NCBI RefSeq assembly: GCF_020097835.1
Contig: NZ_CP083666.1
Location: 124,001-188,000 of the forward strand
Length of the DNA: 64,000 bases
Direction of reading: 5' to 3'
Source: Haloprofundus halobius
GTDB taxonomy: Archaea > Halobacteriota > Halobacteria > Halobacteriales > Haloferacaceae
The position numbers were made by a program, and so were the translations under genes. Shown one piece after another: positions 1-64,000 of the stretch (positions within the stretch are counted from its first letter, which is position 1; each line of letters begins with the position of its first letter). The notes beneath the pieces are model-generated. The model ran no database searches. It worked only from the letters and a program-made list of their open reading frames with translations, and had not been told where the DNA came from.

Positions 1-2
1 CC

Positions 3-1658
3 ATCACCGTCACCGACTCCGTTGACGACGCGATGCGCGCCGTCTCGCTGTTCGGGTCGGCGCTGAAGACGACGACGCCGGAGCGCTCCTACCCGACGCT
101 CCGGGGGCACCCGCCGACGGTCGAACTCGGTGACGCTTTCGAGGCACCCGACGACATCGTCGCCCCCGAGACGGGCGTTCGCATCGAACTGCCGCGCGAA
201 CGCTCCTACGTCTACGCGGCCGCGCCGCTGGCGTACTACCTCAGCGCACGCGTCGAACCCGGTCCGGTGCCGCGATTGGTGACTGACGCGGGGTTCGAGT
301 ACCGACTCGATACCGACAACGGCGTCGAACGCGAACTCGAACGGCTGTTGCGTCACGTGTTCTTCCTCGATTGCCTCTGTCGGACCGAGGGGCTCTATCC
401 CGTCGACCTCCACGAACGTCGGGTCGTCGAGGAGGCGCTCTCCGGGGAGTTCGAGATGGCGTTCGACCGTCTGTACGAGTTGCCCTCCGACGAACGCCTC
501 GCGGCGTACCTCTCGGTTCCGTACGAACTGTTGGAACCACACCACCCGGAGTGGAAACTCGTCAGCCACGTCGCACCGACGGCGCAGAGCGTGGAACTGC
601 TGCCGTTTCTCGTCGACGACCTCGCGATCGTTCGCGCACCGACGCGAACCGAAGCTTCGACCGCATCGGAGATACAGGTCGACGCCGTCGACGAGTTCCT
701 TCGCGACGGCGACGAGTTCACCCGCGGGGCAGCAGCGCAGTCCTCCGCGATGGAGTTCGTCCAACCGGAATCGGCCGACGCTGTCGAGCAGGCGTGGGTC
801 GGCGAGGGGACGCCCGTCGGTGCGAACAAGGCCACCATCGAAGCGTACCGCAACCGCCTCAGTCGGACGATGGCCGGCGACGACATCGACATCGTCGTCG
901 TCTGCAACGACTCCGAGATGGTCGACGAGCGCGACGATATCGACCACGTGTACGGTTCGCGCGACGAACTTCCGTTCGACGTGAGCATCCATCGGTCGCT
1001 CACCACCGACGAGTTGGCCGACGTGCTTCGCACGCAAACGGAGTTTCTCCACTACATCGGTCACATCGACGACGGCGGATTCGAGTGTGCCGACGGACGC
1101 CTCGACGCTCGCGAACTCGACGACGTTGGCGTCGACGCGTTCCTCCTGAACGGGTGTACCTCCTACGAGCAGGGGCTGTCGCTCATCGACGCGGGAGCCA
1201 TCGGCGGCATCGTCACGCTCTCGGACGTCATCAACAGCGGCGCGGTGCGTATCGGGTCGGTCCTAGCCAGACTCCTGAACGGCGGGTTCCCACTTTCAGT
1301 AGCGCTCGAGATCGCCCGCGGTGAGAGCATCGTCGGCAGTCAGTACGTCGTCGTCGGCGACGGAGGCCTTGCGATTACGCAACCTGAGAGCGGAGCACCG
1401 TCCCTCTGTGAGGTCGAACGGTGTGATGGGGTCTATGAAGTTTCGCTTCGCGTATATCCAACCGAGAAGTATGGGATAGGGAGTATGACAATCCCCTATA
1501 TTTCGGACAACAAACAGTACTCACTAACTTCGGGTGTTTATCAACAACGAAACATCTCGAAGGGAGAGTTACTTGAGTTCCTCTCTCTCGAAGATTTCCC
1601 CGTCCGCTTTAACGGTGAACTCCGCTGGAGTGAGTCTATTCAGGACTACGAACTTTAG
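3..1658 (+). CDS. CHAT-domain (caspase-like) protease, 5' truncated by window
   Basis: The frame is open from base 3, upstream of the first Met at 33, so the 5' end lies outside the window. The C-terminal part carries a CHAT-like peptidase core: a His in HYIGHID (about residues 340-344 counted from the Met at 33) and a Cys in LLNGCTSYEQG (about residue 375), the expected His-Cys dyad, followed by a GAIGG segment and a long C-terminal tail. Family knowledge: CHAT proteases are caspase-like endopeptidases, several of them effectors of anti-phage or cell-death systems (for example with Craspase or gasdermins). The roughly 300 residues before the dyad are acidic and not recognised as a known domain. 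The last base pairs overlap the stop codon of an opposite-strand 46-residue hydrophobic peptide gene. The CHAT assignment is by motif reading; substrate unknown. Confidence 0.75.
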   Translation: MTVTDSVDDAMRAVSLFGSALKTTTPERSYPTLRGHPPTVELGDAFEAPDDIVAPETGVRIELPRERSYVYAAAPLAYYLSARVEPGPVPRLVTDAGFEYRLDTDNGVERELERLLRHVFFLDCLCRTEGLYPVDLHERRVVEEALSGEFEMAFDRLYELPSDERLAAYLSVPYELLEPHHPEWKLVSHVAPTAQSVELLPFLVDDLAIVRAPTRTEASTASEIQVDAVDEFLRDGDEFTRGAAAQSSAMEFVQPESADAVEQAWVGEGTPVGANKATIEAYRNRLSRTMAGDDIDIVVVCNDSEMVDERDDIDHVYGSRDELPFDVSIHRSLTTDELADVLRTQTEFLHYIGHIDDGGFECADGRLDARELDDVGVDAFLLNGCTSYEQGLSLIDAGAIGGIVTLSDVINSGAVRIGSVLARLLNGGFPLSVALEIARGESIVGSQYVVVGDGGLAITQPESGAPSLCEVERCDGVYEVSLRVYPTEKYGIGSMTIPYISDNKQYSLTSGVYQQRNISKGELLEFLSLEDFPVRFNGELRWSESIQDYEL

Positions 1659-1795
1659 GGTCCGGAAACGTTCCCAGTCGCCGCCGCAACCGCGTTTCCT
1701 GCCTGCGAGAGCAGCAGCATCATCGTGAAGACGACGCCGATCATCCGGGGGTTGTTTTTGAGGTAGTTCGCCATTCCAGAGTCGTTCTGGCTCAT
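1655..1795 (-). CDS. 46-aa hydrophobic single-helix peptide (DUF7503-like)
   Basis: A 46-codon gene running from an ATG at 1795 to a TAA at 1655-1657, overlapping the stop codon of the CHAT gene by two bases on the opposite strand. The peptide starts MSQNDSGMANYL, has an NPRMIGVVFTMM core and a helix continuing through LLLSQAGNAVAAA, ending GNVSGP. This matches my memory of a haloarchaeal mini-protein family labelled DUF7503, often found beside CHAT-type genes. It looks like one membrane-spanning or membrane-inserting helix with a short polar N-terminus. A TATA-like stretch (1825-1836) lies 30-40 bases upstream, so it is probably transcribed on its own. Function unknown; because of its partner it could be a protease substrate or regulator, which is inference. 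Confidence 0.75.
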   Translation of the reverse strand: MSQNDSGMANYLKNNPRMIGVVFTMMLLLSQAGNAVAAATGNVSGP

Positions 1796-2000
1796 ACTAC
1801 AGAGGATACCCCCCGCGGCAATGAATATATTTAAACACTTCCCACAGATAATTCAATAATATAATATCAGGATCTAGACGGAATAACGCATTCAAAAGCT
1901 GTCACGACAGCCGCGTAGTTACCATTTCTCACGGGGGCACCTCATTCTACCGCCTTCCGTCACCGGCTGCGTCCCGAAATCGTCGCGTCCTCGCTCCGCC
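1796..2000. other. AT-rich intergenic region with mini-protein promoter
   Basis: Markedly AT-rich against the surrounding coding DNA. It holds the TATA-like run ATATATTTAAA near 1825-1836 that suits the minus-strand mini-protein, and a short inverted repeat GCTGTC-AC-GACAGC at 1898-1911. No further coding frame is convincing. Confidence 0.5.
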
Positions 2001-3479
2001 TCACGCCATCGACCGTGTCGGTCGCTCGCCGGACCGGTAGAACTGCCCGTGGAAGTCGAAGGGAATCGGTTCTGAGAACACGGCGCGCGCCCGCTCGGAC
2101 ATCGTCGCCGCGTCGAGTATCAGGAGGAACGACCGCTCGGCGTCGGCGTCGAGCACCACCGAGAGCAACACGCCGTCGTCCTCGGTAACGGCCTCCTCGC
2201 TGTCTTCGCTTCGCTGTAATGAGACCCGCGGAACGAACAGCGGTTCACCAGGATAGACGTTCGGTTCGGTCCACGTCTCCCACGCCTGAAATCGTCCACG
2301 TCGCTCACCGAGGTCGACTTTCACGAGTCGGTCGACGTAGCCGTCCGGCGAGCGCTCCTCGGTGCCGACGCCGTAGACGTAGCGGTACGGCTGTGTGTTA
2401 CACCGCGCGTAGTGAATCGTCGGGAACTCGACGTGGCCCGGATGGAGCGTCCGAGTGACGACGTGGCCGGTCTCGACGTCGACCTGCAGCCGGCGGAGTT
2501 CGGCGCCGGGCGGCGAAAAATCGGGAGAATCGAACCCGTCCAGAGAGAACGCGTCGACGACGCTCGCGTCCTCGAACGCCGCGACGTCGAGGTGAAGCGC
2601 GCCGGCTCGCTCGAAGGCGTTGACGTGGTGGAAGACGAAACTCGGCGCAGTCCGCGCGTAGGCGACGAGTTCGCCGCGCTCTCTGTCGACGACGAGGATA
2701 CGCGTCCCGAGTTCGGGTCGCCAGCGGTAGCTCTCGACGAACGGCCGGTCTCGGAGCAGCGCGAGCGGAGTCGTCCGAAACGGCGGGACGAGTAGTGCGA
2801 CGTAGTTCGGCGTCAGCGCGAAACTGTGGAGATAGCCGGGGTGACGTATCGGGACGCGCGCGACCACCTCGCGTCGCTCCTTGCCGTCGGGGACGCGGTA
2901 GACGACGTACTCGCTGTGCAGGCCGAGGCGGGTTGCGACGCCCACTATCTCCTCCCGAAACGGGTCGTAGTGAACGTGCGCGAGCGGTCCCGCTCGTCCG
3001 ACCTCGTCGTCGAACTGCCTCCCCCCTCGTGTCCGGAGCGTCTCCGGGTCGTAGACGGTCCACCACGGCGTCTCAGTCGCCGCGAGGTGGCGACCGCCGA
3101 GGTAGACGACGGAGACCGACGCGTTGTCCGTCGCCGCGCGAGTCCCGAACCGTCGGAGGTGTCCGAGTCCGCGCCACTGCGGGTCGGTCCCGAACTCGCG
3201 AAAGCGGAGGCTGTCGTGCTCGCGGACGTGGCGGAACTGCCGACTCCGCAGGAACCGATTGGTGTACCGGACCTCGCCGTCCTCGATCCGGAACCGCCGG
3301 AGCATCGCCAGCCCGTCGAACCAGTGATTCACGCGTCGGTCGCCGACCGTAAACGACCCCGGGCCGTTGCGGACGAGCGTTCCGTCGAGCCACGAGGGGA
3401 TCTCGCCGTCGACCCGTAGCGGTTCGTCGGTGTACTCGGTCGTCGTCGGTCGCAGGCCGAGTCGGTGGTCGCCGCTCAT
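2001..3479 (-). CDS. Carotenoid oxygenase (RPE65/CCD family)
   Basis: A 492-residue protein with the whole carotenoid cleavage dioxygenase layout: N-terminal LVRNGPGSF blade and the iron-binding histidines in AHVHYDP (about 168-170), YLHSF (218), FVFHHVN (284-285) and FDFHGQF (477). Members use a His4-bound Fe(II) and O2 to split carotenoids to apocarotenals such as retinal. Haloarchaea usually make retinal for rhodopsins with Brp/Blh proteins, so this soluble oxygenase may act on bacterioruberin-type or other carotenoids; the substrate cannot be read from sequence. The gene stands alone, divergent from the M28 peptidase at 3651. Length and motifs look intact. Confidence 0.88.
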   Translation of the reverse strand: MSGDHRLGLRPTTTEYTDEPLRVDGEIPSWLDGTLVRNGPGSFTVGDRRVNHWFDGLAMLRRFRIEDGEVRYTNRFLRSRQFRHVREHDSLRFREFGTDPQWRGLGHLRRFGTRAATDNASVSVVYLGGRHLAATETPWWTVYDPETLRTRGGRQFDDEVGRAGPLAHVHYDPFREEIVGVATRLGLHSEYVVYRVPDGKERREVVARVPIRHPGYLHSFALTPNYVALLVPPFRTTPLALLRDRPFVESYRWRPELGTRILVVDRERGELVAYARTAPSFVFHHVNAFERAGALHLDVAAFEDASVVDAFSLDGFDSPDFSPPGAELRRLQVDVETGHVVTRTLHPGHVEFPTIHYARCNTQPYRYVYGVGTEERSPDGYVDRLVKVDLGERRGRFQAWETWTEPNVYPGEPLFVPRVSLQRSEDSEEAVTEDDGVLLSVVLDADAERSFLLILDAATMSERARAVFSEPIPFDFHGQFYRSGERPTRSMA

Positions 3480-3650
3480 CGGTCACCCACCTCGAATTGT
3501 CTGGATACTGCTCGCGCTCCGACTGCGACTCCGCAGTCCATACGGGAGGGTCGGTCGCCAGCGGAATGGTGTTTGTCCCCCTAGTCGTCCATCTCGGACG
3601 ACGGCTACCGCTTCCCAGAGACTCTTGTCGCCCCCGACGAACGCTCTCTC

Positions 3651-5033
3651 ATGACACGACTTCCCGACACCGTCGTCGGCGACGCACAGACCAGCACGTT
3701 CGGCTGGGAGACGCTCCGGTCGCTCGTCGACGTCGGCAATCGAATGGCCGGACAGGAAGGCGAGAAAGCGGGCGCGGCGGTCGTCGCCGACGCGTTCGAG
3801 CGCGCGGGACTCCGCGAGATCGAGATAGACGAGTTTGACATCCCCGGGTGGTGGCGCGGCAGTTCCGCGCTCGAACTCCGCGGGTCGCATCCGCGTCGAC
3901 ACGAGAGTCAACACGACGTGCTGGCGCTGCCGGGGTCGCCCTCGGGGACGGTCTCGGGGCCGGTCGTCGACGTCGGCGACGGCACCTACGAGGAGTTCGA
4001 CGCCGTCGGCGACGATCTGGAGGGCGCGGTCGCGCTCGTCTCCAGCGACACGCCCGAGAACACCGACCGGTGGCTCCACCGCATGGAGAAGTACGTCAAC
4101 GCCGCCGACCACGGCGCGGTCGGCTTCCTCTTTCGCAACCACATCGAGGGGTCGCTGCCGCCGACCGGCGAGGTCGGTTACCACAACCGGCCGGGGCCGA
4201 TTCCGGCCATCGGCGTCTCCAAGGAGGTCGGCGAACGCCTCGTCCGCTACGCCGACGAACAGGCGGAGTTCGTCGTCGAACTCGACGTCGACTGCCGGAA
4301 CGAACCCGCGAAATCGAGAAACGTCGAGGGCGTCCTGGGTCCCGCCGACGCCGACCGGGAGGTGCTCGTCACGGCGCACGTCGACGCCCACGACATCGCC
4401 GACGGCGCGAACGACAACGGCGCGGGGTCGGCGCTCGTCGCCGAGATCGGGCGGTTGCTCGCACAGGTCGAGTCCGACCTCGACTCCCGCGTCCGGTTCG
4501 TCACGTTCGGCTCCGAGGAGGTCGGTCTCTGGGGGGCGTACCACTTCGCGGAGAGTCACGACCTCGATTCGGTGAAGTGCGTGCTCAACATCGACGGCCC
4601 GGCGAACTCCCGGAACGTCCGCGTGGGTACCAACGGCTTCGAGTCGATGGGCGAGGCGTTCGAGACGGTCGGCGAGGAACTCGACGTGCCGATTCGGTCG
4701 GGCGACACCATCTCGCCGCACGGCGACCAGTGGGCGTTCGTCCAGGAGGGCGTCCCCGCGGTGATGGCCACCTCGACCTCCGAGCAGAGCGGCCGCGGGT
4801 GGGGCCACACCCACGCCGACACGCTGGACAAACTCGACCCGCGCGACCTGCGCGACGTGGCGACCATCTTCGCGAGTACGGCCTCCCACCTCGCGAGCGA
4901 CGACGTGGAGACGCCGCACAAGACGCGCCGCGAGATTCGCGACAGCATCGACGCCGGCTACGTCACCGAACTGAAGATGGGCGGGCGCTGGCCGTACGAC
5001 GACGACGCCCGGAGCGGCGCGGGTGAGAACTGA
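3651..5033 (+). CDS. M28 family zinc aminopeptidase with PA domain
   Basis: 460 residues. The C-terminal half has the M28 di-zinc site: H243 in TAHVDAHD, bridging D255 in GANDNGAGS, the Glu pair 289-290 in FGSEE, D315 in NIDGP and H388 in GHTHADT. Residues about 90-210 look like an inserted protease-associated (PA) domain (GPVVDVGDGTYEEF to GVSKEVGERL). No signal peptide is visible, so it is likely cytosolic. Its TGA overlaps the ATG of the pyroglutamyl peptidase gene by one base (TGATG at 5031-5035), indicating one transcript for peptide trimming: Pcp removes blocking pyroglutamate and this enzyme removes N-terminal residues. The peptidase pairing is inference from operon structure. Confidence 0.9.
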   Translation: MTRLPDTVVGDAQTSTFGWETLRSLVDVGNRMAGQEGEKAGAAVVADAFERAGLREIEIDEFDIPGWWRGSSALELRGSHPRRHESQHDVLALPGSPSGTVSGPVVDVGDGTYEEFDAVGDDLEGAVALVSSDTPENTDRWLHRMEKYVNAADHGAVGFLFRNHIEGSLPPTGEVGYHNRPGPIPAIGVSKEVGERLVRYADEQAEFVVELDVDCRNEPAKSRNVEGVLGPADADREVLVTAHVDAHDIADGANDNGAGSALVAEIGRLLAQVESDLDSRVRFVTFGSEEVGLWGAYHFAESHDLDSVKCVLNIDGPANSRNVRVGTNGFESMGEAFETVGEELDVPIRSGDTISPHGDQWAFVQEGVPAVMATSTSEQSGRGWGHTHADTLDKLDPRDLRDVATIFASTASHLASDDVETPHKTRREIRDSIDAGYVTELKMGGRWPYDDDARSGAGEN

Positions 5034-5746
5034 TGACGCTGCTGCTCACCGGCTACGAACCGTTCGGCGACCACGACGAGAACCCGACGCAGACGCTCGT
5101 CGAGAAACTCGACGGCGCGACCGTCTCGGGAGAGGAAATCGTCGGGCGCGTCCTGCCGGTCGAGTACGCCGTCGCCGCCGACGAGATGGCGACGCTCGTC
5201 GCGGACTACGAGCCCGAAGTCGTCGTCTCGACGGGACTCGCGGCCGGCCGTGCCGCCGTCTCCGTCGAACGAATCGGCATCAACACGAACGACTGCGGCG
5301 GCGTCGCCGACAACGCTGACGCAGAACCCCGGAACGAACGCATCGACGCCGACGGCGCGGACGCGTACTTCGCGACGCTCCCCGTGGTGTCGGTCGTCGA
5401 GTCGCTCTTGGACGCCGGAATCCCGGCGCGCGTCTCGAACACGGCGGGGACGCACCTCTGCAACAACATCCTCTACAACACGCGGGCGCTCGTGGAGCGC
5501 GAGGGGCTGGAGATCCCCGTCGGGTTCGTCCACGTGCCGCTGACGCCGACGATGGCCGCTGAGAAAGCGAGTGAGGGCGAAGCGACGGCGGGCGGGGCGG
5601 TGAAATCGAGTCTCCCGCTTGACCTGCAGAAGCGCGCGGTCGAACTGACGTTCCAGACGACGCTCGACGGCTCAGCCGTCGAACTGAGGTGCGACTGGAC
5701 GTGCGCGCTCATTCTTCGTCAGCCGCCGAGTCCTCGAAGCGTCTGA
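5033..5746 (+). CDS. pcp: Pyroglutamyl-peptidase I with altered C-terminus
   Basis: 237 residues of the C15 cysteine peptidase family, which removes N-terminal pyroglutamate from peptides. The catalytic triad is present: E79 (SVERIGINTND), C143 (NTAGTHLCNN) and H167 (VGFVHVPL); these positions agree closely with bacterial Pcp. The usual family length is about 215-220; after DGSAVE (ends at 5684) the tail RCDWTCALILRQPPSPRSV is unlike Pcp and runs 38 bp into the convergent HalOD1 gene. The sequence from 5428 to 5684 is repeated, degraded, at 6756-7011, and the homology stops exactly where the odd tail begins, so the native 3' end was probably replaced by rearrangement. Confidence 0.9.
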   Translation: MTLLLTGYEPFGDHDENPTQTLVEKLDGATVSGEEIVGRVLPVEYAVAADEMATLVADYEPEVVVSTGLAAGRAAVSVERIGINTNDCGGVADNADAEPRNERIDADGADAYFATLPVVSVVESLLDAGIPARVSNTAGTHLCNNILYNTRALVEREGLEIPVGFVHVPLTPTMAAEKASEGEATAGGAVKSSLPLDLQKRAVELTFQTTLDGSAVELRCDWTCALILRQPPSPRSV

Positions 5747-6101
5747 ATACTGTCACCCAGCCGTCCGTTTCGACGCTCACCTTGTAGTCGTTGTACCGAA
5801 ACTCGACGGTCGAATTCGTACCGTTCTGCGTGATCGGAGAGTGGTCGAACAGGACGTCGTCGATGCCTGCGACGTCAATGACCTCGTAGAGCGGCGGATT
5901 CTTGATCTCGACGATAGCGGTGTCCTCGGCGTCGGCGATCGTACTGACGATCACCGTCGTGAGGTCACGGGAGTCACTGGGGTCGTACTGAGCCTGAGTC
6001 GCGAACGTCCACCCGCCATCGGTCATCTCCCTCGCCGCCGGTGCGTCGAGCGTATCCTCGGGCGAGACGGTCTCGGCGCTGTTCTGGTCTGTGTCTCTCA
6101 T
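5709..6101 (-). CDS. HalOD1 output-domain protein
   Basis: 130 residues when started at the ATG at 6101 (MRDTDQNSAETVSPEDTL); a longer reading to 6245 would overlap the preceding gene and is of shadow-like composition. The body DLTTVIVSTIADAEDTA through LFDHSP to VEFRYNDYKVSVETDGWVTV matches the haloarchaeal HalOD1 output domain, often the C-terminal output of haloarchaeal two-component or bacteriorhodopsin-activator-like systems and also found alone. It follows a DUF7344 gene by 37 bp on the same strand, so the two likely form one operon. The 3' end overlaps pcp convergently. The space between the two genes has an A11 run. Confidence 0.8.
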   Translation of the reverse strand: MRDTDQNSAETVSPEDTLDAPAAREMTDGGWTFATQAQYDPSDSRDLTTVIVSTIADAEDTAIVEIKNPPLYEVIDVAGIDDVLFDHSPITQNGTNSTVEFRYNDYKVSVETDGWVTVFRRFEDSAADEE

Positions 6102-6133
6102 AGGGTTCGAGTGTTTTTTTTTTTCTCGTCCAT
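6098..6133 (-). other. Possible 11-codon leader ORF over an A11 run
   Basis: Between the DUF7344 stop and the HalOD1 start the minus strand reads ATG GAC GAG, then an A11 run, then ACT CGA ACC CTA TGA: MDEKKKNTRTL. Its TGA overlaps the HalOD1 ATG as ATGA. The run contains A-AAA-AAC, a classic -1 slippery heptamer, and a -1 shift there would enter the HalOD1 frame. It may be chance; only the geometry is observed. Confidence 0.3.
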
Positions 6134-6138
6134 CGTCG

Positions 6139-6600
6139 TCAGTCCTCCTCGTAGTCGCTGCGTGCGTGTGTCTCTTGGAGCGCGTCCAAACTCGCCCCGG
6201 CGCCCTCCAGGACTGCGAGCACCTGAACGGCGTTCTCGTCCGCAACGATCACCTCCTCGGTCGCTCCGTCCTCGAACTTCACGACGTGCAACTCGACCAA
6301 CTTCGGAACGTGGGCGTGGTAGAGCGAGACGTACATCTCGTCGCGGTCGGACTGGGTGACGTCCGCTTCGGGAACGTCGCGCTCCCAAGCGACGAGCTTC
6401 GTCGCCAAATCCCAGAGCGTCCACCGAGTGTTAGACAAGAGCGAGTAACAGAGGTAGCGTCGCCTCGGATGCGCCAGCGCCTCGTAGACGAACTCCATCT
6501 CCAAAACCTCCGCCGGGGGCGGACGCGCGTTCCGGATGTAACTGTCGACGTTCCGTTGCATCTCGTTCCCACCCTCCGATTGCCCCGGCTCGTCCTCCAT
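6139..6600 (-). CDS. DUF7344 winged-helix-like protein
   Basis: 153 residues from the ATG at 6600 (a GTG at 6615 would add five residues). The segment EFVYEALAHPRRRYLCYSLL, then TLWDLATKLVAWE and a HAHVPKLVELHVVKFED stretch, is the layout of the haloarchaeal DUF7344 domain, a winged-helix fold resembling ArsR-type regulators; the segment after LSNTRW fits the recognition region. No metal-binding cysteines are seen. It lies upstream of and co-oriented with the HalOD1 gene, a pairing common in Halobacteria. Likely a DNA-binding regulator; targets unknown. The pair sits inside a rearranged pcp locus. Confidence 0.75.
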   Translation of the reverse strand: MEDEPGQSEGGNEMQRNVDSYIRNARPPPAEVLEMEFVYEALAHPRRRYLCYSLLSNTRWTLWDLATKLVAWERDVPEADVTQSDRDEMYVSLYHAHVPKLVELHVVKFEDGATEEVIVADENAVQVLAVLEGAGASLDALQETHARSDYEED

Positions 6601-6615
6601 GCGGTAAATAGCCAC

Positions 6616-6755
6616 TACACACGGTTAACCCTATTTCAGCCGGGGTGAGAAGTCCGGATTCGGTGATAAAAGTGGTTAGAAACAACGTCTCTCAGTCCTG
6701 TAACTGAGAGACTGCGACCGGAAGCGAACAGCGTGCGTGTGTGTGTCGACCACGA
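6616..6755. other. Intergenic, DUF7344 promoter side
   Basis: Holds the upstream region of the DUF7344 gene (GGTTAACC near 6624-6631 at a suitable distance for a TATA-like element). No gene is visible; the block then runs into the pcp and transposase remnants that fill the space up to 7259. Confidence 0.4.
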
Positions 6756-7011
6756 GCGCGTCTCGAACACGGCGGGGATACACCTCTGCAACGACATTCT
6801 GTACACCGCCCGGGCGCTCGTGGAGCGCGAGGGCTGGAGATTCCCATCGGATTCGTCCACCTACCGCTGACGCCGGAGATGGCCGCCGAGAAGTCGTGCG
6901 AGGGCGAAGTGACCGCGGGTGGCGCGGTGAAAGCGAGTCTCCCGCTCGAACTGCAGAGACGGGCGGTCGAACCGACGTTCGAGACGACGCTCGACGGCTC
7001 AGCCGTCGAAC
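6756..7011 (+). pseudogene. Degraded copy of pcp 3' region
   Basis: Aligns by eye over its full length with 5428-5684 inside pcp (about 85% identical). It encodes VSNTAGIHLCNDILYTARALVERE, then one G is missing (GAGGGCTGG versus GAGGGGCTGG) and the reading shifts to GLEIPIGFVHLPLTPEMAAEK in the next frame. Both copies end with the same inverted repeat GACGGCTCAGCCGTC (5666-5680 and 6993-7007) and diverge just after GTCGAAC. The N-terminal two thirds of the gene, including E79, are absent, so this cannot be functional. Confidence 0.9.
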
Positions 7012-7027
7012 GAGCAAACCCTCCCGT

Positions 7028-7235
7028 GTCACGGCGGAGTTGGTCAGCGAAATGCCTGGCGTTCTCGGAGAAACCGAACTCACGCGGTTGCATCACTCTG
7101 CGGTGCTCCGCACATGGTTCGAACGGACTCCAACCAAGACGTGGCGTGCGTTTCTCGGTGCGTCAGCCGAGTAGCGTCCCGGAACCCACCATCGATTCGA
7201 CTGACTTCGACCGGAGTGCAGATACCATCGAGACG
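7028..7235 (+). pseudogene. IS5-family transposase remnant
   Basis: One frame reads VTAELVSEMPGVL, LTRLHHSAVLRTWFE and PTKTWRAFLGASAE, ending at a TAG at 7172-7174; a neighbouring frame continues TIDSTDFDRSADTIE. This follows the N-terminal helix and first catalytic Asp region (AIDSTGFDRDQPSRHYA) as I remember it in haloarchaeal IS5-family transposases. Frameshift and stop leave only about 70 codons and no termini were recognised, so it is a decayed fragment adjoining the broken pcp copy. Confidence 0.6.
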
Positions 7236-7259
7236 CGACGCAGTGGGTGTGGGAGGCAG

Positions 7260-8309
7260 TCAGTCCTTCGTCTCGTACGGCTCGCCGACGGAAGCGGGAA
7301 CCCGCGTCTTCCCCCACCCACCGAGTACGACGATAACGACGATGTACGGGAGCAGCTCCAGCAACTTGGCAGAGAGCTCGATGTTCAGCGTTTGAAGCTG
7401 TCCCTGCAGCATGTCGACCCCGCCGAAGAGAAGCGCCGCTGCGGCCGCACCGATCGGATTGTAGTTCCCGAACAGATAGGCGACGATGCCGAGCCATCCG
7501 CGACCGTCGACCATGGTTTGGCCGGTACCGACGAACGACGAACTGTGTGCGAGTAACACGGCACCGCCGAGGCCCGCCATCGCCCCCGAGAATATCACCG
7601 TCGCGTAGCGAACGCGGTTGACGTCGATACCGGCTGTATCGAGCGCCTCCGGGTTCTCACCCGCCGCCTGAATCCAGTAGCCGTAGTTCGTTCGGTAGAG
7701 GAACACCCACGAGCCGACCACGACAAGGGCGGTGAGCCACACGAGCGGCGACTGGTCGAAGACGATTCGCCCGAGATACGGTATCTCGCTGAGACCCGGC
7801 ACGGTCAGCCGCCCGACGCTGGGGATTCGGGGGCTGTTTCTGGACCCCCAGATAACGGACGCCGTAAACGGTGCGAGGCCGAGAGCGATGAACCAAACGC
7901 CGAGGCCGGCGACGATTTGGTCGGCCTTGTACCGAATCAACAGGACGGCGAACAGCACCGCCAGCACCGTCGTGAGCGCCGTCGCGAACGCGATTCCGGC
8001 CCACGCGTGGACGGCCCCGCTACCGCCCGCGAAGTACGTCCCGACCGCCGCGAAGAACGCGCCGAATATCATGAACCCCTCGAGCCCAATGTTGAACACG
8101 CCGCTCTTCTCGGCGTACAGGCCGCCAATCGCCGCGAGCGTGATGGGGGCTGCCAACTCCATCGACCGGGCGACGTACCCGACCGTGAAGATGCGGTCGA
8201 GCGGGACGTCGAACGCGACCGTCGCCACCACGCCGACGGCGAGCGCCGCGACGACGGCGAGGCCGACCAGCCTGACTCGTCTGCGACCGGCGTACTCGAC
8301 GACGCTCAT
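7260..8309 (-). CDS. ABC importer permease 2, BMP/nucleoside type
   Basis: 349 residues with about nine hydrophobic segments; the cytoplasmic coupling region around GENPEALDTAGIDVNRVRY and the early EKSGVFNIGLEGFM motif are typical of BPD_transp_2 permeases partnered with Med/BMP lipoproteins (NupQ/BmpC-like in bacteria; similar systems are labelled TsgC in haloarchaea). It forms half of the membrane channel with the permease encoded upstream, whose 3' end overlaps this start by 4 bp. Last gene of a four-gene minus-strand operon. Substrate probably a nucleoside or sugar; not decidable here. Confidence 0.88.
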   Translation of the reverse strand: MSVVEYAGRRRVRLVGLAVVAALAVGVVATVAFDVPLDRIFTVGYVARSMELAAPITLAAIGGLYAEKSGVFNIGLEGFMIFGAFFAAVGTYFAGGSGAVHAWAGIAFATALTTVLAVLFAVLLIRYKADQIVAGLGVWFIALGLAPFTASVIWGSRNSPRIPSVGRLTVPGLSEIPYLGRIVFDQSPLVWLTALVVVGSWVFLYRTNYGYWIQAAGENPEALDTAGIDVNRVRYATVIFSGAMAGLGGAVLLAHSSSFVGTGQTMVDGRGWLGIVAYLFGNYNPIGAAAAALLFGGVDMLQGQLQTLNIELSAKLLELLPYIVVIVVLGGWGKTRVPASVGEPYETKD

Positions 8310-9439
8310 TCGTCTTCACCTCCGTAATCGGCTCGGCGTGCGGCCATGCGGAACAGTTCCGGAACGGCCACGAAGAGAATGACGATTCCGACGATACCGT
8401 CGATGAGTTGAACGGGTACGTCACTGTAGATCTGAATGTACGACGTCGCCGAATTGAGGCCGCCGAACAGTAGCCCCGCCGGAACGACGCCGAGCGGATT
8501 GTTCGCCGCGAGCAGACTCACCGCGATCGCGTCGTATCCGTACGTGTGGATACTCGCCGGTTCGAGAAACCTCCCTTGGTACATAATGACGAAGAGCGCG
8601 CTCGCGAGTCCGGCGACCGCACCGGAGAACGTCATCGTCGCGACGACGTTTCGCTTCGCGTCCACGCCGGAGTACACCGCGGCCGACGCTTGGTAGCCGC
8701 TCGTCATCATGTCGTAGCCGAAGCGTGTTCGCGTCATGACGACGGCGACGACCGCGACGAGAGCGAGCGTGAGGACGAGTCCGATGACCGAGAACCCCGA
8801 CTCGCCGAAGACGACCGGCGGGAGTCCGACGCTGGCCGGAAGCGGCTCGGTCTGGACGTTCGTCGATCCCGCCTCCCGGAACGGGTTCGTAATCAGCCAA
8901 CTGACGGCGCCGATTGCGATGAAATTCAGCATTATCGTCGTGATTATCTCGTTCGCGTCGGCGTACGCCTTCAACACGCCGGGGAGCGCGCCGTACAATC
9001 CGCCACTGACGGCGGCGGCGACGGTTCCGATGAGCATCAGACCGACCCCGCCGAGACCCCCGCTCGGCAGGTACGGAGCCGCCCAAAGTATGGACATGGC
9101 GCAGGCGAGTCCACCGACGACGAACTGGCCTTGGACGCCGATGTTGAATACGCCCGCTCTGAACGCGATCGCGACGGCGACGCCGGTCACGATGAAGAAC
9201 GTCGATAGTCGCAGCGTTCGCGCCAGCATTCGCTCGCTTCCGATCGCTCCAACGATCAAGTTGTTCAGGAAGACTACCGGATTGTGCCCCGCGGCGGCGA
9301 CCATGAGGAGGCCGAGGAGAATCGCCACGAGTATCGACACGAGCGCGATGCCGAAGCGTTCCAGCACCGTGGCGTCGAACAGTCGGTCGCCGACGCGGTC
9401 CAGAAGCGACCGAGCGCCGGATTCGTCGGTCGAACTCAC
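8306..9439 (-). CDS. ABC importer permease 1, BMP/nucleoside type
   Basis: 377 residues, a polytopic BPD_transp_2 permease. It contains the family motif GVFNIGVQGQFVVGG early and a coupling segment GYQASAAVYSGVDAKRNVV, plus an extended N-terminus with a cytoplasmic stretch before the first helix, as in NupP-type subunits. Its start overlaps the ATPase stop by 4 bp and its stop overlaps the next permease start, so the two permeases and the ATPase are translationally coupled. It forms a heterodimeric channel with the permease at 7260-8309. Confidence 0.88.
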   Translation of the reverse strand: MSSTDESGARSLLDRVGDRLFDATVLERFGIALVSILVAILLGLLMVAAAGHNPVVFLNNLIVGAIGSERMLARTLRLSTFFIVTGVAVAIAFRAGVFNIGVQGQFVVGGLACAMSILWAAPYLPSGGLGGVGLMLIGTVAAAVSGGLYGALPGVLKAYADANEIITTIMLNFIAIGAVSWLITNPFREAGSTNVQTEPLPASVGLPPVVFGESGFSVIGLVLTLALVAVVAVVMTRTRFGYDMMTSGYQASAAVYSGVDAKRNVVATMTFSGAVAGLASALFVIMYQGRFLEPASIHTYGYDAIAVSLLAANNPLGVVPAGLLFGGLNSATSYIQIYSDVPVQLIDGIVGIVILFVAVPELFRMAARRADYGGEDE

Positions 9440-11061
9440 GTCTCGGCCCCGCTGCTCGACTCGTCTCCGGACATCCCGCCCGTAGACACCTTGTCCTCGG
9501 GGCCTCCGTCCTCGGACGCGTCGCCCTCGTCGTCGAGGCGTTGTCCGGCCATCAGGAGGCCGAGTTCCTCCTCGGTCACTTCGCTCGGGTCCACCGTGTC
9601 GATGAACTCGCCTTCGTACATGACCGCGATTCGGTCCGAGAGCTTCTGGATTTCCTCCAACTTCGAGGAGACGACGACGAGCGCGAGTCCCTCGTCGCGG
9701 AGTTCGGTCAACCGTTCGTGAATGAACTCTATCGACCCGATATCCACGCCGCGAGTCGGTTGGGAGGCGACCAACACGTCCGGGTCATGGCCGAGCTCCC
9801 GACCGACGATGAACTTCTGTTGGTTTCCGCCCGACAGGGACTCCGCTTCGCTGTCGGGGTTCGGCGGTTGCACGTCGAACTCCTCAATGATCTCCTCGGT
9901 GTGTTCACGAACGGCCCCCCAATCGAGGAAGCCGCCGTTCGCGAACGGCTCTATCGTCTGATTTCCGAGCAGTCCGTTTTCGACCAGGTCGTACTCCATC
10001 ACCAGCCCCTCGACGTGGCGGTCTTCGGGAACGTAGGCGATACCCGCCTCGATTCGGTCGCGCCTCGACGCCGCCGAGATGTCGTCGCCGTCGAATCGGA
10101 CGACGCCCGAACTGAGGGTTCGGAGACCCGTGAGGGCTTCGACCAACTCGGTCTGTCCGTTCCCCTGAACCCCCGCGATGCCGAGAATTTCGCCCTCCCT
10201 GACCGAGAGACTCACCTCCGAGACCTTTTCGAGGCCGCGGTCTCCGGTGACCCGGAGATTCTCGGCTTCGAGGACCGGTTCACCGATCGTCGTCTCGCGG
10301 GCGTCGCTATCGAACAGGACGTTTCGACCGACCATCATCCGTGCGAGTTCCGCCTCGGACGTCTCGGAAGCGGATACCGTCCCGACCGCGTTGCCGTCGC
10401 GGAGAACGGTGATATCGTCGGCGACCGCCAACGCTTCGTCGAGTTTGTGCGAGATGAAGATGAGAGAGCGGCCGTCCGCTCTGAGGTCCTCCATGAGCTC
10501 GATGAGGCCGTCCACCTCCTGCGGCGTGAGGACGGCCGTCGGTTCGTCGAGAATGAGGATGTCGGCCCCGCGGTAGAGACTCTTGACGATTTCGACGCGC
10601 TGTCTCGTCCCGAGGTCGAGTTCCCTGACGGGGGTGTCGAGATGTTCGCCGACGTCGAACCCGTAGCGGGCGCTGATGGCTTCGATGTCTTCTCGCGCGC
10701 GCTCTTCGTCGACGAACCCGTTCTTTACCGGCTCGTGGCCGAGAATGACGTTTTGCAGGACGGTCATCGGCATCACGAGCTGGAAGTGCTGGTGAATCAT
10801 GCCGACTCCCGCGTCCATCGCGTCCCGCGGAGTGTCGAACGACCGTTCCTCGCCGTCGACGTGTATCGTCCCCTCGTTCTGGTCGTAGAGACCGTAGAGA
10901 ATGCTCATCAGCGTGGTCTTTCCGGACCCGTTCTCGCCGATGAGCGCGTGAATCGACCCCGCCTCTAGGGTGAAATCGACGCTGTCGTTCGCGACGACGT
11001 CGTCGAACCGCTTGGTGATTCCCACTAATCTCACGGCCGGTGGTGTGCTGTTCGCAGTCAT
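9436..11061 (-). CDS. ABC importer ATPase with two nucleotide-binding domains
   Basis: 541 residues containing two fused ABC domains as in sugar/nucleoside importers (RbsA/NupO class). Domain 1: Walker A GENGSGKTTLM (about 40-50), a weak signature LDLGTRQRVEIV and Walker B ILILDEPTAVLT. Domain 2: degenerate Walker A GVQGNGQTEL, strong signature LSGGNQQKFIVG (about 409-420) and Walker B region VLVASQPTRGVD, where Ser-Gln replaces Asp-Glu. Such asymmetry is normal for this class, in which only one composite site is fully active. It powers the two permeases encoded immediately downstream. Confidence 0.92.
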   Translation of the reverse strand: MTANSTPPAVRLVGITKRFDDVVANDSVDFTLEAGSIHALIGENGSGKTTLMSILYGLYDQNEGTIHVDGEERSFDTPRDAMDAGVGMIHQHFQLVMPMTVLQNVILGHEPVKNGFVDEERAREDIEAISARYGFDVGEHLDTPVRELDLGTRQRVEIVKSLYRGADILILDEPTAVLTPQEVDGLIELMEDLRADGRSLIFISHKLDEALAVADDITVLRDGNAVGTVSASETSEAELARMMVGRNVLFDSDARETTIGEPVLEAENLRVTGDRGLEKVSEVSLSVREGEILGIAGVQGNGQTELVEALTGLRTLSSGVVRFDGDDISAASRRDRIEAGIAYVPEDRHVEGLVMEYDLVENGLLGNQTIEPFANGGFLDWGAVREHTEEIIEEFDVQPPNPDSEAESLSGGNQQKFIVGRELGHDPDVLVASQPTRGVDIGSIEFIHERLTELRDEGLALVVVSSKLEEIQKLSDRIAVMYEGEFIDTVDPSEVTEEELGLLMAGQRLDDEGDASEDGGPEDKVSTGGMSGDESSSGAET

Positions 11062-11135
11062 AGTACGCTCGTGTTAGTCATGATACTCTCTGTTGAACGT
11101 GAGCACAGCTGTCGGCTGAAAAGCTGCTCTCCCAG

Positions 11136-12266
11136 CTAGCACCCGGTCGGACCACACTCGAAGTCGATCTCGCCGTTGATGATGGCGTCCTTCGCGTCCT
11201 GGATGTTCTGATCGAGCGAGTCGGGCATGTCGCCGTCGAACGCCTGGCCGGTCACCCAGTCGATCTGTCCGCCTTCCGTGGAGAGGTTCTGTTCTCCCTG
11301 TACGCTATCCCACTCGTCGTTGACGACGGCTTTCGCGACCTCGTACGTCGCCTCGTTGAGAGCTTTGATGGCGGAACCGAGGATGACGTCCTGATAGCTG
11401 TCGAACGCGACCGACTGGTCGCTGTCGACGCCGATCGCGAACCGGTTGCTATCGTCCGCGGCTTGGAACGCCCCTTCGCCTGCGGCCGACGCCGCGTGCC
11501 AGACGATGTCGGCCCCGCTATCGAACTGCGAAACGGCCTGGTCGTTGACGCCCGATGGATCGCTGAAACTGCCGCCGTAGCCGGTGAGCACCTCGATGCT
11601 GTCGTCCACCCACTCGACGCCCTGTATGTACGACGCTTCGAACGCCTTGATGAGGGGAATCTCCTCACCGCCGACGAAGCCGACGGTGCTCTCGTCGGGG
11701 TTCGTCGAACTCCCCTCGTGTTCGATCTCTTCGTGCGTCAGCGTCCCGGCACCGACACCGGCGAGGAACGACATCTCGTGGTTCATCTCGATCCATCCCG
11801 AGACGTTGGGTTCCTCGACGACGTTGTTGATGAGCATCCAGTTGACGTCGGGGTACTCGGGGGCGTTTTCCCGCAGTGGGTCCGTGTGCTGGTCGGCGAC
11901 CAGCACTATCAGGTCGGGGCCGGCTTCGGCGGCGTCGGCCTGCCGCTCGGCGTACGCGCCTTGGTTCGTCTCCTCGACCTGATTGATGTCGATGTCCCAC
12001 TCCTCGGCCGCGTCTTCGAGTCCCGAGAGCGCGTTGTCGTTGAACGCTTGGTCGTCGAAGCCCGCTGGACTCGAAATAATCGTTATCTGGTACCCGCCGC
12101 CGCCTCCACCGCCGCCTCCGCCGCCGCTCAGACAACCGGACAGCGATAATCCGCCGACCGCCGCTGCTCCTGCCACTCCCGACCGGAGGAACGATCGGCG
12201 GTCGACTGCAGATATCTCGGTGTCCGAGTCTCTGTGACTACACCCAGCTTTCCTGTGAGGAATCAT
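11136..12266 (-). CDS. BMP-family substrate-binding lipoprotein
   Basis: 376 residues. The N-terminus has a Tat signal DRRSFLRSGVAGAAAVGG followed by a lipobox LSLSGC, then a poly-glycine linker of about 12 residues, so it is an exported lipid-anchored protein. The body (ITIISSPAGFDDQAFNDNAL, LIVLVADQHTDPL, IVWHAASAAGEGAF, AIGVDSDQ) is a Bmp/Med type I binding protein, family ligands being nucleosides or sugars. It is first in the importer operon, 74 bp upstream of the ATPase gene. In Haloferax, related proteins named TsgA are tied to sugar uptake, so a sugar is as likely as a nucleoside. Confidence 0.9.
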   Translation of the reverse strand: MIPHRKAGCSHRDSDTEISAVDRRSFLRSGVAGAAAVGGLSLSGCLSGGGGGGGGGGGYQITIISSPAGFDDQAFNDNALSGLEDAAEEWDIDINQVEETNQGAYAERQADAAEAGPDLIVLVADQHTDPLRENAPEYPDVNWMLINNVVEEPNVSGWIEMNHEMSFLAGVGAGTLTHEEIEHEGSSTNPDESTVGFVGGEEIPLIKAFEASYIQGVEWVDDSIEVLTGYGGSFSDPSGVNDQAVSQFDSGADIVWHAASAAGEGAFQAADDSNRFAIGVDSDQSVAFDSYQDVILGSAIKALNEATYEVAKAVVNDEWDSVQGEQNLSTEGGQIDWVTGQAFDGDMPDSLDQNIQDAKDAIINGEIDFECGPTGC

Positions 12267-12551
12267 ACACCTATCAACTGCAATTCGAGTATATGGCTCT
12301 ATGCACTATCAACAATATTGCCGCATGTTTGACATCTATTCACCGAAGCCGCCACCGAGAAGTAAGTCCACTCTCTCCTGAACATCCGACATAATCCGTT
12401 ACTTGAAATCATTCAGATAAATATTTCCACAACGACAAATAACCCTGCCCTCTCCGGCCATTATCAAACAGGGAGACGGTGCGAGATTCACGGGAAGTGT
12501 CCGCTGAGACCGGTGAATTCCCGTCGCTCATGGCTCACCTACCTACAGGCG
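12267..12551. other. AT-rich promoter region of the importer operon
   Basis: The stretch next to 12267 is clearly AT-rich (CAACAATATTGCCGC near 12309, GATAAATATTTCC near 12416). It separates the oxidoreductase stop from the binding-protein start; with 285 bp between them the two genes are probably separate transcripts. No coding frame was found. Confidence 0.4.
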
Positions 12552-13808
12552 CTACGGTCGGTCACCCGTCGATTCGGTCGGGTACGGATCGAATTCTCCG
12601 CGGGCGGGCGCGGGAATATACCCCTCTAAATCGATATCGGCGAACTCGACACGTTCTCCGCGTTCGGCAGCGAGGTACGAGGCCATACAGAGTTCGACGA
12701 CCTCCAGTCCGTCGTGGAGATCCTCGCGTGCGTTCTCGCCCGCACGGAACGCGGAAACGACGTGGCGGTTCTGGTCTAAATATCCGTACGTCGTCACCTC
12801 GTCGGGGATGACGGCCATCTCCCCTTGAGTCGCCTGCTGTTTCTCGACCACGTAGCCCGCGTCGTCCTCCGCATCGGACGAGACGAAGATACCGACGCCG
12901 GATTCGAGCGTGTTGACGTTCCCCGAGTACTCCGGGCCGAGAAGTTCGATGGTTATTCGGAGTCCGGAACCGACGAAACACCACGAGTTCGTGGACTCCG
13001 CGACGACGACTTCCCCGTCGTCGGTTTCGTAGAACACCGTCGCGTGGGCGTAGTCCTCGGTCGGCTCCGACTGGAAATCGACGCCGAAATCCGCCGCGAG
13101 TCGGTTCGCGTACTCCTCACGCGTCCATTTCAGCGTCGAGAGGTCACAGGTGACCGCGAGCGGCGTCAAATCGTCACCCATCGTCGATTCGAGCAGGTGT
13201 TTATTGACCTTGTGGGAGTGGCACATCATGTCGCTCAGAACGCCCCCACCTTGTTTCTCCCCTTGCCAAAACCACGCCGAGTGCGGTCCCGCATGCTCCT
13301 CAGCCGAGCGCGCGAGGTAGGGCCGACCCGTAGCCTCAGCGCTGTCCCACAGCAGCGCTTTGACCGTCTCCACGCCGGGCATGTAGACCTGATTCTCGAG
13401 ATACGCGTGGGCGACGTCGATCGACTCGACTAACTCGACGACTCGCTTGGCCTCCGTGAGATTGCGTGCGAGGGGTTTTTCGATGGCAATCCCATCGAGG
13501 TGGGCACCGTCTTCGACTGTACTGACGATCTCTTCGACCGTCTCGAGGCGGGTGAAGTTCGGACTGGTAACCCAGATCGCGTCCACGTCCGGATCTCGGG
13601 TGAGATCGCCGACCGACTCGTGGACTGTCGCGTCACCACACTCGTACGCCTCGAGTTTCTCTGCAACGGCCTCGGCCTTGCTTCGGGTGGGATTCATCAC
13701 GCCGGCCGCGTGGGCGTGGCGAATCCCGCGCAGCGTCTCGGAGTGGAACGTGTCCGTGATGAATCCGGCACCGACAAACCCGATTCCGAGTGAATCGTTC
13801 GCTGACAT
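12552..13808 (-). CDS. Gfo/Idh/MocA-family oxidoreductase
   Basis: 418 residues from the ATG at 13808 (MSANDSLGIGFVGAGFITD); the 18 codons upstream read as untranslated leader. The Rossmann GFVGAGF motif for NAD(P) is at the N-terminus, with the family EKPLARN motif (catalytic Lys) near residue 120 and a C-terminal alpha/beta substrate domain including HSAWFWQGEKQGGGVLSD. Members oxidise or reduce sugars, inositols and derivatives. The gene lies upstream of the BMP-type importer on the same strand, which fits a sugar or polyol catabolic link; that link is inference. Confidence 0.85.
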   Translation of the reverse strand: MSANDSLGIGFVGAGFITDTFHSETLRGIRHAHAAGVMNPTRSKAEAVAEKLEAYECGDATVHESVGDLTRDPDVDAIWVTSPNFTRLETVEEIVSTVEDGAHLDGIAIEKPLARNLTEAKRVVELVESIDVAHAYLENQVYMPGVETVKALLWDSAEATGRPYLARSAEEHAGPHSAWFWQGEKQGGGVLSDMMCHSHKVNKHLLESTMGDDLTPLAVTCDLSTLKWTREEYANRLAADFGVDFQSEPTEDYAHATVFYETDDGEVVVAESTNSWCFVGSGLRITIELLGPEYSGNVNTLESGVGIFVSSDAEDDAGYVVEKQQATQGEMAVIPDEVTTYGYLDQNRHVVSAFRAGENAREDLHDGLEVVELCMASYLAAERGERVEFADIDLEGYIPAPARGEFDPYPTESTGDRP

Positions 13809-14036
13809 GTGCTCGGTGAGCAATCGCCATCGACAATATAAATAGCTTGACACGCCGCTCATCCTGTCTCCTTGCGCGTATTCGCCCCGTATTCACCACG
13901 GTCGATACGAACTGTTCGGCCACTAGCAGAGGTGGTGCTGGACGTGGAGCGAAATGGGACGACGGTCCATCTTAATTCAAGCAGGGAATCCCGCCCTTTA
14001 GGGCGGGAGGGAATGCGACACGGTACTGACCACCCG

Positions 14037-14174
14037 CTACTCGGCGGTCGGGCCGGAATCCAACTCCCGTTGCGCGTGGAGTAGCATCCCCCGCCACGTT
14101 AGGCCGTGGCGCTTCTTCGTCTCTTTCAGACTCTCGTACTGTTCCTCGTCTACTTCGATGTTGATGTTCTTCAC
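14037..14174 (-). CDS. 45-aa protein in the tnpA position of the TnpB element
   Basis: GTG start at 14174, stop TAG at 14037-14039. Product MKNINIEVDEEQYESLKETK, then KRHGLTWRGMLLHA, ending DSGPTAE. The strand plus helix-helix outline resembles a short ribbon-helix-helix DNA-binding protein. It diverges from tnpB with only 54 bp between starts, exactly where IS605 elements have tnpA. Similar mini-ORFs accompany other haloarchaeal IS1341-type elements to my knowledge. A role in repressing tnpB or assisting mobilisation is inference. Confidence 0.65.
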   Translation of the reverse strand: MKNINIEVDEEQYESLKETKKRHGLTWRGMLLHAQRELDSGPTAE

Positions 14175-14228
14175 GTCTCATGGTTTGTGACCGACGGTGG
14201 TAAGTGTGACTAACACTATTGTAACATT

Positions 14229-15464
14229 GTGTCCGAGACGGTGACGAAGACGCTACAGGCCACGCTCGCAACTCCCACCACGGGCAAAGAGCAACGCCTA
14301 CAGCGACTCTTGGACACCTACCGCAACGCACTCCACGACGCCTTCGACAACAGGGCAGATACAATGTCTGCCGTCAACGACATTGTAACGCCCTACGACC
14401 TGCCGTACCAAGCCAAAGACGCGCTCAAATCCTACGTCCCGAAACTCCGCCGGACGTATCACGCCGAGGAGTTAGACGACGAGCACCCGCTTCGACTTGT
14501 CAATCGGGCCGCGAAGTTCGACTACTCGGAGGAGCGCGAACACGGCTTCGTGTGGCAAGCCCCGCAACCCGGTCACGGGACGAACTTTTGGATTCCGCTC
14601 CGTATCAACCCCGAACAGGAATTCCAGTGGTTCGACCTGCTCTCCGAGGACGCGAAGGCAGGTGAGTTGCGGCTACAGCGACATCGCACGTCGTGGGAGT
14701 TGCACGTCACCGTCGAATACTCGGTCGAAGAACCGACCAACTCGGACGACGAGACGTACATCGGTTTCGACGTAGGTGAGAACGCGTTGATAACGGGCTG
14801 TGCCCTCAAACGCGACGTACCACGGAAGCCGATGCTCGTCAGCGGCAGTCAATCGAGGCATCTCCGCAAAGAGATGTTCACCACACTTCGGCGGCTACAA
14901 TCGAGAGACGCCGCCGAGTGGCGTGTGGACGAACGATTCGACCACTACCAAAACGCTCTGACGGATATTGTCGAGAAAGCGTCTCGCCAAGCCGTCGAAT
15001 ACGCTCGTTCCTTCGAGAATCCCGTTATTGTCCTCGAAGACCTGTCGTACATCCGCGAGCGGTTGGACTACGGCAAGTTCATGAACCGCCGTCTTCATGC
15101 GTGGGCGTTCGCCCGGCTACAGGGTCGAATCGAAGACAAAGCGACCGAGGCAGGGATTCGAGTCGAGTACGTCAACGCAGCGTATACCTCGCAGACGTGC
15201 CACGCTTGCGGTCGGCTCGGTCGTCGGAGTCAGCAAGCGGAGTTTGTGTGTCCACACGACGACTGCCACGTATCAGAGTTCCAAGCAGACATTAACGCGG
15301 CGGCGAACATCGCCAGTCGCGCTAACCCGTGGGGAGAGAGCGTCCGTTGGGAACCCGGACGCGATGACTCGCCTCGGGATGGGAGCGCCTGTGACAGCGC
15401 CACAGTCCACCGAGAGACGAGTCCGAAAACCGGACAGATGACGCTCTCGGTGTTTTCGGACTGA
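14229..15464 (+). CDS. tnpB: TnpB RNA-guided nuclease (IS1341-type)
   Basis: 411 residues, GTG start. The split RuvC nuclease site is complete: D181 (YIGFDVGEN), E270 (VIVLEDLSY) and D354 (EFQADINAAAN). A zinc finger lies between the last two: C324, C327, C341 and C346 (TCHACG and VCPHDDC). The C-terminal tail after NPWGESVRW (from about 366) is the usual haloarchaeal extension, whose DNA probably also specifies part of the guide RNA. TnpB proteins are omega-RNA-guided DNA nucleases that keep their element in place after excision. Nothing looks broken, so activity is plausible. Confidence 0.92.
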   Translation: MSETVTKTLQATLATPTTGKEQRLQRLLDTYRNALHDAFDNRADTMSAVNDIVTPYDLPYQAKDALKSYVPKLRRTYHAEELDDEHPLRLVNRAAKFDYSEEREHGFVWQAPQPGHGTNFWIPLRINPEQEFQWFDLLSEDAKAGELRLQRHRTSWELHVTVEYSVEEPTNSDDETYIGFDVGENALITGCALKRDVPRKPMLVSGSQSRHLRKEMFTTLRRLQSRDAAEWRVDERFDHYQNALTDIVEKASRQAVEYARSFENPVIVLEDLSYIRERLDYGKFMNRRLHAWAFARLQGRIEDKATEAGIRVEYVNAAYTSQTCHACGRLGRRSQQAEFVCPHDDCHVSEFQADINAAANIASRANPWGESVRWEPGRDDSPRDGSACDSATVHRETSPKTGQMTLSVFSD

Positions 15465-15528
15465 AACCTTCCAAGCCGGATTCCCACCGTGTGGGAAGCC
15501 CCGCTGTTTACGGCGGGGAGGATGTCAC
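15350..15528 (+). ncRNA. Candidate omega RNA / sense-overlapping transcript of tnpB
   Basis: Family knowledge: TnpB guide RNAs derive from the tnpB 3' end and right terminus, and Halobacterium IS1341-type elements produce sense-overlapping transcripts there. Here two strong hairpins follow the stop codon (15482-15498 and 15500-15519); the guide would start just past the right end, about 15529. The 5' boundary given is a guess. Confidence 0.4.
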
Positions 15529-15713
15529 TGCTCGTCGTTCTCGCTCGGGTCGTCGTACTGGCTTTCGGCGTGTCGCACTCGTGGGCGGAGTAGGCGCAAA
15601 AATCGGCGGTTGGCTGACCGGATCCGATGAACAACGCCACCATCGGCGTAGTGTCCGCGGGGCGACTGCGTAGCGCATCGTCGTACCGAACGAAGTCTGG
15701 TCGTTCTCGAACC
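15529..15713. other. Intergenic flank of the TnpB element
   Basis: On the plus strand directly after the right end one frame reads LLVVLARVVVLAFGVSHSWAE then stop, which looks like the hydrophobic end of a membrane protein cut by the element, but no matching beginning is recognisable left of 13979. Otherwise nothing is seen. Confidence 0.3.
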
Positions 15714-17690
15714 CTACGAACTCGGCGTCGGCGCGTCCCGCGAATCCGGTTCGTCCGGAACTTCTGCGACGCTTCCCGCGACGGCCTGCAGGAACGCCAG
15801 CGGCGCGGCCGCGGCCCACGCCTGCGGTTCACAGGCCTCGCCGTAGGAGACCGGAACCTCGGTCTGTTCGCGCTCGAAGCCGGCGAACAGTTCGGGCAGG
15901 CGGTCGTTGCCCCGCTCTTCGGCGGCGTCGACGAGTCCCTCGGCGACCTTTCGAGCGGCGTCGACGCGGCCGTAGCGGGCCATCCCGAGGACGACCAGCG
16001 AGTTGTCGTGCGGCCAGACGCTGCCGAGGTGGTAGCTCTGGGGGTTGTAGACGTCGTGGCTCGCCGCGAGCGTCCGGATGCCCCACCCGGTGAACATGTC
16101 GTCGGCGACGAGGCGGTCGACGAGCGCGTCCGCGCGCGCCTCGGGGACGATGCCGCTCCACAGACAGTGGCCGGCGTTCGTCGTCACCGACGCGACCTGT
16201 TCCTTCTCGCCGTCGAGCGCGACGGCGTAGCACTCTTCCTCGGGGAGCCAGAACGCCTCGTCGAACGCCTCCTCGAGGTCGGCGGCCTCGCGCGCCAGTT
16301 CGGCCGCACGTTCCTCGTCGCCCGCGCGGCGTGCGAGGTCGGCGGCGCGGCGCTTGGCGTCGTAGGCGTACCCCTGTACCTCGGCGACCGCGAGCGGCCC
16401 CTCCGGATGCTCGCCGTCGGGGTGCATGATGCCGTCGCCGCTGTCCTTCCACGCCTGATGGGTGAGGCTGCCGTCGCCGCCGTCGGTCGGATATTCGAGA
16501 AAGCCGTCGTCGTCGCGGTCGCCGTACTCGTCGAGCCAGTCGAGCGCGCGCTCGACGTGCGGGCGCAGCTCCTCGGCGAAGGCGTCGTCGCCGGTTCGCT
16601 TCCACGTCTCGTGGACGAGGACGACGAACAGCGCCGTGGCGTCGACGGTGCCGTAGTACGGCGAGTGCGGCACCTCGCCGCGGGCGGCGAGTTCGCCGTA
16701 GCGGACCTCGTGGAGGATCTTCCCCGGCTCGGCGTCGCGGAACGCGTCGACTTCCGCTACTTGGTGGGCGGCGAGGTAGCGACAGGTCCCCTTCGCTAAC
16801 TCCGTCGAGAGGCCGAGCGACTGGTAGGCGGCGATGAGCGAGTCGCGGCCGAACGCCGTCGCGAACCACGGGACGCCCGCGGCGAGCATCGGGCCGTAGT
16901 CGGTGTCGAGACGCAACTCGAGGAGGTTCTCGCGGCTCTCCTCCAGCACCGATTCCCAGCCCTCGGGGACGTCGTCGAGCGTCGTCGCCTCGTTCCACTC
17001 GCGCTCGCGCTCGCGGACCGCATCGCGCGCGGCGTCGGCGGCCGCATCGGGCTCTGCGGCGGGCCCGTCCGTCGTCACTGCGAGCGAGATTTCGCGCGTC
17101 TCCCCCGCATCGAGGTCGAGCGGAATCGACAGTGTCGCGTCCACGCGGCCGTCGGCCGTGTCGACGCTCACGGCCGCGTCGCGGCTCACGACCACCGAGA
17201 CCCGCGCGGCGAAGTCGATGTCGTCGACATCGTCGGCGTCGTCGGCGTCGTAGGCGAACGTCGCGCCGTTCTCGTGGAGTTCGACGTCGATGTCGCGTTC
17301 GCAGAGTTCGTTGCCCTCGAAGCCGCGCACCTCGAACAGGTCGTCGAACCGGGTACCGACAGCGAGTTCGAGCGTCTCAGACCGGGGGTCGCGCGTGAGG
17401 TTCGTGACGCGGACGGACTCGTAGAGCCCGTCGGTGACGAACTGTCGGCGACTCAGTTGCAGCGACCGCGCGCCGCGCTCCAGCGGCGTCGCGAGGTGGA
17501 CGAGTCGCTCGGCGGGGCGGACGTCGACCAGTTCGAGCGGTTCGAGCGTCCGGCCGGTCGCGCCGAGTCGGTAGCTGTCGAGCCGTCTCGTGTCCCGGTG
17601 GTAGAAGCCGTCGTGGCCGCGCGTCGGAACGCCGTCCTCATCGGTCACGAGGAACGTCGAGCCGTTCGCCACCGTGCTGTCTGTCTTCAT
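15714..17690 (-). CDS. Glycogen-debranching-like glycoside hydrolase (amylo-1,6-glucosidase type)
   Basis: 658 residues in two parts. Residues 1-240 form the beta-rich N-terminal domain of bacterial/archaeal debranching-like proteins (GVPTRGHDGFYHRDTRRLD is its signature). Residues about 270-640 form an (alpha/alpha)6 barrel with WFATAFGRDSLIAA, GKILHEVRYGEL, YYGTVDATALFV, HQAWKDSGDG and NPQSYHLGSVWPHDN, the pattern of amylo-alpha-1,6-glucosidase and MGH1-like hydrolases. No signal peptide, so cytosolic; a role in alpha-glucan or storage polysaccharide turnover is likely. It stands alone, and the insertion of the TnpB element ends 185 bp beyond its 3' end. Confidence 0.85.
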   Translation of the reverse strand: MKTDSTVANGSTFLVTDEDGVPTRGHDGFYHRDTRRLDSYRLGATGRTLEPLELVDVRPAERLVHLATPLERGARSLQLSRRQFVTDGLYESVRVTNLTRDPRSETLELAVGTRFDDLFEVRGFEGNELCERDIDVELHENGATFAYDADDADDVDDIDFAARVSVVVSRDAAVSVDTADGRVDATLSIPLDLDAGETREISLAVTTDGPAAEPDAAADAARDAVREREREWNEATTLDDVPEGWESVLEESRENLLELRLDTDYGPMLAAGVPWFATAFGRDSLIAAYQSLGLSTELAKGTCRYLAAHQVAEVDAFRDAEPGKILHEVRYGELAARGEVPHSPYYGTVDATALFVVLVHETWKRTGDDAFAEELRPHVERALDWLDEYGDRDDDGFLEYPTDGGDGSLTHQAWKDSGDGIMHPDGEHPEGPLAVAEVQGYAYDAKRRAADLARRAGDEERAAELAREAADLEEAFDEAFWLPEEECYAVALDGEKEQVASVTTNAGHCLWSGIVPEARADALVDRLVADDMFTGWGIRTLAASHDVYNPQSYHLGSVWPHDNSLVVLGMARYGRVDAARKVAEGLVDAAEERGNDRLPELFAGFEREQTEVPVSYGEACEPQAWAAAAPLAFLQAVAGSVAEVPDEPDSRDAPTPSS

Positions 17691-17821
17691 CTATCGGGTG
17701 ATGCGGTCGGGCCTCAGTTATACGTCTCGGTTCACACTACTCCAGTAGTGAGGGATCCTGAATGTTTATGAGTGTGGAGTTTGCAGGACGAATCGAGTCC
17801 GAAAAGACGCGAGACTGGTCT

Positions 17822-17989
17822 CTATTCGAAGCGTTCGAACTCTTCGTTCCCACAGTTGCACGACCCGTCTGTCCCGACCGGACGGAAGTTCCCGTTCGTC
17901 ATCTCTTGTGCGGGATAGATGTTCTCGCAATCGGTGCATCTTGCGAACACAGTCGGTTCGTTTCCATCGTGTAGACGTTTCTCAGTCAT
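17822..17989 (-). CDS. 55-aa zinc-ribbon-like protein
   Basis: ATG at 17989 gives MTEKRLHDGNEPTVFARCTD; a GTG further out at 18028 would add 13 residues. Cysteines are arranged C-x2-C (CTDCENIYPAQEM) and, 24 residues later, C-x-C (SCNCGNEEF), consistent with a small zinc-binding protein of the type common in haloarchaea. Function unknown. It is isolated, convergent to nothing and 131 bp beyond the debranching-like gene start. Confidence 0.65.
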   Translation of the reverse strand: MTEKRLHDGNEPTVFARCTDCENIYPAQEMTNGNFRPVGTDGSCNCGNEEFERFE

Positions 17990-18557
17990 GCGTTTTGAGG
18001 CCGACAATACGCCGGTTTCCCCTGCCACTCAGATGCTCACAGCGGAGAAATAGCTTTCTACCGGTTTCTGACAGACACACGTTCTCACAGGACTCGTCGA
18101 CCGCCGTTTGCTGTGCACGCCTTCTCTCTCGCGTGGTTTTCTGACTCCTTCTCGGGAATCATCGACGGCGTCTCTCGACGGAGCCGGCGATTTTACTGTG
18201 GGGCGAGTTCGCTCCTTCACGAGCGCCGAGAGCGGTCGGTCGTACCGCTTCGTTCGGATGTGAACCGTTCCGAATCCGCGTTTGCGACCCGGTCTCTCGC
18301 CCAGAGAGACGCGACTGTCGCGTCTCGGTCCGGCGGCCGATAGAACTCGTGTCCGTCCCGCCGGCCGTCCTCACGCGTCACGGCGACGTCTCGAAATCGC
18401 GGAACGGGGCTGGCGGCGGTCCAGACGTTCGTTTGTCTCGAATCTGACAGGTGATTTCGGGGCTAGAGACGGCATCTCACGCGAGGGCGAGACAACTACC
18501 CACAGCGGAGTTTCGAGCCAACTCTGCAGTTCCGAGCGCGAAGCGTGGATGCGAGAG
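17990..18557. other. Long intergenic region, nothing recognised
   Basis: About 570 bases between the zinc-ribbon gene and a hypothetical gene. Short open frames on both strands have arginine/serine-rich, shadow-like composition. No repeats, tRNA or mobile-element end was recognised. Confidence 0.4.
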
Positions 18558-19163
18558 TCAGATCACGTATCCCTCAGTCTGCAGCGCCTGCTCGACCGCT
18601 CGATCGAACCGCTTCCGGAGGTCGGGGTCGAAGGATTCGACACGCTCATCGGGTTCCATCAGTTCGACGCGACGTTCGCCACCGCCGGACTCGTCGTCGA
18701 CGACGCGGTACGTCTGAATGAATCTCCGGGCATCGTTTCCGTACAGGACCACGATAAGAGATTCCTCGCCCGTCTCTCCTCGGTGACCCGGGCTCTTCGC
18801 CCCTCCAGTCACGTTCATCCGGTCGAAGCTCGTGAGATTCGTGCTAAGCCCGCCGATCGCGAGTTGCTTTTCGAGCGACTCACGCTCCCATTCGCGCCGC
18901 TCACCCGTTTCGATATCCGTCCCGACAACCGTCCCCCGTCCGATCCTCTCTACCGTCCACTTTCTGAGGGTCGGTGATTCGAGTTCCCTCTCCGTTCGTG
19001 AACGGGTGTCCCCTTCCTGGATCGTGTCGCCTTCTTCGACACGGATGTACTGCGGAGTCGCGGCGGGGACGTCGATGAATATCTCCCCCGACTCGGTGTT
19101 AACGAGCGTTTCTACTCCGTCGATAGTCCGAGAAATCAGTCTCAGAACTCTGTCGGTGCTCAT
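18558..19163 (-). CDS. Hypothetical protein, 201 aa
   Basis: No family recognised. Acidic haloarchaeal composition, no membrane segment or signal peptide. N-terminus MSTDRVLRLISRTIDGVETL has a KOW-like small beta layout; a pair of beta-rich repeats (RRVELMEPDERVE, ESLIVVLYGNDARRFIQTYRV) follows. A palindromic TATA-like AGATATATCT (19191-19200) lies 28-37 bp upstream of the ATG, indicating a leaderless transcript. The gene is monocistronic. G+C is slightly lower than in neighbouring core genes. Confidence 0.6.
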   Translation of the reverse strand: MSTDRVLRLISRTIDGVETLVNTESGEIFIDVPAATPQYIRVEEGDTIQEGDTRSRTERELESPTLRKWTVERIGRGTVVGTDIETGERREWERESLEKQLAIGGLSTNLTSFDRMNVTGGAKSPGHRGETGEESLIVVLYGNDARRFIQTYRVVDDESGGGERRVELMEPDERVESFDPDLRKRFDRAVEQALQTEGYVI

Positions 19164-19190
19164 GATCGCTCATCGTCTCTAGATGGCTTC

Positions 19191-19200
19191 AGATATATCT
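19191..19200 (-). promoter_or_regulatory. Palindromic TATA element
   Basis: AGATATATCT, self-complementary, centred about 32 bp upstream of the ATG at 19163: the expected distance for a haloarchaeal leaderless promoter. Confidence 0.5.
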
Positions 19201-19454
19201 AAGGTTGACGACGTACAGCAAGCAAACCGAAAGTTCAGTCGATTCGACCGAAGAGACGTCGCCTGTTGTGCTGTCCACAACCTCTCGCTTTCGCACGCTC
19301 TTCGGGACACGTTCTCGGAAGGACAGTTGGGACCTGCGAGAGACAGCGGGCGTCGTTCGAAGGAGACACCGGTTGCGAATTCCCCGTCACCGGAAGCCGT
19401 ATCGAACTGAACGGCGTGGCCCGAGCCGACTCACCCTTCGATAGGCCTCTTTCG
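19201..19454. other. Intergenic, nothing recognised
   Basis: About 250 bases between two minus-strand genes. No coding frame, repeat or structured element was convincing. Confidence 0.35.
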
Positions 19455-19835
19455 TCACCCCTCGTAGTTGACGATGGAGCGGAAGCCGCCGTAGGCCATG
19501 CGCTCGGGGTCGAACGGCATCTCCGAATCGTAGCTGTCCGGGTCCATCGCGGGATCTTCCATCACCTTCGCGTTCACCTCGTCGCGGTGTTCCCGCGACT
19601 CGAACACGATAAACGAGAACACGACCGTTTCGTCGTCCCCGGTTTCGGCGAGCTGTGGGAAGGTCACTATCGGTATGCCGTCCATGTCGGGCTCCATGTC
19701 GTCTCCGACTCCCTCGAAATATTCGAGAGCGCCGTGTTCGATCCAGAGCTTACCGGCCTCGCTGGCCATCTCGCGGTAGGCATCGAGCTTGTCGTTCGCA
19801 ATCGGGATGACGAATCCGTCGACGTACCGTTCCAT
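19455..19835 (-). CDS. DUF1428 family protein
   Basis: 126 residues from the ATG at 19835 (MERYVDGFVIPIANDKLDAY). The pattern YREMASEAGKLWIEHGALEY, then VTFPQLAETGDDETVVFSFI and FDPERMAYGGFRSIV is diagnostic of DUF1428 (YbaA-like), a small ferredoxin-like alpha/beta barrel family; its role is not established. The gene is monocistronic, with a palindromic TATA-like box GAGATATATCTC at 19882-19893. Complete and intact. Confidence 0.88.
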   Translation of the reverse strand: MERYVDGFVIPIANDKLDAYREMASEAGKLWIEHGALEYFEGVGDDMEPDMDGIPIVTFPQLAETGDDETVVFSFIVFESREHRDEVNAKVMEDPAMDPDSYDSEMPFDPERMAYGGFRSIVNYEG

Positions 19836-19881
19836 ACCTCGGGGAGGACGGGACGGGAGTTGAACTTTTTTTGCGCCAACC

Positions 19882-19893
19882 GAGATATATCTC
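19882..19893 (-). promoter_or_regulatory. Palindromic TATA element upstream of DUF1428 gene
   Basis: GAGATATATCTC is a perfect 12-bp palindrome about 50 bp upstream of the ATG at 19835, leaving room for a leader of about 25 bases. Confidence 0.45.
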
Positions 19894-19898
19894 ACCAC

Positions 19899-19928
19899 GG
19901 GAATCCTCGCCCCTCAGGGTGGAGTGCG
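19899..19928 (+). mobile_element. Remnant of an IS1341-type left end
   Basis: GGGAATCCTCGCCCCTCAGGG followed by TGGAGTGCG resembles the left end of the TnpB element (13984-14016: GGGAAT, CCCGCCC-TTTA-GGGCGGG, GAATGCG). The hairpin is weakened and no tnpB follows. The minus-strand VTT gene takes its last codons (Thr-Pro-Pro) and its TGA (19914-19916) from this scar. Confidence 0.5.
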
Positions 19929-20663
19929 CTTCCACAGGCGGCCTACCACGTCCCGTATCGCCTCACGTTTGTAGTAGCCGATGGCGGAGGCAACGATCAG
20001 GCTCCCGATGATCACGATCCCCTCGAGGAACTCGCCGCTCGCCAGTTTGCCGCCGGCGTAGACGGTGAGGACGTACGCCGGGAGGCGTCCGATGGCGATA
20101 GCGACCATGAACGTTCGGAGCCGCCATTTGGTGAGTCCGGCGAGAAAGCACACAGCGTCGTCCGGGAGCCCGGGGATGACGACGAACACGACGAGACCCG
20201 GAAACCCGACTCGCTCGACGAACTCGTCGAAGCGAGCGACGACGTCCTCGTGGAGCACGTCTTCGACGAACGTCCGCCCGTATCGGTCCGCGAGCAGGAA
20301 CGCGATTGCGCTCCCGATGAGAACGCCCGTGATACTGTACACCGTACCGGCGACCGGACCGAAGAGGTAGCCGGCGACGAGCGCGACGGCCTGCCCCGGA
20401 ATCGGCGCGACGACTACCTGAACGACCTGGACGAGGACGAACACGACCGGGGCGAGAAAGCCGAACTGATCGATCCACGCGCGGAGTTCGTCGGGGCGGA
20501 AGACGAACGGCGCGTATCGGTGGACCAACAGGTAGAGGAGAACGAACGCAATCGAGACGAGAACGGCGACGAGGAACCCACGTTTCCGCGCATCAGACGA
20601 CGAGAATATCTGCATCTCGCTTCGAACGTGTAACCTCGTTACCTTGAGGATTCTCCCGGTCAT
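19914..20663 (-). CDS. VTT-domain membrane protein (TVP38/TMEM64, DedA-like)
   Basis: 249 residues; a second in-frame ATG at 20615 would remove 16 residues. About five hydrophobic segments surround the family motif: VAPIPGQAVALVAGYLFGPVAGT and, later, FPGLVVFVVIPGLPDDAVCFLAGLT. TVP38/TMEM64 proteins are implicated in lipid scrambling or membrane homeostasis. The final residues KRTPP and stop lie in a mobile-element scar, so the native C-terminus has probably been changed. It diverges from the methyltransferase gene. Confidence 0.85.
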   Translation of the reverse strand: MTGRILKVTRLHVRSEMQIFSSSDARKRGFLVAVLVSIAFVLLYLLVHRYAPFVFRPDELRAWIDQFGFLAPVVFVLVQVVQVVVAPIPGQAVALVAGYLFGPVAGTVYSITGVLIGSAIAFLLADRYGRTFVEDVLHEDVVARFDEFVERVGFPGLVVFVVIPGLPDDAVCFLAGLTKWRLRTFMVAIAIGRLPAYVLTVYAGGKLASGEFLEGIVIIGSLIVASAIGYYKREAIRDVVGRLWKRTPP

Positions 20664-20760
20664 CTGTTAGAGTTCGATACGATGAAGAAGCGTTATGGTG
20701 TGATAGAGTATGTCTCGCAAAGACTATCGTGCCCTGAAACCTAGCTATAGCTTGCGAGTT

Positions 20761-21573
20761 ATGCCCCCGAAGACGATGCCGGACGAGCAGCATGTCCCCC
20801 CTCGGGAACTTACGGAAACTGAATCGGCTGCAATCGATTGGGCGGGACTGTTAGCGAACCTCGGCAAGAAAGTACTCCACGTCGGTGGAGGTCCGTCCAC
20901 CGAACAACTGCTCGAGTTGGCCCATCTCGAACCGGACCAGCACGTTCTGGACGCTGGCTGTGGCGTCGGAACCACGGCCATCGAGATCGCCCAGCGTTTC
21001 GGCTGTCAGGTGACGGCAGTCGACATCGCGCCGTCGGTGATCGAACGCGCGGCAACCAACGTACGCGCCGCTGGACTGCAGGATTCGGTCACGGTTCACC
21101 AGGGCGACATCCTTGAACTGGAGTTTTCCGACGATACATTCGATCGGGTCATTATCGAATCGGTCGTCATGTTTGTGGACCGTGCCCAAGCGGCGAGGGA
21201 GGTGGTCCGGGTGTGTAAGCCGGGCGGGTTAGTCATCGATCACGAGGCGTATTTCACCCGGGGAGCGCCGGACGAGATCATCCAGAGCAGCCAAGAACTC
21301 TTCCCCGGCTTCGGCTTGGAGGAACCCGAAGGGTGGGTAGGGCTGTATCGTAACGCTGGTCTCTCGGACATCGAATACGTGAGTGGTCCTGCAGAGTTCA
21401 TCGGCCCCGGCTACATAATCCGCGATGAAGGCCTCTCCGGCTTCCTCACTATACTCGGGCGATTGTTGACCCACCCGACGTATCTGAGGCAGATGGCCGG
21501 GATGCTCCCCCGAGTGCGGCGGGTGCAGCCCTACATAGACTACATAGTCTTAGCCGGTCGAAAACCGGCGTAA
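20761..21573 (+). CDS. Class I SAM-dependent methyltransferase
   Basis: 270 residues from the ATG at 20761; alternatives are ATGs at 20710 and 20776, and a TATA-like GCTATAGC near 20741 makes a start at 20761 or 20776 more likely. SAM-binding motif I is VLDAGCGVGTTAIEIA, the acidic loop VDIAPSV and motif IV FDRVIIESVVMFVD, as in UbiE/sterol-type small-molecule methyltransferases. The C-terminal part (EEPEGWVGLYRNAGLSDIE) forms the substrate cap. Acceptor unknown. It is followed by a membrane-protein remnant, not by an operon partner. Confidence 0.85.
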   Translation: MPPKTMPDEQHVPPRELTETESAAIDWAGLLANLGKKVLHVGGGPSTEQLLELAHLEPDQHVLDAGCGVGTTAIEIAQRFGCQVTAVDIAPSVIERAATNVRAAGLQDSVTVHQGDILELEFSDDTFDRVIIESVVMFVDRAQAAREVVRVCKPGGLVIDHEAYFTRGAPDEIIQSSQELFPGFGLEEPEGWVGLYRNAGLSDIEYVSGPAEFIGPGYIIRDEGLSGFLTILGRLLTHPTYLRQMAGMLPRVRRVQPYIDYIVLAGRKPA

Positions 21574-21576
21574 CCG

Positions 21577-21883
21577 GCCTTGATGACCTTCGATATCCGA
21601 ATTCCGCAGTATCGACGTTCGAAGCGCTCTCTCGACGCCTGCGTCGAGTATACGGCCTCCTGTTCGTCATCGCCGGTCTCACGTGGGTCGTCAAAATCAC
21701 CATCTTGACGCCTCAAACTGCGTGATCCGATGCAGCAGCGTTCCCGGTTTCCCGGCAACGGTGGTCGCAGGTGTGCTGTTCGTCGTGTATCTCTGTATCG
21801 CGGTTGTCGCTTTCTGGCCGAACGGCCGCGAAGCAACGGAAGAGATACACGGTGAAAAGCCGGGGAAGTGGAAACGAGAGTGA
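21577..21883 (+). pseudogene. C-terminal remnant of a DUF2270-like membrane protein
   Basis: One frame reads FEALSRRLRRVYGLLFVIAG then LTWVVKITILTPQTA and stops (TGA at 21723-21725); another continues VPGFPATVVAGVLFVVYLCI then AVVAFWPNGRE to a TGA at 21881-21883. Together they follow the last two helices of DUF2270 proteins (GRRLRRNY, LAWxxK, then PGW-helix) as I recall them. No N-terminal part is present, so this is a frameshifted fragment. The family call is from memory and moderate. Confidence 0.5.
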
Positions 21884-21955
21884 GATTTTCGACCGACGTG
21901 TGCTGTATCACACCGAGGTGAAGTACTGATTTCGTCGCATGGCCTCGATGAGCGT

Positions 21956-22621
21956 TCACCCGTCGACGGACCGCCGGGGACCGGGGCCTGACGAACCGTC
22001 TCGTCGATTGCTCCACCATCGGTCGACCATCGCGCCGATACTGACGAAGAGGGCGGGAAGCGAGAGGAAGAAGCCGAGAAGTGGGATATTGGCGATGACC
22101 GCACCGACGACGAGCGCGAGCCAGAGATTCGACTCGCCGCTCGCGACCCGTCGGAGCAGATACGATCCGAGAACGACCGTCCCGACCGTCGACCCGACGT
22201 AGAAGAACAGCACGCCGGCGAGGACCGGAACCGCGACGACGAGGCCGACGGGGTCGGGAACGCCGAACTCCGTGAGCAGCATCACCACGATTGCGAACAG
22301 GACGAATCCGGTGATGCCGACGAGCGTGGCCGCGATTCCGAGGAGTCCGGAGCGGACGGGGACGTCGTAGATTCGTCGCTCCAGGTCGCGGACGTACGAG
22401 TCCGCGTAGACGAACTCCGAGACGAGCAACACGGGGATCGCGAGGGCGACGGCGAACGCGGCGGAGAACGCGGTGATGAGAGCCAAGAGGAAGACGACCA
22501 TGACGAGGTCGACGAGCCACGACCCGGCGGCCGGCGTTTCGACACCGGCCTGTGCGAGAACCGGTGTCGGGACGACCGTTAGCAAGGCGACCAGCGACGG
22601 GAGGAAGCGGCGGCGGACCAT
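21956..22621 (-). CDS. Polytopic membrane protein, 221 aa
   Basis: N-terminal signal-like helix (RRRFLPSLVALLTVVPTPVLA) followed by about four to five hydrophobic segments, with a cytoplasmic loop YADSYVRDLERRIYDVPVRS. A similar layout is seen in haloarchaeal proteins related to bactofilin-associated membrane modules, but I do not recognise a definite family. The C-terminus (WWSNRRDGSSGPGPRRSVDG) is polar. Monocistronic. Confidence 0.65.
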   Translation of the reverse strand: MVRRRFLPSLVALLTVVPTPVLAQAGVETPAAGSWLVDLVMVVFLLALITAFSAAFAVALAIPVLLVSEFVYADSYVRDLERRIYDVPVRSGLLGIAATLVGITGFVLFAIVVMLLTEFGVPDPVGLVVAVPVLAGVLFFYVGSTVGTVVLGSYLLRRVASGESNLWLALVVGAVIANIPLLGFFLSLPALFVSIGAMVDRWWSNRRDGSSGPGPRRSVDG

Positions 22622-22845
22622 ACCCGGTAGTTACACCCTCGTGACATAAGTACAGAGGTTCGTCACGCTACGGCGGTAGCGCCGCATATCCGACCACCGA
22701 CGAGCTCCGCCTCGCGGTGGCATCCCCGACCGCCTCACGGCGGCATCCGCGACTACGGCACGCCTGCGCACCCGAGAGCCCGCCGAAGTCTCACACCAGT
22801 CGAGTAGAGTTAAATACTGTCACCGAAACCAGTTGGTATCCCTCC

Positions 22846-23058
22846 ATGATACGCGACCTTTCGCGGTGGTTCGAGTCGAAGTCCTTCTCGGTACAGATTG
22901 TTGCCCTCGCGCTCGTCCTCGACCCGCTCGGATTCGTCTCCGGGTATCTGCTCGCCCCCGCTCTGGGCGTCGACCCGCTGATGGGCGGCGTCTACGGCCT
23001 CGTCGCGGCGAGTTTCCCGATGTCCTGGCACGTGATGCGGCAGAGCAAGGACGCCTGA
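22846..23058 (+). CDS. 70-aa membrane protein with two helices
   Basis: ATG at 22846 gives MIRDLSRWFESKSFSVQIVA; the frame is open further upstream but those codons are shadow-like. Two helices (LALVLDPLGFVSGYLLAPAL and MGGVYGLVAASFPMSWHVM) end in a short basic tail. AGTTAAATACTG near 22809-22820 is TATA-like at about 30 bp. Family unknown; small two-helix proteins of this type are frequent in haloarchaea. Confidence 0.6.
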   Translation: MIRDLSRWFESKSFSVQIVALALVLDPLGFVSGYLLAPALGVDPLMGGVYGLVAASFPMSWHVMRQSKDA

Positions 23059-23201
23059 GTCGCCGCTCACGTGGGGCGCCGAGCGCGGGGCGCGGTCACT
23101 CACAGCGTCACCGCTCGCTGTACTCAAAAGCCGGTGTTCGACCGCGGTAACTCGTCAGTTCACCGCAACCATTATCCGGTGTATAGTTAGATATCCAAGG
23201 G

Positions 23202-24014
23202 ATGGCCGTCCTGAATGCCCTCCGAAAAGTGCCCGGTGCGTTGGCCCGAAATCCGATACTCGTCGCGTTGCTCGGATTCGTCGGTCTCCTGCAGGCACCA
23301 CAGACGCTCGCACAGTACCTGAACTCAACCGTCTCGATCGTCATCTCGCTGATCTTTACCCTGGTGTACCTCTTCGGCGTCCCGTTCTTCCAGGGCGGGA
23401 TGATCGGAATGGCCGACGAGGCGCTCAGAAACCGGACGAGACTCGGAACGTTCGTCCAGGCCGGCAAGGAGAACTACGTCTCCCTGCTCGTCGCGTACCT
23501 CGCGATGACGGGTGTCGTCCTCGTCTTGATGCTCGTCGTCTTCGCCGCCGTGTTCGCCGGGATCTTCTCCATCGGGACCGGCAGCCAGAACGGCCTGGTG
23601 GTCGCCGTCGGCGTCGTCCTCGTCGTCGGCCTCGTCTACCTCGTGTTCGCGTTCTTCATCCAGTTCTACAGCCACGAGATCGTCCTGAACGACGCCGGTG
23701 CCGTCTCGGGGATCAAAGGAAGCGTCGGCCTCGTCAGACGGAACCTCCTGAGCACGACCGGCTACTTCCTCCTCACGATAGCCGGTTCCCTCGCGGTCGT
23801 CGTCGCCGTCGTCGCGGCGCAGTTCCTCCTGCTGCCGCAGTCGGCTCCAGGCACCATGCCTGCACAGCCTCCGCTGACCAGCGCCCTCGGACAGGTCGTG
23901 GTCAGCACCGTCGTCACCGCAGTCGTCGGGAGTCTGTTCGCGGTGTACTCGGTCGCGTTCTACGAGGAGATTCGCGACCATCGGAACAGCCCGGAGCAAG
24001 CGACGACTCTCTGA
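23202..24014 (+). CDS. DUF7847-like multi-pass membrane protein
   Basis: 270 residues, six predicted helices: LARNPILVALLGFVGLLQ, VSIVISLIFTLVYLFGVPFF, SLLVAYLAMTGVVLVLMLVV, LVVAVGVVLVVGLVYLVFAF, TTGYFLLTIAGSLAVVVAVV and QVVVSTVVTAVVGSLFAVYS. The amphipathic FFQGGMIGMADEALRNRTRL after helix 2 and HEIVLNDAGAVSGIKGSVGL before helix 5 are the recurring loops of this haloarchaeal family, which resembles the membrane part of glycerophosphodiester phosphodiesterases. Role unknown. AGTTAGATATC near 23184-23195 may be part of the promoter region. Confidence 0.7.
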   Translation: MAVLNALRKVPGALARNPILVALLGFVGLLQAPQTLAQYLNSTVSIVISLIFTLVYLFGVPFFQGGMIGMADEALRNRTRLGTFVQAGKENYVSLLVAYLAMTGVVLVLMLVVFAAVFAGIFSIGTGSQNGLVVAVGVVLVVGLVYLVFAFFIQFYSHEIVLNDAGAVSGIKGSVGLVRRNLLSTTGYFLLTIAGSLAVVVAVVAAQFLLLPQSAPGTMPAQPPLTSALGQVVVSTVVTAVVGSLFAVYSVAFYEEIRDHRNSPEQATTL

Positions 24015-24266
24015 ACCGTCGGATACCGTCTCGAACACGCTGAACGCTCTTTTCAGGCCCGACGCGTACTGCGCGAGCGCCGTCTCTATCGGACCTGCGA
24101 ACGGCCGATGTTCGCAGTCACTCTCGCTTCCAGTCGTAGATCGTAGATACGCCGGACGGCGAAAGACGGCTTTTGTAGGCGGAAAGTCACGGCCTCCAGT
24201 AGCACACTACTCGTTACTTAGCGACCGGTGCTGAGTTCTCCTACGCCCGTCACGGGGTGAGAGAAC
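24015..24266. other. Intergenic, nothing recognised
   Basis: About 250 bases between two plus-strand genes. No gene, repeat or element end identified; the last bases hold GGTGAGAGAAC before the ATG at 24267. Confidence 0.35.
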
Positions 24267-24731
24267 ATGAGCGCACAACAAGACACTGAGGCGATCGCCA
24301 GACGGATTTTCGAGGAGATATGGCAAAACGAGAACTACGAGGTCATCGATGAACTCGTCGCCGAGGATTACGTCCTCCATGACCCATCGATGCCGGAAGA
24401 GACCGAGTGGCCCAGCGGCCGCGAGGGCTTTCGACAGATAGTAGAGATGGGCTCCGGCGTCATCGACGGACGTCTCGAGATCGAACAGCTCATCCCGGCC
24501 GACGACCACGTCGCGATTCGCTGGAAGCAGACCGGCACGCACGTCGGGGAGATGGCCGGCATCGAGCCGACGAACGAGGAGGTGACTATCACCGGCATCG
24601 AGATTGACCGTTTCGAGGACGGTAAACTCGCCGAGACGTGGCAGGAGGTCGGCATGCTGCCGATGCTCGTGCAGATCGGGGCTGTTCCCGAAGACCTGTT
24701 CTCCGCGGAAACGCCCTCGGGGGAGCACTAG
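24267..24731 (+). CDS. SnoaL-like ester-cyclase-type protein
   Basis: 154 residues of the NTF2-like fold. RRIFEEIWQNENYEVIDELV followed by EDYVLHDPS, then HVAIRWKQTGTHVGEMAGI and GIEIDRFEDGKLAETWQEVG is the SnoaL-like polyketide-cyclase/ester-cyclase pattern. In most genomes such stand-alone proteins have unassigned function. GGGGTGAGAG just upstream (24255-24264) may act as a ribosome-binding site. Complete. Confidence 0.85.
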   Translation: MSAQQDTEAIARRIFEEIWQNENYEVIDELVAEDYVLHDPSMPEETEWPSGREGFRQIVEMGSGVIDGRLEIEQLIPADDHVAIRWKQTGTHVGEMAGIEPTNEEVTITGIEIDRFEDGKLAETWQEVGMLPMLVQIGAVPEDLFSAETPSGEH

Positions 24732-24929
24732 CTGACTCTCCTCTCTTTTCAAAATCAGACCGTAACCACGAGACATCTCGTCGTTTCGAGTGCCGTCACA
24801 CGCGGGGGCCTCTCTGCAGGACCGGACGACGGAATCGACTGGTCCACGTGGAACGACGAGACCGAGGAGTCCTCGAGCCCACGACCAGCGGAATGTTGAT
24901 GTACTCATATAACATATGACTGAAAGATT

Positions 24930-25736
24930 ATGCGCGTACCCAGTCCGATTACGATTCAGCGAATCTCCGAACTCGTGGCGGCGAACCGAGCAATCAGGTC
25001 ACCCACCTACCACGCAGCCCACGACGAGGGGATTCGTTTCACGGATCCGGAAAAGGGCCTCCAGTGGGGCGCCGACATCATTCCAGCCTTGATGGGTTTT
25101 TTCCGACTTGAGAAAGACACCCGGGACGACCACCCCAACGGCTGGGTGGGCTTCGCTCGCCACTGGCGGGGAGAGACGTTGCGGCTGGACTTCGACCTGC
25201 TATCGAGGTCCGACGAGCCAGACCCGATCTTGGTCGTGACCGCAGTATCAGGCAGAGCGGGAGAGGAAACTATCTCCGACGAGGACTTCGGAGAGATCGA
25301 GCTGTCGGAGCAGGTTCCGACGCGGCGGGAATGGGAGGAACGAGGGAAACGGTACCAGGCGGCGCGGAGGACAGATGATGCCGATGGAGCGGCAGCGGTG
25401 AAGGCGTACATCGCAGCGCTGCCGGGTTGGAAGGGGGAGGTCGCGACACGATTCGACGAGATCATCGAACGCGAAGTGCCCCACGTGCGCCGCGCCGTGA
25501 AGTGGCACATACCGTTCTATGGTGTCGAGGGTCAAGGATGGTTCGCGTCGTTCAGCGCGTTCTCGAAACACGTGAAACTGTCGTTCGTGTGCGAATCGTA
25601 CCTCGAGCCGAAGCCACCCGGTGGAACGGGTCCGGATAGACAAGCCTTGGACCTGAAGAAGACGGACGCGCTGGACGAGGACCAGGTCGCTTCCTGGGTT
25701 CGGCAGGCCGCCGACAAGCCGGGGATGGGCTGGTGA
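24930..25736 (+). CDS. Two-part protein: unknown N-terminal domain plus DUF1801
   Basis: 268 residues. From about residue 150 (AVKAYIAALPGWKGEVATRF, VPHVRRAVKWHIPFYG, FASFSAFSKHVKLSF) it is a DUF1801 (YdhG-like) domain, a small alpha/beta fold of unknown role. Residues 1-140 (GIRFTDPEKGLQWGADIIPA, GWVGFARHWRGETLRLDFDL) are not recognised, and the linker VPTRREWEERGKRYQAARR is charged. DUF1801 proteins are normally about 120-140 residues, so this is a fusion or the start lies further in. No frameshift is visible. AACATATGACTGAAAG upstream is AT-rich enough for a promoter. Confidence 0.65.
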   Translation: MRVPSPITIQRISELVAANRAIRSPTYHAAHDEGIRFTDPEKGLQWGADIIPALMGFFRLEKDTRDDHPNGWVGFARHWRGETLRLDFDLLSRSDEPDPILVVTAVSGRAGEETISDEDFGEIELSEQVPTRREWEERGKRYQAARRTDDADGAAAVKAYIAALPGWKGEVATRFDEIIEREVPHVRRAVKWHIPFYGVEGQGWFASFSAFSKHVKLSFVCESYLEPKPPGGTGPDRQALDLKKTDALDEDQVASWVRQAADKPGMGW

Positions 25737-25863
25737 GAAAGCCCGCGCCTGTGCGATACCCGTAAGGCGGCCACGAATCTCACCGCGAACGACCTCGACG
25801 CCTCTCTCGTCGTTTTCGCGATCCGTCCTGGTCATCTCTACAGAATCCGGCTCACGACTCCAT

Positions 25864-25900
25864 TGACATCCTCCCCGCCGTGAACGGTGAGGTGTGAGCC
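25864..25900 (-). mobile_element. Orphan IS1341-type right-end remnant
   Basis: TGACATCCTCCCCGCCG (25864-25880) is the exact reverse complement of the last 17 bases of the TnpB element right end (15512-15528), followed by TGAACGGTGAGG completing a decayed hairpin. No tnpB or left end lies nearby, so it is a scar or solo terminus. Confidence 0.65.
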
Positions 25901-25965
25901 TTGTCCTTTCTATACGCGTTCGGACGGCCGTCTTCGGGGCGTCGGGTCGAGTGCGGCGATCACCC

Positions 25966-27042
25966 TCACACGACGCTCTCGACGACGAACCGTTGCCCCT
26001 CGATATCCTCGACCAGCGCGCCCCACCCGCCGACGCTGACCACCTCGTCGCCGGTGTCGAGTTCGAGCGTCGCCGCCTCGATGAAGCTCTCCAACAGCGG
26101 GCGGTCGTCGTCGCCCGCGACGTAGTTCACCTCGGCGACCCAGCCGGTGAGTTCGCGCTCCTCGCGACCGGTTCGACTCTTCCCGCTCACGGTGAGCGTC
26201 ACTTCGCGGTCCGCCTCGACGTCCTCGCGGATGTCGCGGATGCACTCGCGGATGTTCGTGTACGTCGCCGGCAGCGAACCGTCGCGCGCGGAGTACAGCG
26301 TCTCCCACGTCTCCCAGAAGGCCGTCTGGAAGTGCGCGTCGAAGATACGCGACAGCGAGTAGTCGTTGGCGAGCACGCCGTACTCGTGGTTCGGGTGCAG
26401 CGGCGCTTCGGGCGCGAAACAGACGTGCGTGCGGTCGGCGAGGACGAGAAACGGCGTCGGCAGCGTGCGGAGGCGGACCTCCGACGCCACGCCCGCGAAG
26501 TCGAACACGCGGTCGTCGACGCTCGCGTCCGGGGACTGCTCGGGCGTGAGGGTGAGTTTGACGACGACGCCGCGGTCGACGGCGGCCGCGAGCGCGTCGC
26601 GGAACAGGTCGTACTGCGGGGGCGTCACCGCCAACTGGAGTTCGTTCTCGGCGCCTTCGATGGCTTCGCGCGCGCGGTCGAAGATGGACGACAGCGGTTT
26701 GAGCACGCTCACGCGGTGGTTCTCGACGGTCGGGCGCTCCCACCGCTGGCGAATCTCGGTGGCCGCGCTCGTCACCGTCTCCGCGTACGCCTGCAGGTCG
26801 TCGACGACCGCCGAGGGGTCGTGCGCGCGGGCGTGGAGACTGCCCTGTTGGTACGTCTCGATGTAGCCTTCGCTCTCCAAGTTGCGGAGGACGTCGTAGA
26901 TGCGCGCCTGCGGCACGCCGCAGGCGTCGGCGATCTCGGTCGCGGGTGCGCTGCCGAGTTCGACCGTCGCGATGTAGGCCTCGGCCTCGTACTGGGTGAG
27001 TCCGGTCCGCTCCAGCGTCGAACGGAGTTGGTCGGTGTCCAT
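25966..27042 (-). CDS. trmB: TrmB-family sugar-sensing transcriptional regulator
   Basis: 358 residues from the ATG at 27042 (MDTDQLRSTLERTGLTQYEA). N-terminal winged helix (LTQYEAEAYIATVELGSAPA, TEIADACGVPQARIYDVLRN) is followed by a coiled segment and the C-terminal TrmB sugar-binding domain from about residue 100. In Halobacterium salinarum, a protein of nearly the same length represses or activates central carbon genes according to glucose. Here it is single and divergent from the toxin-antitoxin pair. TrmB is the family name; strict orthology is likely but untested. Confidence 0.82.
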   Translation of the reverse strand: MDTDQLRSTLERTGLTQYEAEAYIATVELGSAPATEIADACGVPQARIYDVLRNLESEGYIETYQQGSLHARAHDPSAVVDDLQAYAETVTSAATEIRQRWERPTVENHRVSVLKPLSSIFDRAREAIEGAENELQLAVTPPQYDLFRDALAAAVDRGVVVKLTLTPEQSPDASVDDRVFDFAGVASEVRLRTLPTPFLVLADRTHVCFAPEAPLHPNHEYGVLANDYSLSRIFDAHFQTAFWETWETLYSARDGSLPATYTNIRECIRDIREDVEADREVTLTVSGKSRTGREERELTGWVAEVNYVAGDDDRPLLESFIEAATLELDTGDEVVSVGGWGALVEDIEGQRFVVESVV

Positions 27043-27144
27043 GCTCGGATACCGGATAGAGGGCGCCCGGACGCTTTCGGTGTTGCGGTGTTTCGGTGTG
27101 CTGACGGGCGAATCGAGGGCTCGACGACGACTGGACGAGACAAG

Positions 27145-27174
27145 TATTTTTATCGACGCACTCACAGTGTACAC
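27145..27174 (+). promoter_or_regulatory. Promoter and possible operator of the RHH/PIN operon
   Basis: TATTTTTAT (27145-27153) lies 24-32 bp before the ATG at 27177, so the transcript is probably leaderless. The 8-bp palindrome GTGTACAC (27167-27174) covers the expected start of transcription and would suit binding of a dimeric RHH antitoxin. Confidence 0.45.
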
Positions 27175-27176
27175 AC

Positions 27177-27497
27177 ATGAGTTCCGAATCGGAGAAGAAG
27201 CGCGTTCAGTTCCGAGCGCCGAGAGGGTTGGTAGATCGGGCTGACACTCTCGCAGCGGTGTTCGAGACAGACCGGACGGACATTCTCATCGCTGCCCTCC
27301 GCGAGTATCTCCGGGACGCAGCACACTCTGATGACGTGAAGCAGGAGGTCGCAGAAGCGTACTACGACGGCGATATTACCTTCGAGGAACTGAAGTCTCT
27401 CGTCGGTCACGAGGAGGCCGCAAATTTCCGTCTCCTGAAACAGCAGTTGAGCGAGACGTTCGTCGAGGATGTAGCCGAAGAGTTGGCCGACACGTAG
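27177..27497 (+). CDS. RHH-type antitoxin with UPF0175-like tail
   Basis: 106 residues. The N-terminal part KKRVQFRAPRGLVDRADTLA and TDILIAALREYLRD is a ribbon-helix-helix DNA-binding fold; the C-terminal part EVAEAYYDGDITFEELKSLV resembles the UPF0175 antitoxin class. The stop is directly followed by the ATG of a PIN-domain gene with no spacing, the standard order for antitoxin-toxin modules. The GTGTACAC palindrome just before the start may be its own operator. Confidence 0.85.
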   Translation: MSSESEKKRVQFRAPRGLVDRADTLAAVFETDRTDILIAALREYLRDAAHSDDVKQEVAEAYYDGDITFEELKSLVGHEEAANFRLLKQQLSETFVEDVAEELADT

Positions 27498-28022
27498 ATG
27501 GTGCGCATCGTCGCTGATACCTCCGCCCTCGTTAGTTTAGGAACCGTTGCAGACACCACGGCAAACCCACTCGATATACTCCTTGAGTCGCACGAACTCC
27601 TACTCCCCGAGCACGTTCTCGAAGAATTGGCGGAAACAGCATCTTACGACGCTGCCTCTGGAGAGGCAGCACAGGCCGTGCTTGATCGCAAGAGCGCGTT
27701 CGAGGTTCGCCTCGTCGAACTGGACGAAACGTTTCCACTCGACGACGGCGAGAACGCGGCAGTCACGTTGGCGAACCAAGTGAACGCGGTTCAACTCCTC
27801 TGCGACGAATTCAACCGGCTCGCACTTATCCACGCATCGCTGGCTGACACCCGTCTCGTGACGACGCCGATTCTACTCACCGCCCTCGTGCGGAACGACG
27901 TGCTCTCTCCCGATTCTGCGGAGCAATTCCTCGAGAAGATGAGCGACGCCCGGAGTTGGTCTGCAAACTCCTACGTCGCACGCACAAAAGCAACACTACA
28001 ACAGCAACGAGAGGACAAGTGA
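27498..28022 (+). CDS. PIN-domain toxin (VapC-like)
   Basis: 174 residues. Begins MVRIVADTSALVSLG with the first catalytic Asp; a conserved Glu appears in LPEHVLEELAETA and the acidic pair in FPLDDGENAAVTLANQ, the normal PIN pattern for Mg-dependent ribonucleases. PIN toxins of this kind cleave tRNA or rRNA when not bound by antitoxin. Complete, adjacent to its antitoxin. Longer than typical VapC (about 130 residues) because of a C-terminal helical extension (AEQFLEKMSDARSWSANSYV). Confidence 0.85.
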   Translation: MVRIVADTSALVSLGTVADTTANPLDILLESHELLLPEHVLEELAETASYDAASGEAAQAVLDRKSAFEVRLVELDETFPLDDGENAAVTLANQVNAVQLLCDEFNRLALIHASLADTRLVTTPILLTALVRNDVLSPDSAEQFLEKMSDARSWSANSYVARTKATLQQQREDK

Positions 28023-28024
28023 CG

Positions 28025-28240
28025 TCTATTTTCTCGCGGCGCAGGAAGCTGAGAATCGTCAGCGTGAGAAGTTCGTCGACTAAGTCGCTGACTATTTCGA
28101 CGAACGTGTTCCGCGAATCGACGGCTGGGACGATACCTTCGAATATCTCGCAGAGAAGCGCCACGCCGAAGATCTAGTGGTAGTCATCGACGAATTCCCC
28201 TCCCTCGTCGAAGAGAACGACTCGCTTCCGTCCTACTCGG
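28025..28240 (+). pseudogene. Archaeal ATPase (AAA) fragment
   Basis: Directly behind the toxin gene one frame reads YFLAAQEAENRQREKFVD, a TAA, then VADYFDERVPRIDGWDD, TFEYLAEKRHAEDLVVVIDE and FPSLVEENDSLPSYSG. LVVVIDEFP is a Walker B of the archaeal ATPase family (Pfam archaeal_ATPase). Walker A and both ends are absent, so only a central fragment remains with an internal stop. Confidence 0.7.
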
Positions 28241-28553
28241 GACGAACGGTTCGTACTGTTCTCGAAAAGCGGTTTCGTCGACGGTCTCGAAGACGACTTG
28301 GACGACAACTGGTCGCTGTTCAGCCTCGAGAACGTTGATGAGCTTTTCAGATCTGATCGAAAAGACAGACGCGTTTGAGCGCTATCCCGATATCAGATCT
28401 ACGCTCGACCCCGATCGATCCGTTCGTACAGTCGGACGACACCGACTCAGCGATTGCAGTCGCCGTAGCCCGGACGACGTTCGACCGGGAGCCACCACCG
28501 GCAAGAACCCCCCACTCGCGTGGCTCTTTGAGGGCCATTTGCCAAGGGGTGGT
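28241..28553. other. Decayed intergenic region before the GGT gene
   Basis: Contains pieces with coding-like acidic runs (for example GFVDGLEDDLDDNWSLFSLE then a stop at about 28377), possibly more of the ATPase locus in another frame. The frame of the gamma-glutamyltransferase-like gene is also open back to 28335, but those 73 codons have no family resemblance. Confidence 0.4.
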
Positions 28554-30221
28554 ATGGACGCCAGCAACCTCGACAGTTTCACCTCCCGCCGGTCGACCGT
28601 CTACGGTCGCCGCGGCGTGGTTTCCACGAGCCAACCGCTCGCGGCGCAGGCGGGTATCACCACCCTCCAGGAGGGCGGCAACGCCTTCGACGCGGCCGTC
28701 GCCACCGCGGCGGCGCTGAACGTCGTCGAACCCACGTCGACGGGCCTCGGCGGCGACGTGTTCGCGCTCTATCGCACCGCCGACGACGAGGTCGGCGCGA
28801 TGCGCTCCTGTGGCGGCGCGCCCTCGGGAACGAGCATCGAGAAGGTGAGAGAAGCCATCACCGAGGCCGACGAGGAGACGCGTTCGTCGTGGTACCCCGC
28901 GTCTCGTGGGTACGCCGTCGACTCCGCGGAGGAGGCGGGGATGCCGTTTCTCGGCCCGCACGCGGTGACGGTTCCGGGCACCGCCCGCGGGTGGGAGACG
29001 ACGGTCGAGGAACTCGGTCGGATGACGCTCGACGAGGTGCTCCAGCCCGCGATCGAGTACGCGAACAACGGCTACCCAGTCACCGAAGTCGTCGCCGCGC
29101 AGTGGAAACACGGCGAGGAGTTGTTCACGTCGGAACACGCCCGCGACGCGTACCTCTTCGACGGGAAGGCGCCCGAAACGGGCGATATGGCGTCGCTGCC
29201 GAAACTCGGCGCGACGATGGAGCGCATCGCCGAAGAGGGAGCAGATATCGTCTACGAGGGCGACATCGCCGAAGCGATAGCGAGTGAGATTCAGGAACTC
29301 GGCGGCTTCATGACCGTCGACGACCTCGCCGACTTCGAACCGGAGTTCGTCGAGCCGGTGTCGACGACGTACAACGGCGCCGAAATTTACGAACTCCCGC
29401 CGAACAATCAGGGGCTCATCGCGCTCGAAGCGCTCAACATCGCCGAGGACCTCGGCGCGGCCGACCACCCGCTCGACTCCGCAGAGCGCGTCCACTACTT
29501 CGCGGAGGCGATGAAGCTCGCGTTCCACGACGGCCATCGCTACATCACCGACCCCGAGTACGAGGAGATTCCGCCGCTGGCCTCGGAGGGGTGGGCGCAG
29601 AAACGCGCCGAGACGGTCGGCGAGACGGCGAACCACGACGTGAGCTTCGGCGTTCCCGACGCGCAGGCCGAGGACGCCGACACAGTTCTCCTTTGTGTCG
29701 CCGACGACGAGGGCAACGTCGTCTCCTATATCAACTCCCGATTCGCGGGCTTCGGCTCCGGCGTCGTCGCGGGCGACACGGGCATCGCGCTGCAGAACCG
29801 CGGCGCGTCGTTCTCTTTGGATTCCGACCACCCGAACCACCTCGAAGCGGGCAAACGCCCGTTCCACACCCTCGTCCCGGCCGTCGCCAAACTCGGCGAG
29901 GACGACTGGGCGGCGTTCGGCGTGATGGGCGGCTACATGCAGCCGCAGGGCCACGTGCAGGTCATCTCGAACGTCGTCGACTACGACCTCTCGATTCAGG
30001 CGGCGCTGGACCGCCCGCGCTGGCGCTACCGCGAGGACGGCCAACTCGCCGTCGAGGAGTTCTCGGACTCCGGCGTCCCGACGGCGCTCACCCGGATGGG
30101 CCACGAGGTGGGGATTCTCGCACCGCTGATGTTCGGCGGCGCGCAGTTCGTCCGCAACCAGGACGGCGTGCTCTCGGCGGCGACCGAACCCCGAAAGGAC
30201 GGCAACGCGCTGGGGTACTGA
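28554..30221 (+). CDS. Gamma-glutamyltransferase-family Ntn-hydrolase
   Basis: 555 residues from the ATG at 28554 (MDASNLDSFTSRRSTVYGRR). The GGT layout is complete: GVVSTSQPLAAQAG and GGNAFDAAVATAAALNVVEP at the N-terminus, TGLGGDVFAL, and the autocatalytic Thr377 in AEDADTVLLCVADDEGNVVS that would head the small subunit. GGT enzymes self-cleave and transfer or hydrolyse gamma-glutamyl groups. No signal peptide is seen, so it is likely cytosolic. Haloarchaea use gamma-glutamylcysteine as thiol, which could be the substrate (inference). Acyltransferase/acylase activity is also possible in this family. Confidence 0.88.
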   Translation: MDASNLDSFTSRRSTVYGRRGVVSTSQPLAAQAGITTLQEGGNAFDAAVATAAALNVVEPTSTGLGGDVFALYRTADDEVGAMRSCGGAPSGTSIEKVREAITEADEETRSSWYPASRGYAVDSAEEAGMPFLGPHAVTVPGTARGWETTVEELGRMTLDEVLQPAIEYANNGYPVTEVVAAQWKHGEELFTSEHARDAYLFDGKAPETGDMASLPKLGATMERIAEEGADIVYEGDIAEAIASEIQELGGFMTVDDLADFEPEFVEPVSTTYNGAEIYELPPNNQGLIALEALNIAEDLGAADHPLDSAERVHYFAEAMKLAFHDGHRYITDPEYEEIPPLASEGWAQKRAETVGETANHDVSFGVPDAQAEDADTVLLCVADDEGNVVSYINSRFAGFGSGVVAGDTGIALQNRGASFSLDSDHPNHLEAGKRPFHTLVPAVAKLGEDDWAAFGVMGGYMQPQGHVQVISNVVDYDLSIQAALDRPRWRYREDGQLAVEEFSDSGVPTALTRMGHEVGILAPLMFGGAQFVRNQDGVLSAATEPRKDGNALGY

Positions 30222-30433
30222 GGCTCACGCGCGCTGATTGCTAGCCGGCACTTCACCGTCTCGATAACTCCGCCACGCTGATTGCTATTTCTCACCCGAT
30301 GCAAACGCCGTCGCGCGACGTTGCATCGCTCGTCGGAAACCGAGAACATATTTTCTTCCCGGGGTGAAGAGGAAACCGTGACCTCTCTACGTATTCTGCC
30401 CCCTCTTTCGCGTGGAACGGGGGGTGTTATCGC
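30222..30433. other. Intergenic with a short direct repeat
   Basis: CGCTGATTGCTA occurs twice (about 30232 and 30277), each followed by a different sequence. No gene found; meaning of the repeat unknown. Confidence 0.4.
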
Positions 30434-32017
30434 GTGACACAGCCAGTAGGCGACCCCGACGACTCCAGCGTCGTCTCGGGACTACGGGAGCTCCGTCCGA
30501 GTGCGGTCGCGGCGCTGTTCTCCCGCGCCGACGCCCGCTACGTCGCGCCCGTCCTCCTCGCGGGCGTCGCCGTCTACTTTCTCTACCTCGCGGCGAACGC
30601 TTACCCCGGCTACGGCGCGGGGCTCTACAACCTGATGGGCGAACAGATAGCGGCCAACGGCTACCTGCCGCCCGAGTCCATCCCCTACTACACCGTCGAC
30701 GGCGTCCCCTTCGCCTACCCGCCGCTGCTGTTCTACGTCATCGCCGTGATACGCGACGTGACCGGCGTCGGGCCGTTCGCGCTGGCGCGCTTCTTCCCCG
30801 GACTCGTCACCATCGCGTATCTGGTGCCGACGTACCTGCTCGCGCGCGACGTGCTCGCCTCCCGTCCGGCGGCGACGGCCGTCGGGTTGCTCGTCGCGCT
30901 CAACCCGAAGGTGCTCCAGTGGCACATCACCGCCGGCGGCGTCGTCCGCGCCCCGGCGTTCCTGTTCGCCGTCTGCGGCATCTACGCGGGCTACCGCCTC
31001 TACGCCGCCGTCGAGACGACCGGCTACGACCGCCGGTGGCTCGCCATCTCCTCGCTCTGTTTCGGGTTGACCATGCTGACCCATCCGACGTACACGCTGT
31101 TTTTCGTCGGCAGTTTCGTCATCCTGTGGCTCTCGCTGGACCGGTCGCTCGCGGGCTTTCTCCGCGGGGGCGTCGTCGCCGCCGGCGGGTTCGCGCTCGC
31201 GACGCCGTGGCTCGTCTGGAACGTCTCGACACACGGCCTCGACGTGTTCACCGCCGCCTCGGGGACCCACGGCGGCATCGGCGGCGGTTTCGCCATCACG
31301 GCGTGGCACGTGATTCCGCTCGTGTTGGCCGCGGCGCTGTTTCTCGCCCGTCGGCCGTTTCTCGGCGTCTGGACCGTCGCGGCCGCGCTGCTGTTCCAGC
31401 AGGCGCGCTTCGTCGCCTTCGTCGGCACGTTCGGCGTCGTCGCGCTGGCGCTCCCGCGCGTCCGCGCCGCGGTCGCAGAGCGCGTTCCCCGGCCGAAGCG
31501 ACGGACGGTCGCGAGCGTCGCCATCGCCGCGACGCTGGTCGTCGGCCTCGGCGTCGTCGGCTACTCGATGACCGTCGCCGAACCCTCCATCGCGCCCCAG
31601 TTCGTCGACGACGACGACGTGGCGGCGATGGAGTGGGTCGGCGAGGAGACGCCCGAGGACGCGACGTTCGTCGTCGTCGGCGACGCCGCCGAGTGGTTCC
31701 CCGACGTGAGCAAGCGGACGATGACGGTCGGCCTGTGGGGCGTCGAGTGGGAGGGCGCCGAGACGTACGCCGAGCAGAAAGATCTCTACCGGTCGATTTC
31801 GGAGTGCCCCGACGCCGACTGCGTCTCCGAGACGCTGGACGACGCGGACGTCACACCCGACTACCTCTACGTCCCGAAGGGAACCTACGTCCTCCGCGGG
31901 AAGCGGACCGACGGCGGCGACGACCTCGTTTGGTCGCTGATGGGCGCCGACGGGTACGAAGAGGTGTACGAGAACGACGGTGTCGTCATCTTCCGCGTGG
32001 AGTCGACGGAGTCGTAG
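30434..32017 (+). CDS. GT39/ArnT-like polytopic glycosyltransferase-type protein
   Basis: 527 residues, GTG start. About 11 hydrophobic helices precede a C-terminal soluble domain beginning near residue 390 (PQFVDDDDVAAMEWVGEETP, ATFVVVGDAAEWFPDVSKRT). The first extracytoplasmic loop GEQIAANGYLPPESIPYYTV and FAYPPLLFYV match membrane glycosyltransferases of the GT39/GT83 type, which use lipid-linked sugars. This fits cell-surface glycosylation. No neighbouring glycosylation genes are present in the window. Exact reaction unknown. Confidence 0.7.
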   Translation: MTQPVGDPDDSSVVSGLRELRPSAVAALFSRADARYVAPVLLAGVAVYFLYLAANAYPGYGAGLYNLMGEQIAANGYLPPESIPYYTVDGVPFAYPPLLFYVIAVIRDVTGVGPFALARFFPGLVTIAYLVPTYLLARDVLASRPAATAVGLLVALNPKVLQWHITAGGVVRAPAFLFAVCGIYAGYRLYAAVETTGYDRRWLAISSLCFGLTMLTHPTYTLFFVGSFVILWLSLDRSLAGFLRGGVVAAGGFALATPWLVWNVSTHGLDVFTAASGTHGGIGGGFAITAWHVIPLVLAAALFLARRPFLGVWTVAAALLFQQARFVAFVGTFGVVALALPRVRAAVAERVPRPKRRTVASVAIAATLVVGLGVVGYSMTVAEPSIAPQFVDDDDVAAMEWVGEETPEDATFVVVGDAAEWFPDVSKRTMTVGLWGVEWEGAETYAEQKDLYRSISECPDADCVSETLDDADVTPDYLYVPKGTYVLRGKRTDGGDDLVWSLMGADGYEEVYENDGVVIFRVESTES

Positions 32018-32130
32018 CCGAGCAGACGGGACACCCCCGGTCGTCGGGGGTCGGTTGACCGAGCGAAGGACGAAGGACGGAGAGCGTCTGTGGAAACTGC
32101 TGGAGGAGACGCGCGCCTGTTCCGCTCGTC

Positions 32131-32460
32131 TCAGAGAGGGAGATCGACTGTGACGGCGGCGATGCGGTTCGACTCCGAATCGTAATCGAGAACCTGGTGT
32201 TCAGTTAGTATGGGTAGGTGAGTGTGGTGAAGTGAGATCGCCACTCGTCGAGTCGTTCGCTCTGTGACGTTCTCAGCGGCGCTTTCCTGTCGGGCGACCG
32301 CTGTTGCGACGCTGATGAGTTCTACTGGTGTCGACTGGTTCGAGAGAACATCGAGGAGAATTCTACGCCGCTTCACGGAGAGGATTTGGTGGCGCTCGCC
32401 CGCTGTCAACTCCGAGTTCTCGGACTGCTCGTTCAACAGATCTTCCAACGTGTTTGTCAT
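32131..32460 (-). CDS. DUF7344 domain protein, 109 aa
   Basis: LTAGERHQILSVKRRRILLD and VLSNQSTPVELISVATAVAR, followed by ISLHHTHLPILTEHQVLDYD is the DUF7344 winged-helix pattern, close to the domain at 6139-6600 but without its N-terminal extension. Likely a DNA-binding regulator. TAAAAATAC about 45 bp upstream is its TATA box, and an inverted repeat CTTTACC-N11-GGTAAAG (32510-32534) lies directly behind it. It stands alone on its strand, convergent with the GT39-like gene. Confidence 0.8.
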   Translation of the reverse strand: MTNTLEDLLNEQSENSELTAGERHQILSVKRRRILLDVLSNQSTPVELISVATAVARQESAAENVTERTTRRVAISLHHTHLPILTEHQVLDYDSESNRIAAVTVDLPL

Positions 32461-32509
32461 AGTTTCTCTCTACAGACCATCTTCGCCGAGACACTAACCC
32501 CTAAAAATA

Positions 32510-32534
32510 CTTTACCGTAACAAATTAGGTAAAG
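32510..32534. promoter_or_regulatory. Inverted repeat CTTTACC-N11-GGTAAAG
   Basis: Seven-base perfect arms separated by 11 bases, directly upstream of the TATA-like CTAAAAATAC (32501-32510) of the minus-strand DUF7344 gene, start at 32460. Good candidate operator for this regulator itself or for the short plus-strand frame starting at 32539. Confidence 0.5.
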
Positions 32535-32538
32535 GAAT

Positions 32539-32709
32539 TTGTCACGTAGCGCTGAGGCGTCGTCGTTCGAGAGACGGTTGGACTCACCGTACGGCTTGCT
32601 CGGACCACTCGACGAGAGCGGAGATATCGTTCACCTGCTACGAGAACCGAAAAGCCGTTCCGAGGGTCGTTACATTCTCCGTGCGAAACGCGGCTCTATC
32701 GTCGAGTAG
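32539..32709 (+). other. Uncertain 56-codon frame with protein-like composition
   Basis: TTG start, frame ends at TAG 32707-32709. Reads ASSFERRLDSPYGLLGPLDE then SGDIVHLLREPKSRSEGRYI and ends RAKRGSIVE. Composition is less arginine/serine biased than shadow frames and could be a small gene or the end of a lost gene. No family recognised; the rest of the 350-bp intergenic region up to 32812 shows nothing. Confidence 0.3.
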
Positions 32710-32812
32710 GCACCGTGGCGAGCGTCGATGGAGGGTGACCCTCGTCCCGAGTGCGCCGTTTACGATTGCGCCATTTGCGACGTGTGCATAGATGGGGGCG
32801 TGACGCGGAATC

Positions 32813-34738
32813 TCAGTCGTCAGCGTGCTCGCGCACCAACCGCGCGACGGCCGCCTCGTCGAGTCGCTCGAACTCGCCGGCCTGCACGCCCCACAGCGTC
32901 GCGTACAACCCGCCGAGCGAGACGAGTTCGTCGTGGGTGCCGCGTTCGACGACGCGGCCGCCTTCGAGCACGAGAATCCGGTCGGCCCGGCGAATCGTCG
33001 AGAGGCGGTGCGCGATGACGAGCGTCGTCCGGTTCTCGGTCAGGCGGGCCAGCGCCCGCTGGATGAGCAGTTCCGTCTCGGTGTCGACGGCGGAGGTGGC
33101 CTCGTCCAGAACGAGCACGTCCGGGTCCTGCAGCATCGCGCGCGCGATGGAGAGTCGCTGACGTTGGCCCCCGGAGAGTTTCACGCCGCGCTCGCCGATG
33201 CGGGTGTCGTAGCCGTCGGAGAGTTCGGTGACGAACTCGTGGGCCTCGGCGGCTCTCGCGGCTGCAACCATCTCCGCCTCCGTCGCGTCGAACGCGCCGT
33301 AGGTGAGGTTCTCCCTGACTGTGCCGTCGAACAGGTAGACGTCCTGACTCACGTAGCCGACGGCGCGACGGAGGCTGTCGAGCGTCGCGTCGCGCACGTC
33401 GACGCCGTCGAGACGGACGGAACCCTCCGTCACATCGTACAACCGAAGCAGCAGCTTCGCGGCCGTCGACTTGCCCGCGCCGGTGGGGCCGACGAGCGCG
33501 ACCGTCTCGCCGGGTTCGGCGACGAAGCTCACGTCCGAGAGCACAGGTCGACCCTCCTCGTAGGCAAAGGAGACGGTATCGTACTCGATGCGCCCCTCGA
33601 CGCGCCCGAGGTCGACGGCATGCTCGCTATCGACGACGGTGACCGAGAGGTCGGTGAGTCCGAAGATGCGCTCGCCGGAGGCGCGGGCGTTCTCGTAGGA
33701 GTTGACGATGCGGCCCGCGCCCGCCAGCGGGTCGACGAACCGCTGGGTCATGAACAGGAACGTGACGAATTCGCCGACCTGCAGCCCCGGACCGCCCAGC
33801 GGCCCGGTCGACCCGCTGACGAGCCAGTAGCCGCCGATGGCGAACGTCGCGGCGAACGCCACGTTCGCGGCGAGTTCCATCCCCGGTTGGTAGAAGTACT
33901 CCAGTTTGGCGACCGCCCACGTCTTCAGGTAGTAGTCCCACGAGGCGTCCTCGATGCGGCCGTCCTCGTACGTCTCGGTGTTGGAGCTCTTGATGACCTC
34001 GATACCCGAGAGGTTGTTCTCCAACCGCGTGTTGAGCGCGCCGACGCTCGCCCGCAGCGCCCGGTAGCGGGGGCGAATCGTCCGCATGAACGCGACGGTG
34101 AAGACGACGAGAACGGGCATCGCGACGAGCGTGACGGCAGCGAGTTGCGCGTTGAGCCAGAACAACACGGCGCCGATACCAAGGGCAGAAACGACGAGTT
34201 GGACTGTGCTGCTGAGCGTCGTTCCCAGAAACTCCCGGAGGTTCCGGACGTCGCTATTGAGAATACTCATCACCTCGCCGGTCTGTTTGTCGTCGAAGAA
34301 GGCCGTGTCGAGGCGCTGCATCGTCGCGTACGTGTCGGTCCGGATGGCGTGCTGGACGCGGTTGGAGTACAGCGACAGCGAGACGCCCTGCGTCCACGAG
34401 AGCCCGACCGACAGTATCGACGCGACCACGATGAGGCCGAGCGAGAGCCACAGTTGGCCCTCCGGCGTCGCCGGCAGCGACCCGTCGGGGACGACGGGCA
34501 GGCGGTACGCCGTCTCGGTGCTTGGGGTGAACAGCGCGTCGATGGCGACGCCGAGCACCAGCGGGGGGACGAGCGCGACGAGTCGGCTGAACAGACTCGC
34601 GACGAGGCCCACAGCGAACAGCCAGCGGTCCTCCCTTCCGTAGTCGGCGAACAGTCGAACCATCGGGTCCGTCTCTCGACTGTGACTCTCTCCGAGTACG
34701 TCCGACTCACCGCTGGCTGGTGGTATCGCGTGTGACAT
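32813..34738 (-). CDS. ABC transporter, fused exporter-type permease and ATPase
   Basis: 641 residues from the ATG at 34738 (MSHAIPPASGES). Six-helix ABC_membrane domain from about residue 40 to 330 (LALVPPLVLGVAIDALFT, EVMSILNSDVRNL), then one ATPase domain: Walker A GPTGAGKSTAAK (about 416), signature LSGGQRQRLSIAR (about 520) and Walker B VLVLDEATSAVD (about 540). It is an MsbA/MDR-type half transporter that works as a homodimer. Substrate (lipid, drug or peptide) unknown. No accessory genes adjoin it. Confidence 0.92.
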   Translation of the reverse strand: MSHAIPPASGESDVLGESHSRETDPMVRLFADYGREDRWLFAVGLVASLFSRLVALVPPLVLGVAIDALFTPSTETAYRLPVVPDGSLPATPEGQLWLSLGLIVVASILSVGLSWTQGVSLSLYSNRVQHAIRTDTYATMQRLDTAFFDDKQTGEVMSILNSDVRNLREFLGTTLSSTVQLVVSALGIGAVLFWLNAQLAAVTLVAMPVLVVFTVAFMRTIRPRYRALRASVGALNTRLENNLSGIEVIKSSNTETYEDGRIEDASWDYYLKTWAVAKLEYFYQPGMELAANVAFAATFAIGGYWLVSGSTGPLGGPGLQVGEFVTFLFMTQRFVDPLAGAGRIVNSYENARASGERIFGLTDLSVTVVDSEHAVDLGRVEGRIEYDTVSFAYEEGRPVLSDVSFVAEPGETVALVGPTGAGKSTAAKLLLRLYDVTEGSVRLDGVDVRDATLDSLRRAVGYVSQDVYLFDGTVRENLTYGAFDATEAEMVAAARAAEAHEFVTELSDGYDTRIGERGVKLSGGQRQRLSIARAMLQDPDVLVLDEATSAVDTETELLIQRALARLTENRTTLVIAHRLSTIRRADRILVLEGGRVVERGTHDELVSLGGLYATLWGVQAGEFERLDEAAVARLVREHADD

Positions 34739-34921
34739 ATCCTCGCCGACGCCCGAAGACGCCCTTACCGGAGGCAACGGTCCCAGCGAGCATGAACTGC
34801 GCGACGGTGTCCGCGGCGGCTCGCCCGGCGATACCGTCCACACGCCGCTTCCTCCGCGCCTCCGGACCGCGCCCGCGCCGCCAGTACGCTTTTGGTGGGG
34901 GTGTCTGTAGCAGACGTTACG

Positions 34922-35416
34922 ATGGGAGAGAAATTCAAATTTGAGAACTGGTCGAGGAGGAAACTACTCGGCGGGTTCGGGGCCGCCGTCGCCGGCGGGA
35001 GCGCGGTCGGTCTGCTGGGCGCGCACGCGAACCAACGCGAACGACCGGTCGAGACGGCGGAGCCGAACGCGGACGGCGAGTCGACGCCGGGCGAACTCCG
35101 CTGGCTGCTCGTCGACGCCGACATCGACGTCGAGGAGATGGTTCGCCGCGGCGACGACCTCGTCGTCCGGTACGCGTCGGCGGCGTCGTCGATCGACGAG
35201 CACAACCAGGAACTCGTCGAGGTGACGAGTCAGTACGTCACCCACGTCGAACACGACGGCGAGGGGGCGCGACTCGTCGCCGAGGTGGACGAGCGCTTCG
35301 AGGAACCGCAGACGAGTTACCACGTCACCGCCGACTGGGTCCGGAGCTATCTGGACGACGAGATGAGTTCGACGGAGCTCGTCAACACCGTCGCGCGGAC
35401 GGAAAAGGGACGGTAG
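34922..35416 (+). CDS. Tat-signal small exported protein (DUF8159-like)
   Basis: 164 residues from the ATG at 34922 (MGEKFKFENWSRRKLLGGFG). The SRRKLLGGFGAAVAGGSAVG twin-arginine signal with short hydrophobic core suggests Tat export; no lipobox cysteine. The mature part (ELRWLLVDADIDVEEMVRRG, YVTHVEHDGEGARLVAEV, YHVTADWVRSYLDDEMSS) is a small alpha/beta domain that I associate with haloarchaeal DUF8159. First of three tightly spaced plus-strand genes (7 bp, then 4-bp overlap). Confidence 0.7.
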   Translation: MGEKFKFENWSRRKLLGGFGAAVAGGSAVGLLGAHANQRERPVETAEPNADGESTPGELRWLLVDADIDVEEMVRRGDDLVVRYASAASSIDEHNQELVEVTSQYVTHVEHDGEGARLVAEVDERFEEPQTSYHVTADWVRSYLDDEMSSTELVNTVARTEKGR

Positions 35417-35423
35417 AGCCGCG

Positions 35424-35978
35424 ATGGTCGTCCCCGTCACGAATCTGGCGCTCGTCTCGGCGGTCGGGGTCGTCAGCGCCGTCGCCGCCGTGCTCGTCCG
35501 GAGGTTCGGCTACCCCTCGGAGTACGAGTCGACGGCCAAGGAGATTCAGGCCCGTCGTCTCTCGGACGGCTCGGCGGAACTCCGCCCGCTGACCGAACTC
35601 TCCTCGTTCGTCGCCGGGCAGCGAGCGACGACCGACCGGAGCAAGCGTCGCGCCGCCGACGCGGGCGTGTCGCTCGCGCGCGCGCTCGAAGACTCCTCAC
35701 GACTCGACGGACTCTCCTCGGAACTCTCGTTTCTCCACGAACCGACGCAGGTCCACGAACGCTGCGTCTCGAACCGCAAGAAAGCGGTGCTGCTGTTTCT
35801 CGCCGGGGTGATGGGCAACGCGGGCGTCGCCTACGGACTCGTCTACGCCGACCAGACGATGCTTCTGGCGCTCGCCGAGACCGCGCTGTTCAGCGTGAGC
35901 GTCCTCGCGTTCGGCGGCGCGCTCTGGCGGACCGCGCAACTGCTCACCGGGCGGCGCGAACTCGACCGGATGTCGTGA
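35424..35978 (+). CDS. Membrane protein with large cytoplasmic middle part
   Basis: 184 residues. One N-terminal helix (TNLALVSAVGVVSAVAAVLV), a basic/acidic central region (FVAGQRATTDRSKRRAADAG, LSFLHEPTQVHERCVSNRKK) of about 90 residues, then two C-terminal helices (AVLLFLAGVMGNAGVAYGLV and LALAETALFSVSVLAFGGAL). No family recognised. The stop overlaps the next start by four bases, so both are co-translated. Confidence 0.65.
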   Translation: MVVPVTNLALVSAVGVVSAVAAVLVRRFGYPSEYESTAKEIQARRLSDGSAELRPLTELSSFVAGQRATTDRSKRRAADAGVSLARALEDSSRLDGLSSELSFLHEPTQVHERCVSNRKKAVLLFLAGVMGNAGVAYGLVYADQTMLLALAETALFSVSVLAFGGALWRTAQLLTGRRELDRMS

Positions 35979-36274
35979 CGGTCTCCGCTACGGTAGCCGT
36001 AGCCGTCCTCCCGGCGGTTCCGGCGGCGACGGTGGCGCTTCGGCGATGGCTCCGTTTCTCTCCGACTGTCCGCTCGGTCGCCGGGTGGCTGTGCTGTATG
36101 TGTCTGTTTTCGACGCTGTACTTCGGCGTCGCCGAGGACGCGGTCACCGTGTTCGGCCGACAGTATGCGAGCGCTGGGCGCGTCCTGATCGTCGCTTCCG
36201 GGTCTTCGCTGCTCGCCGGCGTCTCGGAACTCCTCTGGTTGCTGGTCTCGGGTCGAACGAATGTCGACTCGTGA
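35975..36274 (+). CDS. 99-aa membrane protein
   Basis: GTG start overlapping the preceding TGA (GTGA at 35975-35978). Three likely helices: MTVSATVAVAVLPAVPAATV, VAGWLCCMCLFSTLYFGVAE and VLIVASGSSLLAGVSELLWL. Unknown family. Third gene of the 34922-36274 operon; the operon may encode one membrane complex, which is inference. Confidence 0.6.
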   Translation: MTVSATVAVAVLPAVPAATVALRRWLRFSPTVRSVAGWLCCMCLFSTLYFGVAEDAVTVFGRQYASAGRVLIVASGSSLLAGVSELLWLLVSGRTNVDS

Positions 36275-36398
36275 GCTGTCGAGCGTACGGATGGCCGGAT
36301 CGTGTCAGAGGGGTCGCCACGAACTGAGCGACGCGTTCGCTCGTCGGTCGGTGTTCTGCGACAGGACGGAGTCGCGACGACGAACCGCTCGTCGTCCG

Positions 36399-36803
36399 CT
36401 ACTCCTCGCGTGTCGTTCGTTCTACCAGTTCTCGAAGCGTCGCGTCCGGGAGCGTCGCGTCGTCGTGGTTTTCGACCCACGTCGCCAGCGACCCGAGTAG
36501 CTCCTCCGCGTCGTCGGCGACGAAGCGCCGGTGGGAGACGCGGCCGTCGACCGACGCGGCGAGTTCGACCTCGAACCGCGGGCCGTCCTCGTCGGCGACG
36601 GACGTCTCCGTCCGGTTCGGTTCGTCGTCGCTCGTGACGACGAACGAGTGGTCGCCGCGCTTTCGGACGCGGTCGTCCGCTTCGATGTCGAGGTCCGCGG
36701 GTTCGATGACGCCGCGCGATATCGGCGCGCTCCGTCGCGCGTCCGACCGGCGTCGGTCGTCGTCTGTGTCCACGGACCGTCGACTGTCGTCGGAGCCGAA
36801 CAT
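36399..36803 (-). CDS. DUF7500-like cytosolic protein
   Basis: 134 residues from the ATG at 36803 (MFGSDDSRRSVDTDDDRRRS). The segment RGVIEPADLDIEADDRVRKR GD-type resembles the haloarchaeal DUF7500 motif (ExPxDLDI-DDRVxxL), followed by a beta-rich domain with HRRFVADDAEELLGSLATWV. Very charged N-terminus. Two bases after the stop of the upstream membrane-protein gene, so an operon of two on the minus strand. Function unknown. Confidence 0.6.
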   Translation of the reverse strand: MFGSDDSRRSVDTDDDRRRSDARRSAPISRGVIEPADLDIEADDRVRKRGDHSFVVTSDDEPNRTETSVADEDGPRFEVELAASVDGRVSHRRFVADDAEELLGSLATWVENHDDATLPDATLRELVERTTREE

Positions 36804-36805
36804 CG

Positions 36806-37150
36806 TTACGATTCGCTCCGGGAACTGGACGCGGACGTGGCGACGTTCGCCTCGGCCGCGATATGCAGTGCCAGTTCGTACAGCATCACTCCGGCGAACA
36901 GCGTCGCCGCGCCGAACACGACGGCGGCCGCGCCGACGTACAGGTCGGCGACGACGCTGCTGAACACGCCGAAGGATGCGCCGATACTCGTGACGACGAC
37001 CAGTCGCCAGCCTTGCGAGAGGTTCGCGTAGCCGACGATGAGCGTCGGTTCGATGCCGACCAGCCGACACCATACGACGTACAGTGCCGTGTCGAACTCG
37101 AACGCAAGGACGGTGAGTCCTACGAGTACCAGAAACGTCGAGTCAATCAT
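36806..37150 (-). CDS. 114-aa membrane protein
   Basis: Three to four hydrophobic segments: FLVLVGLTVLAFEFDTALYV, RLVVVTSIGASFGVFSSVVA, LYVGAAAVVFGAATLFAGVM and a short ELALHIAAEA helix, ending with a Ser-rich tail. Family not recognised. Upstream of and tightly linked to the gene at 36399-36803; both lie behind the archaellin gene on the same strand but with a 96-bp gap, so co-transcription with archaellin is uncertain. Confidence 0.6.
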   Translation of the reverse strand: MIDSTFLVLVGLTVLAFEFDTALYVVWCRLVGIEPTLIVGYANLSQGWRLVVVTSIGASFGVFSSVVADLYVGAAAVVFGAATLFAGVMLYELALHIAAEANVATSASSSRSES

Positions 37151-37246
37151 TGCGATTCGGTGTGAGAATAATGTCCGCGGTTCGGGGGGTGTGTCAGCCC
37201 CGACCGCGGGATTCGAGGGGTGTGTCAGTCCTCGATGGTTGCGGGT

Positions 37247-37858
37247 TTAGACTTCGACGGACGAACCGCCGGAACTGCTGAGCGACTCCGGCACGTTCAC
37301 GATGTACGTGTACTGGCTGCCGGACTGCGTGACGAAGCGGACCGTCGCGGACTCGCCGCCTTCGAGCGCTTCGAGTTCATCGTCTTCCGTGTCGGTGAGT
37401 GCGATCTCGACTTCCATCCGGTCGTCCTTCGAGTTCAGGACCGGGATAGAGGAGTCTTCGTCCTTGAGTGTGCTCGTACCGAACTCATTGTTGCTAGCGT
37501 CAGCGTCCTGGTCATCGGCGTGTGTAAGCGTAACCTTGCCGTTTGGACCGATGAATTCGATGGTCGCGTCGTTCATGTCGATTTCACCGGCACCCGGCGA
37601 CTGCATCGTCGTGAACTTCAGCGCCTCGATCACTTCACCATCCGTGTCGACGTCACCAACCGCGCTGGCCACGAGGACCTGGTTGGACACCTGCTCGGTG
37701 GAATCGTCACTGGTCGCGGATGCTTTGTTCTGCAGGAAGCCGGCGGTGTTGATGAGAACACCGGCGGCGACTGCCGCCACGAGAATCATGGCGATGAAGA
37801 TGATCAGAGTCTCGATACCGACCTGACCTCGGTCGTTGTCTTTGTTGAACGGTAACAT
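37247..37858 (-). CDS. arlA: Archaellin (archaellum filament protein)
   Basis: 203 residues. Class III signal peptide: basic MLPFNKDNDRGQ cut before VGIETLIIFIAMILVAAVAA, which then forms the filament core helix after processing by PibD/ArlK (not in window). The outer domain is beta-rich and acidic (VTLTHADDQDADASNNEFGT), with N-x-S/T sequons rare. It is the sole archaellin in the window, divergent from the arlCE operon. Usually haloarchaea have two or more archaellins, so others may lie elsewhere. A hairpin is present in the leader. Confidence 0.93.
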   Translation of the reverse strand: MLPFNKDNDRGQVGIETLIIFIAMILVAAVAAGVLINTAGFLQNKASATSDDSTEQVSNQVLVASAVGDVDTDGEVIEALKFTTMQSPGAGEIDMNDATIEFIGPNGKVTLTHADDQDADASNNEFGTSTLKDEDSSIPVLNSKDDRMEVEIALTDTEDDELEALEGGESATVRFVTQSGSQYTYIVNVPESLSSSGGSSVEV

Positions 37859-38226
37859 GGTTGGTTAGGTTCTTGCTAACCGCGCCTTCGACGCGGCTTA
37901 TTCACTCCGAGAATTCAATGCAACATAAACCTTTGCCCTCAACAGACAGTATTGTTGAAAATAATATCATCAAATAGTTACTTTCACGGAGAAGAATAAT
38001 GTCCCGATTGAGGGGTCACAATGAGCCCCAGAACGACCCACAAGCGCCGTTAGAAGGTGGCTAAAATGGACTCATTCCCCCGAATTCGGGCATTTCATCG
38101 ACGGAGGTGGACCTCGGTTGGAAACTACAGACGGACCGAATATGCCATTGTAAACACCAGATTTATCGAGACTCTAACACCCATGGAAAAGTTTTATACG
38201 ACCTAATTTTCAAGAACAGGCACAGT
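37859..38226. promoter_or_regulatory. Divergent archaellin / arlCE control region
   Basis: For archaellin (minus strand): TATA-like GTTTATGTTG (reverse of 37921-37930), about 40 bases of leader with hairpin CCGCG-N7-CGCGG (37880-37896). For arlCE (plus): TATA-like GTTTTATACG (38191-38200), 27-36 bases before the ATG at 38227, so a leaderless transcript. The remainder between 37940 and 38180 is AT-rich in its first part and shows no gene. Regulators would act here. Confidence 0.6.
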
Positions 38227-39123
38227 ATGGATATCGGAAACGTTCTGCGCTCGCTCGGTTTGGAAGCGCTCGCTCCCCAGTTGCAGGAGAGGCGAGAGGA
38301 GTCCGACCGCGCCGGCGACGACGCCGGCGACGGTGCCGACGAGGCCGCAGAATTCGACGAGGAGGGAGGCCCGAGCGACGATGGTGCCGACGCCGACGTC
38401 GCCGCCGGGGGCGACGCCATCGAAGACCTGCGTCACGAACTCGACCAGGTCGCCGCCGATTTGGAGACCACGCAGTCGAAACTGCGAGCCGTCCAGAGCG
38501 AACGCGACGAGATGGTCGAGCGGTTGGACGGACTCGAAGACGACACCGCACAGCTGTTGGGCGTGTACGACCGTCTGACGGCGCAGGTCAACCCGTTCGA
38601 CGAACAGTGGCGGCAGTCGGCGGAGACGGCGCACGCCGACGCGGAGTCGCGCTACGGCGTCGTCACCCCGACGGAGCCCGTCCGTTCCGAGCCGGTCGAC
38701 GTCGACGACGGCGGCTTCGACGAACCGGACGACGACGCGTTCGACGTTTCGCCGCCGGACATCGAGACACCGCCCGCGCCGCCCGCCGGCGTTCGCGCGG
38801 CCGCCCCCGCGGGGGCGTCCGACGTGTACCTGCGCGGACTCGCGCCGTCGTTCGCCACGGAGGTGTTGTTGATGGAGTGGATGACGCTGCTCATCGACAG
38901 CGCGGGTCCCGGCGGTGCGATGAAGGCCGTCGACTACTACGAGCGGATCAACTGGATAGACGAATCGGTCAAAGACCACCTCGAGGACCTGCTCGGTGGT
39001 GTCCAGACCGCGCCGCTTGCGGCCGAGGGTGTGGTCGACGACCTGACGAGCGAGGAACACAGCCAGAGCTTCGCCTACATCATGAAGCTCGACGGGCTCC
39101 GAGCCACCGTCGCCTCGGCCTGA
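38227..39123 (+). CDS. arlCE: Archaellum protein ArlCE (FlaC/FlaE fusion)
   Basis: 298 residues from the ATG at 38227 (MDIGNVLRSLGLEALAPQLQ). A very acidic linker, then a coiled coil (AIEDLRHELDQVAADLETTQ to about residue 115) and the FlaC-type region (YDRLTAQVNPFD). After a Pro/Asp-rich spacer, the C-terminal FlaD/E domain reads LAPSFATEVLLMEWMTLLID and AMKAVDYYERINWIDESVKD. In Euryarchaeota ArlC/D/E form the cytosolic ring and connect the motor to chemotaxis (CheF). First gene of a six-gene operon. Confidence 0.92.
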   Translation: MDIGNVLRSLGLEALAPQLQERREESDRAGDDAGDGADEAAEFDEEGGPSDDGADADVAAGGDAIEDLRHELDQVAADLETTQSKLRAVQSERDEMVERLDGLEDDTAQLLGVYDRLTAQVNPFDEQWRQSAETAHADAESRYGVVTPTEPVRSEPVDVDDGGFDEPDDDAFDVSPPDIETPPAPPAGVRAAAPAGASDVYLRGLAPSFATEVLLMEWMTLLIDSAGPGGAMKAVDYYERINWIDESVKDHLEDLLGGVQTAPLAAEGVVDDLTSEEHSQSFAYIMKLDGLRATVASA

Positions 39124-39127
39124 GCAG

Positions 39128-39574
39128 ATGGGATTCAGCACGAGCGCCGCCGCCACCATCATCTTCATCGGCGTTCTGCTGAGCTTCGGCTTTCTCTACC
39201 CGGTCGTCGAGGAGACCGCCGAGGCGCACACCGAGGCGTTCGACGACCGAGACGATCGCTCGCTCGCACAGCGAAACACCGATATCTCTCTTGAAAACTC
39301 GACTTACAACGAATCCGCGCAGACGCTCTCCGTGAACGTGACGAACACCGGGACGACGACGCTCCGCGTCGACGAGACCGACCTCCTCTTGGACGGCGTC
39401 ATCGAGACCGACTCCGAGACGACCGTCGACGGCGTGTCCGACCGGGCGCTGTGGTTGCCCGGCGAGACGCTCACCGTCGTCGTCGACGACGTCTCCGAGG
39501 CGCCCGACCGCGTCCACGTCGTCACGGGACCCGGCGTCCGCGTGTCGACGACTGACGTCGGGGAGGAGTCCTGA
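39128..39574 (+). CDS. arlF: Archaellum stator protein ArlF
   Basis: 148 residues. N-terminal helix (TSAAATIIFIGVLLSFGFLY) then a beta-sandwich domain (NSTYNESAQTLSVNVTNTGT). In ArlF the external domain binds the S-layer and anchors the motor as stator. Located 4 bp behind arlCE; its stop codon overlaps the arlG ATG by one base. Confidence 0.92.
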   Translation: MGFSTSAAATIIFIGVLLSFGFLYPVVEETAEAHTEAFDDRDDRSLAQRNTDISLENSTYNESAQTLSVNVTNTGTTTLRVDETDLLLDGVIETDSETTVDGVSDRALWLPGETLTVVVDDVSEAPDRVHVVTGPGVRVSTTDVGEES

Positions 39575-40038
39575 TGTCCAGCAGCGGCATCACCCAACTC
39601 GTGCTGTTCATCGCGGCGTTGACCGTCGCCGCGGGCGTCGCGACGACGCTGACCGCGAACGTCAACGACATCAGCGGTTCGCTCGACAGCCGCGGCGACA
39701 ACATCGTCGAAGGAATCGACACCGACATCGAGATAATCAGCGACCCGGGAAGCCCCGAGTCGATCTACGACGACACGGAGGACAACGAGACCGTCACGCT
39801 GCTCGTCAAGAACACCGGCGAGCGCACGCTCTCGACGGAGAGAGGCGTCGACGTGGTCGTCGACGGGCGGTACATACCGGTCGACACCGTCACCGTCGTC
39901 AGCGACGCGTCGGCGTGGCGACCCGGTCAGACCGTCCGCGTCACCGCATCGGCCGCGCTCGACCCCGGCGACCACCGGGCTGTCGTCCACGTCGACGGCG
40001 ACTCCGCGGAACTGCTGTTCCGCACCGAATCAACCTAA
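39574..40038 (+). CDS. arlG: Archaellum stator protein ArlG
   Basis: 154 residues. Helix (GITQLVLFIAALTVAAGVAT) followed by an archaellin-like beta-sandwich with YDDTEDNETVTLLVKNTGER. ArlG filaments linked to ArlF form the periplasmic stator. The ATG overlaps the preceding stop (TGATG). It is followed after 7 bp by arlH. Intact length for the family. Confidence 0.92.
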   Translation: MSSSGITQLVLFIAALTVAAGVATTLTANVNDISGSLDSRGDNIVEGIDTDIEIISDPGSPESIYDDTEDNETVTLLVKNTGERTLSTERGVDVVVDGRYIPVDTVTVVSDASAWRPGQTVRVTASAALDPGDHRAVVHVDGDSAELLFRTEST

Positions 40039-40045
40039 CCGAACC

Positions 40046-40795
40046 ATGAACGGATACTACTCACTCGGACTGACGGACCGCGACCGAATCGACGCCTCCT
40101 TCGGCGGTGGCCTGCCGCGGGGCAGTCTCGTCCTCATCGAGGGCGGCCACGGTGCGGGCAAGAGCGCACTCACCCAACGATTCTGTTATGGGTTCTGCGA
40201 GACCGGCCACTCGGTGACGTACGTCTCGACGGAACTGGAGGCGGCCGGGTTCGTCTCGCAGATGCGTTCGCTGTCGTACAGCGTCGTCAGCCACCTGCTC
40301 GCAGAGCAGATGTTGTTCCTGCACGCGGACGTGGACACCCGAGACCGGATGGACGGGCGGGAGGCGGGTCTCGACGGCCGCGAGATGCTGACGCGACTGA
40401 TGCACGCGGAGACGATGTGGCGGAGCGATGTGGTCATCATCGACGGCTTCGACTCCATCCTCCTGCACGACCCGCGTTTCGAGGCCATCAGCGACGAGAA
40501 CGACGAGGACGACCTGATGCAGAACCTCATCACGTTCTTCCGGCAGATCGTCACCGACGGGACGACGGTCGTCTTTACGGTGAATCCCGACTCGCTCAGT
40601 CCGAACACGCTCCGCCCGCTCCGGACGGTGTCGGACGTCTACCTCGACATCGAGACCAAGAGCGTCGGCAGCGAGATTCGCCGCAACGCGCTCGTCCGCA
40701 AGTTCGGCGGCATGGGCGAGCAGGTCGACGACAACATCGGCTTCACCGTCCAGTCGGGTCGCGGCATCAGCATCGTGAGTCGGACGGTGGCCTGA
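40046..40795 (+). CDS. arlH: Archaellum RecA-like ATP-binding protein ArlH
   Basis: 249 residues. KaiC/RecA-like fold with Walker A GGHGAGKSALTQ (about 32-40), Walker B VVIIDGFDS (about 128) and TVFTVNPDSL near residue 180. ArlH binds but slowly hydrolyses ATP and sits inside the ArlCDE ring, regulating ArlI. 2 bp before arlI, so coupled. Confidence 0.93.
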   Translation: MNGYYSLGLTDRDRIDASFGGGLPRGSLVLIEGGHGAGKSALTQRFCYGFCETGHSVTYVSTELEAAGFVSQMRSLSYSVVSHLLAEQMLFLHADVDTRDRMDGREAGLDGREMLTRLMHAETMWRSDVVIIDGFDSILLHDPRFEAISDENDEDDLMQNLITFFRQIVTDGTTVVFTVNPDSLSPNTLRPLRTVSDVYLDIETKSVGSEIRRNALVRKFGGMGEQVDDNIGFTVQSGRGISIVSRTVA

Positions 40796-40797
40796 CG

Positions 40798-42480
40798 ATG
40801 TCGGACCTCGGAACCACCAAACTCTCCGGGGAACTCCGCTCGCTCGCCGAGCAGCATCCGCACCTCGACGAACACCTCCAGCGCTTCCGCGCCGAGTACA
40901 ACGAGTATCCGGTGTACACCGAGGAACTGGAGTCCGAACACGAGGTGCGTCGGCCGAACGTCATCTACCCGACGGTGAAGAACGACCACCCCGTCTTCTG
41001 TCACGTCTTCGGCGACACCGGCGTCCCGACGAAGTACTACGCCATCGAACCCTCGCTCGACGAAACCGACCGGGCGACGTACCGTCGCATCCGCCAGCGG
41101 ATCCTCGACGAGAGCGTCACGCGCCCCGCACCCGGCGACATCGACGAGTTCCAGACACATCTCGACGAACTGCTGAACGAAGTCGTCACCGTCGGCACGC
41201 CGATGACGAGTCTGGGGTCGCTGCTCAGCGGGCGCATCACGGTCCCCGAAGAGACGTTCCACACGGTTCGGTATCTCCTCCAGCGCGACATCGTCGGCCT
41301 CGGACCACTCGCGCCGCTGATGGGCGACCCCGAGAACGAGGACATCCACGTCATCGGTCCGCACGAGTGTTTCACCGACCACGGCACCTACGGGATGCTC
41401 CCGACGAGCATCGACTTCGGGTCGCCCGACGAGTTCGAAAACTGGCTCCGGAACCTCGGCGAGCGGATGGACACGCCCATCAGCGACTCGAATCCCGTCA
41501 TCGACTCGACGCTGCCCGACGGGTCGCGTATCAACATCATCTACTCCGACGACGTGAGTATCAAGGGGCCGTCGCTGACGATTCGGCAGTTCAACGAGGT
41601 GCCGCTCTCCATCCTCCAGATCACGAAGTGGGGGACGCTCAGCCCCGAGATGTCGGCGTATCTGTGGCTCTGTCTGGAGAACGACCAGACCATCTTCGTC
41701 GCCGGCGAGACGGCGTCGGGGAAGACGACGACGCTCAACGCCATCCTCTCGTTCATCCCGAGAGACGCCAAAATCTACACCGCGGAGGACACCGCGGAGG
41801 TCCTTCCACCGCACAGCACGTGGCAGCAACTGCTCACCCGCGAGGGGCAGGGCAGCGACGACAGCACGGACGTCGACATGTTCGACCTCGTCGCGGCCGC
41901 CCTCCGGTCGCGCCCCGACTACATCATCGTCGGGGAGGTCCGTGGTGCTGAGGGGCGGATGGCATTTCAGGCCGCCCAGACCGGCCACCCCGTGATGCTG
42001 ACGTTCCACGCCAGCGACATCGTCTCGCTCATCCAGCGTTTCACCGGCGACCCCATTTCCGTCCCGGAGACGTTCATGGGCAACTGCGACCTCTGTGTGT
42101 TCCAGAACCGGGTCAAACTCGGTGACGACATGGTCCGTCGCGTCACGAGTATCCAGGAGATAGAGGGCTACTCCAAGCAGGAAGGCGGCGTCGTCACCCG
42201 GCAGGTGTTCACCTGGGATCCCATCGAGGACGACATCATCTTCACCGGGATGAACAACTCCTACGTGCTGGAGGACCGCATCGCACCGCTTCTGGGCTTC
42301 GAGGACTCGCGCGCTATCTACGACGAACTGCTGCGCCGCGCCGAGATACTCCGCCGCCTCATCGACGGAAACGTGCTCGAATACGCCGAAGTGAACCAGG
42401 CCATCGAGACGTTCCAGAACGACGGCGTCGAGGCGCTGCCGATAGATATCGCGGGACTGACCGAGGTCGGTGGGCGGTAA
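40798..42480 (+). CDS. arlI: Archaellum motor ATPase ArlI
   Basis: 560 residues from the ATG at 40798 (MSDLGTTKLSGELRSLAEQH). Member of the type II/IV secretion ATPase superfamily: N-terminal domain to about 250, Walker A GETASGKTTTLN (about 303-312), Asp-box region AEDTAEVLPPHSTW, Walker B IVGEVRGAEGRMAFQ (about 377) and His box GHPVMLTFHA. The hexamer drives both filament assembly and rotation with ArlJ. All motifs intact. Start chosen because the upstream frame lies within arlH. Confidence 0.95.
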   Translation: MSDLGTTKLSGELRSLAEQHPHLDEHLQRFRAEYNEYPVYTEELESEHEVRRPNVIYPTVKNDHPVFCHVFGDTGVPTKYYAIEPSLDETDRATYRRIRQRILDESVTRPAPGDIDEFQTHLDELLNEVVTVGTPMTSLGSLLSGRITVPEETFHTVRYLLQRDIVGLGPLAPLMGDPENEDIHVIGPHECFTDHGTYGMLPTSIDFGSPDEFENWLRNLGERMDTPISDSNPVIDSTLPDGSRINIIYSDDVSIKGPSLTIRQFNEVPLSILQITKWGTLSPEMSAYLWLCLENDQTIFVAGETASGKTTTLNAILSFIPRDAKIYTAEDTAEVLPPHSTWQQLLTREGQGSDDSTDVDMFDLVAAALRSRPDYIIVGEVRGAEGRMAFQAAQTGHPVMLTFHASDIVSLIQRFTGDPISVPETFMGNCDLCVFQNRVKLGDDMVRRVTSIQEIEGYSKQEGGVVTRQVFTWDPIEDDIIFTGMNNSYVLEDRIAPLLGFEDSRAIYDELLRRAEILRRLIDGNVLEYAEVNQAIETFQNDGVEALPIDIAGLTEVGGR

Positions 42481-42483
42481 GCG

Positions 42484-44232
42484 GTGGCGACGATGGACGG
42501 CGGCTCGGGGTCGAACGTCGCCGACACGGAGTCCGAGAGCCAGTTCGACCTCCAGCAGATGCTGGAGTCGCTCGAACGCGGCTACTACACGATGGACATG
42601 CCGTACGAGCGGTATCTGTTCGTCATGCTCCTGCCCGCGCTACTGTTCGGGCAGGCGACGTTCATCGCCGTCCTCGCGTTCGAACCCCCCCTCGCCGTCA
42701 GCGCGCCGTTCGTCCTGCTGTCGTTTTTCGTGCCGGGCGTCGCACTCGTCTACCCGCAACTCGTCCACGACAGAAAGCGCAAGGAGACCAGAGAGAAGTT
42801 CTACCTCTTTATCACCCACATCACGGTGCTGTCGACGACGAACATCGACCGCGTCGAGATCTTCCGGACGCTCGCCCGCGAGAACGAGTACGGCCCGATC
42901 GCCGAGGAGATGGGTCGCATCGTCGCACTCGTCGACACGTGGAATCAGAGCCTCGACGACGCCTGTCGGATGCGCGCGAAGTTCGTCGCGAGTCCGCTGA
43001 TGGAGGACTTCCTCGAACGGATGGCGTACTCCGTCGGGGCGGGCCAGCACATCAGCGAGTTCCTCCTCAACGAGCAGGACTCCATCATCCAGAGCTTCAC
43101 CACCCGGTACGGGAGCCAACTCGACCGACTCGGGCTGGTCAAGGACGTCTACATGTCGGTCAACCTCTCGGTGACGTTCGGACTGGTGTTCGCCATCGTC
43201 ATCCCGTTTCTCATCGGTATCGACCCGACGATGGCGCTCGTCGCCGTCATCCTCGGGTCGGTGTTCGTCCAGGTGATGTTCCTCTACGCGATGAACAGCA
43301 TCGCGCCGAAGGACCCCGTCTGGTTCCACAGCGAGATGTCCCTCGACAGGAACGTCCGCACCCGGACGAGCCTCGTCGTCGGCGCGGGGTTGTCGCTGGC
43401 GCTGACCGCCGCCTGCTACGCGGCGCTACAGGGGATGCTGCCGTTCGACCCTGACGAGCTTCCGCTGCCGTTCTACGTGGCGATTCCGTTCACGCCGCTG
43501 CTGCTCCCCGGGGTCGTGATGCAGCGCGAGGAGAAGCGCGTGAAGAACCGCGACGAGGGGTTCCCCTCGTTCATCCGCGCGCTCGGGGCCGTCGAGAGCG
43601 TCAAGCAGAGTTCCACCTCGTCGGTTCTGGCGAGCCTCAAAAAGAAGGACTTCGGCGCGCTCACCGAGAACATTTCGAACCTCTACCGCCGACTGAACAT
43701 GCGCATCGACTCCGAACTGTCGTGGAATCACTTCGCCGCCGAGACGGGGTCGTATCTCATCCAGAAGTTCAGCGACATGTACGTCAAGGGGCGACGGATG
43801 GGCGGCGAACCCCGCCAACTGGGGACGCTCATCAGCCGAAACATGACCGCCGTGTTGAACCTCCGTCGCAAGCGCGCACAGGAGGTCGGGACGGTGCTCG
43901 GCGTGCTGTACGGCGTCGTCCTCTCCAGCACGTTCGCCTACTATGTCGCGCTGGAGGTGGTGCGGGTGCTGAAGGAGATCTCGACGGAGATGGACATCGA
44001 CTCCAACATCGTCGGCTCGCTTCTGAACCCCTCCGTCTACAACATGCCCGAAATCGAGTTTCTGCTCCTCGTCGCCATCGTCGTCAACGCGTTCTTCGCG
44101 TCGATGATGATCCGAGTCATCGGCCGCGGTCACTCGATGAACGCGCTGCCGCACTTCACGCTGCTCGTCTGGTCGAGCACCGTCGTCGCCGTCGTGACGA
44201 GCGAGGTCGTCAGCACGCTCGTCGCCTTCTGA
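42484..44232 (+). CDS. arlJ: Archaellum membrane platform protein ArlJ
   Basis: 582 residues, GTG start (ATG at 42493 is possible). Two T2SF-F-type cytoplasmic domains (ITHITVLSTTNIDRVEIFRT and FIRALGAVESVKQSSTSSVL) alternate with about 9-10 helices grouped at 45-85, 230-275, 300-345 and 470-575. ArlJ is the sole integral membrane part of the motor and the partner of ArlI. Ends at 44232; the next gene, arlD, has its own promoter. Confidence 0.93.
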   Translation: MATMDGGSGSNVADTESESQFDLQQMLESLERGYYTMDMPYERYLFVMLLPALLFGQATFIAVLAFEPPLAVSAPFVLLSFFVPGVALVYPQLVHDRKRKETREKFYLFITHITVLSTTNIDRVEIFRTLARENEYGPIAEEMGRIVALVDTWNQSLDDACRMRAKFVASPLMEDFLERMAYSVGAGQHISEFLLNEQDSIIQSFTTRYGSQLDRLGLVKDVYMSVNLSVTFGLVFAIVIPFLIGIDPTMALVAVILGSVFVQVMFLYAMNSIAPKDPVWFHSEMSLDRNVRTRTSLVVGAGLSLALTAACYAALQGMLPFDPDELPLPFYVAIPFTPLLLPGVVMQREEKRVKNRDEGFPSFIRALGAVESVKQSSTSSVLASLKKKDFGALTENISNLYRRLNMRIDSELSWNHFAAETGSYLIQKFSDMYVKGRRMGGEPRQLGTLISRNMTAVLNLRRKRAQEVGTVLGVLYGVVLSSTFAYYVALEVVRVLKEISTEMDIDSNIVGSLLNPSVYNMPEIEFLLLVAIVVNAFFASMMIRVIGRGHSMNALPHFTLLVWSSTVVAVVTSEVVSTLVAF

Positions 44233-44289
44233 CCGGTGTATTCTATATCTACATTCGTTGCATCAAGAATGTAATCGAACCTACGAAAC

Positions 44290-44331
44290 GTATTTAACGG
44301 GTCACTCCAATCATCGCGGAAGGAGACACAC
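44290..44331 (+). promoter_or_regulatory. arlD promoter and ribosome-binding site
   Basis: CGTATTTAACGGG (TATA-like, about 44288-44300) is followed by GGAAGGAG at 44317-44324, seven bases before the ATG at 44332. A clear Shine-Dalgarno sequence is uncommon in this window and marks arlD as a leadered, separately started transcript. Confidence 0.5.
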
Positions 44332-44736
44332 ATGCCAGGAGACCGTTCGGCCGACAGCAGGCAGACGAAACCGTATCTCGGCACCATCCCGCGCGACGCC
44401 GCCGAGAACGTCACCGCGATGGAGTGGGCGCGGTATCTCGGGCGCGAGTTCGGCCCGACCGGGGCGATAAACGCGCTGGCGTACTACCGCGACATCGACT
44501 GGATAAGCGAGCGGGCGCGGCGGCTGATGATTCGACACGTCCGCGGCCTCTCGCTCGAAGAACTCGACCGCGTCAACGACGAGTCGATCGCGCTCGACGA
44601 GTCGCTCGACTCGCTGGTCGAGTCGCCGTTCGAGCGACACGCCAAGTCGCTGGAGTACATCGCGAAGATAACGGGGACGGACGTCGAGAACGACCTGTTG
44701 CCGCTTCGCCACCCCGACGAACACACGGTCCGATAA
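44332..44736 (+). CDS. arlD: Archaellum accessory protein ArlD
   Basis: 134 residues. The FlaD/E domain (NVTAMEWARYLGREFGPTGA, NALAYYRDIDWISERARRLM) is clearly similar to the C-terminal part of ArlCE. It carries no coiled coil, so it is the short ArlD form. In the cytosolic ring ArlD pairs with ArlCE and contacts CheF. It lies downstream of arlJ but about 100 bp away with its own promoter and Shine-Dalgarno sequence. Confidence 0.9.
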   Translation: MPGDRSADSRQTKPYLGTIPRDAAENVTAMEWARYLGREFGPTGAINALAYYRDIDWISERARRLMIRHVRGLSLEELDRVNDESIALDESLDSLVESPFERHAKSLEYIAKITGTDVENDLLPLRHPDEHTVR

Positions 44737-44872
44737 CCGGCGCGCGGCGTCGGCCTTCGGTCGCCTCGGACTTCGACGCGGACCAGTTCTCGCAGTCGCC
44801 GACACCCGGACGCCGGAGCGTCCGCTCTCGGGGTCGATACGCTTCTCCGCGGTTCGAATTCGCTCCGCGCGC

Positions 44873-45238
44873 TCAGAGTCCGTACCGGTAGACGACGCTC
44901 AGGAACGCGCCGCAGGCGATGGCGAGACTAACGAACAGCGCGGCGAAAAGCGGGTGTTTCGCGGCGTCGAGAATCGTCCCGTCGTCTTTCATCTCGGCGC
45001 TGATTATCATCGCGCGGACGACGGCGAACACGACGGCGGCGAACACGACGAGGCCGAGCGCGGCGACGCCGACGATGACGTCGTCGCGGTTGAACTCGAA
45101 CAGCATGCCCATCGCGCCCAACAGCACGCCAGCGAACAGTCCGCTCCCCGTTATCGCGGCCGCCTTCTGGTTCGCGCTGAGACCGTCCGAGACGCTGAGG
45201 GCTTTCGTTCGGAAGGTGGTAGTATCTTTCGTCGACAT
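44873..45238 (-). CDS. 121-aa membrane protein
   Basis: Soluble N-terminus of about 30 residues (RTKALSVSDGLSANQKAAAI) followed by three helices: TGSGLFAGVLLGAMGMLFEF, VIVGVAALGLVVFAAVVFAV and HPLFAALFVSLAIACGAFLS. Family not recognised. Divergent/convergent neighbours are unrelated, so it is a single-gene unit. The flanking 92 bp (45239-45330) hold its promoter region (GAAAGATACTACC reverse reading). Confidence 0.6.
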   Translation of the reverse strand: MSTKDTTTFRTKALSVSDGLSANQKAAAITGSGLFAGVLLGAMGMLFEFNRDDVIVGVAALGLVVFAAVVFAVVRAMIISAEMKDDGTILDAAKHPLFAALFVSLAIACGAFLSVVYRYGL

Positions 45239-45330
45239 TATTCTGTGGCTGATTGTATGCTGAGAGTAGTGGATGATAACTGCTCTGGTTGTCGTATGTC
45301 ACGCACACTCGTCTCGGCCAGCGGGTCGAA

Positions 45331-46134
45331 CTACCGGCGAGGTAGCGGGGCGAACAGCACGCCGGTCAGCCGACGGAGCGTGTACGCGAGCGCCACCAGC
45401 GTCGGTGCACAGAGCGCGACGTAGCCGACGACCCACCTGCCGACGCGGAGTCCGTCGACGAGCGCCACGAACGGAGGCGCGACCGAGTCGGTCGAGAGCG
45501 TCCACGTCGTCCCCGAGACGACCATCCAGACGAAGACGATGGCCGGGAGACTCCACAGGAAGTGCCACATCGCCGGGGAGACGCGGAACCGCCTCCGGTG
45601 TCGGTCGGCCGCCGACAGTTCGCCGAGGTGGTAGACCAAGAGGAGGTAGCAGGTGGGGACGGTTATCGTCGCGATGGCCGCGGAGAGAAACGTCATGTGT
45701 TCGGAGACTCGGACGTTCACGAAGGGAAACAGCGCCGCCGCCGGCACCAGACCGACGAGCGAGAAGGAGGCGACGGTGACGAGGGCACCGGCGGATCCCG
45801 AGTTCCGAATCCACAACTCGCCGTGTGTCGCGAGGTAGTCGCGTCGCCACTGATAGAGACGGAAGGCCAGAAACCGGGCGGCGAGGAACGTCGCCAGCAC
45901 CACGAGGGGGTCGGCCACGGCGCTCGTCACCGTCCAGAGGAGGGGGACGCCGTACGCGAGCGCCCCGACGAGGGCCATCTCGACGACGAGCGTCACCATC
46001 AGAAAGCCGGTGACGGCCCAGAGCCACGGAGAGGCGACCCAGGCGAGCGCCGGACGGGCCGGTCGTCGCGGTCCGGCGTGACCGTTCGCTCCCCTCGAAG
46101 ACGCCGCCTGCGTCCGCTCGTCTCGGAACTCCAC
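45331..46134 (-). CDS. Multi-pass membrane protein, 267 aa
   Basis: Start chosen at the GTG at 46134, one base behind the stop of the upstream 51-aa gene; a TTG at 46155 would overlap that gene by 20 bp. Six or seven helices, including WLWAVTGFLMVTLVVEMALV, ALVTVASFSLVGLVPAAALF, HMTFLSAAIATITVPTCYLL and WHFLWSLPAIVFVWMVVSGT. No family recognised. With the 51-aa gene it forms a two-gene operon from the palindromic promoter at 46341-46359. Confidence 0.65.
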   Translation of the reverse strand: MEFRDERTQAASSRGANGHAGPRRPARPALAWVASPWLWAVTGFLMVTLVVEMALVGALAYGVPLLWTVTSAVADPLVVLATFLAARFLAFRLYQWRRDYLATHGELWIRNSGSAGALVTVASFSLVGLVPAAALFPFVNVRVSEHMTFLSAAIATITVPTCYLLLVYHLGELSAADRHRRRFRVSPAMWHFLWSLPAIVFVWMVVSGTTWTLSTDSVAPPFVALVDGLRVGRWVVGYVALCAPTLVALAYTLRRLTGVLFAPLPRR

Positions 46135-46135
46135 G

Positions 46136-46291
46136 TCAGAGACTGACCTCGGCAATGACGGTGAGAACGACGAGGACGAGGCCGAACAACAGAAGCGGTG
46201 CCACGTTGAGCGGTACCTCGGCCCGGTCGGTCCGTCTTCCCCCTTTTCCCACCCACGACGAGAGTACTCTCGCCGCTAATTTCACGTTCAT
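46136..46291 (-). CDS. 51-aa single-helix membrane protein
   Basis: ATG at 46291, TGA at 46136-46138. MNVKLAARVLSSWVGKGGRR, then one helix (NVAPLLLFGLVLVVLTVIAE) and stop: cytosolic amphipathic/basic N-terminus with a C-terminal anchor. The stop sits one base ahead of the GTG of the larger membrane protein, which strongly supports it as a real gene. Function unknown. Confidence 0.6.
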   Translation of the reverse strand: MNVKLAARVLSSWVGKGGRRTDRAEVPLNVAPLLLFGLVLVVLTVIAEVSL

Positions 46292-46340
46292 CGGCAGTAT
46301 CGAACCGCGTCAGGCTATTAAACGCTTCTTTAGCTGTTGG

Positions 46341-46359
46341 GTTTATATCAGATATAAAC
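46341..46359. promoter_or_regulatory. Palindromic divergent promoter
   Basis: GTTTATAT-CAG-ATATAAAC is a perfect inverted repeat. It is about 50 bp from both divergent starts (46291 minus, 46413 plus), so each arm can act as the TATA box for one direction with leaders of roughly 30 bases. A symmetric TATA box or operator spanning both promoters is implied. Confidence 0.6.
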
Positions 46360-46412
46360 ACACTAACGAACACTTATGAGAGGGTCGGACGTACGACCCG
46401 ACGACTCGAACG

Positions 46413-46592
46413 ATGAATCTCCTGACCGGTCTGTTCGTCGGCCTCGGCCTCGTGACCGTCGGCGTCTCCTTTCTTCGACTGGTTCGGACGAACAGAACCG
46501 ACGCGACGTACCTCCGCGTCATCGAGGGCTGTTTCTCCGCCGTCCTCGTCGTCTCGGGGTTCGGCCTGATGTTCGTCGCGCTGTTGAACTGA
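46413..46592 (+). CDS. 59-aa two-helix membrane protein
   Basis: ATG at 46413, TGA at 46590-46592. Helix 1 MNLLTGLFVGLGLVTVGVSF, short loop RLVRTNRTDATYLRVIEG, helix 2 CFSAVLVVSGFGLMFVALLN ending at the last residue. Spacing to the next gene (46639) is 46 bp, so both may be co-transcribed from the palindromic divergent promoter. Family unknown; size is too small for standard gene callers. Confidence 0.6.
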   Translation: MNLLTGLFVGLGLVTVGVSFLRLVRTNRTDATYLRVIEGCFSAVLVVSGFGLMFVALLN

Positions 46593-46638
46593 GCGCGGTT
46601 CGACAGAGCCATCTGCGAGACGCGCGATACGAACGCGT

Positions 46639-47130
46639 ATGCCAGGGAGGAAGACCGCTGCGTCGGACCGCGAGGACCGGTACGGGTTCGACGAGGGCGG
46701 TGGGTCACTCGCAGAGCGACTCGGCGCGTTCGTCCCGCAGTCGCTCGTGCGCCGCGGGCTGTCGATTCGCGTGACCACCGGTCGGCGTCGGTACGAACGG
46801 GGCGACCCGGTCGAACTGACGATCGCGATACGGAACCGACTGCCGATTCCGGTGACCGTGGCGACGCCGCGGCGACGGCTCTGGGGGTGGACCGTCGACG
46901 GACTGTTGGAGGGCAGCGACGAACCGCGGTATCTCAGCGACAACCCCGGGTCGCTCGCGTTCGGCCCCAAGGAGACGAAGGTGATAGAACAGACGTGGAG
47001 CGGCCGGCTCAAACGTGTCGGCGACCGGACGACGTGGGAACTGCCCGAGCGCGGCGTCCACGAAGTCGGCGCGTTCGTCGCGACCGGCGCGAACCAACCG
47101 ACTGACTCCGTCGAGATAACTATCGAGTGA
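46639..47130 (+). CDS. Hypothetical cytosolic Ig-like protein
   Basis: 163 residues. The middle part (SIRVTTGRRRYERGDPVELT, IAIRNRLPIPVTVATPRRRL) and the end (WELPERGVHEVGAFVATGAN) have the alternating pattern of an Ig-like beta-sandwich; similar haloarchaeal proteins of unknown role exist (I recall DUF7974). No signal peptide or helix. Possibly second gene of an operon with the 59-aa membrane protein. Confidence 0.6.
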   Translation: MPGRKTAASDREDRYGFDEGGGSLAERLGAFVPQSLVRRGLSIRVTTGRRRYERGDPVELTIAIRNRLPIPVTVATPRRRLWGWTVDGLLEGSDEPRYLSDNPGSLAFGPKETKVIEQTWSGRLKRVGDRTTWELPERGVHEVGAFVATGANQPTDSVEITIE

Positions 47131-47170
47131 CGGCGGACCGTCCGCCGAAAACTGTCGAGCGGATCCGCGC

Positions 47171-48457
47171 TCAGTCGGCGTTGGCGGTGTTCTCGATACC
47201 GTCTCGGTGGAGGTGACACGCCGCGTAGTGTTCGCCCGTGCTGTACTCGGCCGGGACGGTGTAGGCTGGCTGTTCCTGCGCGCAGATGCTCGGTTCGGCG
47301 AACGACTCGCGGAGCACGTCTTCGGCCTGCTCCCACTCGTCGCTGAGCAGATAGTCGATGGCCGTCTCGACGAGCTCACCCGCTCTGCCGCCGGGCACTC
47401 CCTGCTCGAAGAACTCGGTTCGCAACTGGTTCTCTCCCTGTACCTCGAACGTCCGTCGGGTGACCGCCCGCATGAAGCGACGGACGTCGGCCCACTCGCG
47501 TTCCGTGAAGTCGTACTCCTCGGGCGCGATGAGCGTCGGACAGCGCGTCCGGAACCGACAGCCAGATGGCGGTTCGATGGGCGATGGAACGTCGCCCTCC
47601 AGCAGGCCGCGACGACCTTCCGCCCGCGGGTCCGGAACCGGAATCGAGCCGAGAAGCGCCTGGGTGTAGGGATGCTGAGGGTTCTCGTACAATTCCTCGG
47701 TTTCTGCGAGTTCGACCATTTGGCCGAGATACATCACGGCGACGCGGTCGGAGATGTGCCGAATGACGGAGAGGTCGTGTGCGATGAACAGGTAGGTGAG
47801 ACCGAACTCGTCCTGCAGTTCCTGCATCGTGTTCAGCACCTGCGCCTGAATCGACACGTCGAGCGCCGACACCGGTTCGTCGCAGACGATGAAGTCGGGG
47901 TTGACCGCCAGCGCACGCGCGAGGTTCACCCGCTGGCGCTGACCGCCGGAGAACTGGTGGGGGTAGCGATTGTAGTGCTGCGGGTCGAGGCCGACTTTTT
48001 CGAGGAGTTCGCGGGCGCGCTCCTCGCGCTCTCCCTCGTAGAGGTCGTGCGCGCGCATCGGCTCCTCGACGATAGTCCCGACCTTCATCCGGGGGTCGAG
48101 GCTGGACTGCGGGTCCTGGAAGATCATCTGCATGTCCTGGCGCTGTTGGCGCAGCTGCTCGCCAGAGAGGTCGGCGATGTTGCGTCCGTTGAAGTAGACG
48201 GCGCCGTCGGTCGGTTCGACGAGCTTCAACACCGTGCGCGCGAGCGTCGACTTCCCGCAGCCGGACTCGCCGACGAGACCGAGCGTCTCGCCGCGTTCGA
48301 TCTCGAAGGAGACGTCGTCGACGGCTCTCACTTTCGGTTTCGGGAAGAAGCTGTCGAGCAGCCCCGACCCCTGCGAGTAGTGTTTCGTCAGTCCTTCGAC
48401 GCGTAGAATCGTCTCGCTGTCCTCTTGTTCTTCCGTTTCGGTCGTCGTGCTACTCAT
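47171..48457 (-). CDS. dppF: Peptide ABC importer ATPase DppF-type
   Basis: 428 residues from the ATG at 48457 (8-bp overlap with dppD). Walker [13 protein letters not shown] (about 62-70), signature [15 protein letters not shown], Walker [13 protein letters not shown]. The oligopeptide-specific C-terminal region begins [11 protein letters not shown] but its usual end (HYAACHLH) follows only after about 110 extra residues ([20 protein letters not shown] to [13 protein letters not shown]). This enlarged tail is seen in some haloarchaeal DppF proteins. Last gene of dppABCDF. Confidence 0.92.
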
Positions 48458-49568
48458 CTGTCTCACCTCGCGTCTCGACGAGATCGCCGCCGAACGCGGC
48501 TGTCTCCTCCGTCTCCAGCGGTTCCGAGTCCTCGTAGCCGACGTCCTCGTACTTCACGCAGGAGACGCGGTGCGGGTAGCCCTCCGGACCGCTCACGTCC
48601 TGATAGACGGGTCGTGTTCGGCGACACACCTCGTGGGCGTCCGGACAGCGGGTGTGGAACCGACAGCCCGGCGGTGGGTTGATGGCTTCCGGCATCACGC
48701 CTTTGATGGGGTTGAGTTCGTCGACCGTCTCGTCGGGGCGCGGCATCGAGTCGAGCAGCGCCTCCGTGTAGGGGTGTTTCGTCTCGTAGAACAGGTCGTC
48801 GGCCTCCGCCTGCTCGATGATCTCGCCGAGATACATCACGTTGACGCGGTCGCAGATTTCGGCGACGACGCCCATGTCGTGGGTCACCCAGAGGAAACTC
48901 GTCCCGTACTTCTCCTGGAGTTCGTCGACGAGGTCCAGAATCTGGCCCTCGACGGTGACGTCGAGCGCCGTCGTCGGCTCGTCGGCGATGATGAGACTCG
49001 GCTCGCAGGAGAGCGCCATCGCGATGAGCACGCGCTGGCGCATCCCGCCGGAGAACTGGTGGGGGTAGCTGTCGTATCGCTCCTCGGGTTCGGGGATGCC
49101 GACCTCGCGGAGCATGTCGACGGCGATCTCCTTGGCCTCGCTGCCGGAGACGTCGCGGTTTATCTCGATGAACTCCCGCAGTTGCCCGCCGACGGTGAAG
49201 ACGGGGTTGAGCGCCTCCATCGGGTCCTGGAAGATGATGGCGATCTCGTTGCCGCGGATCTCGTCGCGCATCTGCGTGTTCGACAGCATCTCGTCGGAGG
49301 GGCGGCGCTCGCCGTTCGGCCCCTCCTCGAAGTCGAGGATGACCTTGTCGCGGTACTTGACGGTGCCGCCGACGACCTCGCCGGGTTCCTCGACGAGTCG
49401 CATGATGGAACTGGTCGCGACGGATTTGCCCGCCCCGGATTCGCCGACGAGGCCGACGAGTTCTCCTTCTTCCACCGTGAAGCTGATGCCGTCCACCGCG
49501 CGGACGACCCCCTCCTCGGTGAAGAACTGTGTCTGCAGGTTTTCGACGGTGAGTAGTGGTTCTGCCAT
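48450..49568 (-). CDS. dppD: Peptide ABC importer ATPase DppD-type
   Basis: 372 residues. Walker [13 protein letters not shown] (about 38-46), signature [15 protein letters not shown], Walker [13 protein letters not shown], and the oligo_HPY tail with [15 protein letters not shown] that binds an Fe-S cluster in relatives. Starts at the last base of dppC (49568) and overlaps dppF, consistent with one operon. Together with DppF it energises peptide uptake. Confidence 0.93.
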
Positions 49569-50569
49569 CAGTTGTTGATCCGTGGGTCGAGTGCGTCTCT
49601 CAGGCCGTCACCGACGAGGTTGAAGCCGACCACCGTGATGAGGATGGCGATGCCGGGCCAGATACTGAACCACGGGTCCGGCAGCATGTACTGTCGAGAG
49701 GACGAGAGCATCTGTCCCCACGACGGCGTCGGGGGCTGTGCGCCGTAGCCGAGAAACGAGAGGCCGGCGATGATGAGGATGTTGATGCCGACCTGCAGCG
49801 TCGTCTGGACGAGCACCGGCGCGAAACTGTTCGGGACGATGTGTCTGAGGATGATGTTCCTGTCGCGTACCCCGGCGGCTCTCGCCGCCTCGATGTAATC
49901 CTCCTCGCGGACGCTCAGCACCCGCGAGCGTATGAGGCGCGCGAACGTCGGAATCGTCGCGATACCGACGCCGACCATCGCGAACGTGAGGTTGCGCCCG
50001 AAGGCGGCCATGAACGCGATGACGAGCACGAGAAACGGGATGGCGAACAGCGTCTCGGCGGCGCGCATCAGCGCGTCGTCGATCCAGCCGCCGTAGTAGC
50101 CGGCGACCGCGCCGACGAGCGTCCCCAGCACTAGTGCGATGCCGGTCGAGACGACGCCGACCGTGATGGCGATGCGCGTGCCGTAGAACAGGCGAACGGC
50201 GATGTCGCGGCCGCGGTCGTCGGTGCCGAGTGGATGTTCGAGCGTGCCGGCTGTCGTCGGGTAGATCTCGTTCGTCAGCCCGTACGGCGGAAGCAGAATC
50301 TCCGCGGCCGCCGGGTCGCTCTCGGGGTGATACCAGAACGTGCTGGCGAACCAGTAGTCGAGGAAGACGCTGTCGACGTACGCGAACAGCGCGATGGCGG
50401 ATACGACCGCGACGATGACCAGTCCGGTCAGCGCGGTCGGGTCGCGTTTGATCTGCGAGACGGTGTACCAGATACCGACGCGCGCCTCGAACTCGTCTTC
50501 CTGCGGGCCGTCTGTCATCCCGTCGTTCGGGCCGTCGGGGTCCTGTGGGGTAGATGTGTCGGATGCCAT
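49568..50569 (-). CDS. dppC: Peptide ABC importer permease DppC-type
   Basis: 333 residues with six helices: one N-terminal (LTGLVIVAVVSAIALFAYVD), then a long extracytoplasmic section and five more. The EAA coupling loop is AARAAGVRDRNIILRHIVPN. A long acidic N-terminus precedes helix 1. Start two bases behind the dppB stop at 50572; pairs with DppB as channel. Confidence 0.93.
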   Translation of the reverse strand: MASDTSTPQDPDGPNDGMTDGPQEDEFEARVGIWYTVSQIKRDPTALTGLVIVAVVSAIALFAYVDSVFLDYWFASTFWYHPESDPAAAEILLPPYGLTNEIYPTTAGTLEHPLGTDDRGRDIAVRLFYGTRIAITVGVVSTGIALVLGTLVGAVAGYYGGWIDDALMRAAETLFAIPFLVLVIAFMAAFGRNLTFAMVGVGIATIPTFARLIRSRVLSVREEDYIEAARAAGVRDRNIILRHIVPNSFAPVLVQTTLQVGINILIIAGLSFLGYGAQPPTPSWGQMLSSSRQYMLPDPWFSIWPGIAILITVVGFNLVGDGLRDALDPRINN

Positions 50570-50571
50570 AG

Positions 50572-51570
50572 TTAGTCACCTCCGTCGAAGGAGACTCTCG
50601 GGTCGACGTACGCGTACGAGAGGTCCGTGATGATGACGCCGACGACGAAGACGACGCCGAACATCAGCGTCGTCCCCATCACCAAGAGGAAGTCCTGGTT
50701 CTGAATCGCCGTGATGACGAGCCGACCCATCCCGTTGATGGAGAAGACGGTCTCGGTCAGCACGGCGCCGCCCAGCGCCGTCGTCAGCTGGAGACCGACG
50801 ATGGTGATGAGCGGGAGCTGTGCGTTGCGGAAGGCGTGCTTGCGGAGGATCTTCCCTTCGCTGACGCCGTAGGCGCGCGCGAGTTTGACGTACTCCTCGC
50901 CGAGCACCTCCAGCATCGAGGAGCGCTCGATGCGGGTGAACGCCGCCATCTGGAGCGTGCCGAGCGTGATGGTCGGCAACACCAGATGTCTGATGGAGGT
51001 GACGATGACGTCGATCTGATTCGACGCGCCGCCGATCGCCGACGGCGGCGCCCACGGCATCACCAGCCCCGTCGCCGGGAACCAGCTGACGTTGTACGCG
51101 AAGACGATGATGAGCATCAGGCCGATCCAGAACGAGGGCGTGCTGACGCCCAAAAGCGCGACGACGCGCGAGATGTGGTCCGCCGGCTTGTTGCGTCGCT
51201 TCGCGGAGATGATGCCGAGCGGCACCGCGGTGACGAGCGCGAACGTGAAACTCGACGTCATGAGCAACATCGTCACGGGAAGGCGCTCCATGATCTTCTG
51301 GGTCACCGGCACCCCGTAGTAGAGGCTCTCGCCGAGGTCGAGCTGGATTACGTCGAAGAGGTAGTTGAAGTACCGAACGTACAGCGGTTGGTCGAGACCG
51401 AACTTCGCCCGGATGGCTTCGGCCTGCTGTGCACTCGGCGAGGGGCCGAGCATGATGCTCACCGGATCGCCCGGAATCGCATCCGTCAGAAGGAACGTGA
51501 TGGTCACGACTCCGACCAGGACGGGTATCGCCTGGAGGAGTCGACCGATCGTGTATCGAAGTCTACTCAT
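50572..51570 (-). CDS. dppB: Peptide ABC importer permease DppB-type
   Basis: 332 residues, six helices. N-terminal motif RLLQAIPVLVGVVTITFLLT, the region PGDPVSIMLGPSPSAQQAEA and the EAA loop KLARAYGVSEGKILRKHAFR are standard. Separated by 106 bp from dppA. No defects seen. Confidence 0.93.
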   Translation of the reverse strand: MSRLRYTIGRLLQAIPVLVGVVTITFLLTDAIPGDPVSIMLGPSPSAQQAEAIRAKFGLDQPLYVRYFNYLFDVIQLDLGESLYYGVPVTQKIMERLPVTMLLMTSSFTFALVTAVPLGIISAKRRNKPADHISRVVALLGVSTPSFWIGLMLIIVFAYNVSWFPATGLVMPWAPPSAIGGASNQIDVIVTSIRHLVLPTITLGTLQMAAFTRIERSSMLEVLGEEYVKLARAYGVSEGKILRKHAFRNAQLPLITIVGLQLTTALGGAVLTETVFSINGMGRLVITAIQNQDFLLVMGTTLMFGVVFVVGVIITDLSYAYVDPRVSFDGGD

Positions 51571-51676
51571 TACTGTCTGTCATCCCTGATTGCAGCCTGC
51601 GGCAGTACGGTTGTGAATGGTTTCCACGGATCGAGTACTTAAATACTGAACGGAGGAGACTCGGGCTGTAGCGAGT

Positions 51677-53377
51677 CTACTCGTCTATCGAGACGTTGTT
51701 GTGGTTCGACGAGAGGTGGAAGCTGTCCACCGGGTGCTCCGCGAAGTCGTTGACGTACTCCTTCACGCCGAAGCTGTTCTTGAGGTTGTACGCCGGGAGG
51801 TGCGCGCGGTCTTCGAGCACCGTCGTGATGCCCTCGGTGTACAGCTGTTTGCGCTGCTCCTGGTCGTTGGTTTCGCGGGCCTCGACGAACTTCTCGGTCG
51901 CCTCTTTGGCGCGCTCGCTGGAGTCGTGGTAGAACGTCCCGTCGGTGACGCCGAGGGTGTCCTCGGTCGCGCCGAACATGTAGTAGGTGAACGCGTCGGG
52001 GTCGGGCGAGCCGGACCAGCCGAGCGTGTAGATGTTGTAGTCGTCCTCACTACCGGAGACGTACTGCTCGAGGAACGCGCCCCAGTCGAGCCGCTGGACT
52101 TCGGCGTCGAAGCCGGCTTCCTGCAGCCCGTTCGACACCGTGACGCCGATCTGTTCGCGCTTGTCGTCCGGCGGGACGATGATGCGCCACGAGTAGTCCT
52201 GGCTGACGCCGGCCTCGTCGAACAGCTGTTGGGCCTGCTCGATGTCCTTGCTGTGGGGAATCTGCTCCCACGGACCGGTGTCGAAGCCCCAGTCGTCGAC
52301 GATTGACTGCGGCAGCGGGCTGTACTGGCGGACGCCGGACGGCTCGACGTAGTTCGAGACCGCCTGGTCCATGTCGAAGCAGTAGTCGACCGCTTCTCTG
52401 ACCTTGGGGTCCGTCGTCGGACCTTCCGCGCAGTTGAACGCCATGTAGAAGTAGCCGATACCGGGCACTTCCTGGATTCCGGCGTCCTGAATCTGTTCGA
52501 CCGAGGAGTAGAGCTTCGGCGGAATCTCCTCGATGATGTCGTTCTCGCCGTTTCGCAGCGTCGTCACGCGGGTCGTCGACTCCTCGACGGGGACGAACTC
52601 GACCGATTCGAGGTTCGGCATCGGGTCGCCCCAGTAATCGTCGTACCGGGTGATACGGGCGAAGTTGCCCTCCTGCCACTCGTCGAACTCGAACGGACCG
52701 GAGCCGACGGGCTTGCTGTCGTTGAACGCGTCGGGGTCCTCCTCGCGGACGGATTTCGGGACGATGCTCCACGCGAGCGTCGTCTCCCCGAACGCGCCGT
52801 ACGGGTACGAGAGGTTGAACACGACCGTCTTCTCGTCCGGTGTGTCGATGGTGTCGACCATGTTCAGCTCGGAGGCATTGTCGGTCTCCTCGTCGACCGG
52901 TGCCTCGAAGGAGTACTTCACGTCCTCGGAGGTGACGTCGTCGCCGTTCTGGAACGTCGCATCCTCGGCGATCTGAACGGTGTACACCGTCCCCTCGTCG
53001 TTGACCTCCGGCTCGCCGTCTGCGAGTGCGGGGACGAGTCCGGTCGACTCGTCGTACTCGTAGAGGCCCTCGAAGATGTTCTGGGAAACCTGTGCGGACG
53101 GCACGTCGTTGAGGACGATGGGGTCGAACTCGAGGGGGCTCTTGACGAGCGCCATCTTGAGCTGACCGCCCTGGGAGGCCTGTCCATCCCCGGAGCCGTC
53201 GTCGCTCTGGTTGCCGTCGCCGCTTCCGTCGCCGGAGCCGTTTCCGGAGTCGTTGCCGGTGTCGTCGCCGCCACCGCCACCGCCGGAACAGCCAGCTACG
53301 CTCGCGATACCTGCGACGCCGAGGCCTTGCAGCATCCGACGTCGGTCGATCAGTTGGGAGTTGTTATCTTTCGTCAT
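51677..53377 (-). CDS. dppA: Peptide-binding lipoprotein DppA-type (SBP_bac_5)
   Basis: 566 residues. Tat signal DRRRMLQGLGVAGIASVAGC with lipobox Cys, then an acidic glycine-rich linker (GGGGGGDDTGNDSGNGSGDG), then the SBP_bac_5 fold (LVKSPLEFDPIVLNDVPSAQ; FVPVEESTTRVTTLRNGEND). Captures peptides (or nickel or sugars in sister groups) outside the cell. First gene of the operon; TATA box TTATATAAATA lies 46-56 bp upstream (53423-53433). Confidence 0.92.
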   Translation of the reverse strand: MTKDNNSQLIDRRRMLQGLGVAGIASVAGCSGGGGGGDDTGNDSGNGSGDGSGDGNQSDDGSGDGQASQGGQLKMALVKSPLEFDPIVLNDVPSAQVSQNIFEGLYEYDESTGLVPALADGEPEVNDEGTVYTVQIAEDATFQNGDDVTSEDVKYSFEAPVDEETDNASELNMVDTIDTPDEKTVVFNLSYPYGAFGETTLAWSIVPKSVREEDPDAFNDSKPVGSGPFEFDEWQEGNFARITRYDDYWGDPMPNLESVEFVPVEESTTRVTTLRNGENDIIEEIPPKLYSSVEQIQDAGIQEVPGIGYFYMAFNCAEGPTTDPKVREAVDYCFDMDQAVSNYVEPSGVRQYSPLPQSIVDDWGFDTGPWEQIPHSKDIEQAQQLFDEAGVSQDYSWRIIVPPDDKREQIGVTVSNGLQEAGFDAEVQRLDWGAFLEQYVSGSEDDYNIYTLGWSGSPDPDAFTYYMFGATEDTLGVTDGTFYHDSSERAKEATEKFVEARETNDQEQRKQLYTEGITTVLEDRAHLPAYNLKNSFGVKEYVNDFAEHPVDSFHLSSNHNNVSIDE

Positions 53378-53422
53378 GCGCTGTCACATCACTCGCGAAG
53401 GATACCCTTTCGTCTTATCCGA

Positions 53423-53433
53423 TTATATAAATA
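53423..53433 (-). promoter_or_regulatory. dpp operon TATA box
   Basis: TATTTATATAA on the minus strand, 46-56 bp before the dppA ATG (53377), giving a leader of about 20-25 bases. Confidence 0.5.
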
Positions 53434-53850
53434 CCTAACGCTCTGGTGTCGTATCTCTCAACAGAATATAGCAATAAGGCACAGTTTTGGACACTTGGTC
53501 GTTAGTAGGGACCATCAGTACCCGTTCATATTCTAAATGGTTCTACAGTTTGTCTATTTTTGACTCTTAGTCCACCGTTGTCTCGAATTACTGCTGTTGT
53601 AACGGTTGATTGAACCGCCATCGGTCGGTGTTTCGAACGAACGACGGCACGAATCACCATACGCCAAAGAAAATTCAACCAGAGTTTTCCGTGCACCTTC
53701 CCTCCCCGCCGAGCGGTGGAGACCGATACCGGCCGAGAGTGCCGCGTCCGAACCGCCCGAGAAACGCGACCCGGACGCCGAGCGCGGTCGATACGTGTGA
53801 CCGCACGGCGAGTAGACAGAACAAAGGACGCCGCCCCCGCTACCCCGGAT
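53434..53850. other. Intergenic region between dppA and trmY
   Basis: The first 150 bases are AT-rich, the rest GC-rich. Several open frames cross it but show arginine-rich shadow composition. No tRNA, repeat or element end seen. Confidence 0.4.
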
Positions 53851-54459
53851 ATGCGCCAGTTCATCGTCATCGGACACGACGCGCCGACGACGCCCGACTT
53901 CTCGCTCGACGACATCGCCGGCGGCGCGGGCCGACTCGACGTGCTCTGTCGGTGCGTCAACGCCGCGTTCTTCCTCTCGCACGCGATTCGCGAGGACGTG
54001 CGCACCCACCTCGTTCTCGGCGACGAGTACACCCTGCGGTTCGAGGGGTCGGCGTTACGACGGCTGAACCCCGACGAGCGGAGCACCGCGGCGTTGATTC
54101 GGAAGGCGCTCGCCGCGCGCGACGAGGCTATCGGTCACATGCCCGCCGAGAGCAGCCCCGGCGTCTCGCTCTACCGGATGGGGTTCGAGGCGACGCTCGA
54201 CGCCGTCGCCGCCGAATCGACGGTCGTGCAACTCCACGAGGATGGCGACCCCGTCGTCGACGTCGACCCGCCGGAGAACCCCGCGTTCGTCCTTTCGGAC
54301 CACCACGACTTCACCGACGAGGAGGCGTCGTCGCTCGCGACGGCCGCCGACGAGCGCGTGCGCCTCGGCCCCGAAATCCTCCACGCGGACCACGCCATCA
54401 CCGTCGCGCACAACTATCTCGACACCGAGGGGTACACTCGCTACGACGACGCTGGCTGA
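53851..54459 (+). CDS. trmY: tRNA (pseudouridine-54 N1)-methyltransferase
   Basis: 202 residues from the ATG at 53851 ([20 protein letters not shown]). SPOUT-fold family Trm[41 protein letters not shown] and, for SAM binding, [15 protein letters not shown] with [20 protein letters not shown] at the knot. TrmY methylates pseudouridine-54 in the T loop of archaeal tRNAs, giving m1-pseudouridine in place of ribothymidine. Established in Haloferax and Methanocaldococcus. Not grouped with other tRNA genes at once, though tRNA-Pro and TgtA/ArcS are within 10 kb. Confidence 0.93.
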
Positions 54460-54605
54460 GACGCACTTTAGGCTGGTGCCGGCTGCGGCGTAGTCTGCGA
54501 CCGGTGCGTAGCTTTACTGCCGGCTCGGCGCTGCCCGAAGAGGTGTGGTGTCGACACGCTGTCGAACCCCAATTTTTATCTTACCGTCACACCCCCCTGT
54601 CAGTA

Positions 54606-55955
54606 TTGATCACGAAACGGTCCGTTCGGTTCGCCTTTCTGCTCGTCGCGGCGCTATGCGCCCTCTCGGTGAGCATGAGCTATCTCGGGGCGGTGACTGC
54701 CGATCAAGGTTCGATCAGCGCGCAAGCGGAGCTCCCCGCCGAGGAGCGCGAAGCGATCGTCGGCGAACAGAACAACACGACCGTCTTCTCGACCGCACCG
54801 CGCGGGACGACGAGCGGCGCGCTCGTCGCGTACGACACCGACGGACGGACGCAGTACTACAACGATAGCCTCACGCACTACTTCGACATCGATCCGGTGC
54901 CCGGGACGACGGACAGCGTCGAGTACGTCGCCGGAAAGGATCTCTCGCAGACCGAGTGCCCGGCGATCGCTCCGGAGGGGTGTTCCCGAATCGTCGTCGA
55001 GCGCGTGAACCTCTCGACCGGCGAGGTCGACCGGGAGCTCACGCGGTACTCCCGTAAAGCGGTGTGGCACGACGTCGACCGCCTGAACGAGACGCACCTG
55101 CTCGTCGCCGACATCGGCCGCGACCGAGTGTTCGTCATCGACACCGAGACGGGAATCGTCGAGTGGGAGTGGGACGCGCAGGCGGATATCCCGCTCTCGG
55201 AGGGCGGGGCGTTCCCCTCCGACTGGACGCACCTCAACGACGTCGAGTACGTCGGCGACGGTCGGGTGATGGCGAGCCTCCGCAATCAGGACCAGGTGGT
55301 TTTCATCGACATGGAGGAGGGGTACATGGAGGACTGGACGCTCGGGGAGGACAACGACTACGACACCCTCTACGAGCAGCACAACCCCGACTACATCCCC
55401 GAGGAGCGCGGCGGTCCCGCCGTGCTCGTCGCCGACTCCGAGAACAACCGCGTCGTCGAGTATCAGCGCGAGGACGGCGAGTGGGTGCAGACGTGGGAGT
55501 GGCAGGACAGCCGGGTGCAGTGGCCGCGCGACGCCGACCGCCTCCCGAACGGCAACACGCTCATCACCGACTCCGACGGCGGCCGGGTCGTCGAGGTGAA
55601 CCAACAGGGCGAGATCGTCTGGTCGACCGAGGCCGACACGCCGTACGAAGCCGAGCGCCTCGAGACTGGCGACGAGTCCAGCGGCGGCGAGAGCGCCGAA
55701 CGGCTCGGACTCGACTCGCGCACCACCGACGACGTGCAAGACGAGGCGAGTAACAACGAGCGCGCCGAACTGCTCGTCAAGGGACTGTACCCGAAAATTC
55801 TGCTCAACGGCCTGCTGTTCATGTTCCCACCGTGGGTCGGCCCGCTCGAACTGACCGGGATGTTGGTGTTCGTCCTGACGCTTCTGGTGTGGGCGCTCGC
55901 CGAGTTCCGCTGGTCCCGCTGGGACGTCTCCGTCTCGATACGACGGCCCGAATGA
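54606..55955 (+). CDS. Arylsulfotransferase-like beta-propeller protein 1
   Basis: 449 residues from a TTG at 54606 (no ATG gives an intact N-terminal helix). Signal anchor (FAFLLVAALCALSVSMSYLG), a beta-propeller of ASST/Arylsulfotran_2 type with repeats such as HDVDRLNETHLLVADIGRDR and DADRLPNGNTLITDSDGGRV, and a C-terminal helix (LTGMLVFVLTLLVWALAEFR). Bacterial ASST enzymes transfer sulfate between phenols through an active-site His; I cannot place that His confidently here. Clear paralogue of 58167-59453. Its stop overlaps the next start (ATGA). Confidence 0.78.
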   Translation: MITKRSVRFAFLLVAALCALSVSMSYLGAVTADQGSISAQAELPAEEREAIVGEQNNTTVFSTAPRGTTSGALVAYDTDGRTQYYNDSLTHYFDIDPVPGTTDSVEYVAGKDLSQTECPAIAPEGCSRIVVERVNLSTGEVDRELTRYSRKAVWHDVDRLNETHLLVADIGRDRVFVIDTETGIVEWEWDAQADIPLSEGGAFPSDWTHLNDVEYVGDGRVMASLRNQDQVVFIDMEEGYMEDWTLGEDNDYDTLYEQHNPDYIPEERGGPAVLVADSENNRVVEYQREDGEWVQTWEWQDSRVQWPRDADRLPNGNTLITDSDGGRVVEVNQQGEIVWSTEADTPYEAERLETGDESSGGESAERLGLDSRTTDDVQDEASNNERAELLVKGLYPKILLNGLLFMFPPWVGPLELTGMLVFVLTLLVWALAEFRWSRWDVSVSIRRPE

Positions 55956-56329
55956 CCGACCGACTCACTCGACGCGGCGACGACTGCTCCGCCGGCAACG
56001 GCCGCTTCGCCGTTCCTCTCCGCGGCGTCGGCGTCGACGACGAGACGCGTTGCGCGCACTACGCCACCGAACGCGACGTCATCGCCATCACGTTCCCGTG
56101 CTGTGACGCGTACTACCCCTGTTTCGAGTGTCACGAGGCGCTCGCCGACCACGAACCCGAACGCTGGCCCGCCGACCGGTTCGACGAACCCGCGGTGCTG
56201 TGCGGCGTCTGCGGCGAGCGACTCTCCGTCGAGTCGTACCTCGACGCGGCCCACGTCTGTCCATCCTGCGGTGCGGCGTTCAACCCCGGCTGTGCCTCGC
56301 ATGCGCACCTGTACTTCGACACGGAGTGA
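55952..56329 (+). CDS. CHY zinc-finger protein
   Basis: 125 residues; ATG overlaps the preceding TGA (ATGA at 55952-55955). The CHY finger is complete: TRCAHYATERDVIAITFPCC, DAYYPCFECHEAL, LCGVCGERLSVESYL, VCPSCGAAFNPGCASHAHLY, giving Cys/His pairs for three zincs. In eukaryotes this domain occurs in E3 ligases (Pirh2); the stand-alone prokaryotic protein is of unknown role. Co-translated with the arylsulfotransferase-like protein. Confidence 0.9.
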   Translation: MTDRLTRRGDDCSAGNGRFAVPLRGVGVDDETRCAHYATERDVIAITFPCCDAYYPCFECHEALADHEPERWPADRFDEPAVLCGVCGERLSVESYLDAAHVCPSCGAAFNPGCASHAHLYFDTE

Positions 56330-56385
56330 CGCGGTTTCCCGTCTTTCGCAACCCTTAAACATCGGCCCGGGCAACTCAGTCGTGC

Positions 56386-56458
56386 GGGCCGGTGGGGTAG
56401 CTTGGTATCCTTCGGCCTTCGGGTGGCCGTAACCGCAGTTCGAATCTGCGCCGGCCCA
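56386..56458 (+). tRNA. tRNA-Pro (CGG)
   Basis: 73 nt cloverleaf: acceptor GGGCCGG/CCGGCCC with discriminator A, anticodon stem CGGCC/GGCCG with loop TTCGGGT (anticodon CGG, codon CCG), T arm CGCAG-TTCGAAT-CTGCG. No intron and no encoded CCA. CTTAAAC at 56353-56360 is the probable TATA box. Confidence 0.95.
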
Positions 56459-56579
56459 CTTCTCCCGCATTTCTCCGACGAGCACCGCATAGCGTGTGCG
56501 AGTCACCGAAGAAATGCGGGTGCATGGCGTCGCGGAGATTCGAGGTAGACCGAGGTCTGCGCGAAGCGCAGGTTCTCGG

Positions 56580-56720
56580 GCGTAGTTCGAATCTGCGTCG
56601 TCGTCGTGAACAAAGTGAGCGACGGCTTACGACGAGCGGAGTGAAGTCGCAGCGGCCCACCTCTCCGCATTCACGTCGGCGAGTTGTCGCATTGCGTGCG
56701 AATCAGACTCACACGATTCG
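56580..56720 (+). repeat. Degraded second copy of the tRNA-Pro 3' half and flank
   Basis: GTAGTTCGAATCTGCGTC (about 56585) repeats the T arm; after a 50-bp hairpin-forming insert, CGGCCCACCTCTCCGCATT (about 56653) repeats the acceptor end and downstream flank (CGGCCCACTTCTCCCGCATT at 56451), and the similarity continues (GCGTGCGAATCAGA versus GCGTGTGCGAGTCA). It cannot fold as a tRNA. Looks like the footprint of a duplication or of integration at the tRNA 3' end. Confidence 0.55.
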
Positions 56721-56866
56721 GTCACGGGTGACTCTCGGCAAGTGGACGAATCGCAGTACTGCGGGGGGAACGGGACAATCGTTCGTCGTTTGCGTCGGCT
56801 GACGAGTGGACTCACCGGACGAAATTCGGCAGTAGCTTAATATCTTTTTGCGAGGTATCCTATAGT

Positions 56867-58069
56867 ATGGCCAAAAGCTGCGGGACGAAGGAATCGGTGT
56901 TGGTTCCGACCGGTCTCGGTCCGTCGCGCACGTATCCGACCATACGGTCGCTGGCGCGGCGCGGTATCAACACCATCGTCGCGTCGGAGCACGATAAGCC
57001 ACCGGTGTTCGCCTCCAAACTCTGTGGGGAGCGTCTCCGCCTCCCGGCCCCCGATACGGATCTAGTCGGCTACAAGAACGCCCTCCTCGGCATCGCGGCA
57101 CGTCCCGACGTCCGAACCGTCGTCCCCGCACGAGAGGAAGACGCCTACGTGCTCTCGAAGTACAGAGACGAGTTCGAGGCGGTCACCGACCTCGTCGTTC
57201 CCCCCTTCGAGGTCCTCAAGCGCTCGCAGGACCGACTGCGACTAGCGACCGCCGCCGAAGAGGCGGGCGCTCCGGTTCCGAAAACCCGACTCCTCAGCGA
57301 GGTGGACGACTGGGAGCCCGAACTCATCATCAAATCGCGTTACAACCTCCTCGCCGACGGCTACGTCGACACCCACTCGCCGAAAGAGTCGTCGAAAGTG
57401 AAGAACGTCATGCATCTCTCTCCGGGCGAGATGCCCGACTTCGACGCGATTCGCGAGAAGATGAAACACGACCCCATCGTCCAGGAGTACGTGACGAGCT
57501 CCGACGAGTACATGTTCGCCGCGCTGTACGACCACGGCGAACCGCTGGCGACGTTCCAACACCGCCAGGTTCGCGGCGACTCGTACATCGGTGGTGGGGG
57601 TGTCTACCGCAAATCCGTCTACATCGAGGAACTAGAGGAGGTGGCCCGAAAGCTACTCGGCCACCTCGACTGGCACGGCCTCGCCTGCGTGGAGTACATG
57701 CGCGACGCGGAGACCGGCGAGTTCAAACTCACCGAAATCAACCCCCGGATGTGGCAGTCGCTGCCGGCGACGGTCCACGCTGGCGCGGACTTCCCGTACC
57801 ACTACTGGCAGGCGGCGACCGGCGAGGCCCACCGCATCGACTCGAGCTACGACATCGACAGCGGAAGTCACTCGCTCCGCGGCGAACTCGGCTACGTGTT
57901 GAGCCTCTTCCGCGACGACTCGCCGCACGTCGAACGGCCGACGCTCGGGGCGACGGTTCGAGAGTTGGTCTCATCGCTCCGCGAGGACCCGCACTTCGAC
58001 TACACGCACGCAGACGACCTCGGCCCGTTCTTCAGCGGCGTCGACTGGATGGTCCGAAATCGCCTGTAG
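56867..58069 (+). CDS. ATP-grasp carboxylate-amine ligase
   Basis: 400 residues. N-terminal preATP-grasp Rossmann part (SVLVPTGLGPSRTYPTIRSL, IVASEHDKPPVFASKLCGER), central ATP lid (LIIKSRYNLLADGYVDTH, VQEYVTSSDEYMFAALYD) and Mg-binding LTEINPRMWQSLPATVHAGA (Glu and Asn near 289-292). The family joins a carboxylate to an amine through acyl phosphate. Substrate unknown; haloarchaeal genomes carry several such stand-alone ligases. Monocistronic, with AATATCTTTTTGCG near 56838-56851 as upstream AT-rich element. Confidence 0.85.
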   Translation: MAKSCGTKESVLVPTGLGPSRTYPTIRSLARRGINTIVASEHDKPPVFASKLCGERLRLPAPDTDLVGYKNALLGIAARPDVRTVVPAREEDAYVLSKYRDEFEAVTDLVVPPFEVLKRSQDRLRLATAAEEAGAPVPKTRLLSEVDDWEPELIIKSRYNLLADGYVDTHSPKESSKVKNVMHLSPGEMPDFDAIREKMKHDPIVQEYVTSSDEYMFAALYDHGEPLATFQHRQVRGDSYIGGGGVYRKSVYIEELEEVARKLLGHLDWHGLACVEYMRDAETGEFKLTEINPRMWQSLPATVHAGADFPYHYWQAATGEAHRIDSSYDIDSGSHSLRGELGYVLSLFRDDSPHVERPTLGATVRELVSSLREDPHFDYTHADDLGPFFSGVDWMVRNRL

Positions 58070-58166
58070 GGTCGGACCGACCGCCGCACACGTTACGGCC
58101 GTCTGACGTTACCGGACGCCACCCGAAGCCTTAATCGTGGCTCGTGGGACAGCTATCGCCAACCCG

Positions 58167-59453
58167 ATGGATACGAAACGTACGAGCGCCGCCCTCGTTC
58201 TCGCGGGCGTCGTACTCTTCGTGGCGACAATCGCCGTCAGCGCCGCTACCGCGCCGACGATCGGTGCGACACAGAGCCACGACAACAGCGCGAACGGGAC
58301 GACACAGACACTAGTCGGTTCCCAGGGCGGCGGGACGGGCCTGCACGACTACGGCAGCGTCTATCTGCTCGAAGACGAGGAGGTCGCGTGGGAACTCGCC
58401 GACGCCGACAGCTACTTCGACGTGACGATGCTCGACAACGGCAGCGTCATGGCGGGTTTCATGGACAGCGGCTACGACGACTGCGGGCCCTACGAGTCGC
58501 CGTGTACCCACACCGGGTTCCGCATCATCGAACCCGGCGACGACCCCGAGATCGTCAGCGAGTTCAGTTTCCCCGTGCGAACGCGCTCGAACAGCGAAGT
58601 CCACGACGTCGAGAAGCTCCCCTCCGGCGAGTTCCTCGTCAGCGACATGGAGAACGAACGCATCATGACCGTCAAGGGCGGCGAGGTCACCTGGCAGTGG
58701 AACGCCAGCAGTTACTACACCGACGGTCCCGACGACCCGACGCGCGAGGACTGGCTGCACATCAACGACGTCGACCACCTCGGTAACGACCGCTATCTCG
58801 TCTCGGTCCGCAACGCGAACCAACTGCTCGTCGTCGAGCGCGGCGAGGGCGTCGTCGAGGTCGTCAACGAGGACCCGAACCCCGACGACGGCCGCGTCGG
58901 CGACCCCTCGGTGCTGAACCGCCAGCACAACCCGCAGTGGCTGAACGAGGACACGATACTCGTCGCCGACTCAGAGAACGGTCGCATCGTCGAACTTCAC
59001 CGCGGCGACGACGGCGACTGGGACGTCGCGTGGGAACTCACGAGCGCCGAAGGCGTCGACTTCGCGTGGCCGCGCGACGCCGACCGACTCGAAAACGGCA
59101 ACACGCTCATCACCGACTCCTCGAACCAGCGTATCGTCGAAGTCAACGAGTCCGGTGCGGTCGTCTGGAGCGTCCAGACGGAGTACGTCCCCTACGAGGC
59201 CGAACGCCTCCCCGAGGGCGAGACGGTCGGCGGACAGCCCTACGGCGTTTCGGCGAGCGAACCCGCCGCGAGCGGCGCTTCGGGCGGCGTCCCGGGCATC
59301 TCGTTCCTCCTGCAGGTGTTGCGGACGAGCATGCCGCTGCCGTTCTGGGTCGGCGAAATCCACGTCATCGTCACGCTCGTCTCGCTGGGTCTCGTCTTCA
59401 CCGGCCTCGGAACGGCCGCGCACGCGGCGCTGGCGGCGCGGCGCGGGAGCTAA
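58167..59453 (+). CDS. Arylsulfotransferase-like beta-propeller protein 2
   Basis: 428 residues from the ATG at 58167 (MDTKRTSAALVLAGVVLFVA). Same layout as 54606-55955: N-terminal signal anchor, propeller (HDVEKLPSGEFLVSDMENER, INDVDHLGNDRYLVSVRNAN, DADRLENGNTLITDSSNQRI) and a C-terminal helix (VIVTLVSLGLVFTGLGTAAH). The two share QHNP-containing and RDADRL-NGNTLITDS segments. Outside-facing membrane protein; reaction unproven. Confidence 0.78.
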   Translation: MDTKRTSAALVLAGVVLFVATIAVSAATAPTIGATQSHDNSANGTTQTLVGSQGGGTGLHDYGSVYLLEDEEVAWELADADSYFDVTMLDNGSVMAGFMDSGYDDCGPYESPCTHTGFRIIEPGDDPEIVSEFSFPVRTRSNSEVHDVEKLPSGEFLVSDMENERIMTVKGGEVTWQWNASSYYTDGPDDPTREDWLHINDVDHLGNDRYLVSVRNANQLLVVERGEGVVEVVNEDPNPDDGRVGDPSVLNRQHNPQWLNEDTILVADSENGRIVELHRGDDGDWDVAWELTSAEGVDFAWPRDADRLENGNTLITDSSNQRIVEVNESGAVVWSVQTEYVPYEAERLPEGETVGGQPYGVSASEPAASGASGGVPGISFLLQVLRTSMPLPFWVGEIHVIVTLVSLGLVFTGLGTAAHAALAARRGS

Positions 59454-59673
59454 TCGGTCACTCCATCTAACTCCCGTCTTTCGACGCACGACGGCGCGAC
59501 GATGATATCCGTCGACGAGCTATCGAACGTATGGTTCGGCGACGACTCGTTGCGCTCTTGGAACTCGCATTCTCCGCTCTCCTGCTGCTGTTCGAGCGAT
59601 GGTTCCGTGAGGAAGCGACGAGGCGGGGAAATCCCGTTCCGTCGCCGCCGGCGATCGTCTCCAGTACGCTGTT
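59454..59673. other. Intergenic, nothing recognised
   Basis: About 220 bases between the arylsulfotransferase-like gene and a hairpin-bounded element. Frames across it are shadow-like. Confidence 0.35.
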
Positions 59674-60003
59674 TGACCTCCTCCCGCGCCTGAAGACGCG
59701 GGAATCCCACCACGGGATTCGGGCGGCCGATGCCCTTCGGTCCCAACCCGCACTCGGAGGGAACCGGCGACACACCGGGGGAACTCTCGTTTAACTCCCT
59801 CGTAGGGCTGTGGTCCGGCCAATGAGGCCCCATCGGATTCCGTGTCATCGCCGTGGGAACCACCGTCGGTTCCCCACCCCTTGTGGTTCGGGGACGGCAT
59901 CTCACCGAATCCGTAGTATCCTTGAGAACACGGGACACGGGTGAAGGGATTCCGGTGGGGAAACGAGGCCAAATGTCGCTTGACCCCCGCCTGAAGACGG
60001 GGG
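59674..60003 (-). mobile_element. Gene-less IS1341-type element or free-standing structured RNA locus
   Basis: Two hairpins in the same orientation bound about 330 bp: CCCGCG-cctgaaga-CGCGGG (59683-59702) and CCCCCG-cctgaaga-CGGGGG (59984-60003), each preceded on the plus strand by TTGACC. Read on the minus strand the left one ends GGAGGAGGTCAA, matching the right end of the TnpB element (GGAGGATGTCA) and the family TCAA cut site. The interior codes no protein but has internal repeats such as GGGAACC-N4-GGTTCCC and CACCGAATCC/GGATTCCGGTG. Probably a non-autonomous derivative keeping the guide-RNA region. Confidence 0.6.
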
Positions 60004-60155
60004 TATGCGCTCGAATCTCTATCATCTCGGCTACCGGCTCTGGCACGGCCTGCTCCGGCCGCTTCCCGGCACCGACGACTGATCGAGTCGGTGTCCGGCG
60101 CTCGGAGTCGACCTCCGACCGGACGATTTTTCGCCTCACCGCCGGACGACGGGAT

Positions 60156-60731
60156 ATGGACGACGACGCCGAGCACGACGCTCGCGACGCCGACACGCTC
60201 GACTGGGAGACGACGGATTCGCGAATCGACTACACCTGTCCCGGGTTCGACGTCCGCATGGACGACGTCCGTCTCCCCGACGGGACGGAGACGGGCTTTC
60301 ACTACGTCGAGGAACCGCCCGCCGTCGTGATTCTGCCCTTCACCCCCGACGGCGACGTGGTCGTCATCGAGGAGTGGCGACAGGCGGTCGGCCACGTCAA
60401 CCTCGGATTACCGGTCGGCGGCACCGAACCGGAGGACGACGACTTCGTCGCTGCTGCACGGCGCGAACTCGCCGAGGAGACGGGGCACGAGGCCGACTCG
60501 ATGGAGCCGTTCTACGTCGCCGAACCCGCGAACGGCATCGCCAACTCGGTCCACCACTACTTCGTCGCCCGCGGGTGTGAGCCGACCGCCGACCAGGAAC
60601 TGGACTTCAACGAGAGTATCCGCCCGACGACGATGGGATACGACGACCTACTCGCGGCCGTCGTCGACAACGAGATTCGAGACGGGAGAACGTCGCTCGG
60701 CGTGTTGCGGTACGAACTCGCGCGGCCGTAG
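60156..60731 (+). CDS. NUDIX hydrolase
   Basis: 191 residues from the ATG at 60156 ([20 protein letters not shown]). NUDIX box at 89-112 ([20 protein letters not shown] then TGH) with REL-EE-G intact but Asp95 where the consensus has Glu, a conservative change. The N-terminal sheet and GLPVGG resemble ADP-ribose pyrophosphatase-type members. Hydrolyses nucleoside diphosphates linked to another group; real substrate unknown. It is 74 bp ahead of tgtA on the same strand. Confidence 0.88.
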
Positions 60732-60805
60732 TCGGGACGTCCGCGGTCGGTCCGAACACACCGGAACGCAACCCTTACCGACGCGCCGCCGAAACGCCGC
60801 GGTAT

Positions 60806-62296
60806 ATGCGCGACTGTTTCGAGCAGCGGCAGGGTGACACGGCCGGACGCATCGGCCACCTCACCGTGCCGCGGGCCGGGGTGACCGTCGAGACGCCGGC
60901 GCTTCTCCCCGTCGTCAACCCCAACGTCCAGACGATTTCGCCCGCCCGCCTCCAGTCGGAGTTCGGCGCGGAGATTCTCATCACCAACTCCTACATCATC
61001 CGCAAGACCGCGGAGCTCCGCGAGGAGGCCCTCGACGTGGGTCTCCACGAGATGTTGGATTTTTCGGGCGCGATAATGACCGACTCGGGGTCGTTCCAGT
61101 TGGCCGAGTACGGCGACATCGACGTGACGACGACCGAGATTCTACAGTTCCAGAGGGACATCGGGTCGGATATCGGCACGCCCGTCGACATCCCGACGCC
61201 GCCGGACGTCCCCCGCGAGCAAGCCGAAGCGGAACTCGAAGTGACGGAGAAGGCGCTCGCAGACGCCGAAGCGTTCGACGCGGGCGAGATGCTCGTCAAC
61301 GCGCCCGTGCAGGGGTCGACGTATCCCGACCTCAGAGAGCGCGCCGCCCGCCACGCCGACGCGACGAGTCTCGACGTGTTCCCGGTCGGTGCCGTCGTCC
61401 CGTTGATGAACGCCTACCGCTACGACGACATGGTCGACGCCGTCGCCGCCGCGAAACGCGGCCTCGGCGCCGACTGTCCGGTTCACCTCTTCGGCGCGGG
61501 CCACCCGATGATGTTCGCACTCGCTGTGGCGATGGGCTGCGACCTCTTCGACTCCGCCGCCTACGCGCTGTACGCCCGCGACGAGCGCTACCTCACCGTC
61601 CGCGGCACCGAACACCTCGAAGACCTCGACTACTTCCCGTGTTCGTGTCCGGTCTGTTCGGCGCACACGCCCGAGGAGGTCAGAGATGCGAGCGACGCCG
61701 ACACCGAGCGACTGCTCGCCGAACACAACCTCCACGTCACGTTCGCCGAGATTCGCCGCATCAAGCAGGCCATCCGCGCGGGCAACCTCCTCGAACTCGT
61801 GGAGGTCCGCGCCCGTGGTCACCCCGCGATGCTCGACGGCTACCGCGCGCTGCTCGACCACGCCGACCAGTTGGAGGAGTCCGACCCCGCGGCGAAGGGG
61901 TCGTTCTTCCACGTCTCCCACGAGAGCGCGAATCGACCCGAAGTCCGCCGCCACCACCGGCGTCTGGCCCGTTTGGACCTCGCGGAGTGCGATACTGTGC
62001 TGTTGACCGAGGGCGGAACGCCCTCCGAGAGCGACTACGACGCCGTCTGGAAGGTCGTTCCCCCGTTCGGCCCGTTCCCCGGTGCGCTCTCGGACACCTA
62101 CCCGCTGAACGCGCAAGTGCCGAATCGACTCGACGACGCGGCCCGACGTGCGGCCGCCGAGGGTGTCGCGGCGCTCGTCGCCGACAATCCCGACGTCTCC
62201 GTTACGCTCGCGTACGACGGCTGGGGCGAGGTGGCGCTCGACCGGCTCCCCGAGTCGGTGACGCTCGAACCGCTGTCGACGGTCGCGACGGAGTGA
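60806..62296 (+). CDS. tgtA: tRNA-guanine(15) transglycosylase (archaeosine)
   Basis: 496 residues. TIM-barrel core with D93 in [14 protein letters not shown], nucleophile D249 in [20 protein letters not shown] (same number as in the Pyrococcus enzyme) and zinc site CSCPVC (279-284) plus a downstream His. It exchanges guanine-15 in the D arm of tRNA for preQ0, the first step to archaeosine. C-terminal domains beyond 370 are the archaeal C1/C2 parts; the PUA is expected at the end or in the partner. arcS follows after 52 bp. Confidence 0.95.
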
Positions 62297-62348
62297 CGGC
62301 GTCGGCGGACAAAGCAAGATAGTTCACGCTCCGTCGCAGAGAGCGACT

Positions 62349-64000
62349 ATGACCGATTACTTCGAGGTGCACGCCCGCGACGGGGCCGCTCGCCTCGGCG
62401 AACTCCGCCTCTCGGAGTCGCGCACCACGCCCGCGCTCGTCGACGATATCGTCGACGACGCCGGCAGTCTCTGGGCCGCCGACCGCGACGTTCCCGAGGG
62501 CGACGAAAGTCTCCTCACTGTCCTCCCGCACCGCGGCTTTCCCGCTGGCACACGCGAAGAAGTCAAGGAGTCGTTCGCCGTCGACTACCCCGACGCCGAC
62601 TACCCCAGCGTGGCCGTCGTCGCGTCCGACGCCGTCCGCGACGTGGGCGCGGACGCGTACATTCTTTCGGACGCACACGGGTTCGTCGGCCACGCCGCCG
62701 CGTTCAAAGACGCCATCATCGAGGCACGTGAGTCGCTGCCGGCCGACACCGCGCTGTTTCTCTCGGGGGTCGCGACGCCGACGAACGTCGCGACGCTCGT
62801 CTACGCGGGCGTCGACCTCGTCGACGCCAAACGCGCGCGAGTCAAGGGTTTCGAGGGGAAGTACCTCACGAGCGACGCCGAGTACTTCCTCGAAGACCTC
62901 GACGAACTCCCGTGCGCCTGTTCGGCCTGCCTCGGCGGGCGTGAGGACTTCTCCCGCGAGGACTGCGCCGCACACAACGTCAACGCGCTGACGGCGGAGC
63001 TCGCGACGGTCCGTCGCCGCGTCCGCGACGGCCGCCTCCGCGACTACGTCGAGGGACAGGCCCGACACGACGTGTGGCTCACCGCCGCCTTCCGCGAGTT
63101 CGACCAGCAGTACGGCTATCTGGAGCAACGGACGCCCGTGATTCGCGACTCGGAACTCACGGCGGCGACCGAGGACTCGCTTCGCCGCGTCGAGATTCAG
63201 CGCTTCGCCGAGCGGGTGACGACCAGATACCGGAATCGGTTCGACACGCCGCTCGTCCTCGTCCCGTGTTCGGCACGGAAACCGTACAGCGAATCGCAGA
63301 GCCACAGTCAGTACCACGACGCCGTCCAGTTCCGCGCCCACCAGGTGTCGATGACGTCGCCCATCGGCGTCGTCCCGCAGGAACTCGAACTCACCTACCC
63401 CGCCCAGCACTACGACTCGGTCGTGACGGGTCGGTGGTCCGAAGACGAAAAGCGGTTCGTCACCGAAGTGCTGCGCCGGTATCTCGAACGCAACGAGTAC
63501 CCGCGCGTCGTCGCGCACGTCCCGCCGGAGGGCTACCGCGACATCGTCGAACGCGTCGAAAGGGAGGTGGAGATGCCGTTCGAGTACACCGTCGAGGACC
63601 ATCCGACGACGACGGAGTCGCTGGCGAATCTGGCGTCGACGCTCTCGAACGAACCCAAGTACCGAAAGCGCGAGCGCGAGCACAACACGGTGAAAGCCAT
63701 CGCCGACTACCAGTTCGGCGACGGCGCGGGCGACGCGCTGTTTTCGGACGCTGACATCCGGACGACGAGTCGCTACCCCAAACTCCAGGTCCGCGACGCC
63801 GACGGCGAGCAGTTGGCGACGATGGTGCCGCAGTACGGCGTGCTCTCGTTCACCCTCGCTGGTGCGCGACTGTGGGACGCCTCCGACGCGCCGACGAAGC
63901 GCGTCGGGATAGACGGGTTCGTTCCGCACGGCAGCGTCCTCGCACCCGGCGTCGTCGACGCCGACGAGGAGATTCGACCCGGCGACGAGGTGGTCGTCGA
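62349..64000 (+). CDS. arcS: Archaeosine synthase (TgtA2), 3' cut by window
   Basis: ATG at 62349 (MTDYFEVHARDGAARLGELR); 550 codons present, the frame is open at the last base, so the C-terminal end (with the PUA region) is outside. The ArcS signature PCSARKPYSESQSH is at about residues 305-318, and the N-terminal half is a Tgt-like barrel lacking the transglycosylase nucleophile motif, with a CACSACLGGREDF zinc-type motif. ArcS adds lysine to preQ0-tRNA, continued by RaSEA elsewhere or an amidotransferase step to give archaeosine. A clean operon with tgtA. Confidence 0.93.
   Translation, partial: MTDYFEVHARDGAARLGELRLSESRTTPALVDDIVDDAGSLWAADRDVPEGDESLLTVLPHRGFPAGTREEVKESFAVDYPDADYPSVAVVASDAVRDVGADAYILSDAHGFVGHAAAFKDAIIEARESLPADTALFLSGVATPTNVATLVYAGVDLVDAKRARVKGFEGKYLTSDAEYFLEDLDELPCACSACLGGREDFSREDCAAHNVNALTAELATVRRRVRDGRLRDYVEGQARHDVWLTAAFREFDQQYGYLEQRTPVIRDSELTAATEDSLRRVEIQRFAERVTTRYRNRFDTPLVLVPCSARKPYSESQSHSQYHDAVQFRAHQVSMTSPIGVVPQELELTYPAQHYDSVVTGRWSEDEKRFVTEVLRRYLERNEYPRVVAHVPPEGYRDIVERVEREVEMPFEYTVEDHPTTTESLANLASTLSNEPKYRKREREHNTVKAIADYQFGDGAGDALFSDADIRTTSRYPKLQVRDADGEQLATMVPQYGVLSFTLAGARLWDASDAPTKRVGIDGFVPHGSVLAPGVVDADEEIRPGDEVVV

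Follow-up and report, generated by a model that had tools for sequence, protein, structure and literature searches.

The stretch of DNA analyzed here (64 kb of the Haloprofundus halobius genome, hereafter the window) contains a roughly 1.56-kb mobile element that encodes the RNA-guided endonuclease TnpB and, divergently, a second protein of only 45 residues (Table 1). Alignments to two other copies, L043 and L044, begin and end at the same element boundaries. In addition, genome G037 has two copies that are 99.55% identical over 1561 bp and have different flanks. The element moves as a unit and has subterminal hairpins at its ends, as in the IS1341-type members of the IS200/IS605 group. The window TnpB matches the guided_TnpB family (NF040570) with 130 bits (cut-off 100) and also Cas12f1-like_TNB, and no Y1 TnpA match was found upstream of its gene. 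The element is thus a mobile IS605-type element with tnpB and without tnpA. For the putative guide RNA, RF00062 (HgcC) matches over the tnpB 3' end and the right-end hairpin with 32.5 bits (E = 3.7e-5), under the gathering score of 50, and five related loci gave no Rfam family at gathering score. The HgcC RNA family may itself be TnpB guide RNA.

Table 1. Features of the element in the window, with positions counted from the first nucleotide of the window.
Feature	Positions	Strand	Basis
Whole mobile element (left end to right end)	13967-15528		Alignment with copies L043 and L044
Left-end subterminal hairpin CCCGCCC-TTTA-GGGCGGG	13990-14007	+	From sequence; equivalents in RHH-, co-oriented-ORF- and Y1-type elements
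45-aa ribbon-helix-helix (RHH) gene (type A), stop codon included	14037-14174	-	Conservation, selection, model, fold matches
Putative 54-bp divergent promoter/operator region	14175-14228		Conservation, repeats, covariation
Central GTAA (TTAA or TTTA in relatives), proposed shared TATA-like box in mid-gap	14200-14203		30-locus alignment; promoter role inferred
Operator-like repeat unit 1, TAACA	14211-14215	+	Repeat analysis
Operator-like repeat unit 2, TAACA, 11 bp from unit 1	14222-14226	+	Repeat analysis
tnpB, 411 aa, RNA-guided endonuclease	14229-15464	+	Family profile matches
Probable omega/reRNA, tnpB 3' end and right end	15419-15540	+	Below-cutoff RF00062 HgcC match
Right-end hairpin, then terminus GGATGTCAC (to 15528)	15499-15518	+	Sequence, copy alignment, end comparison

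The small gene starts with GTG and its translation is VKNINIEVDEEQYESLKETKKRHGLTWRGMLLHAQRELDSGPTAE. An in-frame TGA (14180-14178) lies just 5' of this codon, which leaves the GTG as the sole possible start near the predicted ribbon. A sequence-only reading had described a 45-residue ORF divergent from tnpB by 54 bp and had staked its relevance on conservation in related elements and on purifying selection; both were found. Among the loci in which tnpB is at least 83% identical to that of the window and the upstream DNA is kept, all 31 have the RHH gene opposite tnpB, and the gap is exactly 54 bp in 30 of them. The one locus that departs from this, L065, has a frameshift in its RHH gene (L066, without upstream DNA, is not counted, and L013, without a tnpB match, was left out of the comparison). 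Across the 26 loci that were compared, the gap sequences themselves diverge by about 47% on average. In a sample of 391 genomes drawn from the haloarchaeal class, RHH relatives were found in 156 genomes and in 58 of 86 genera (E ≤ 0.01). A separate scan of GTDB genomes yielded 119 relatives, of which 80 were kept; a divergent tnpB match lies within 2.5 kb in 67 of the 76 loci with a readable start, the start being unreadable in the other four. Haloferax prahovense and Natrinema altunense are among the species that have the element. By their record titles, these relatives are all haloarchaeal except for one uncultured archaeon, and several of the partner TnpBs are only 27-40% identical to the window TnpB in the matched part. 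All three RHH relatives in the H. halobius genome face a tnpB. One locus of this genome (L005, G000:C2:73740-74959) has a tnpB broken by a TAA stop and an open RHH frame. At L205, found in the wider set of loci, an RHH remnant lies beside an oxidoreductase gene that is 50% identical to the window neighbor at 12552-13862. The idea that L205 and the window represent the same locus was rejected given the opposite orientation, and the similarity is taken as coincidence or a separate insertion.

For selection, the pN/pS of the RHH gene is 0.187 (26 sequences, 30 codons, bootstrap 0.09-0.29), compared to 0.183 for tnpB in 19 of the same loci (sets reduced for near-copies: 26 and 26, with 19 for tnpB). 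When this stretch was read in shifted or antisense frames, pN/pS ranged from 0.31 to 2.65, with the 0.31 coming from an antisense frame. Furthermore, residues K20, G24, T26, W27, and G29 are invariant. The ORF is listed as a hypothetical protein or has no gene given in public plasmid records, it has no Pfam or NCBIfam family, and its one PHROG match (E 0.12) is of unknown function. No match was found in the phage collection; IMG/VR contigs contain three relatives, one of which (L292) entered the ribbon and repeat-base comparison below. Although this annotation in plasmid records and the very short length would suit a passenger or chance ORF without function, purifying selection contradicts such an origin, as do the invariant residues and the fixed spacing, and we consider it extremely unlikely. 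A chance ORF is ruled out by the selection result, and a remnant of TnpA by the lack of Y1 similarity and the different fold. The 45-residue ORF is confirmed as a conserved gene. The proposal that it forms a component of the element is borne out by conservation, selection, and the movement of the whole unit.

The fold of the product was predicted from 47 sequences by AlphaFold2 (pLDDT 91). The model has extended residues 1-9, helices at residues 10-23 and 27-39, and, beyond helix 2, only about six residues, which are variable and of low confidence (pLDDT block 60). DSSP assigned no strand in this monomer; the ribbon of RHH proteins forms in the dimer. The best structural matches from VIA are CopG (Z 5.9), Arc (5.8 and 5.6), NikR (5.7), and AmrZ (5.4). 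Ten of the 11 VIA matches are RHH proteins, counting MazE-mt1 and VapB, which we take to belong to this fold, and the remaining one (2mdv) is a beta-alpha-alpha miniprotein. Over Foldseek and VIA together, this miniprotein is the single match outside the RHH fold. Sequence profiles are weak on their own: Pfam RHH_1 matches two of the 20 members of the RHH group with a best E of 0.12, below the cut-off, the window protein has no Pfam hits, and none of the six PDB sequences matched by the ORF at E 10 or below (best 0.18) is an RHH protein. Since the Pfam cut-off is a database criterion and not a structural one, the fold assignment is kept and a named Pfam membership is not. Ribbons of RHH proteins have alternating residues with one face to the DNA. 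In the predicted strand, N3, N5, and E7 alternate with I4, I6, and V8, as would be expected of a ribbon with one DNA-facing side. The model and the nearly uniform structural matches thus support an RHH-type fold for the ORF product, in agreement with the strand and two helices suggested earlier.

To describe what fills the position of tnpA, the upstream regions of 128 tnpB loci (at least 60% identical to the window tnpB) were typed. The slot contains an RHH gene of the window kind (type A) in 59 loci, another divergent RHH-like ORF (type B) in nine, a small co-oriented ORF that overlaps the tnpB start (type C) in 28, and a Y1 TnpA gene in 29; it is empty in two, one of which (L066) is cut by a contig end. 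L160 has type C and also a co-oriented type A gene 440-580 bp upstream, which is probably part of a second element. In none of the 128 loci does a small ORF, RHH included, occur together with a Y1 TnpA. The claim that the ORF occupies the place of tnpA therefore stands more firmly than it was first made. Below 60% identity, where clades were sampled just through RHH matches and a few copies from the same genome, six H. halobius loci were typed; three have Y1 TnpA and three have nothing in the slot. With 122 rows in the TnpB tree (the more distant L009, L010, and L012, and eight loci without a long uninterrupted tnpB frame, were left out), the four slot states need 10 changes and the distinction between small ORF and Y1 TnpA needs six.

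The other small ORFs have features of their own. The type B ORF (..VTIREEQ..NLSSLVRECIDERMES; L071 and L074-L081) is about 54 or 55 bp from tnpB depending on the start chosen. The type C ORF (VRTEIDMERG..RHPRAY.ELIEKGLE) is preceded by 12-bp direct repeats and was noted in L090, L102-L106, L108-L112, L114, L116-L118, L134, L147, L152, L158, and L164; it gave no Pfam RHH match, and in our reading of its sequence it may be an RHH protein as well. Some RHH relatives have no tnpB match within 2 kb. Those in L171-L174 and L176 have an N-terminal extension (about 90 aa) and face an ORF for a small membrane protein (..AQEFCDDPAGQLLISIETMLINYG..). Those in L186, L187, L203, and L210 are ORFs of 99-111 aa with two copies of the RHH domain per chain, possibly single-chain dimers.

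The fold matches also include RelB and DinJ, and type B resembles the CcdA antitoxin family (E 0.01, below the cut-off). Together with MazE-mt1 and VapB, these similarities would fit an inhibitor that, like an antitoxin, binds TnpB itself and restrains the nuclease. RHH antitoxin modules (RelB, CcdA, DinJ, VapB) share the fold and the arrangement of a small autoregulated gene beside a nuclease gene. However, RHH antitoxins neutralize their toxins through a C-terminal tail, and the few variable residues after helix 2 of the window protein provide hardly any such tail. Moreover, the window ORF is divergent rather than operonic, its partner is TnpB, and the TnpB partners of related RHH proteins are no more than about 25-40% alike. 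An inhibitor of this type is decidedly unlikely.

The gaps between type A genes and tnpB have a periodic structure. Exact 5-mer matches at a lag of 11 bp number 36, compared to 1.9 expected from dinucleotide shuffles (z about 18-20), and the other lags from 6 to 23 have 0 to 4 matches each (27 of 56 type A loci taken at a 75% identity limit; L163 and L033 left out). Of ten control stretches of these loci, seven have no lag-11 match, two have one each, and one has 10. The 11-bp repeats occur in 15 of the 27 non-redundant loci with about eight different units (TAACA, CTACG, CTAAG, GTTAC, TTAGT, GTGCA, CATTT, and GTGGG), which means that the period is constant across differing unit sequences. Other slot types differ in period: 12 bp in five of six non-redundant type C loci, and 9 and 19 bp in type B (four loci). 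The DNA before tnpA, in seven loci, has a single 12-bp repeat and none of 11 bp. At more distant type A loci, the gap is mostly 54-58 bp long. Four of the distant loci (L168, L169, L170, and L175) have inverted rather than direct repeats in the gap, e.g., TCTATG..CATAGA, and operator geometry may therefore differ there. In the window, the TAACA pair is the only such pair in 64 kb (at most one mismatch), and the exact pattern occurs twice in the H. halobius genome, here and on another contig. Regularly spaced sites are thus present in the putative promoter region, as an autorepressor would have them.

In the alignment of 30 loci, most rows have TTAA or TTTA in mid-gap, about 25-29 bp from both start codons. 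For Haloferax volcanii, parts of one study (PMC4983044) report that 72% of protein-coding transcripts are leaderless and propose TTWT as the TATA motif. If both genes were transcribed without leaders from one central box, the constant gap length of 54 bp would follow. A divergent regulator at such a shared box could work either way, and the RHH protein might activate tnpB or favor one of the two divergent promoters. However, the repeats in the window are at a distance of 3 to 18 bp from the tnpB start codon, and protein bound there would be likelier to block the start than to recruit it; we regard an activator or switch as very unlikely.

The ribbon residues of the RHH protein track the gap DNA. 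In 26 close loci (near-copies L072, L049, and L048 and L057 with its interrupted tnpB left out), the Mantel correlation is 0.76; it becomes 0.75 when TnpB is controlled for and 0.73 when the helices of the RHH protein are. The helices themselves correlate with TnpB (r 0.67). Position by position, correlation with the gap reaches 0.75 in ribbon codons 3-8, ranges over 0.18-0.56 in the helices, and is at most 0.21 from tnpB codon 1 on. Mapped onto a TnpB tree of 29 close loci, the ribbon type requires a minimum of 10 changes, little under the 13.5 of shuffled labels. These patterns suggest that the ribbon and the gap act as one exchangeable unit. Particularly, when ribbon residue 3 is H, the fourth base of the repeat is C in 20 of 20 units, and when it is N, this base is A in 30 and G in four of 34 units (identical rows removed). 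Because the ribbon codons adjoin the gap, part of this covariation could reflect exchange of a linked DNA tract rather than recognition. Only two genomes in the set have two close copies (L065, L006, and L160 were left out of it); the pair in G037 shares the ribbon type, whereas that in G358 differs (H/N/F in L051 and Y/K/I in L073).

The location of the gap repeats also bears on whether the RHH protein binds element DNA to aid a Y1 TnpA encoded elsewhere and so replaces the contribution of tnpA. Y1 TnpA-bearing IS605 elements of this TnpB clade have tnpB genes about 66-73% identical and very similar termini, which makes mobilization in trans plausible for the small-ORF elements. In those elements, tnpA is co-oriented and abuts or overlaps tnpB, and neither a small divergent ORF nor 11-bp repeats are found. 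A helper role would further agree with the mutual exclusion of RHH and Y1 TnpA in the 128 loci, with movement of an element that has no TnpA of its own, and with the presence in G037 of two Y1 elements of the clade in addition to the two RHH copies. However, the DNA with which the ribbon covaries is intergenic rather than terminal, the 11-bp repeats occur in the intergenic gap and not in control stretches, and the exact operator pattern is present just twice in the H. halobius genome. The earlier suggestion of a helper for a trans-acting TnpA gained no specific support, and we judge it unlikely.

Taken together, the conserved divergent partner, selection equal to that on tnpB, the predicted RHH fold, the 11-bp repeats, the covariation, and the mobility of the unit favor another explanation. 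The ORF product most likely is an element-encoded RHH transcription factor that represses its own gene and tnpB. The earlier proposal of a tnpB repressor gains indirect support from the operator-like repeats and the ribbon-DNA covariation, from which binding and repression themselves are inferred. Several observations count against an autorepressor. The fold-match scores are weak (Foldseek E ≥ 1.7, VIA Z ≤ 5.9); modest scores may be expectable for 45 residues. Two of 30 close relatives have no recognized start codon (ATA in L057 and GTA in L064). No exact 11-bp 5-mer repeat is present in 12 of the 27 non-redundant type A loci, and in 20 non-redundant distant type A loci lag 11 has a small excess (6 vs 1.2), surpassed at lags 8 and 15. 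Finally, the repeats of the Y3/K5 subtype are closer to the RHH start than to the tnpB start, and the central box of the window is GTAA rather than TTAA.

Under autorepression, RHH dimers would bind side by side on repeats about one helical turn (11 bp) apart, and in the window the bound repeats would overlie the proposed tnpB transcription start. Both genes would produce leaderless transcripts from the one central AT-rich box. Repression would lower tnpB mRNA as well as the guide RNA made from the tnpB 3' end. Guide-like RNAs of haloarchaeal IS1341 elements are processed from larger precursors that overlap tnpB, according to passages of PMC8303175, and repression would therefore be expected to lower nuclease and guide together. 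A new copy in a naive cell would give a burst of TnpB until the repressor accumulates. Since the ends of the element resemble those of TnpA-bearing relatives, a Y1 TnpA acting in trans presumably mobilizes it.

Among known systems, haloarchaeal IS1341-type elements have the same tnpB, subterminal hairpins, 3' guide-RNA-like end, and lack of tnpA. The window element differs in its second gene, an RHH gene for which we found no description in this family. In the CopG/Arc/MetJ repressors, the likeness lies in the predicted strand-helix-helix, the length of 45 residues, and covariation of the ribbon with tandem sites spaced by about one helical turn; the window ORF differs in having no significant RHH_1 match, an RNA-guided nuclease as partner, and an archaeal promoter. 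CopG and Arc follow the same logic of autorepression in a small mobile genome. TldR, a TnpB-derived RNA-guided repressor, is also a regulator from the TnpB lineage; it is itself an inactivated TnpB, whereas the putative repressor of the window is a separate protein.

More speculatively, TnpA-less haloarchaeal TnpB elements may form immunity groups like those of temperate phages. Ribbon and operator would be swapped as a cassette, and a resident element would silence incoming elements of the same specificity and not others. Loss of TnpA and gain of a repressor would then be a single repeated switch involving at least three small proteins (types A, B, and C). As a check of the immunity groups, the two genomes with two close copies gave one pair alike in ribbon type (G037) and one pair unlike (G358). 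We hold this idea only tentatively and consider it rather doubtful.

No description of TnpB with an RHH partner was found in the literature covered, which is weak evidence given that it comprised open-access papers and few preprints. RHH repressors and IS605 elements are each known; new here are the alternation in the slot among 128 loci, the repeat periods that differ between slot types, and the covariation of the ribbon with the gap DNA. Genes for TnpB without TnpA are common in haloarchaea; their abundance and the puzzle that they pose are discussed in passages of a 2011 Haloquadratum paper, in which element diversity suggested stringent control of copy number (PMC3119063). The RHH protein is a concrete and genetically simple candidate for control of the nuclease. 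The system comprises a putative repressor of 45 residues, a 54-bp switch, and natural variants in which N or H in the ribbon is paired with A or C, respectively, in the putative operator. With this system, control of a natural RNA-guided nuclease can be put to a direct test, and its putative ribbon-operator pairs provide a ready set for studying how one of the smallest DNA-binding folds recognizes its sites.

Follow-up and report, generated by a model that had tools for sequence, protein, structure and literature searches.

A 348-bp locus in the genome of Haloprofundus halobius consists of the two ends of an IS200/IS605-type transposon and, between them, the scaffold of a TnpB guide RNA (omega-RNA). 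We consider it likely that this locus is a nonautonomous IS200/IS605-type element, a palindrome-associated transposable element (PATE), that no longer has tnpA and tnpB but keeps both ends and the full omega-RNA, and that would use TnpA and TnpB in trans. The locus is a unit with precise ends, was inserted 3' of a TGAT, and has spread as a unit; its interior is homologous to omega-RNAs and shares their structure, and matching autonomous elements are present. By comparison with tnpB-linked RNAs, the interior of the element is a complete omega-RNA scaffold, and the element probably borrows both proteins, TnpA and TnpB, from other elements. The class of mobile unit is already known (PATEs; PMC3119063), and the omega-RNA content is the new part. 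The window referred to throughout is the whole stretch that we analyzed, 64,000 nucleotides (positions 124,001 to 188,000 of NZ_CP083666.1), and its relevant features are listed in Table 1.

Table 1. Features of the element, its insertion site, and the TnpB gene at 14229 (window positions)
Feature	Positions	Strand	Evidence or remark
Mobile element, 348 bp	59673..60020	-	Left end, variable linker, omega-RNA, right end
Target TGAT adjoining left end	60021..60024	-	Kept in empty sites L188 and L190; starts nearly all copies
Left-end subterminal hairpin ACCCCCGTCTTCAGGCGGGGGT	59983..60004	-	Same hairpin in left ends of the chromosome's tnpA-tnpB elements
Variable linker between left end and omega-RNA	59919..59976	-	Alignment; AT-rich (TATA-like) box in most copies
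Omega-RNA scaffold, 246 nt, conserved structured domain	59673..59918	-	Covariation in 17/69 pairs
Part matched by model R1, model positions 1-175 of 175	59673..59850	-	87.0 bits, E = 5.2e-22
5' long irregular hairpin of omega-RNA	59834..59913	-	Helix 1 and inner helices
GGCC hairpin; loop TTGGCC (59817-59822) is the pseudoknot strand	59812..59829	-	Covariation, pseudoknot alignment
Hairpin AATCCCGTGGTGGGATT ahead of right-end hairpin	59702..59720	-	Helix 11, compensatory changes
Right-end hairpin, the 3' hairpin of the omega-RNA	59682..59703	-	Helix 12; compensatory changes in 4/5 pairs
Terminal GGTCAA of right end	59673..59678	-	3' strand of omega-RNA pseudoknot; guide directly after
Predicted guide, first 20 nt of flank, ACAGCGTACTGGAGACGATC	59653..59672	-	From omega-RNA anatomy
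Small ORF, 5' part, interrupted by element	59531..59672	+	Resumes 60021-60082; flanks joined give 67 aa
TnpB named in the first-pass annotation	14229..15464	+	PF07282, 64.1 bits; RuvC D-E-D read directly in sequence
Omega-RNA of the 14229 TnpB	15362..15528	+	R1 79.0 bits, E = 7.7e-20

The ends of the element recur at tnpB elements

The first-pass annotation of this DNA, which was made from the sequence alone, had described a locus at 59674-60003 that is bounded by two hairpins. The locus stands. These coordinates stop slightly short of the element's left end: the element runs from 59673 to 60020, with the target TGAT at 60021-60024. Both hairpins are real. On the plus strand (59682-59703 and 59983-60004) they have the core CGCCTGAAGACG in common with TTGACC before each, and the minus strand of the locus ends in GGAGGAGGTCAA, the sequence that had been likened to a right end. 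We found that both ends of the locus also delimit tnpB elements elsewhere on the chromosome, full tnpA-tnpB elements among them, so that their description as IS1341-type was correct. In a BLAST search of the element against its own genome, the left end matched over 37-49 nt at 85-95% identity (C1:68140, 21726, and 1824508) and the right end over 33-53 nt at 89-97% identity (C1:69913-69965, 23285-23320, and 1822712-1822758), and several of the end matches flank tnpB genes. Because the same ends recur at the chromosome's tnpB elements, the hairpins are not due to chance. Most tnpB elements with this left end start with TGATA. The two similar hairpins could also be read as two tandem right ends, and we rejected this reading because the hairpin at 59983 matches left ends.

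As had been noted, the locus codes for no recognizable protein. Open frames differ among 22 copies of the element, and some copies have none; no frame is common to the copies, and we therefore rejected a protein reading of the interior. Neither tnpA nor tnpB is carried, and thus the element is not an autonomous IS200/IS605 (IS1341) element. Its own genome holds a single copy of the 348-bp element. The same chromosome has an ends-only remnant at C1:2170855-2170905 (L007) in which left and right end are directly fused, as in the terminal-only PATEs of 52 bp known from Haloquadratum.

In the window, the element interrupts a small ORF. A congener (G002) is without the element at this site, and there BLAST shows the ORF to be continuous in a 126-aa frame; the target in the congener is TGGT, not TGAT, and the ORF also differs further downstream.

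The element has spread as a unit among haloarchaea

Similar units are found elsewhere, both as complete copies and as interior matches across many genomes. There are 25 other copies with both element ends in other haloarchaeal genomes, none with tnpB. The homologous copies align from window position 60024 down to 59673 and stop at both limits. They begin with TGATAGAG and end with GGTCAA. Eighteen of the 25 are 345-354 bp long, two are 325 bp, two are ~438 bp, and three are longer. The two 325-bp copies have a linker deletion in common, and the two ~438-bp copies have a tandem duplication of el109-151 (el positions are counted downwards from window 60024). This duplication, which covers the 5' part of the omega-RNA, was seen at L027, L070, and L123, all in one genus.

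The flanks of the copies are unrelated except in L042 and L043, which come from two species of a single genus and share one insertion site. In two more species of that genus (L188 and L190) the site is empty. The empty site reads ...ATCCACCG TGAT ATCTTCCTCGC..., whereas the filled site reads TGAT-element-ATCTTCCTCGC. Insertion is therefore 3' of TGAT with no duplication of the target, as for IS200/IS605 elements. By IS605 logic, the TGAT beside the left end would also be the TAM. At these empty sites of another copy, the guide sequence directly follows TGAT (...TGAT ATCTTCCTCGCTGTTT, that is, TAM plus guide), which is the placement of the guide in Table 1.

Copies within one genome are closely alike: three on one plasmid of Halobaculum magnesiiphilum are 96.5-97.7% alike, and two in genome G091 are 96.3% alike. 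Interior matches of >60 nt, with short tnpB-derived matches left out of the counts, occur in 37/170 genomes and in 13/28 genera of the family, and the interior is matched over its full length in at least five other families of the same order. Among the carriers are Halobaculum, Halorubrum, Haloplanus, Halegenticoccus, Halomicroarcula, Halorussus, Halocatena, and Saliphagus. For the best plasmid matches, the database annotation underneath is "none" or "hypothetical protein." We found no copy of the 348-bp family in phage records, which held only the second family described below, and none of the viral contigs carries the element's motif. A match in a Proteobacteria MAG (L128) was rejected as a copy, since it has the motif alone without the element. 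A degenerate copy (L110, 5995-6370; 70%) lies on a contig binned as Candidatus Nanosalinarum, which could reflect either misbinning or transfer into a nanoarchaeal symbiont. At L185 (1380-1859), a member of the family and a tnpB element of related right end are arranged tail to tail.

The element has the features of PATEs: it is short, has no conserved protein, has near-terminal IS605-like palindromes, and is a discrete mobile unit without terminal inverted repeats or target duplication, with copies >90% identical within a genome. From the unit structure, the shared ends, and the clean empty sites, we conclude that it belongs to this known class.

The interior matches the omega-RNAs of tnpB elements

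It had been suggested that the locus might keep a guide-RNA scaffold and that it be compared with the segment at 15350-15528. We built a covariance model, R1, from 31 tnpB-linked RNAs only. R1 matches the locus end to end and also finds the omega-RNA within the compared segment (87.0 and 79.0 bits, respectively), against a search background of at most 16 bits, barring one genuine neighboring tnpB end. The scaffold has thus been kept. R1 also finds the omega-RNA of one Halobacterium salinarum TnpB (175 bits); omega-RNAs of the IS200/IS605 TnpBs of this species are expressed (PMC12558985). A scan of the window with Rfam gave no matches at the gathering threshold. Many further copies scored 55-99 bits with R1, compared with 167-216 bits for tnpB-linked omega-RNAs, and the middle segment of the element's scaffold differs from that of tnpB-linked omega-RNAs. 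Two segments, el175-216 and el306-352, match tnpB 3' ends in many genomes in the same order and at the same spacing.

Since the R1 score is in part a sequence score, we tested structure separately. The locus folds better than shuffled sequence, although modestly for a single sequence: z was -2.1 as RNA (5/200 shuffles) and -2.4 as DNA (1/100 shuffles). The strong evidence is comparative. Compensatory changes were found in 17 of 69 predicted pairs among 22 copies, and 0/500 shuffles reached the observed values; cells were paired in 96.8%, versus 31-48% when the structure was slid along the alignment, with the structure derived from the same 22-copy alignment, which favors it. The compensatory counts are spread across 8 of 12 helices. 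The several internal complementary segments that had been pointed out in the locus are these helices. A pseudoknot joins the loop TTGACC or TTGGCC to the terminal GGTCAA, and a second type joins GTGACA to TGTCAC. In 70 omega-RNAs this pseudoknot is paired in 97.8% of cells (9-53% on sliding), and it covaries between families. In the H. salinarum omega-RNAs, the loop of the second hairpin likewise pairs with the transposon end as a pseudoknot (PMC12558985).

In a tree of the RNAs, the copies of the family all fall into a single group that lies among the tnpB-linked RNAs, with low support (0.55). No tnpB-linked RNA falls inside this group, which is joined only by a decayed copy in a congener. 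A single group without tnpB-linked members speaks against repeated independent decay.

The conserved domain begins at ~59918. Upstream of it, the linker has diverged freely, the AT-rich box excepted. This box lies ~36-42 nt upstream of a GGTGAG anchor, a placement reached in 0/2000 permutations among copies that are related to each other. It is weak in the window copy (equivalent position ~59942-59948). The box would put a start site near the 5' end of the conserved domain, which is suggestive only. A scan for sigma-70 promoters and terminators, with models not suited to archaea, found nothing.

Candidate partners lie in matching IS605 elements

The first-pass annotation had named the TnpB at 14229 as the one that the locus might supply. 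Right end, pseudoknot type, and tree position favor other elements. The pseudoknot of the locus is TTGGCC/GGTCAA, whereas that of the 14229 omega-RNA is GTGACA/TGTCAC. All three features tie the locus to two TnpB elements of the chromosome outside the window, at 68-70 kb and at 1.822-1.825 Mb, and the TnpBs of these matching IS605 elements are likelier partners than the one at 14229.

The genome has three Y1 transposases and 15 TnpB-domain matches. The two TnpAs with matching ends (L230, 68-70 kb; L231, 1.822-1.825 Mb) are each without one, different, HUH histidine: their motifs are PDYIHLF and PDHINLF, compared with PDHIHLF or PDHVHLF, with both histidines kept, in relatives. The third TnpA has an intact HUH motif but belongs to a different element type. 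Because of these histidine losses, the window copy may be immobile at present. The TnpB at 1.822-1.825 Mb has an open frame, the catalytic D-E-D, and an omega-RNA of its own (185 bits), and the right end of its element is 96% identical to the locus. At L230, the tnpB frame is open without the usual N terminus. Across genomes, the association between the element and the matching tnpB omega-RNA group was not significant (22/37 versus 56/130; p = 0.09).

A second family has an omega-RNA without tnpB

R1 finds further tnpB-less omega-RNAs in the same genome, including one at C1:109748-109921. It belongs to a unit of ~0.5 kb (C1 ~109,380-109,921; L152; outside the window) of a different family, unrelated to the window element. 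Plasmids of Natrinema and Haladaptatus carry units that are 79-82% identical to this one over its length, and the unit also matches plasmid pR1SE and virus HRTV-DL1 (OP630574, 601-1089). The length of the viral match equals that of the 489-bp PATE described there (PMC10544981). R1 places an omega-RNA at the 3' end of the viral unit (OP630574, 915-1089; 55.6 bits) and finds one in pR1SE (59.0 bits). The 3' end of the HRTV-DL1 PATE is strongly transcribed during infection, with reads reported antisense to ORF3, and its authors proposed an ncRNA, not an omega-RNA (PMC10544981). The omega-RNA that we find lies in the sense of ORF3, opposite to the reported reads unless the library was reverse-stranded. 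Elsewhere in the genome of the window, an omega-RNA at G000:C2:407046-407223 (L153) is also without tnpB, save ~31 C-terminal codons.

Discussion

As a PATE with an omega-RNA, the locus may work as follows. A matching IS605 element would supply the Y1 transposase (TnpA), which would excise and insert the PATE as single-stranded DNA. The minus-strand omega-RNA would be transcribed from a promoter in the linker or from outside, and its guide would be the 16-20 nt that follow the right end. TGAT plus guide, the sequence of an empty allele that excision has left or a partner chromosome has brought in, would then be cut by a matching TnpB acting in trans, and repair would copy the element back. The element's own guide would be reprogrammed at each insertion. 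For TnpB elements in bacteria, this retention model is established (PMC11870625).

The locus might instead be a decayed IS1341 element that lost tnpB by deletion and whose omega-RNA is a passive fossil, kept solely for its overlap with the right end. In Haloquadratum, PATEs are documented to have arisen by deletion of an element's core (PMC3119063), and the ends-only remnant at G000:C1:2170855 of the same genome fits such decay. However, the order of left end, linker, and omega-RNA recurs in 37/170 genomes of the family and in at least five further families as one clade, and compensatory changes are found in helices and in the pseudoknot far from the ends while the linker diverged freely. We therefore regard decay as unlikely. 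A use of the RNA other than homing would be that of a decoy, which would bind TnpB in trans but lead to no productive cleavage, and so would make autonomous IS605 elements less active or shield the host. The distinct middle of the scaffold, visible in R1 scores of 55-99 compared with 167-216 bits, makes binding without cleavage possible, but the 3' hairpins, the pseudoknot, and the right end adjoining the guide are kept, as expected of a guide in use, and a decoy would not need the link between TGAT target and guide. A decoy is, in our judgment, quite improbable. It is more doubtful still that the structure was selected as folded single-stranded DNA for transposition and not as RNA. IS200/IS605 elements do move single stranded with subterminal hairpins that are read by TnpA, and the strand also folds as DNA (z = -2.4). 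However, TnpA requires only the end hairpins, and the interior matches the tnpB-linked omega-RNA model over its full length, including the loop-to-end pseudoknot. That this could be so by DNA folding seems very improbable to us.

TnpB is usually thought to serve its own transposon. A broader reading, to which we give about even chances, is that haloarchaea have guide-only transposons, in at least two independent and widespread element families with an omega-RNA alone between their ends; a virus and a plasmid also carry one of these families. The elements would exploit the TnpA of other elements for movement and their TnpB for restoration to empty alleles, and each insertion would direct TnpB to the site that it occupies. 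Such homing should pay in haloarchaea, which are polyploid and exchange DNA. As a class of noncoding mobile repeats, PATEs have been known since 2011, and the literature on them that we covered gives no reason for their conserved interiors. An omega-RNA inside PATEs would explain these interiors and would make PATEs hyperparasites of TnpB. TnpBs could then be loaded with guides from other loci, including guides on viruses and plasmids.

Guide RNAs without an adjacent nuclease gene also occur outside haloarchaea: Altae-Tran and colleagues reportedly found stand-alone IscB omega-RNA loci in Ktedonobacter in 2021, which differ from the element in nuclease and RNA family. Among papers available without subscription, we found none that links a PATE to an omega-RNA; a subscription paper may hold an earlier report. 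PATEs were described in Haloquadratum walsbyi by Dyall-Smith et al. in 2011 (PMC3119063) as short elements without a transposase gene, with IS605-like near-terminal palindromes and no target duplication, in several homogeneous families, and the window element is like them in these respects. One of them, HqIRS71, resembles an extended terminal segment that includes the tnpB C terminus (PMC3119063). In contrast to our element, they predate omega-RNAs, and their guide-RNA content and pseudoknot were unrecognized; our comparison with the HqIRS families is by description only (PMC3119063). A PATE-like sequence of 271 nt in Halanaerobium hydrogeniformans has a left-end hairpin, the last 58 nt of tnpB, and an entire right end (PMC7290912), and it probably keeps an omega-RNA too. 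It differs in being a single bacterial copy without evidence of spread (PMC7290912). ISDra2 (PMC8612924) and the haloarchaeal elements with omega-RNAs (PMC12558985) share with the window element the ends, insertion beside a short fixed target, an omega-RNA overlapping the right end, and the pseudoknot of second loop and transposon end. Unlike IS200/IS605 elements with TnpB, it lacks tnpA and tnpB and has a distinct middle omega-RNA segment. The 489-bp PATE of HRTV-DL1 and pR1SE (PMC10544981) is also tnpB-less with an omega-RNA at its 3' end, but its pseudoknot is GTGACA/TGTCAC, and its relative in this genome is the unit at C1 ~109.4-109.9 kb, not the window element.
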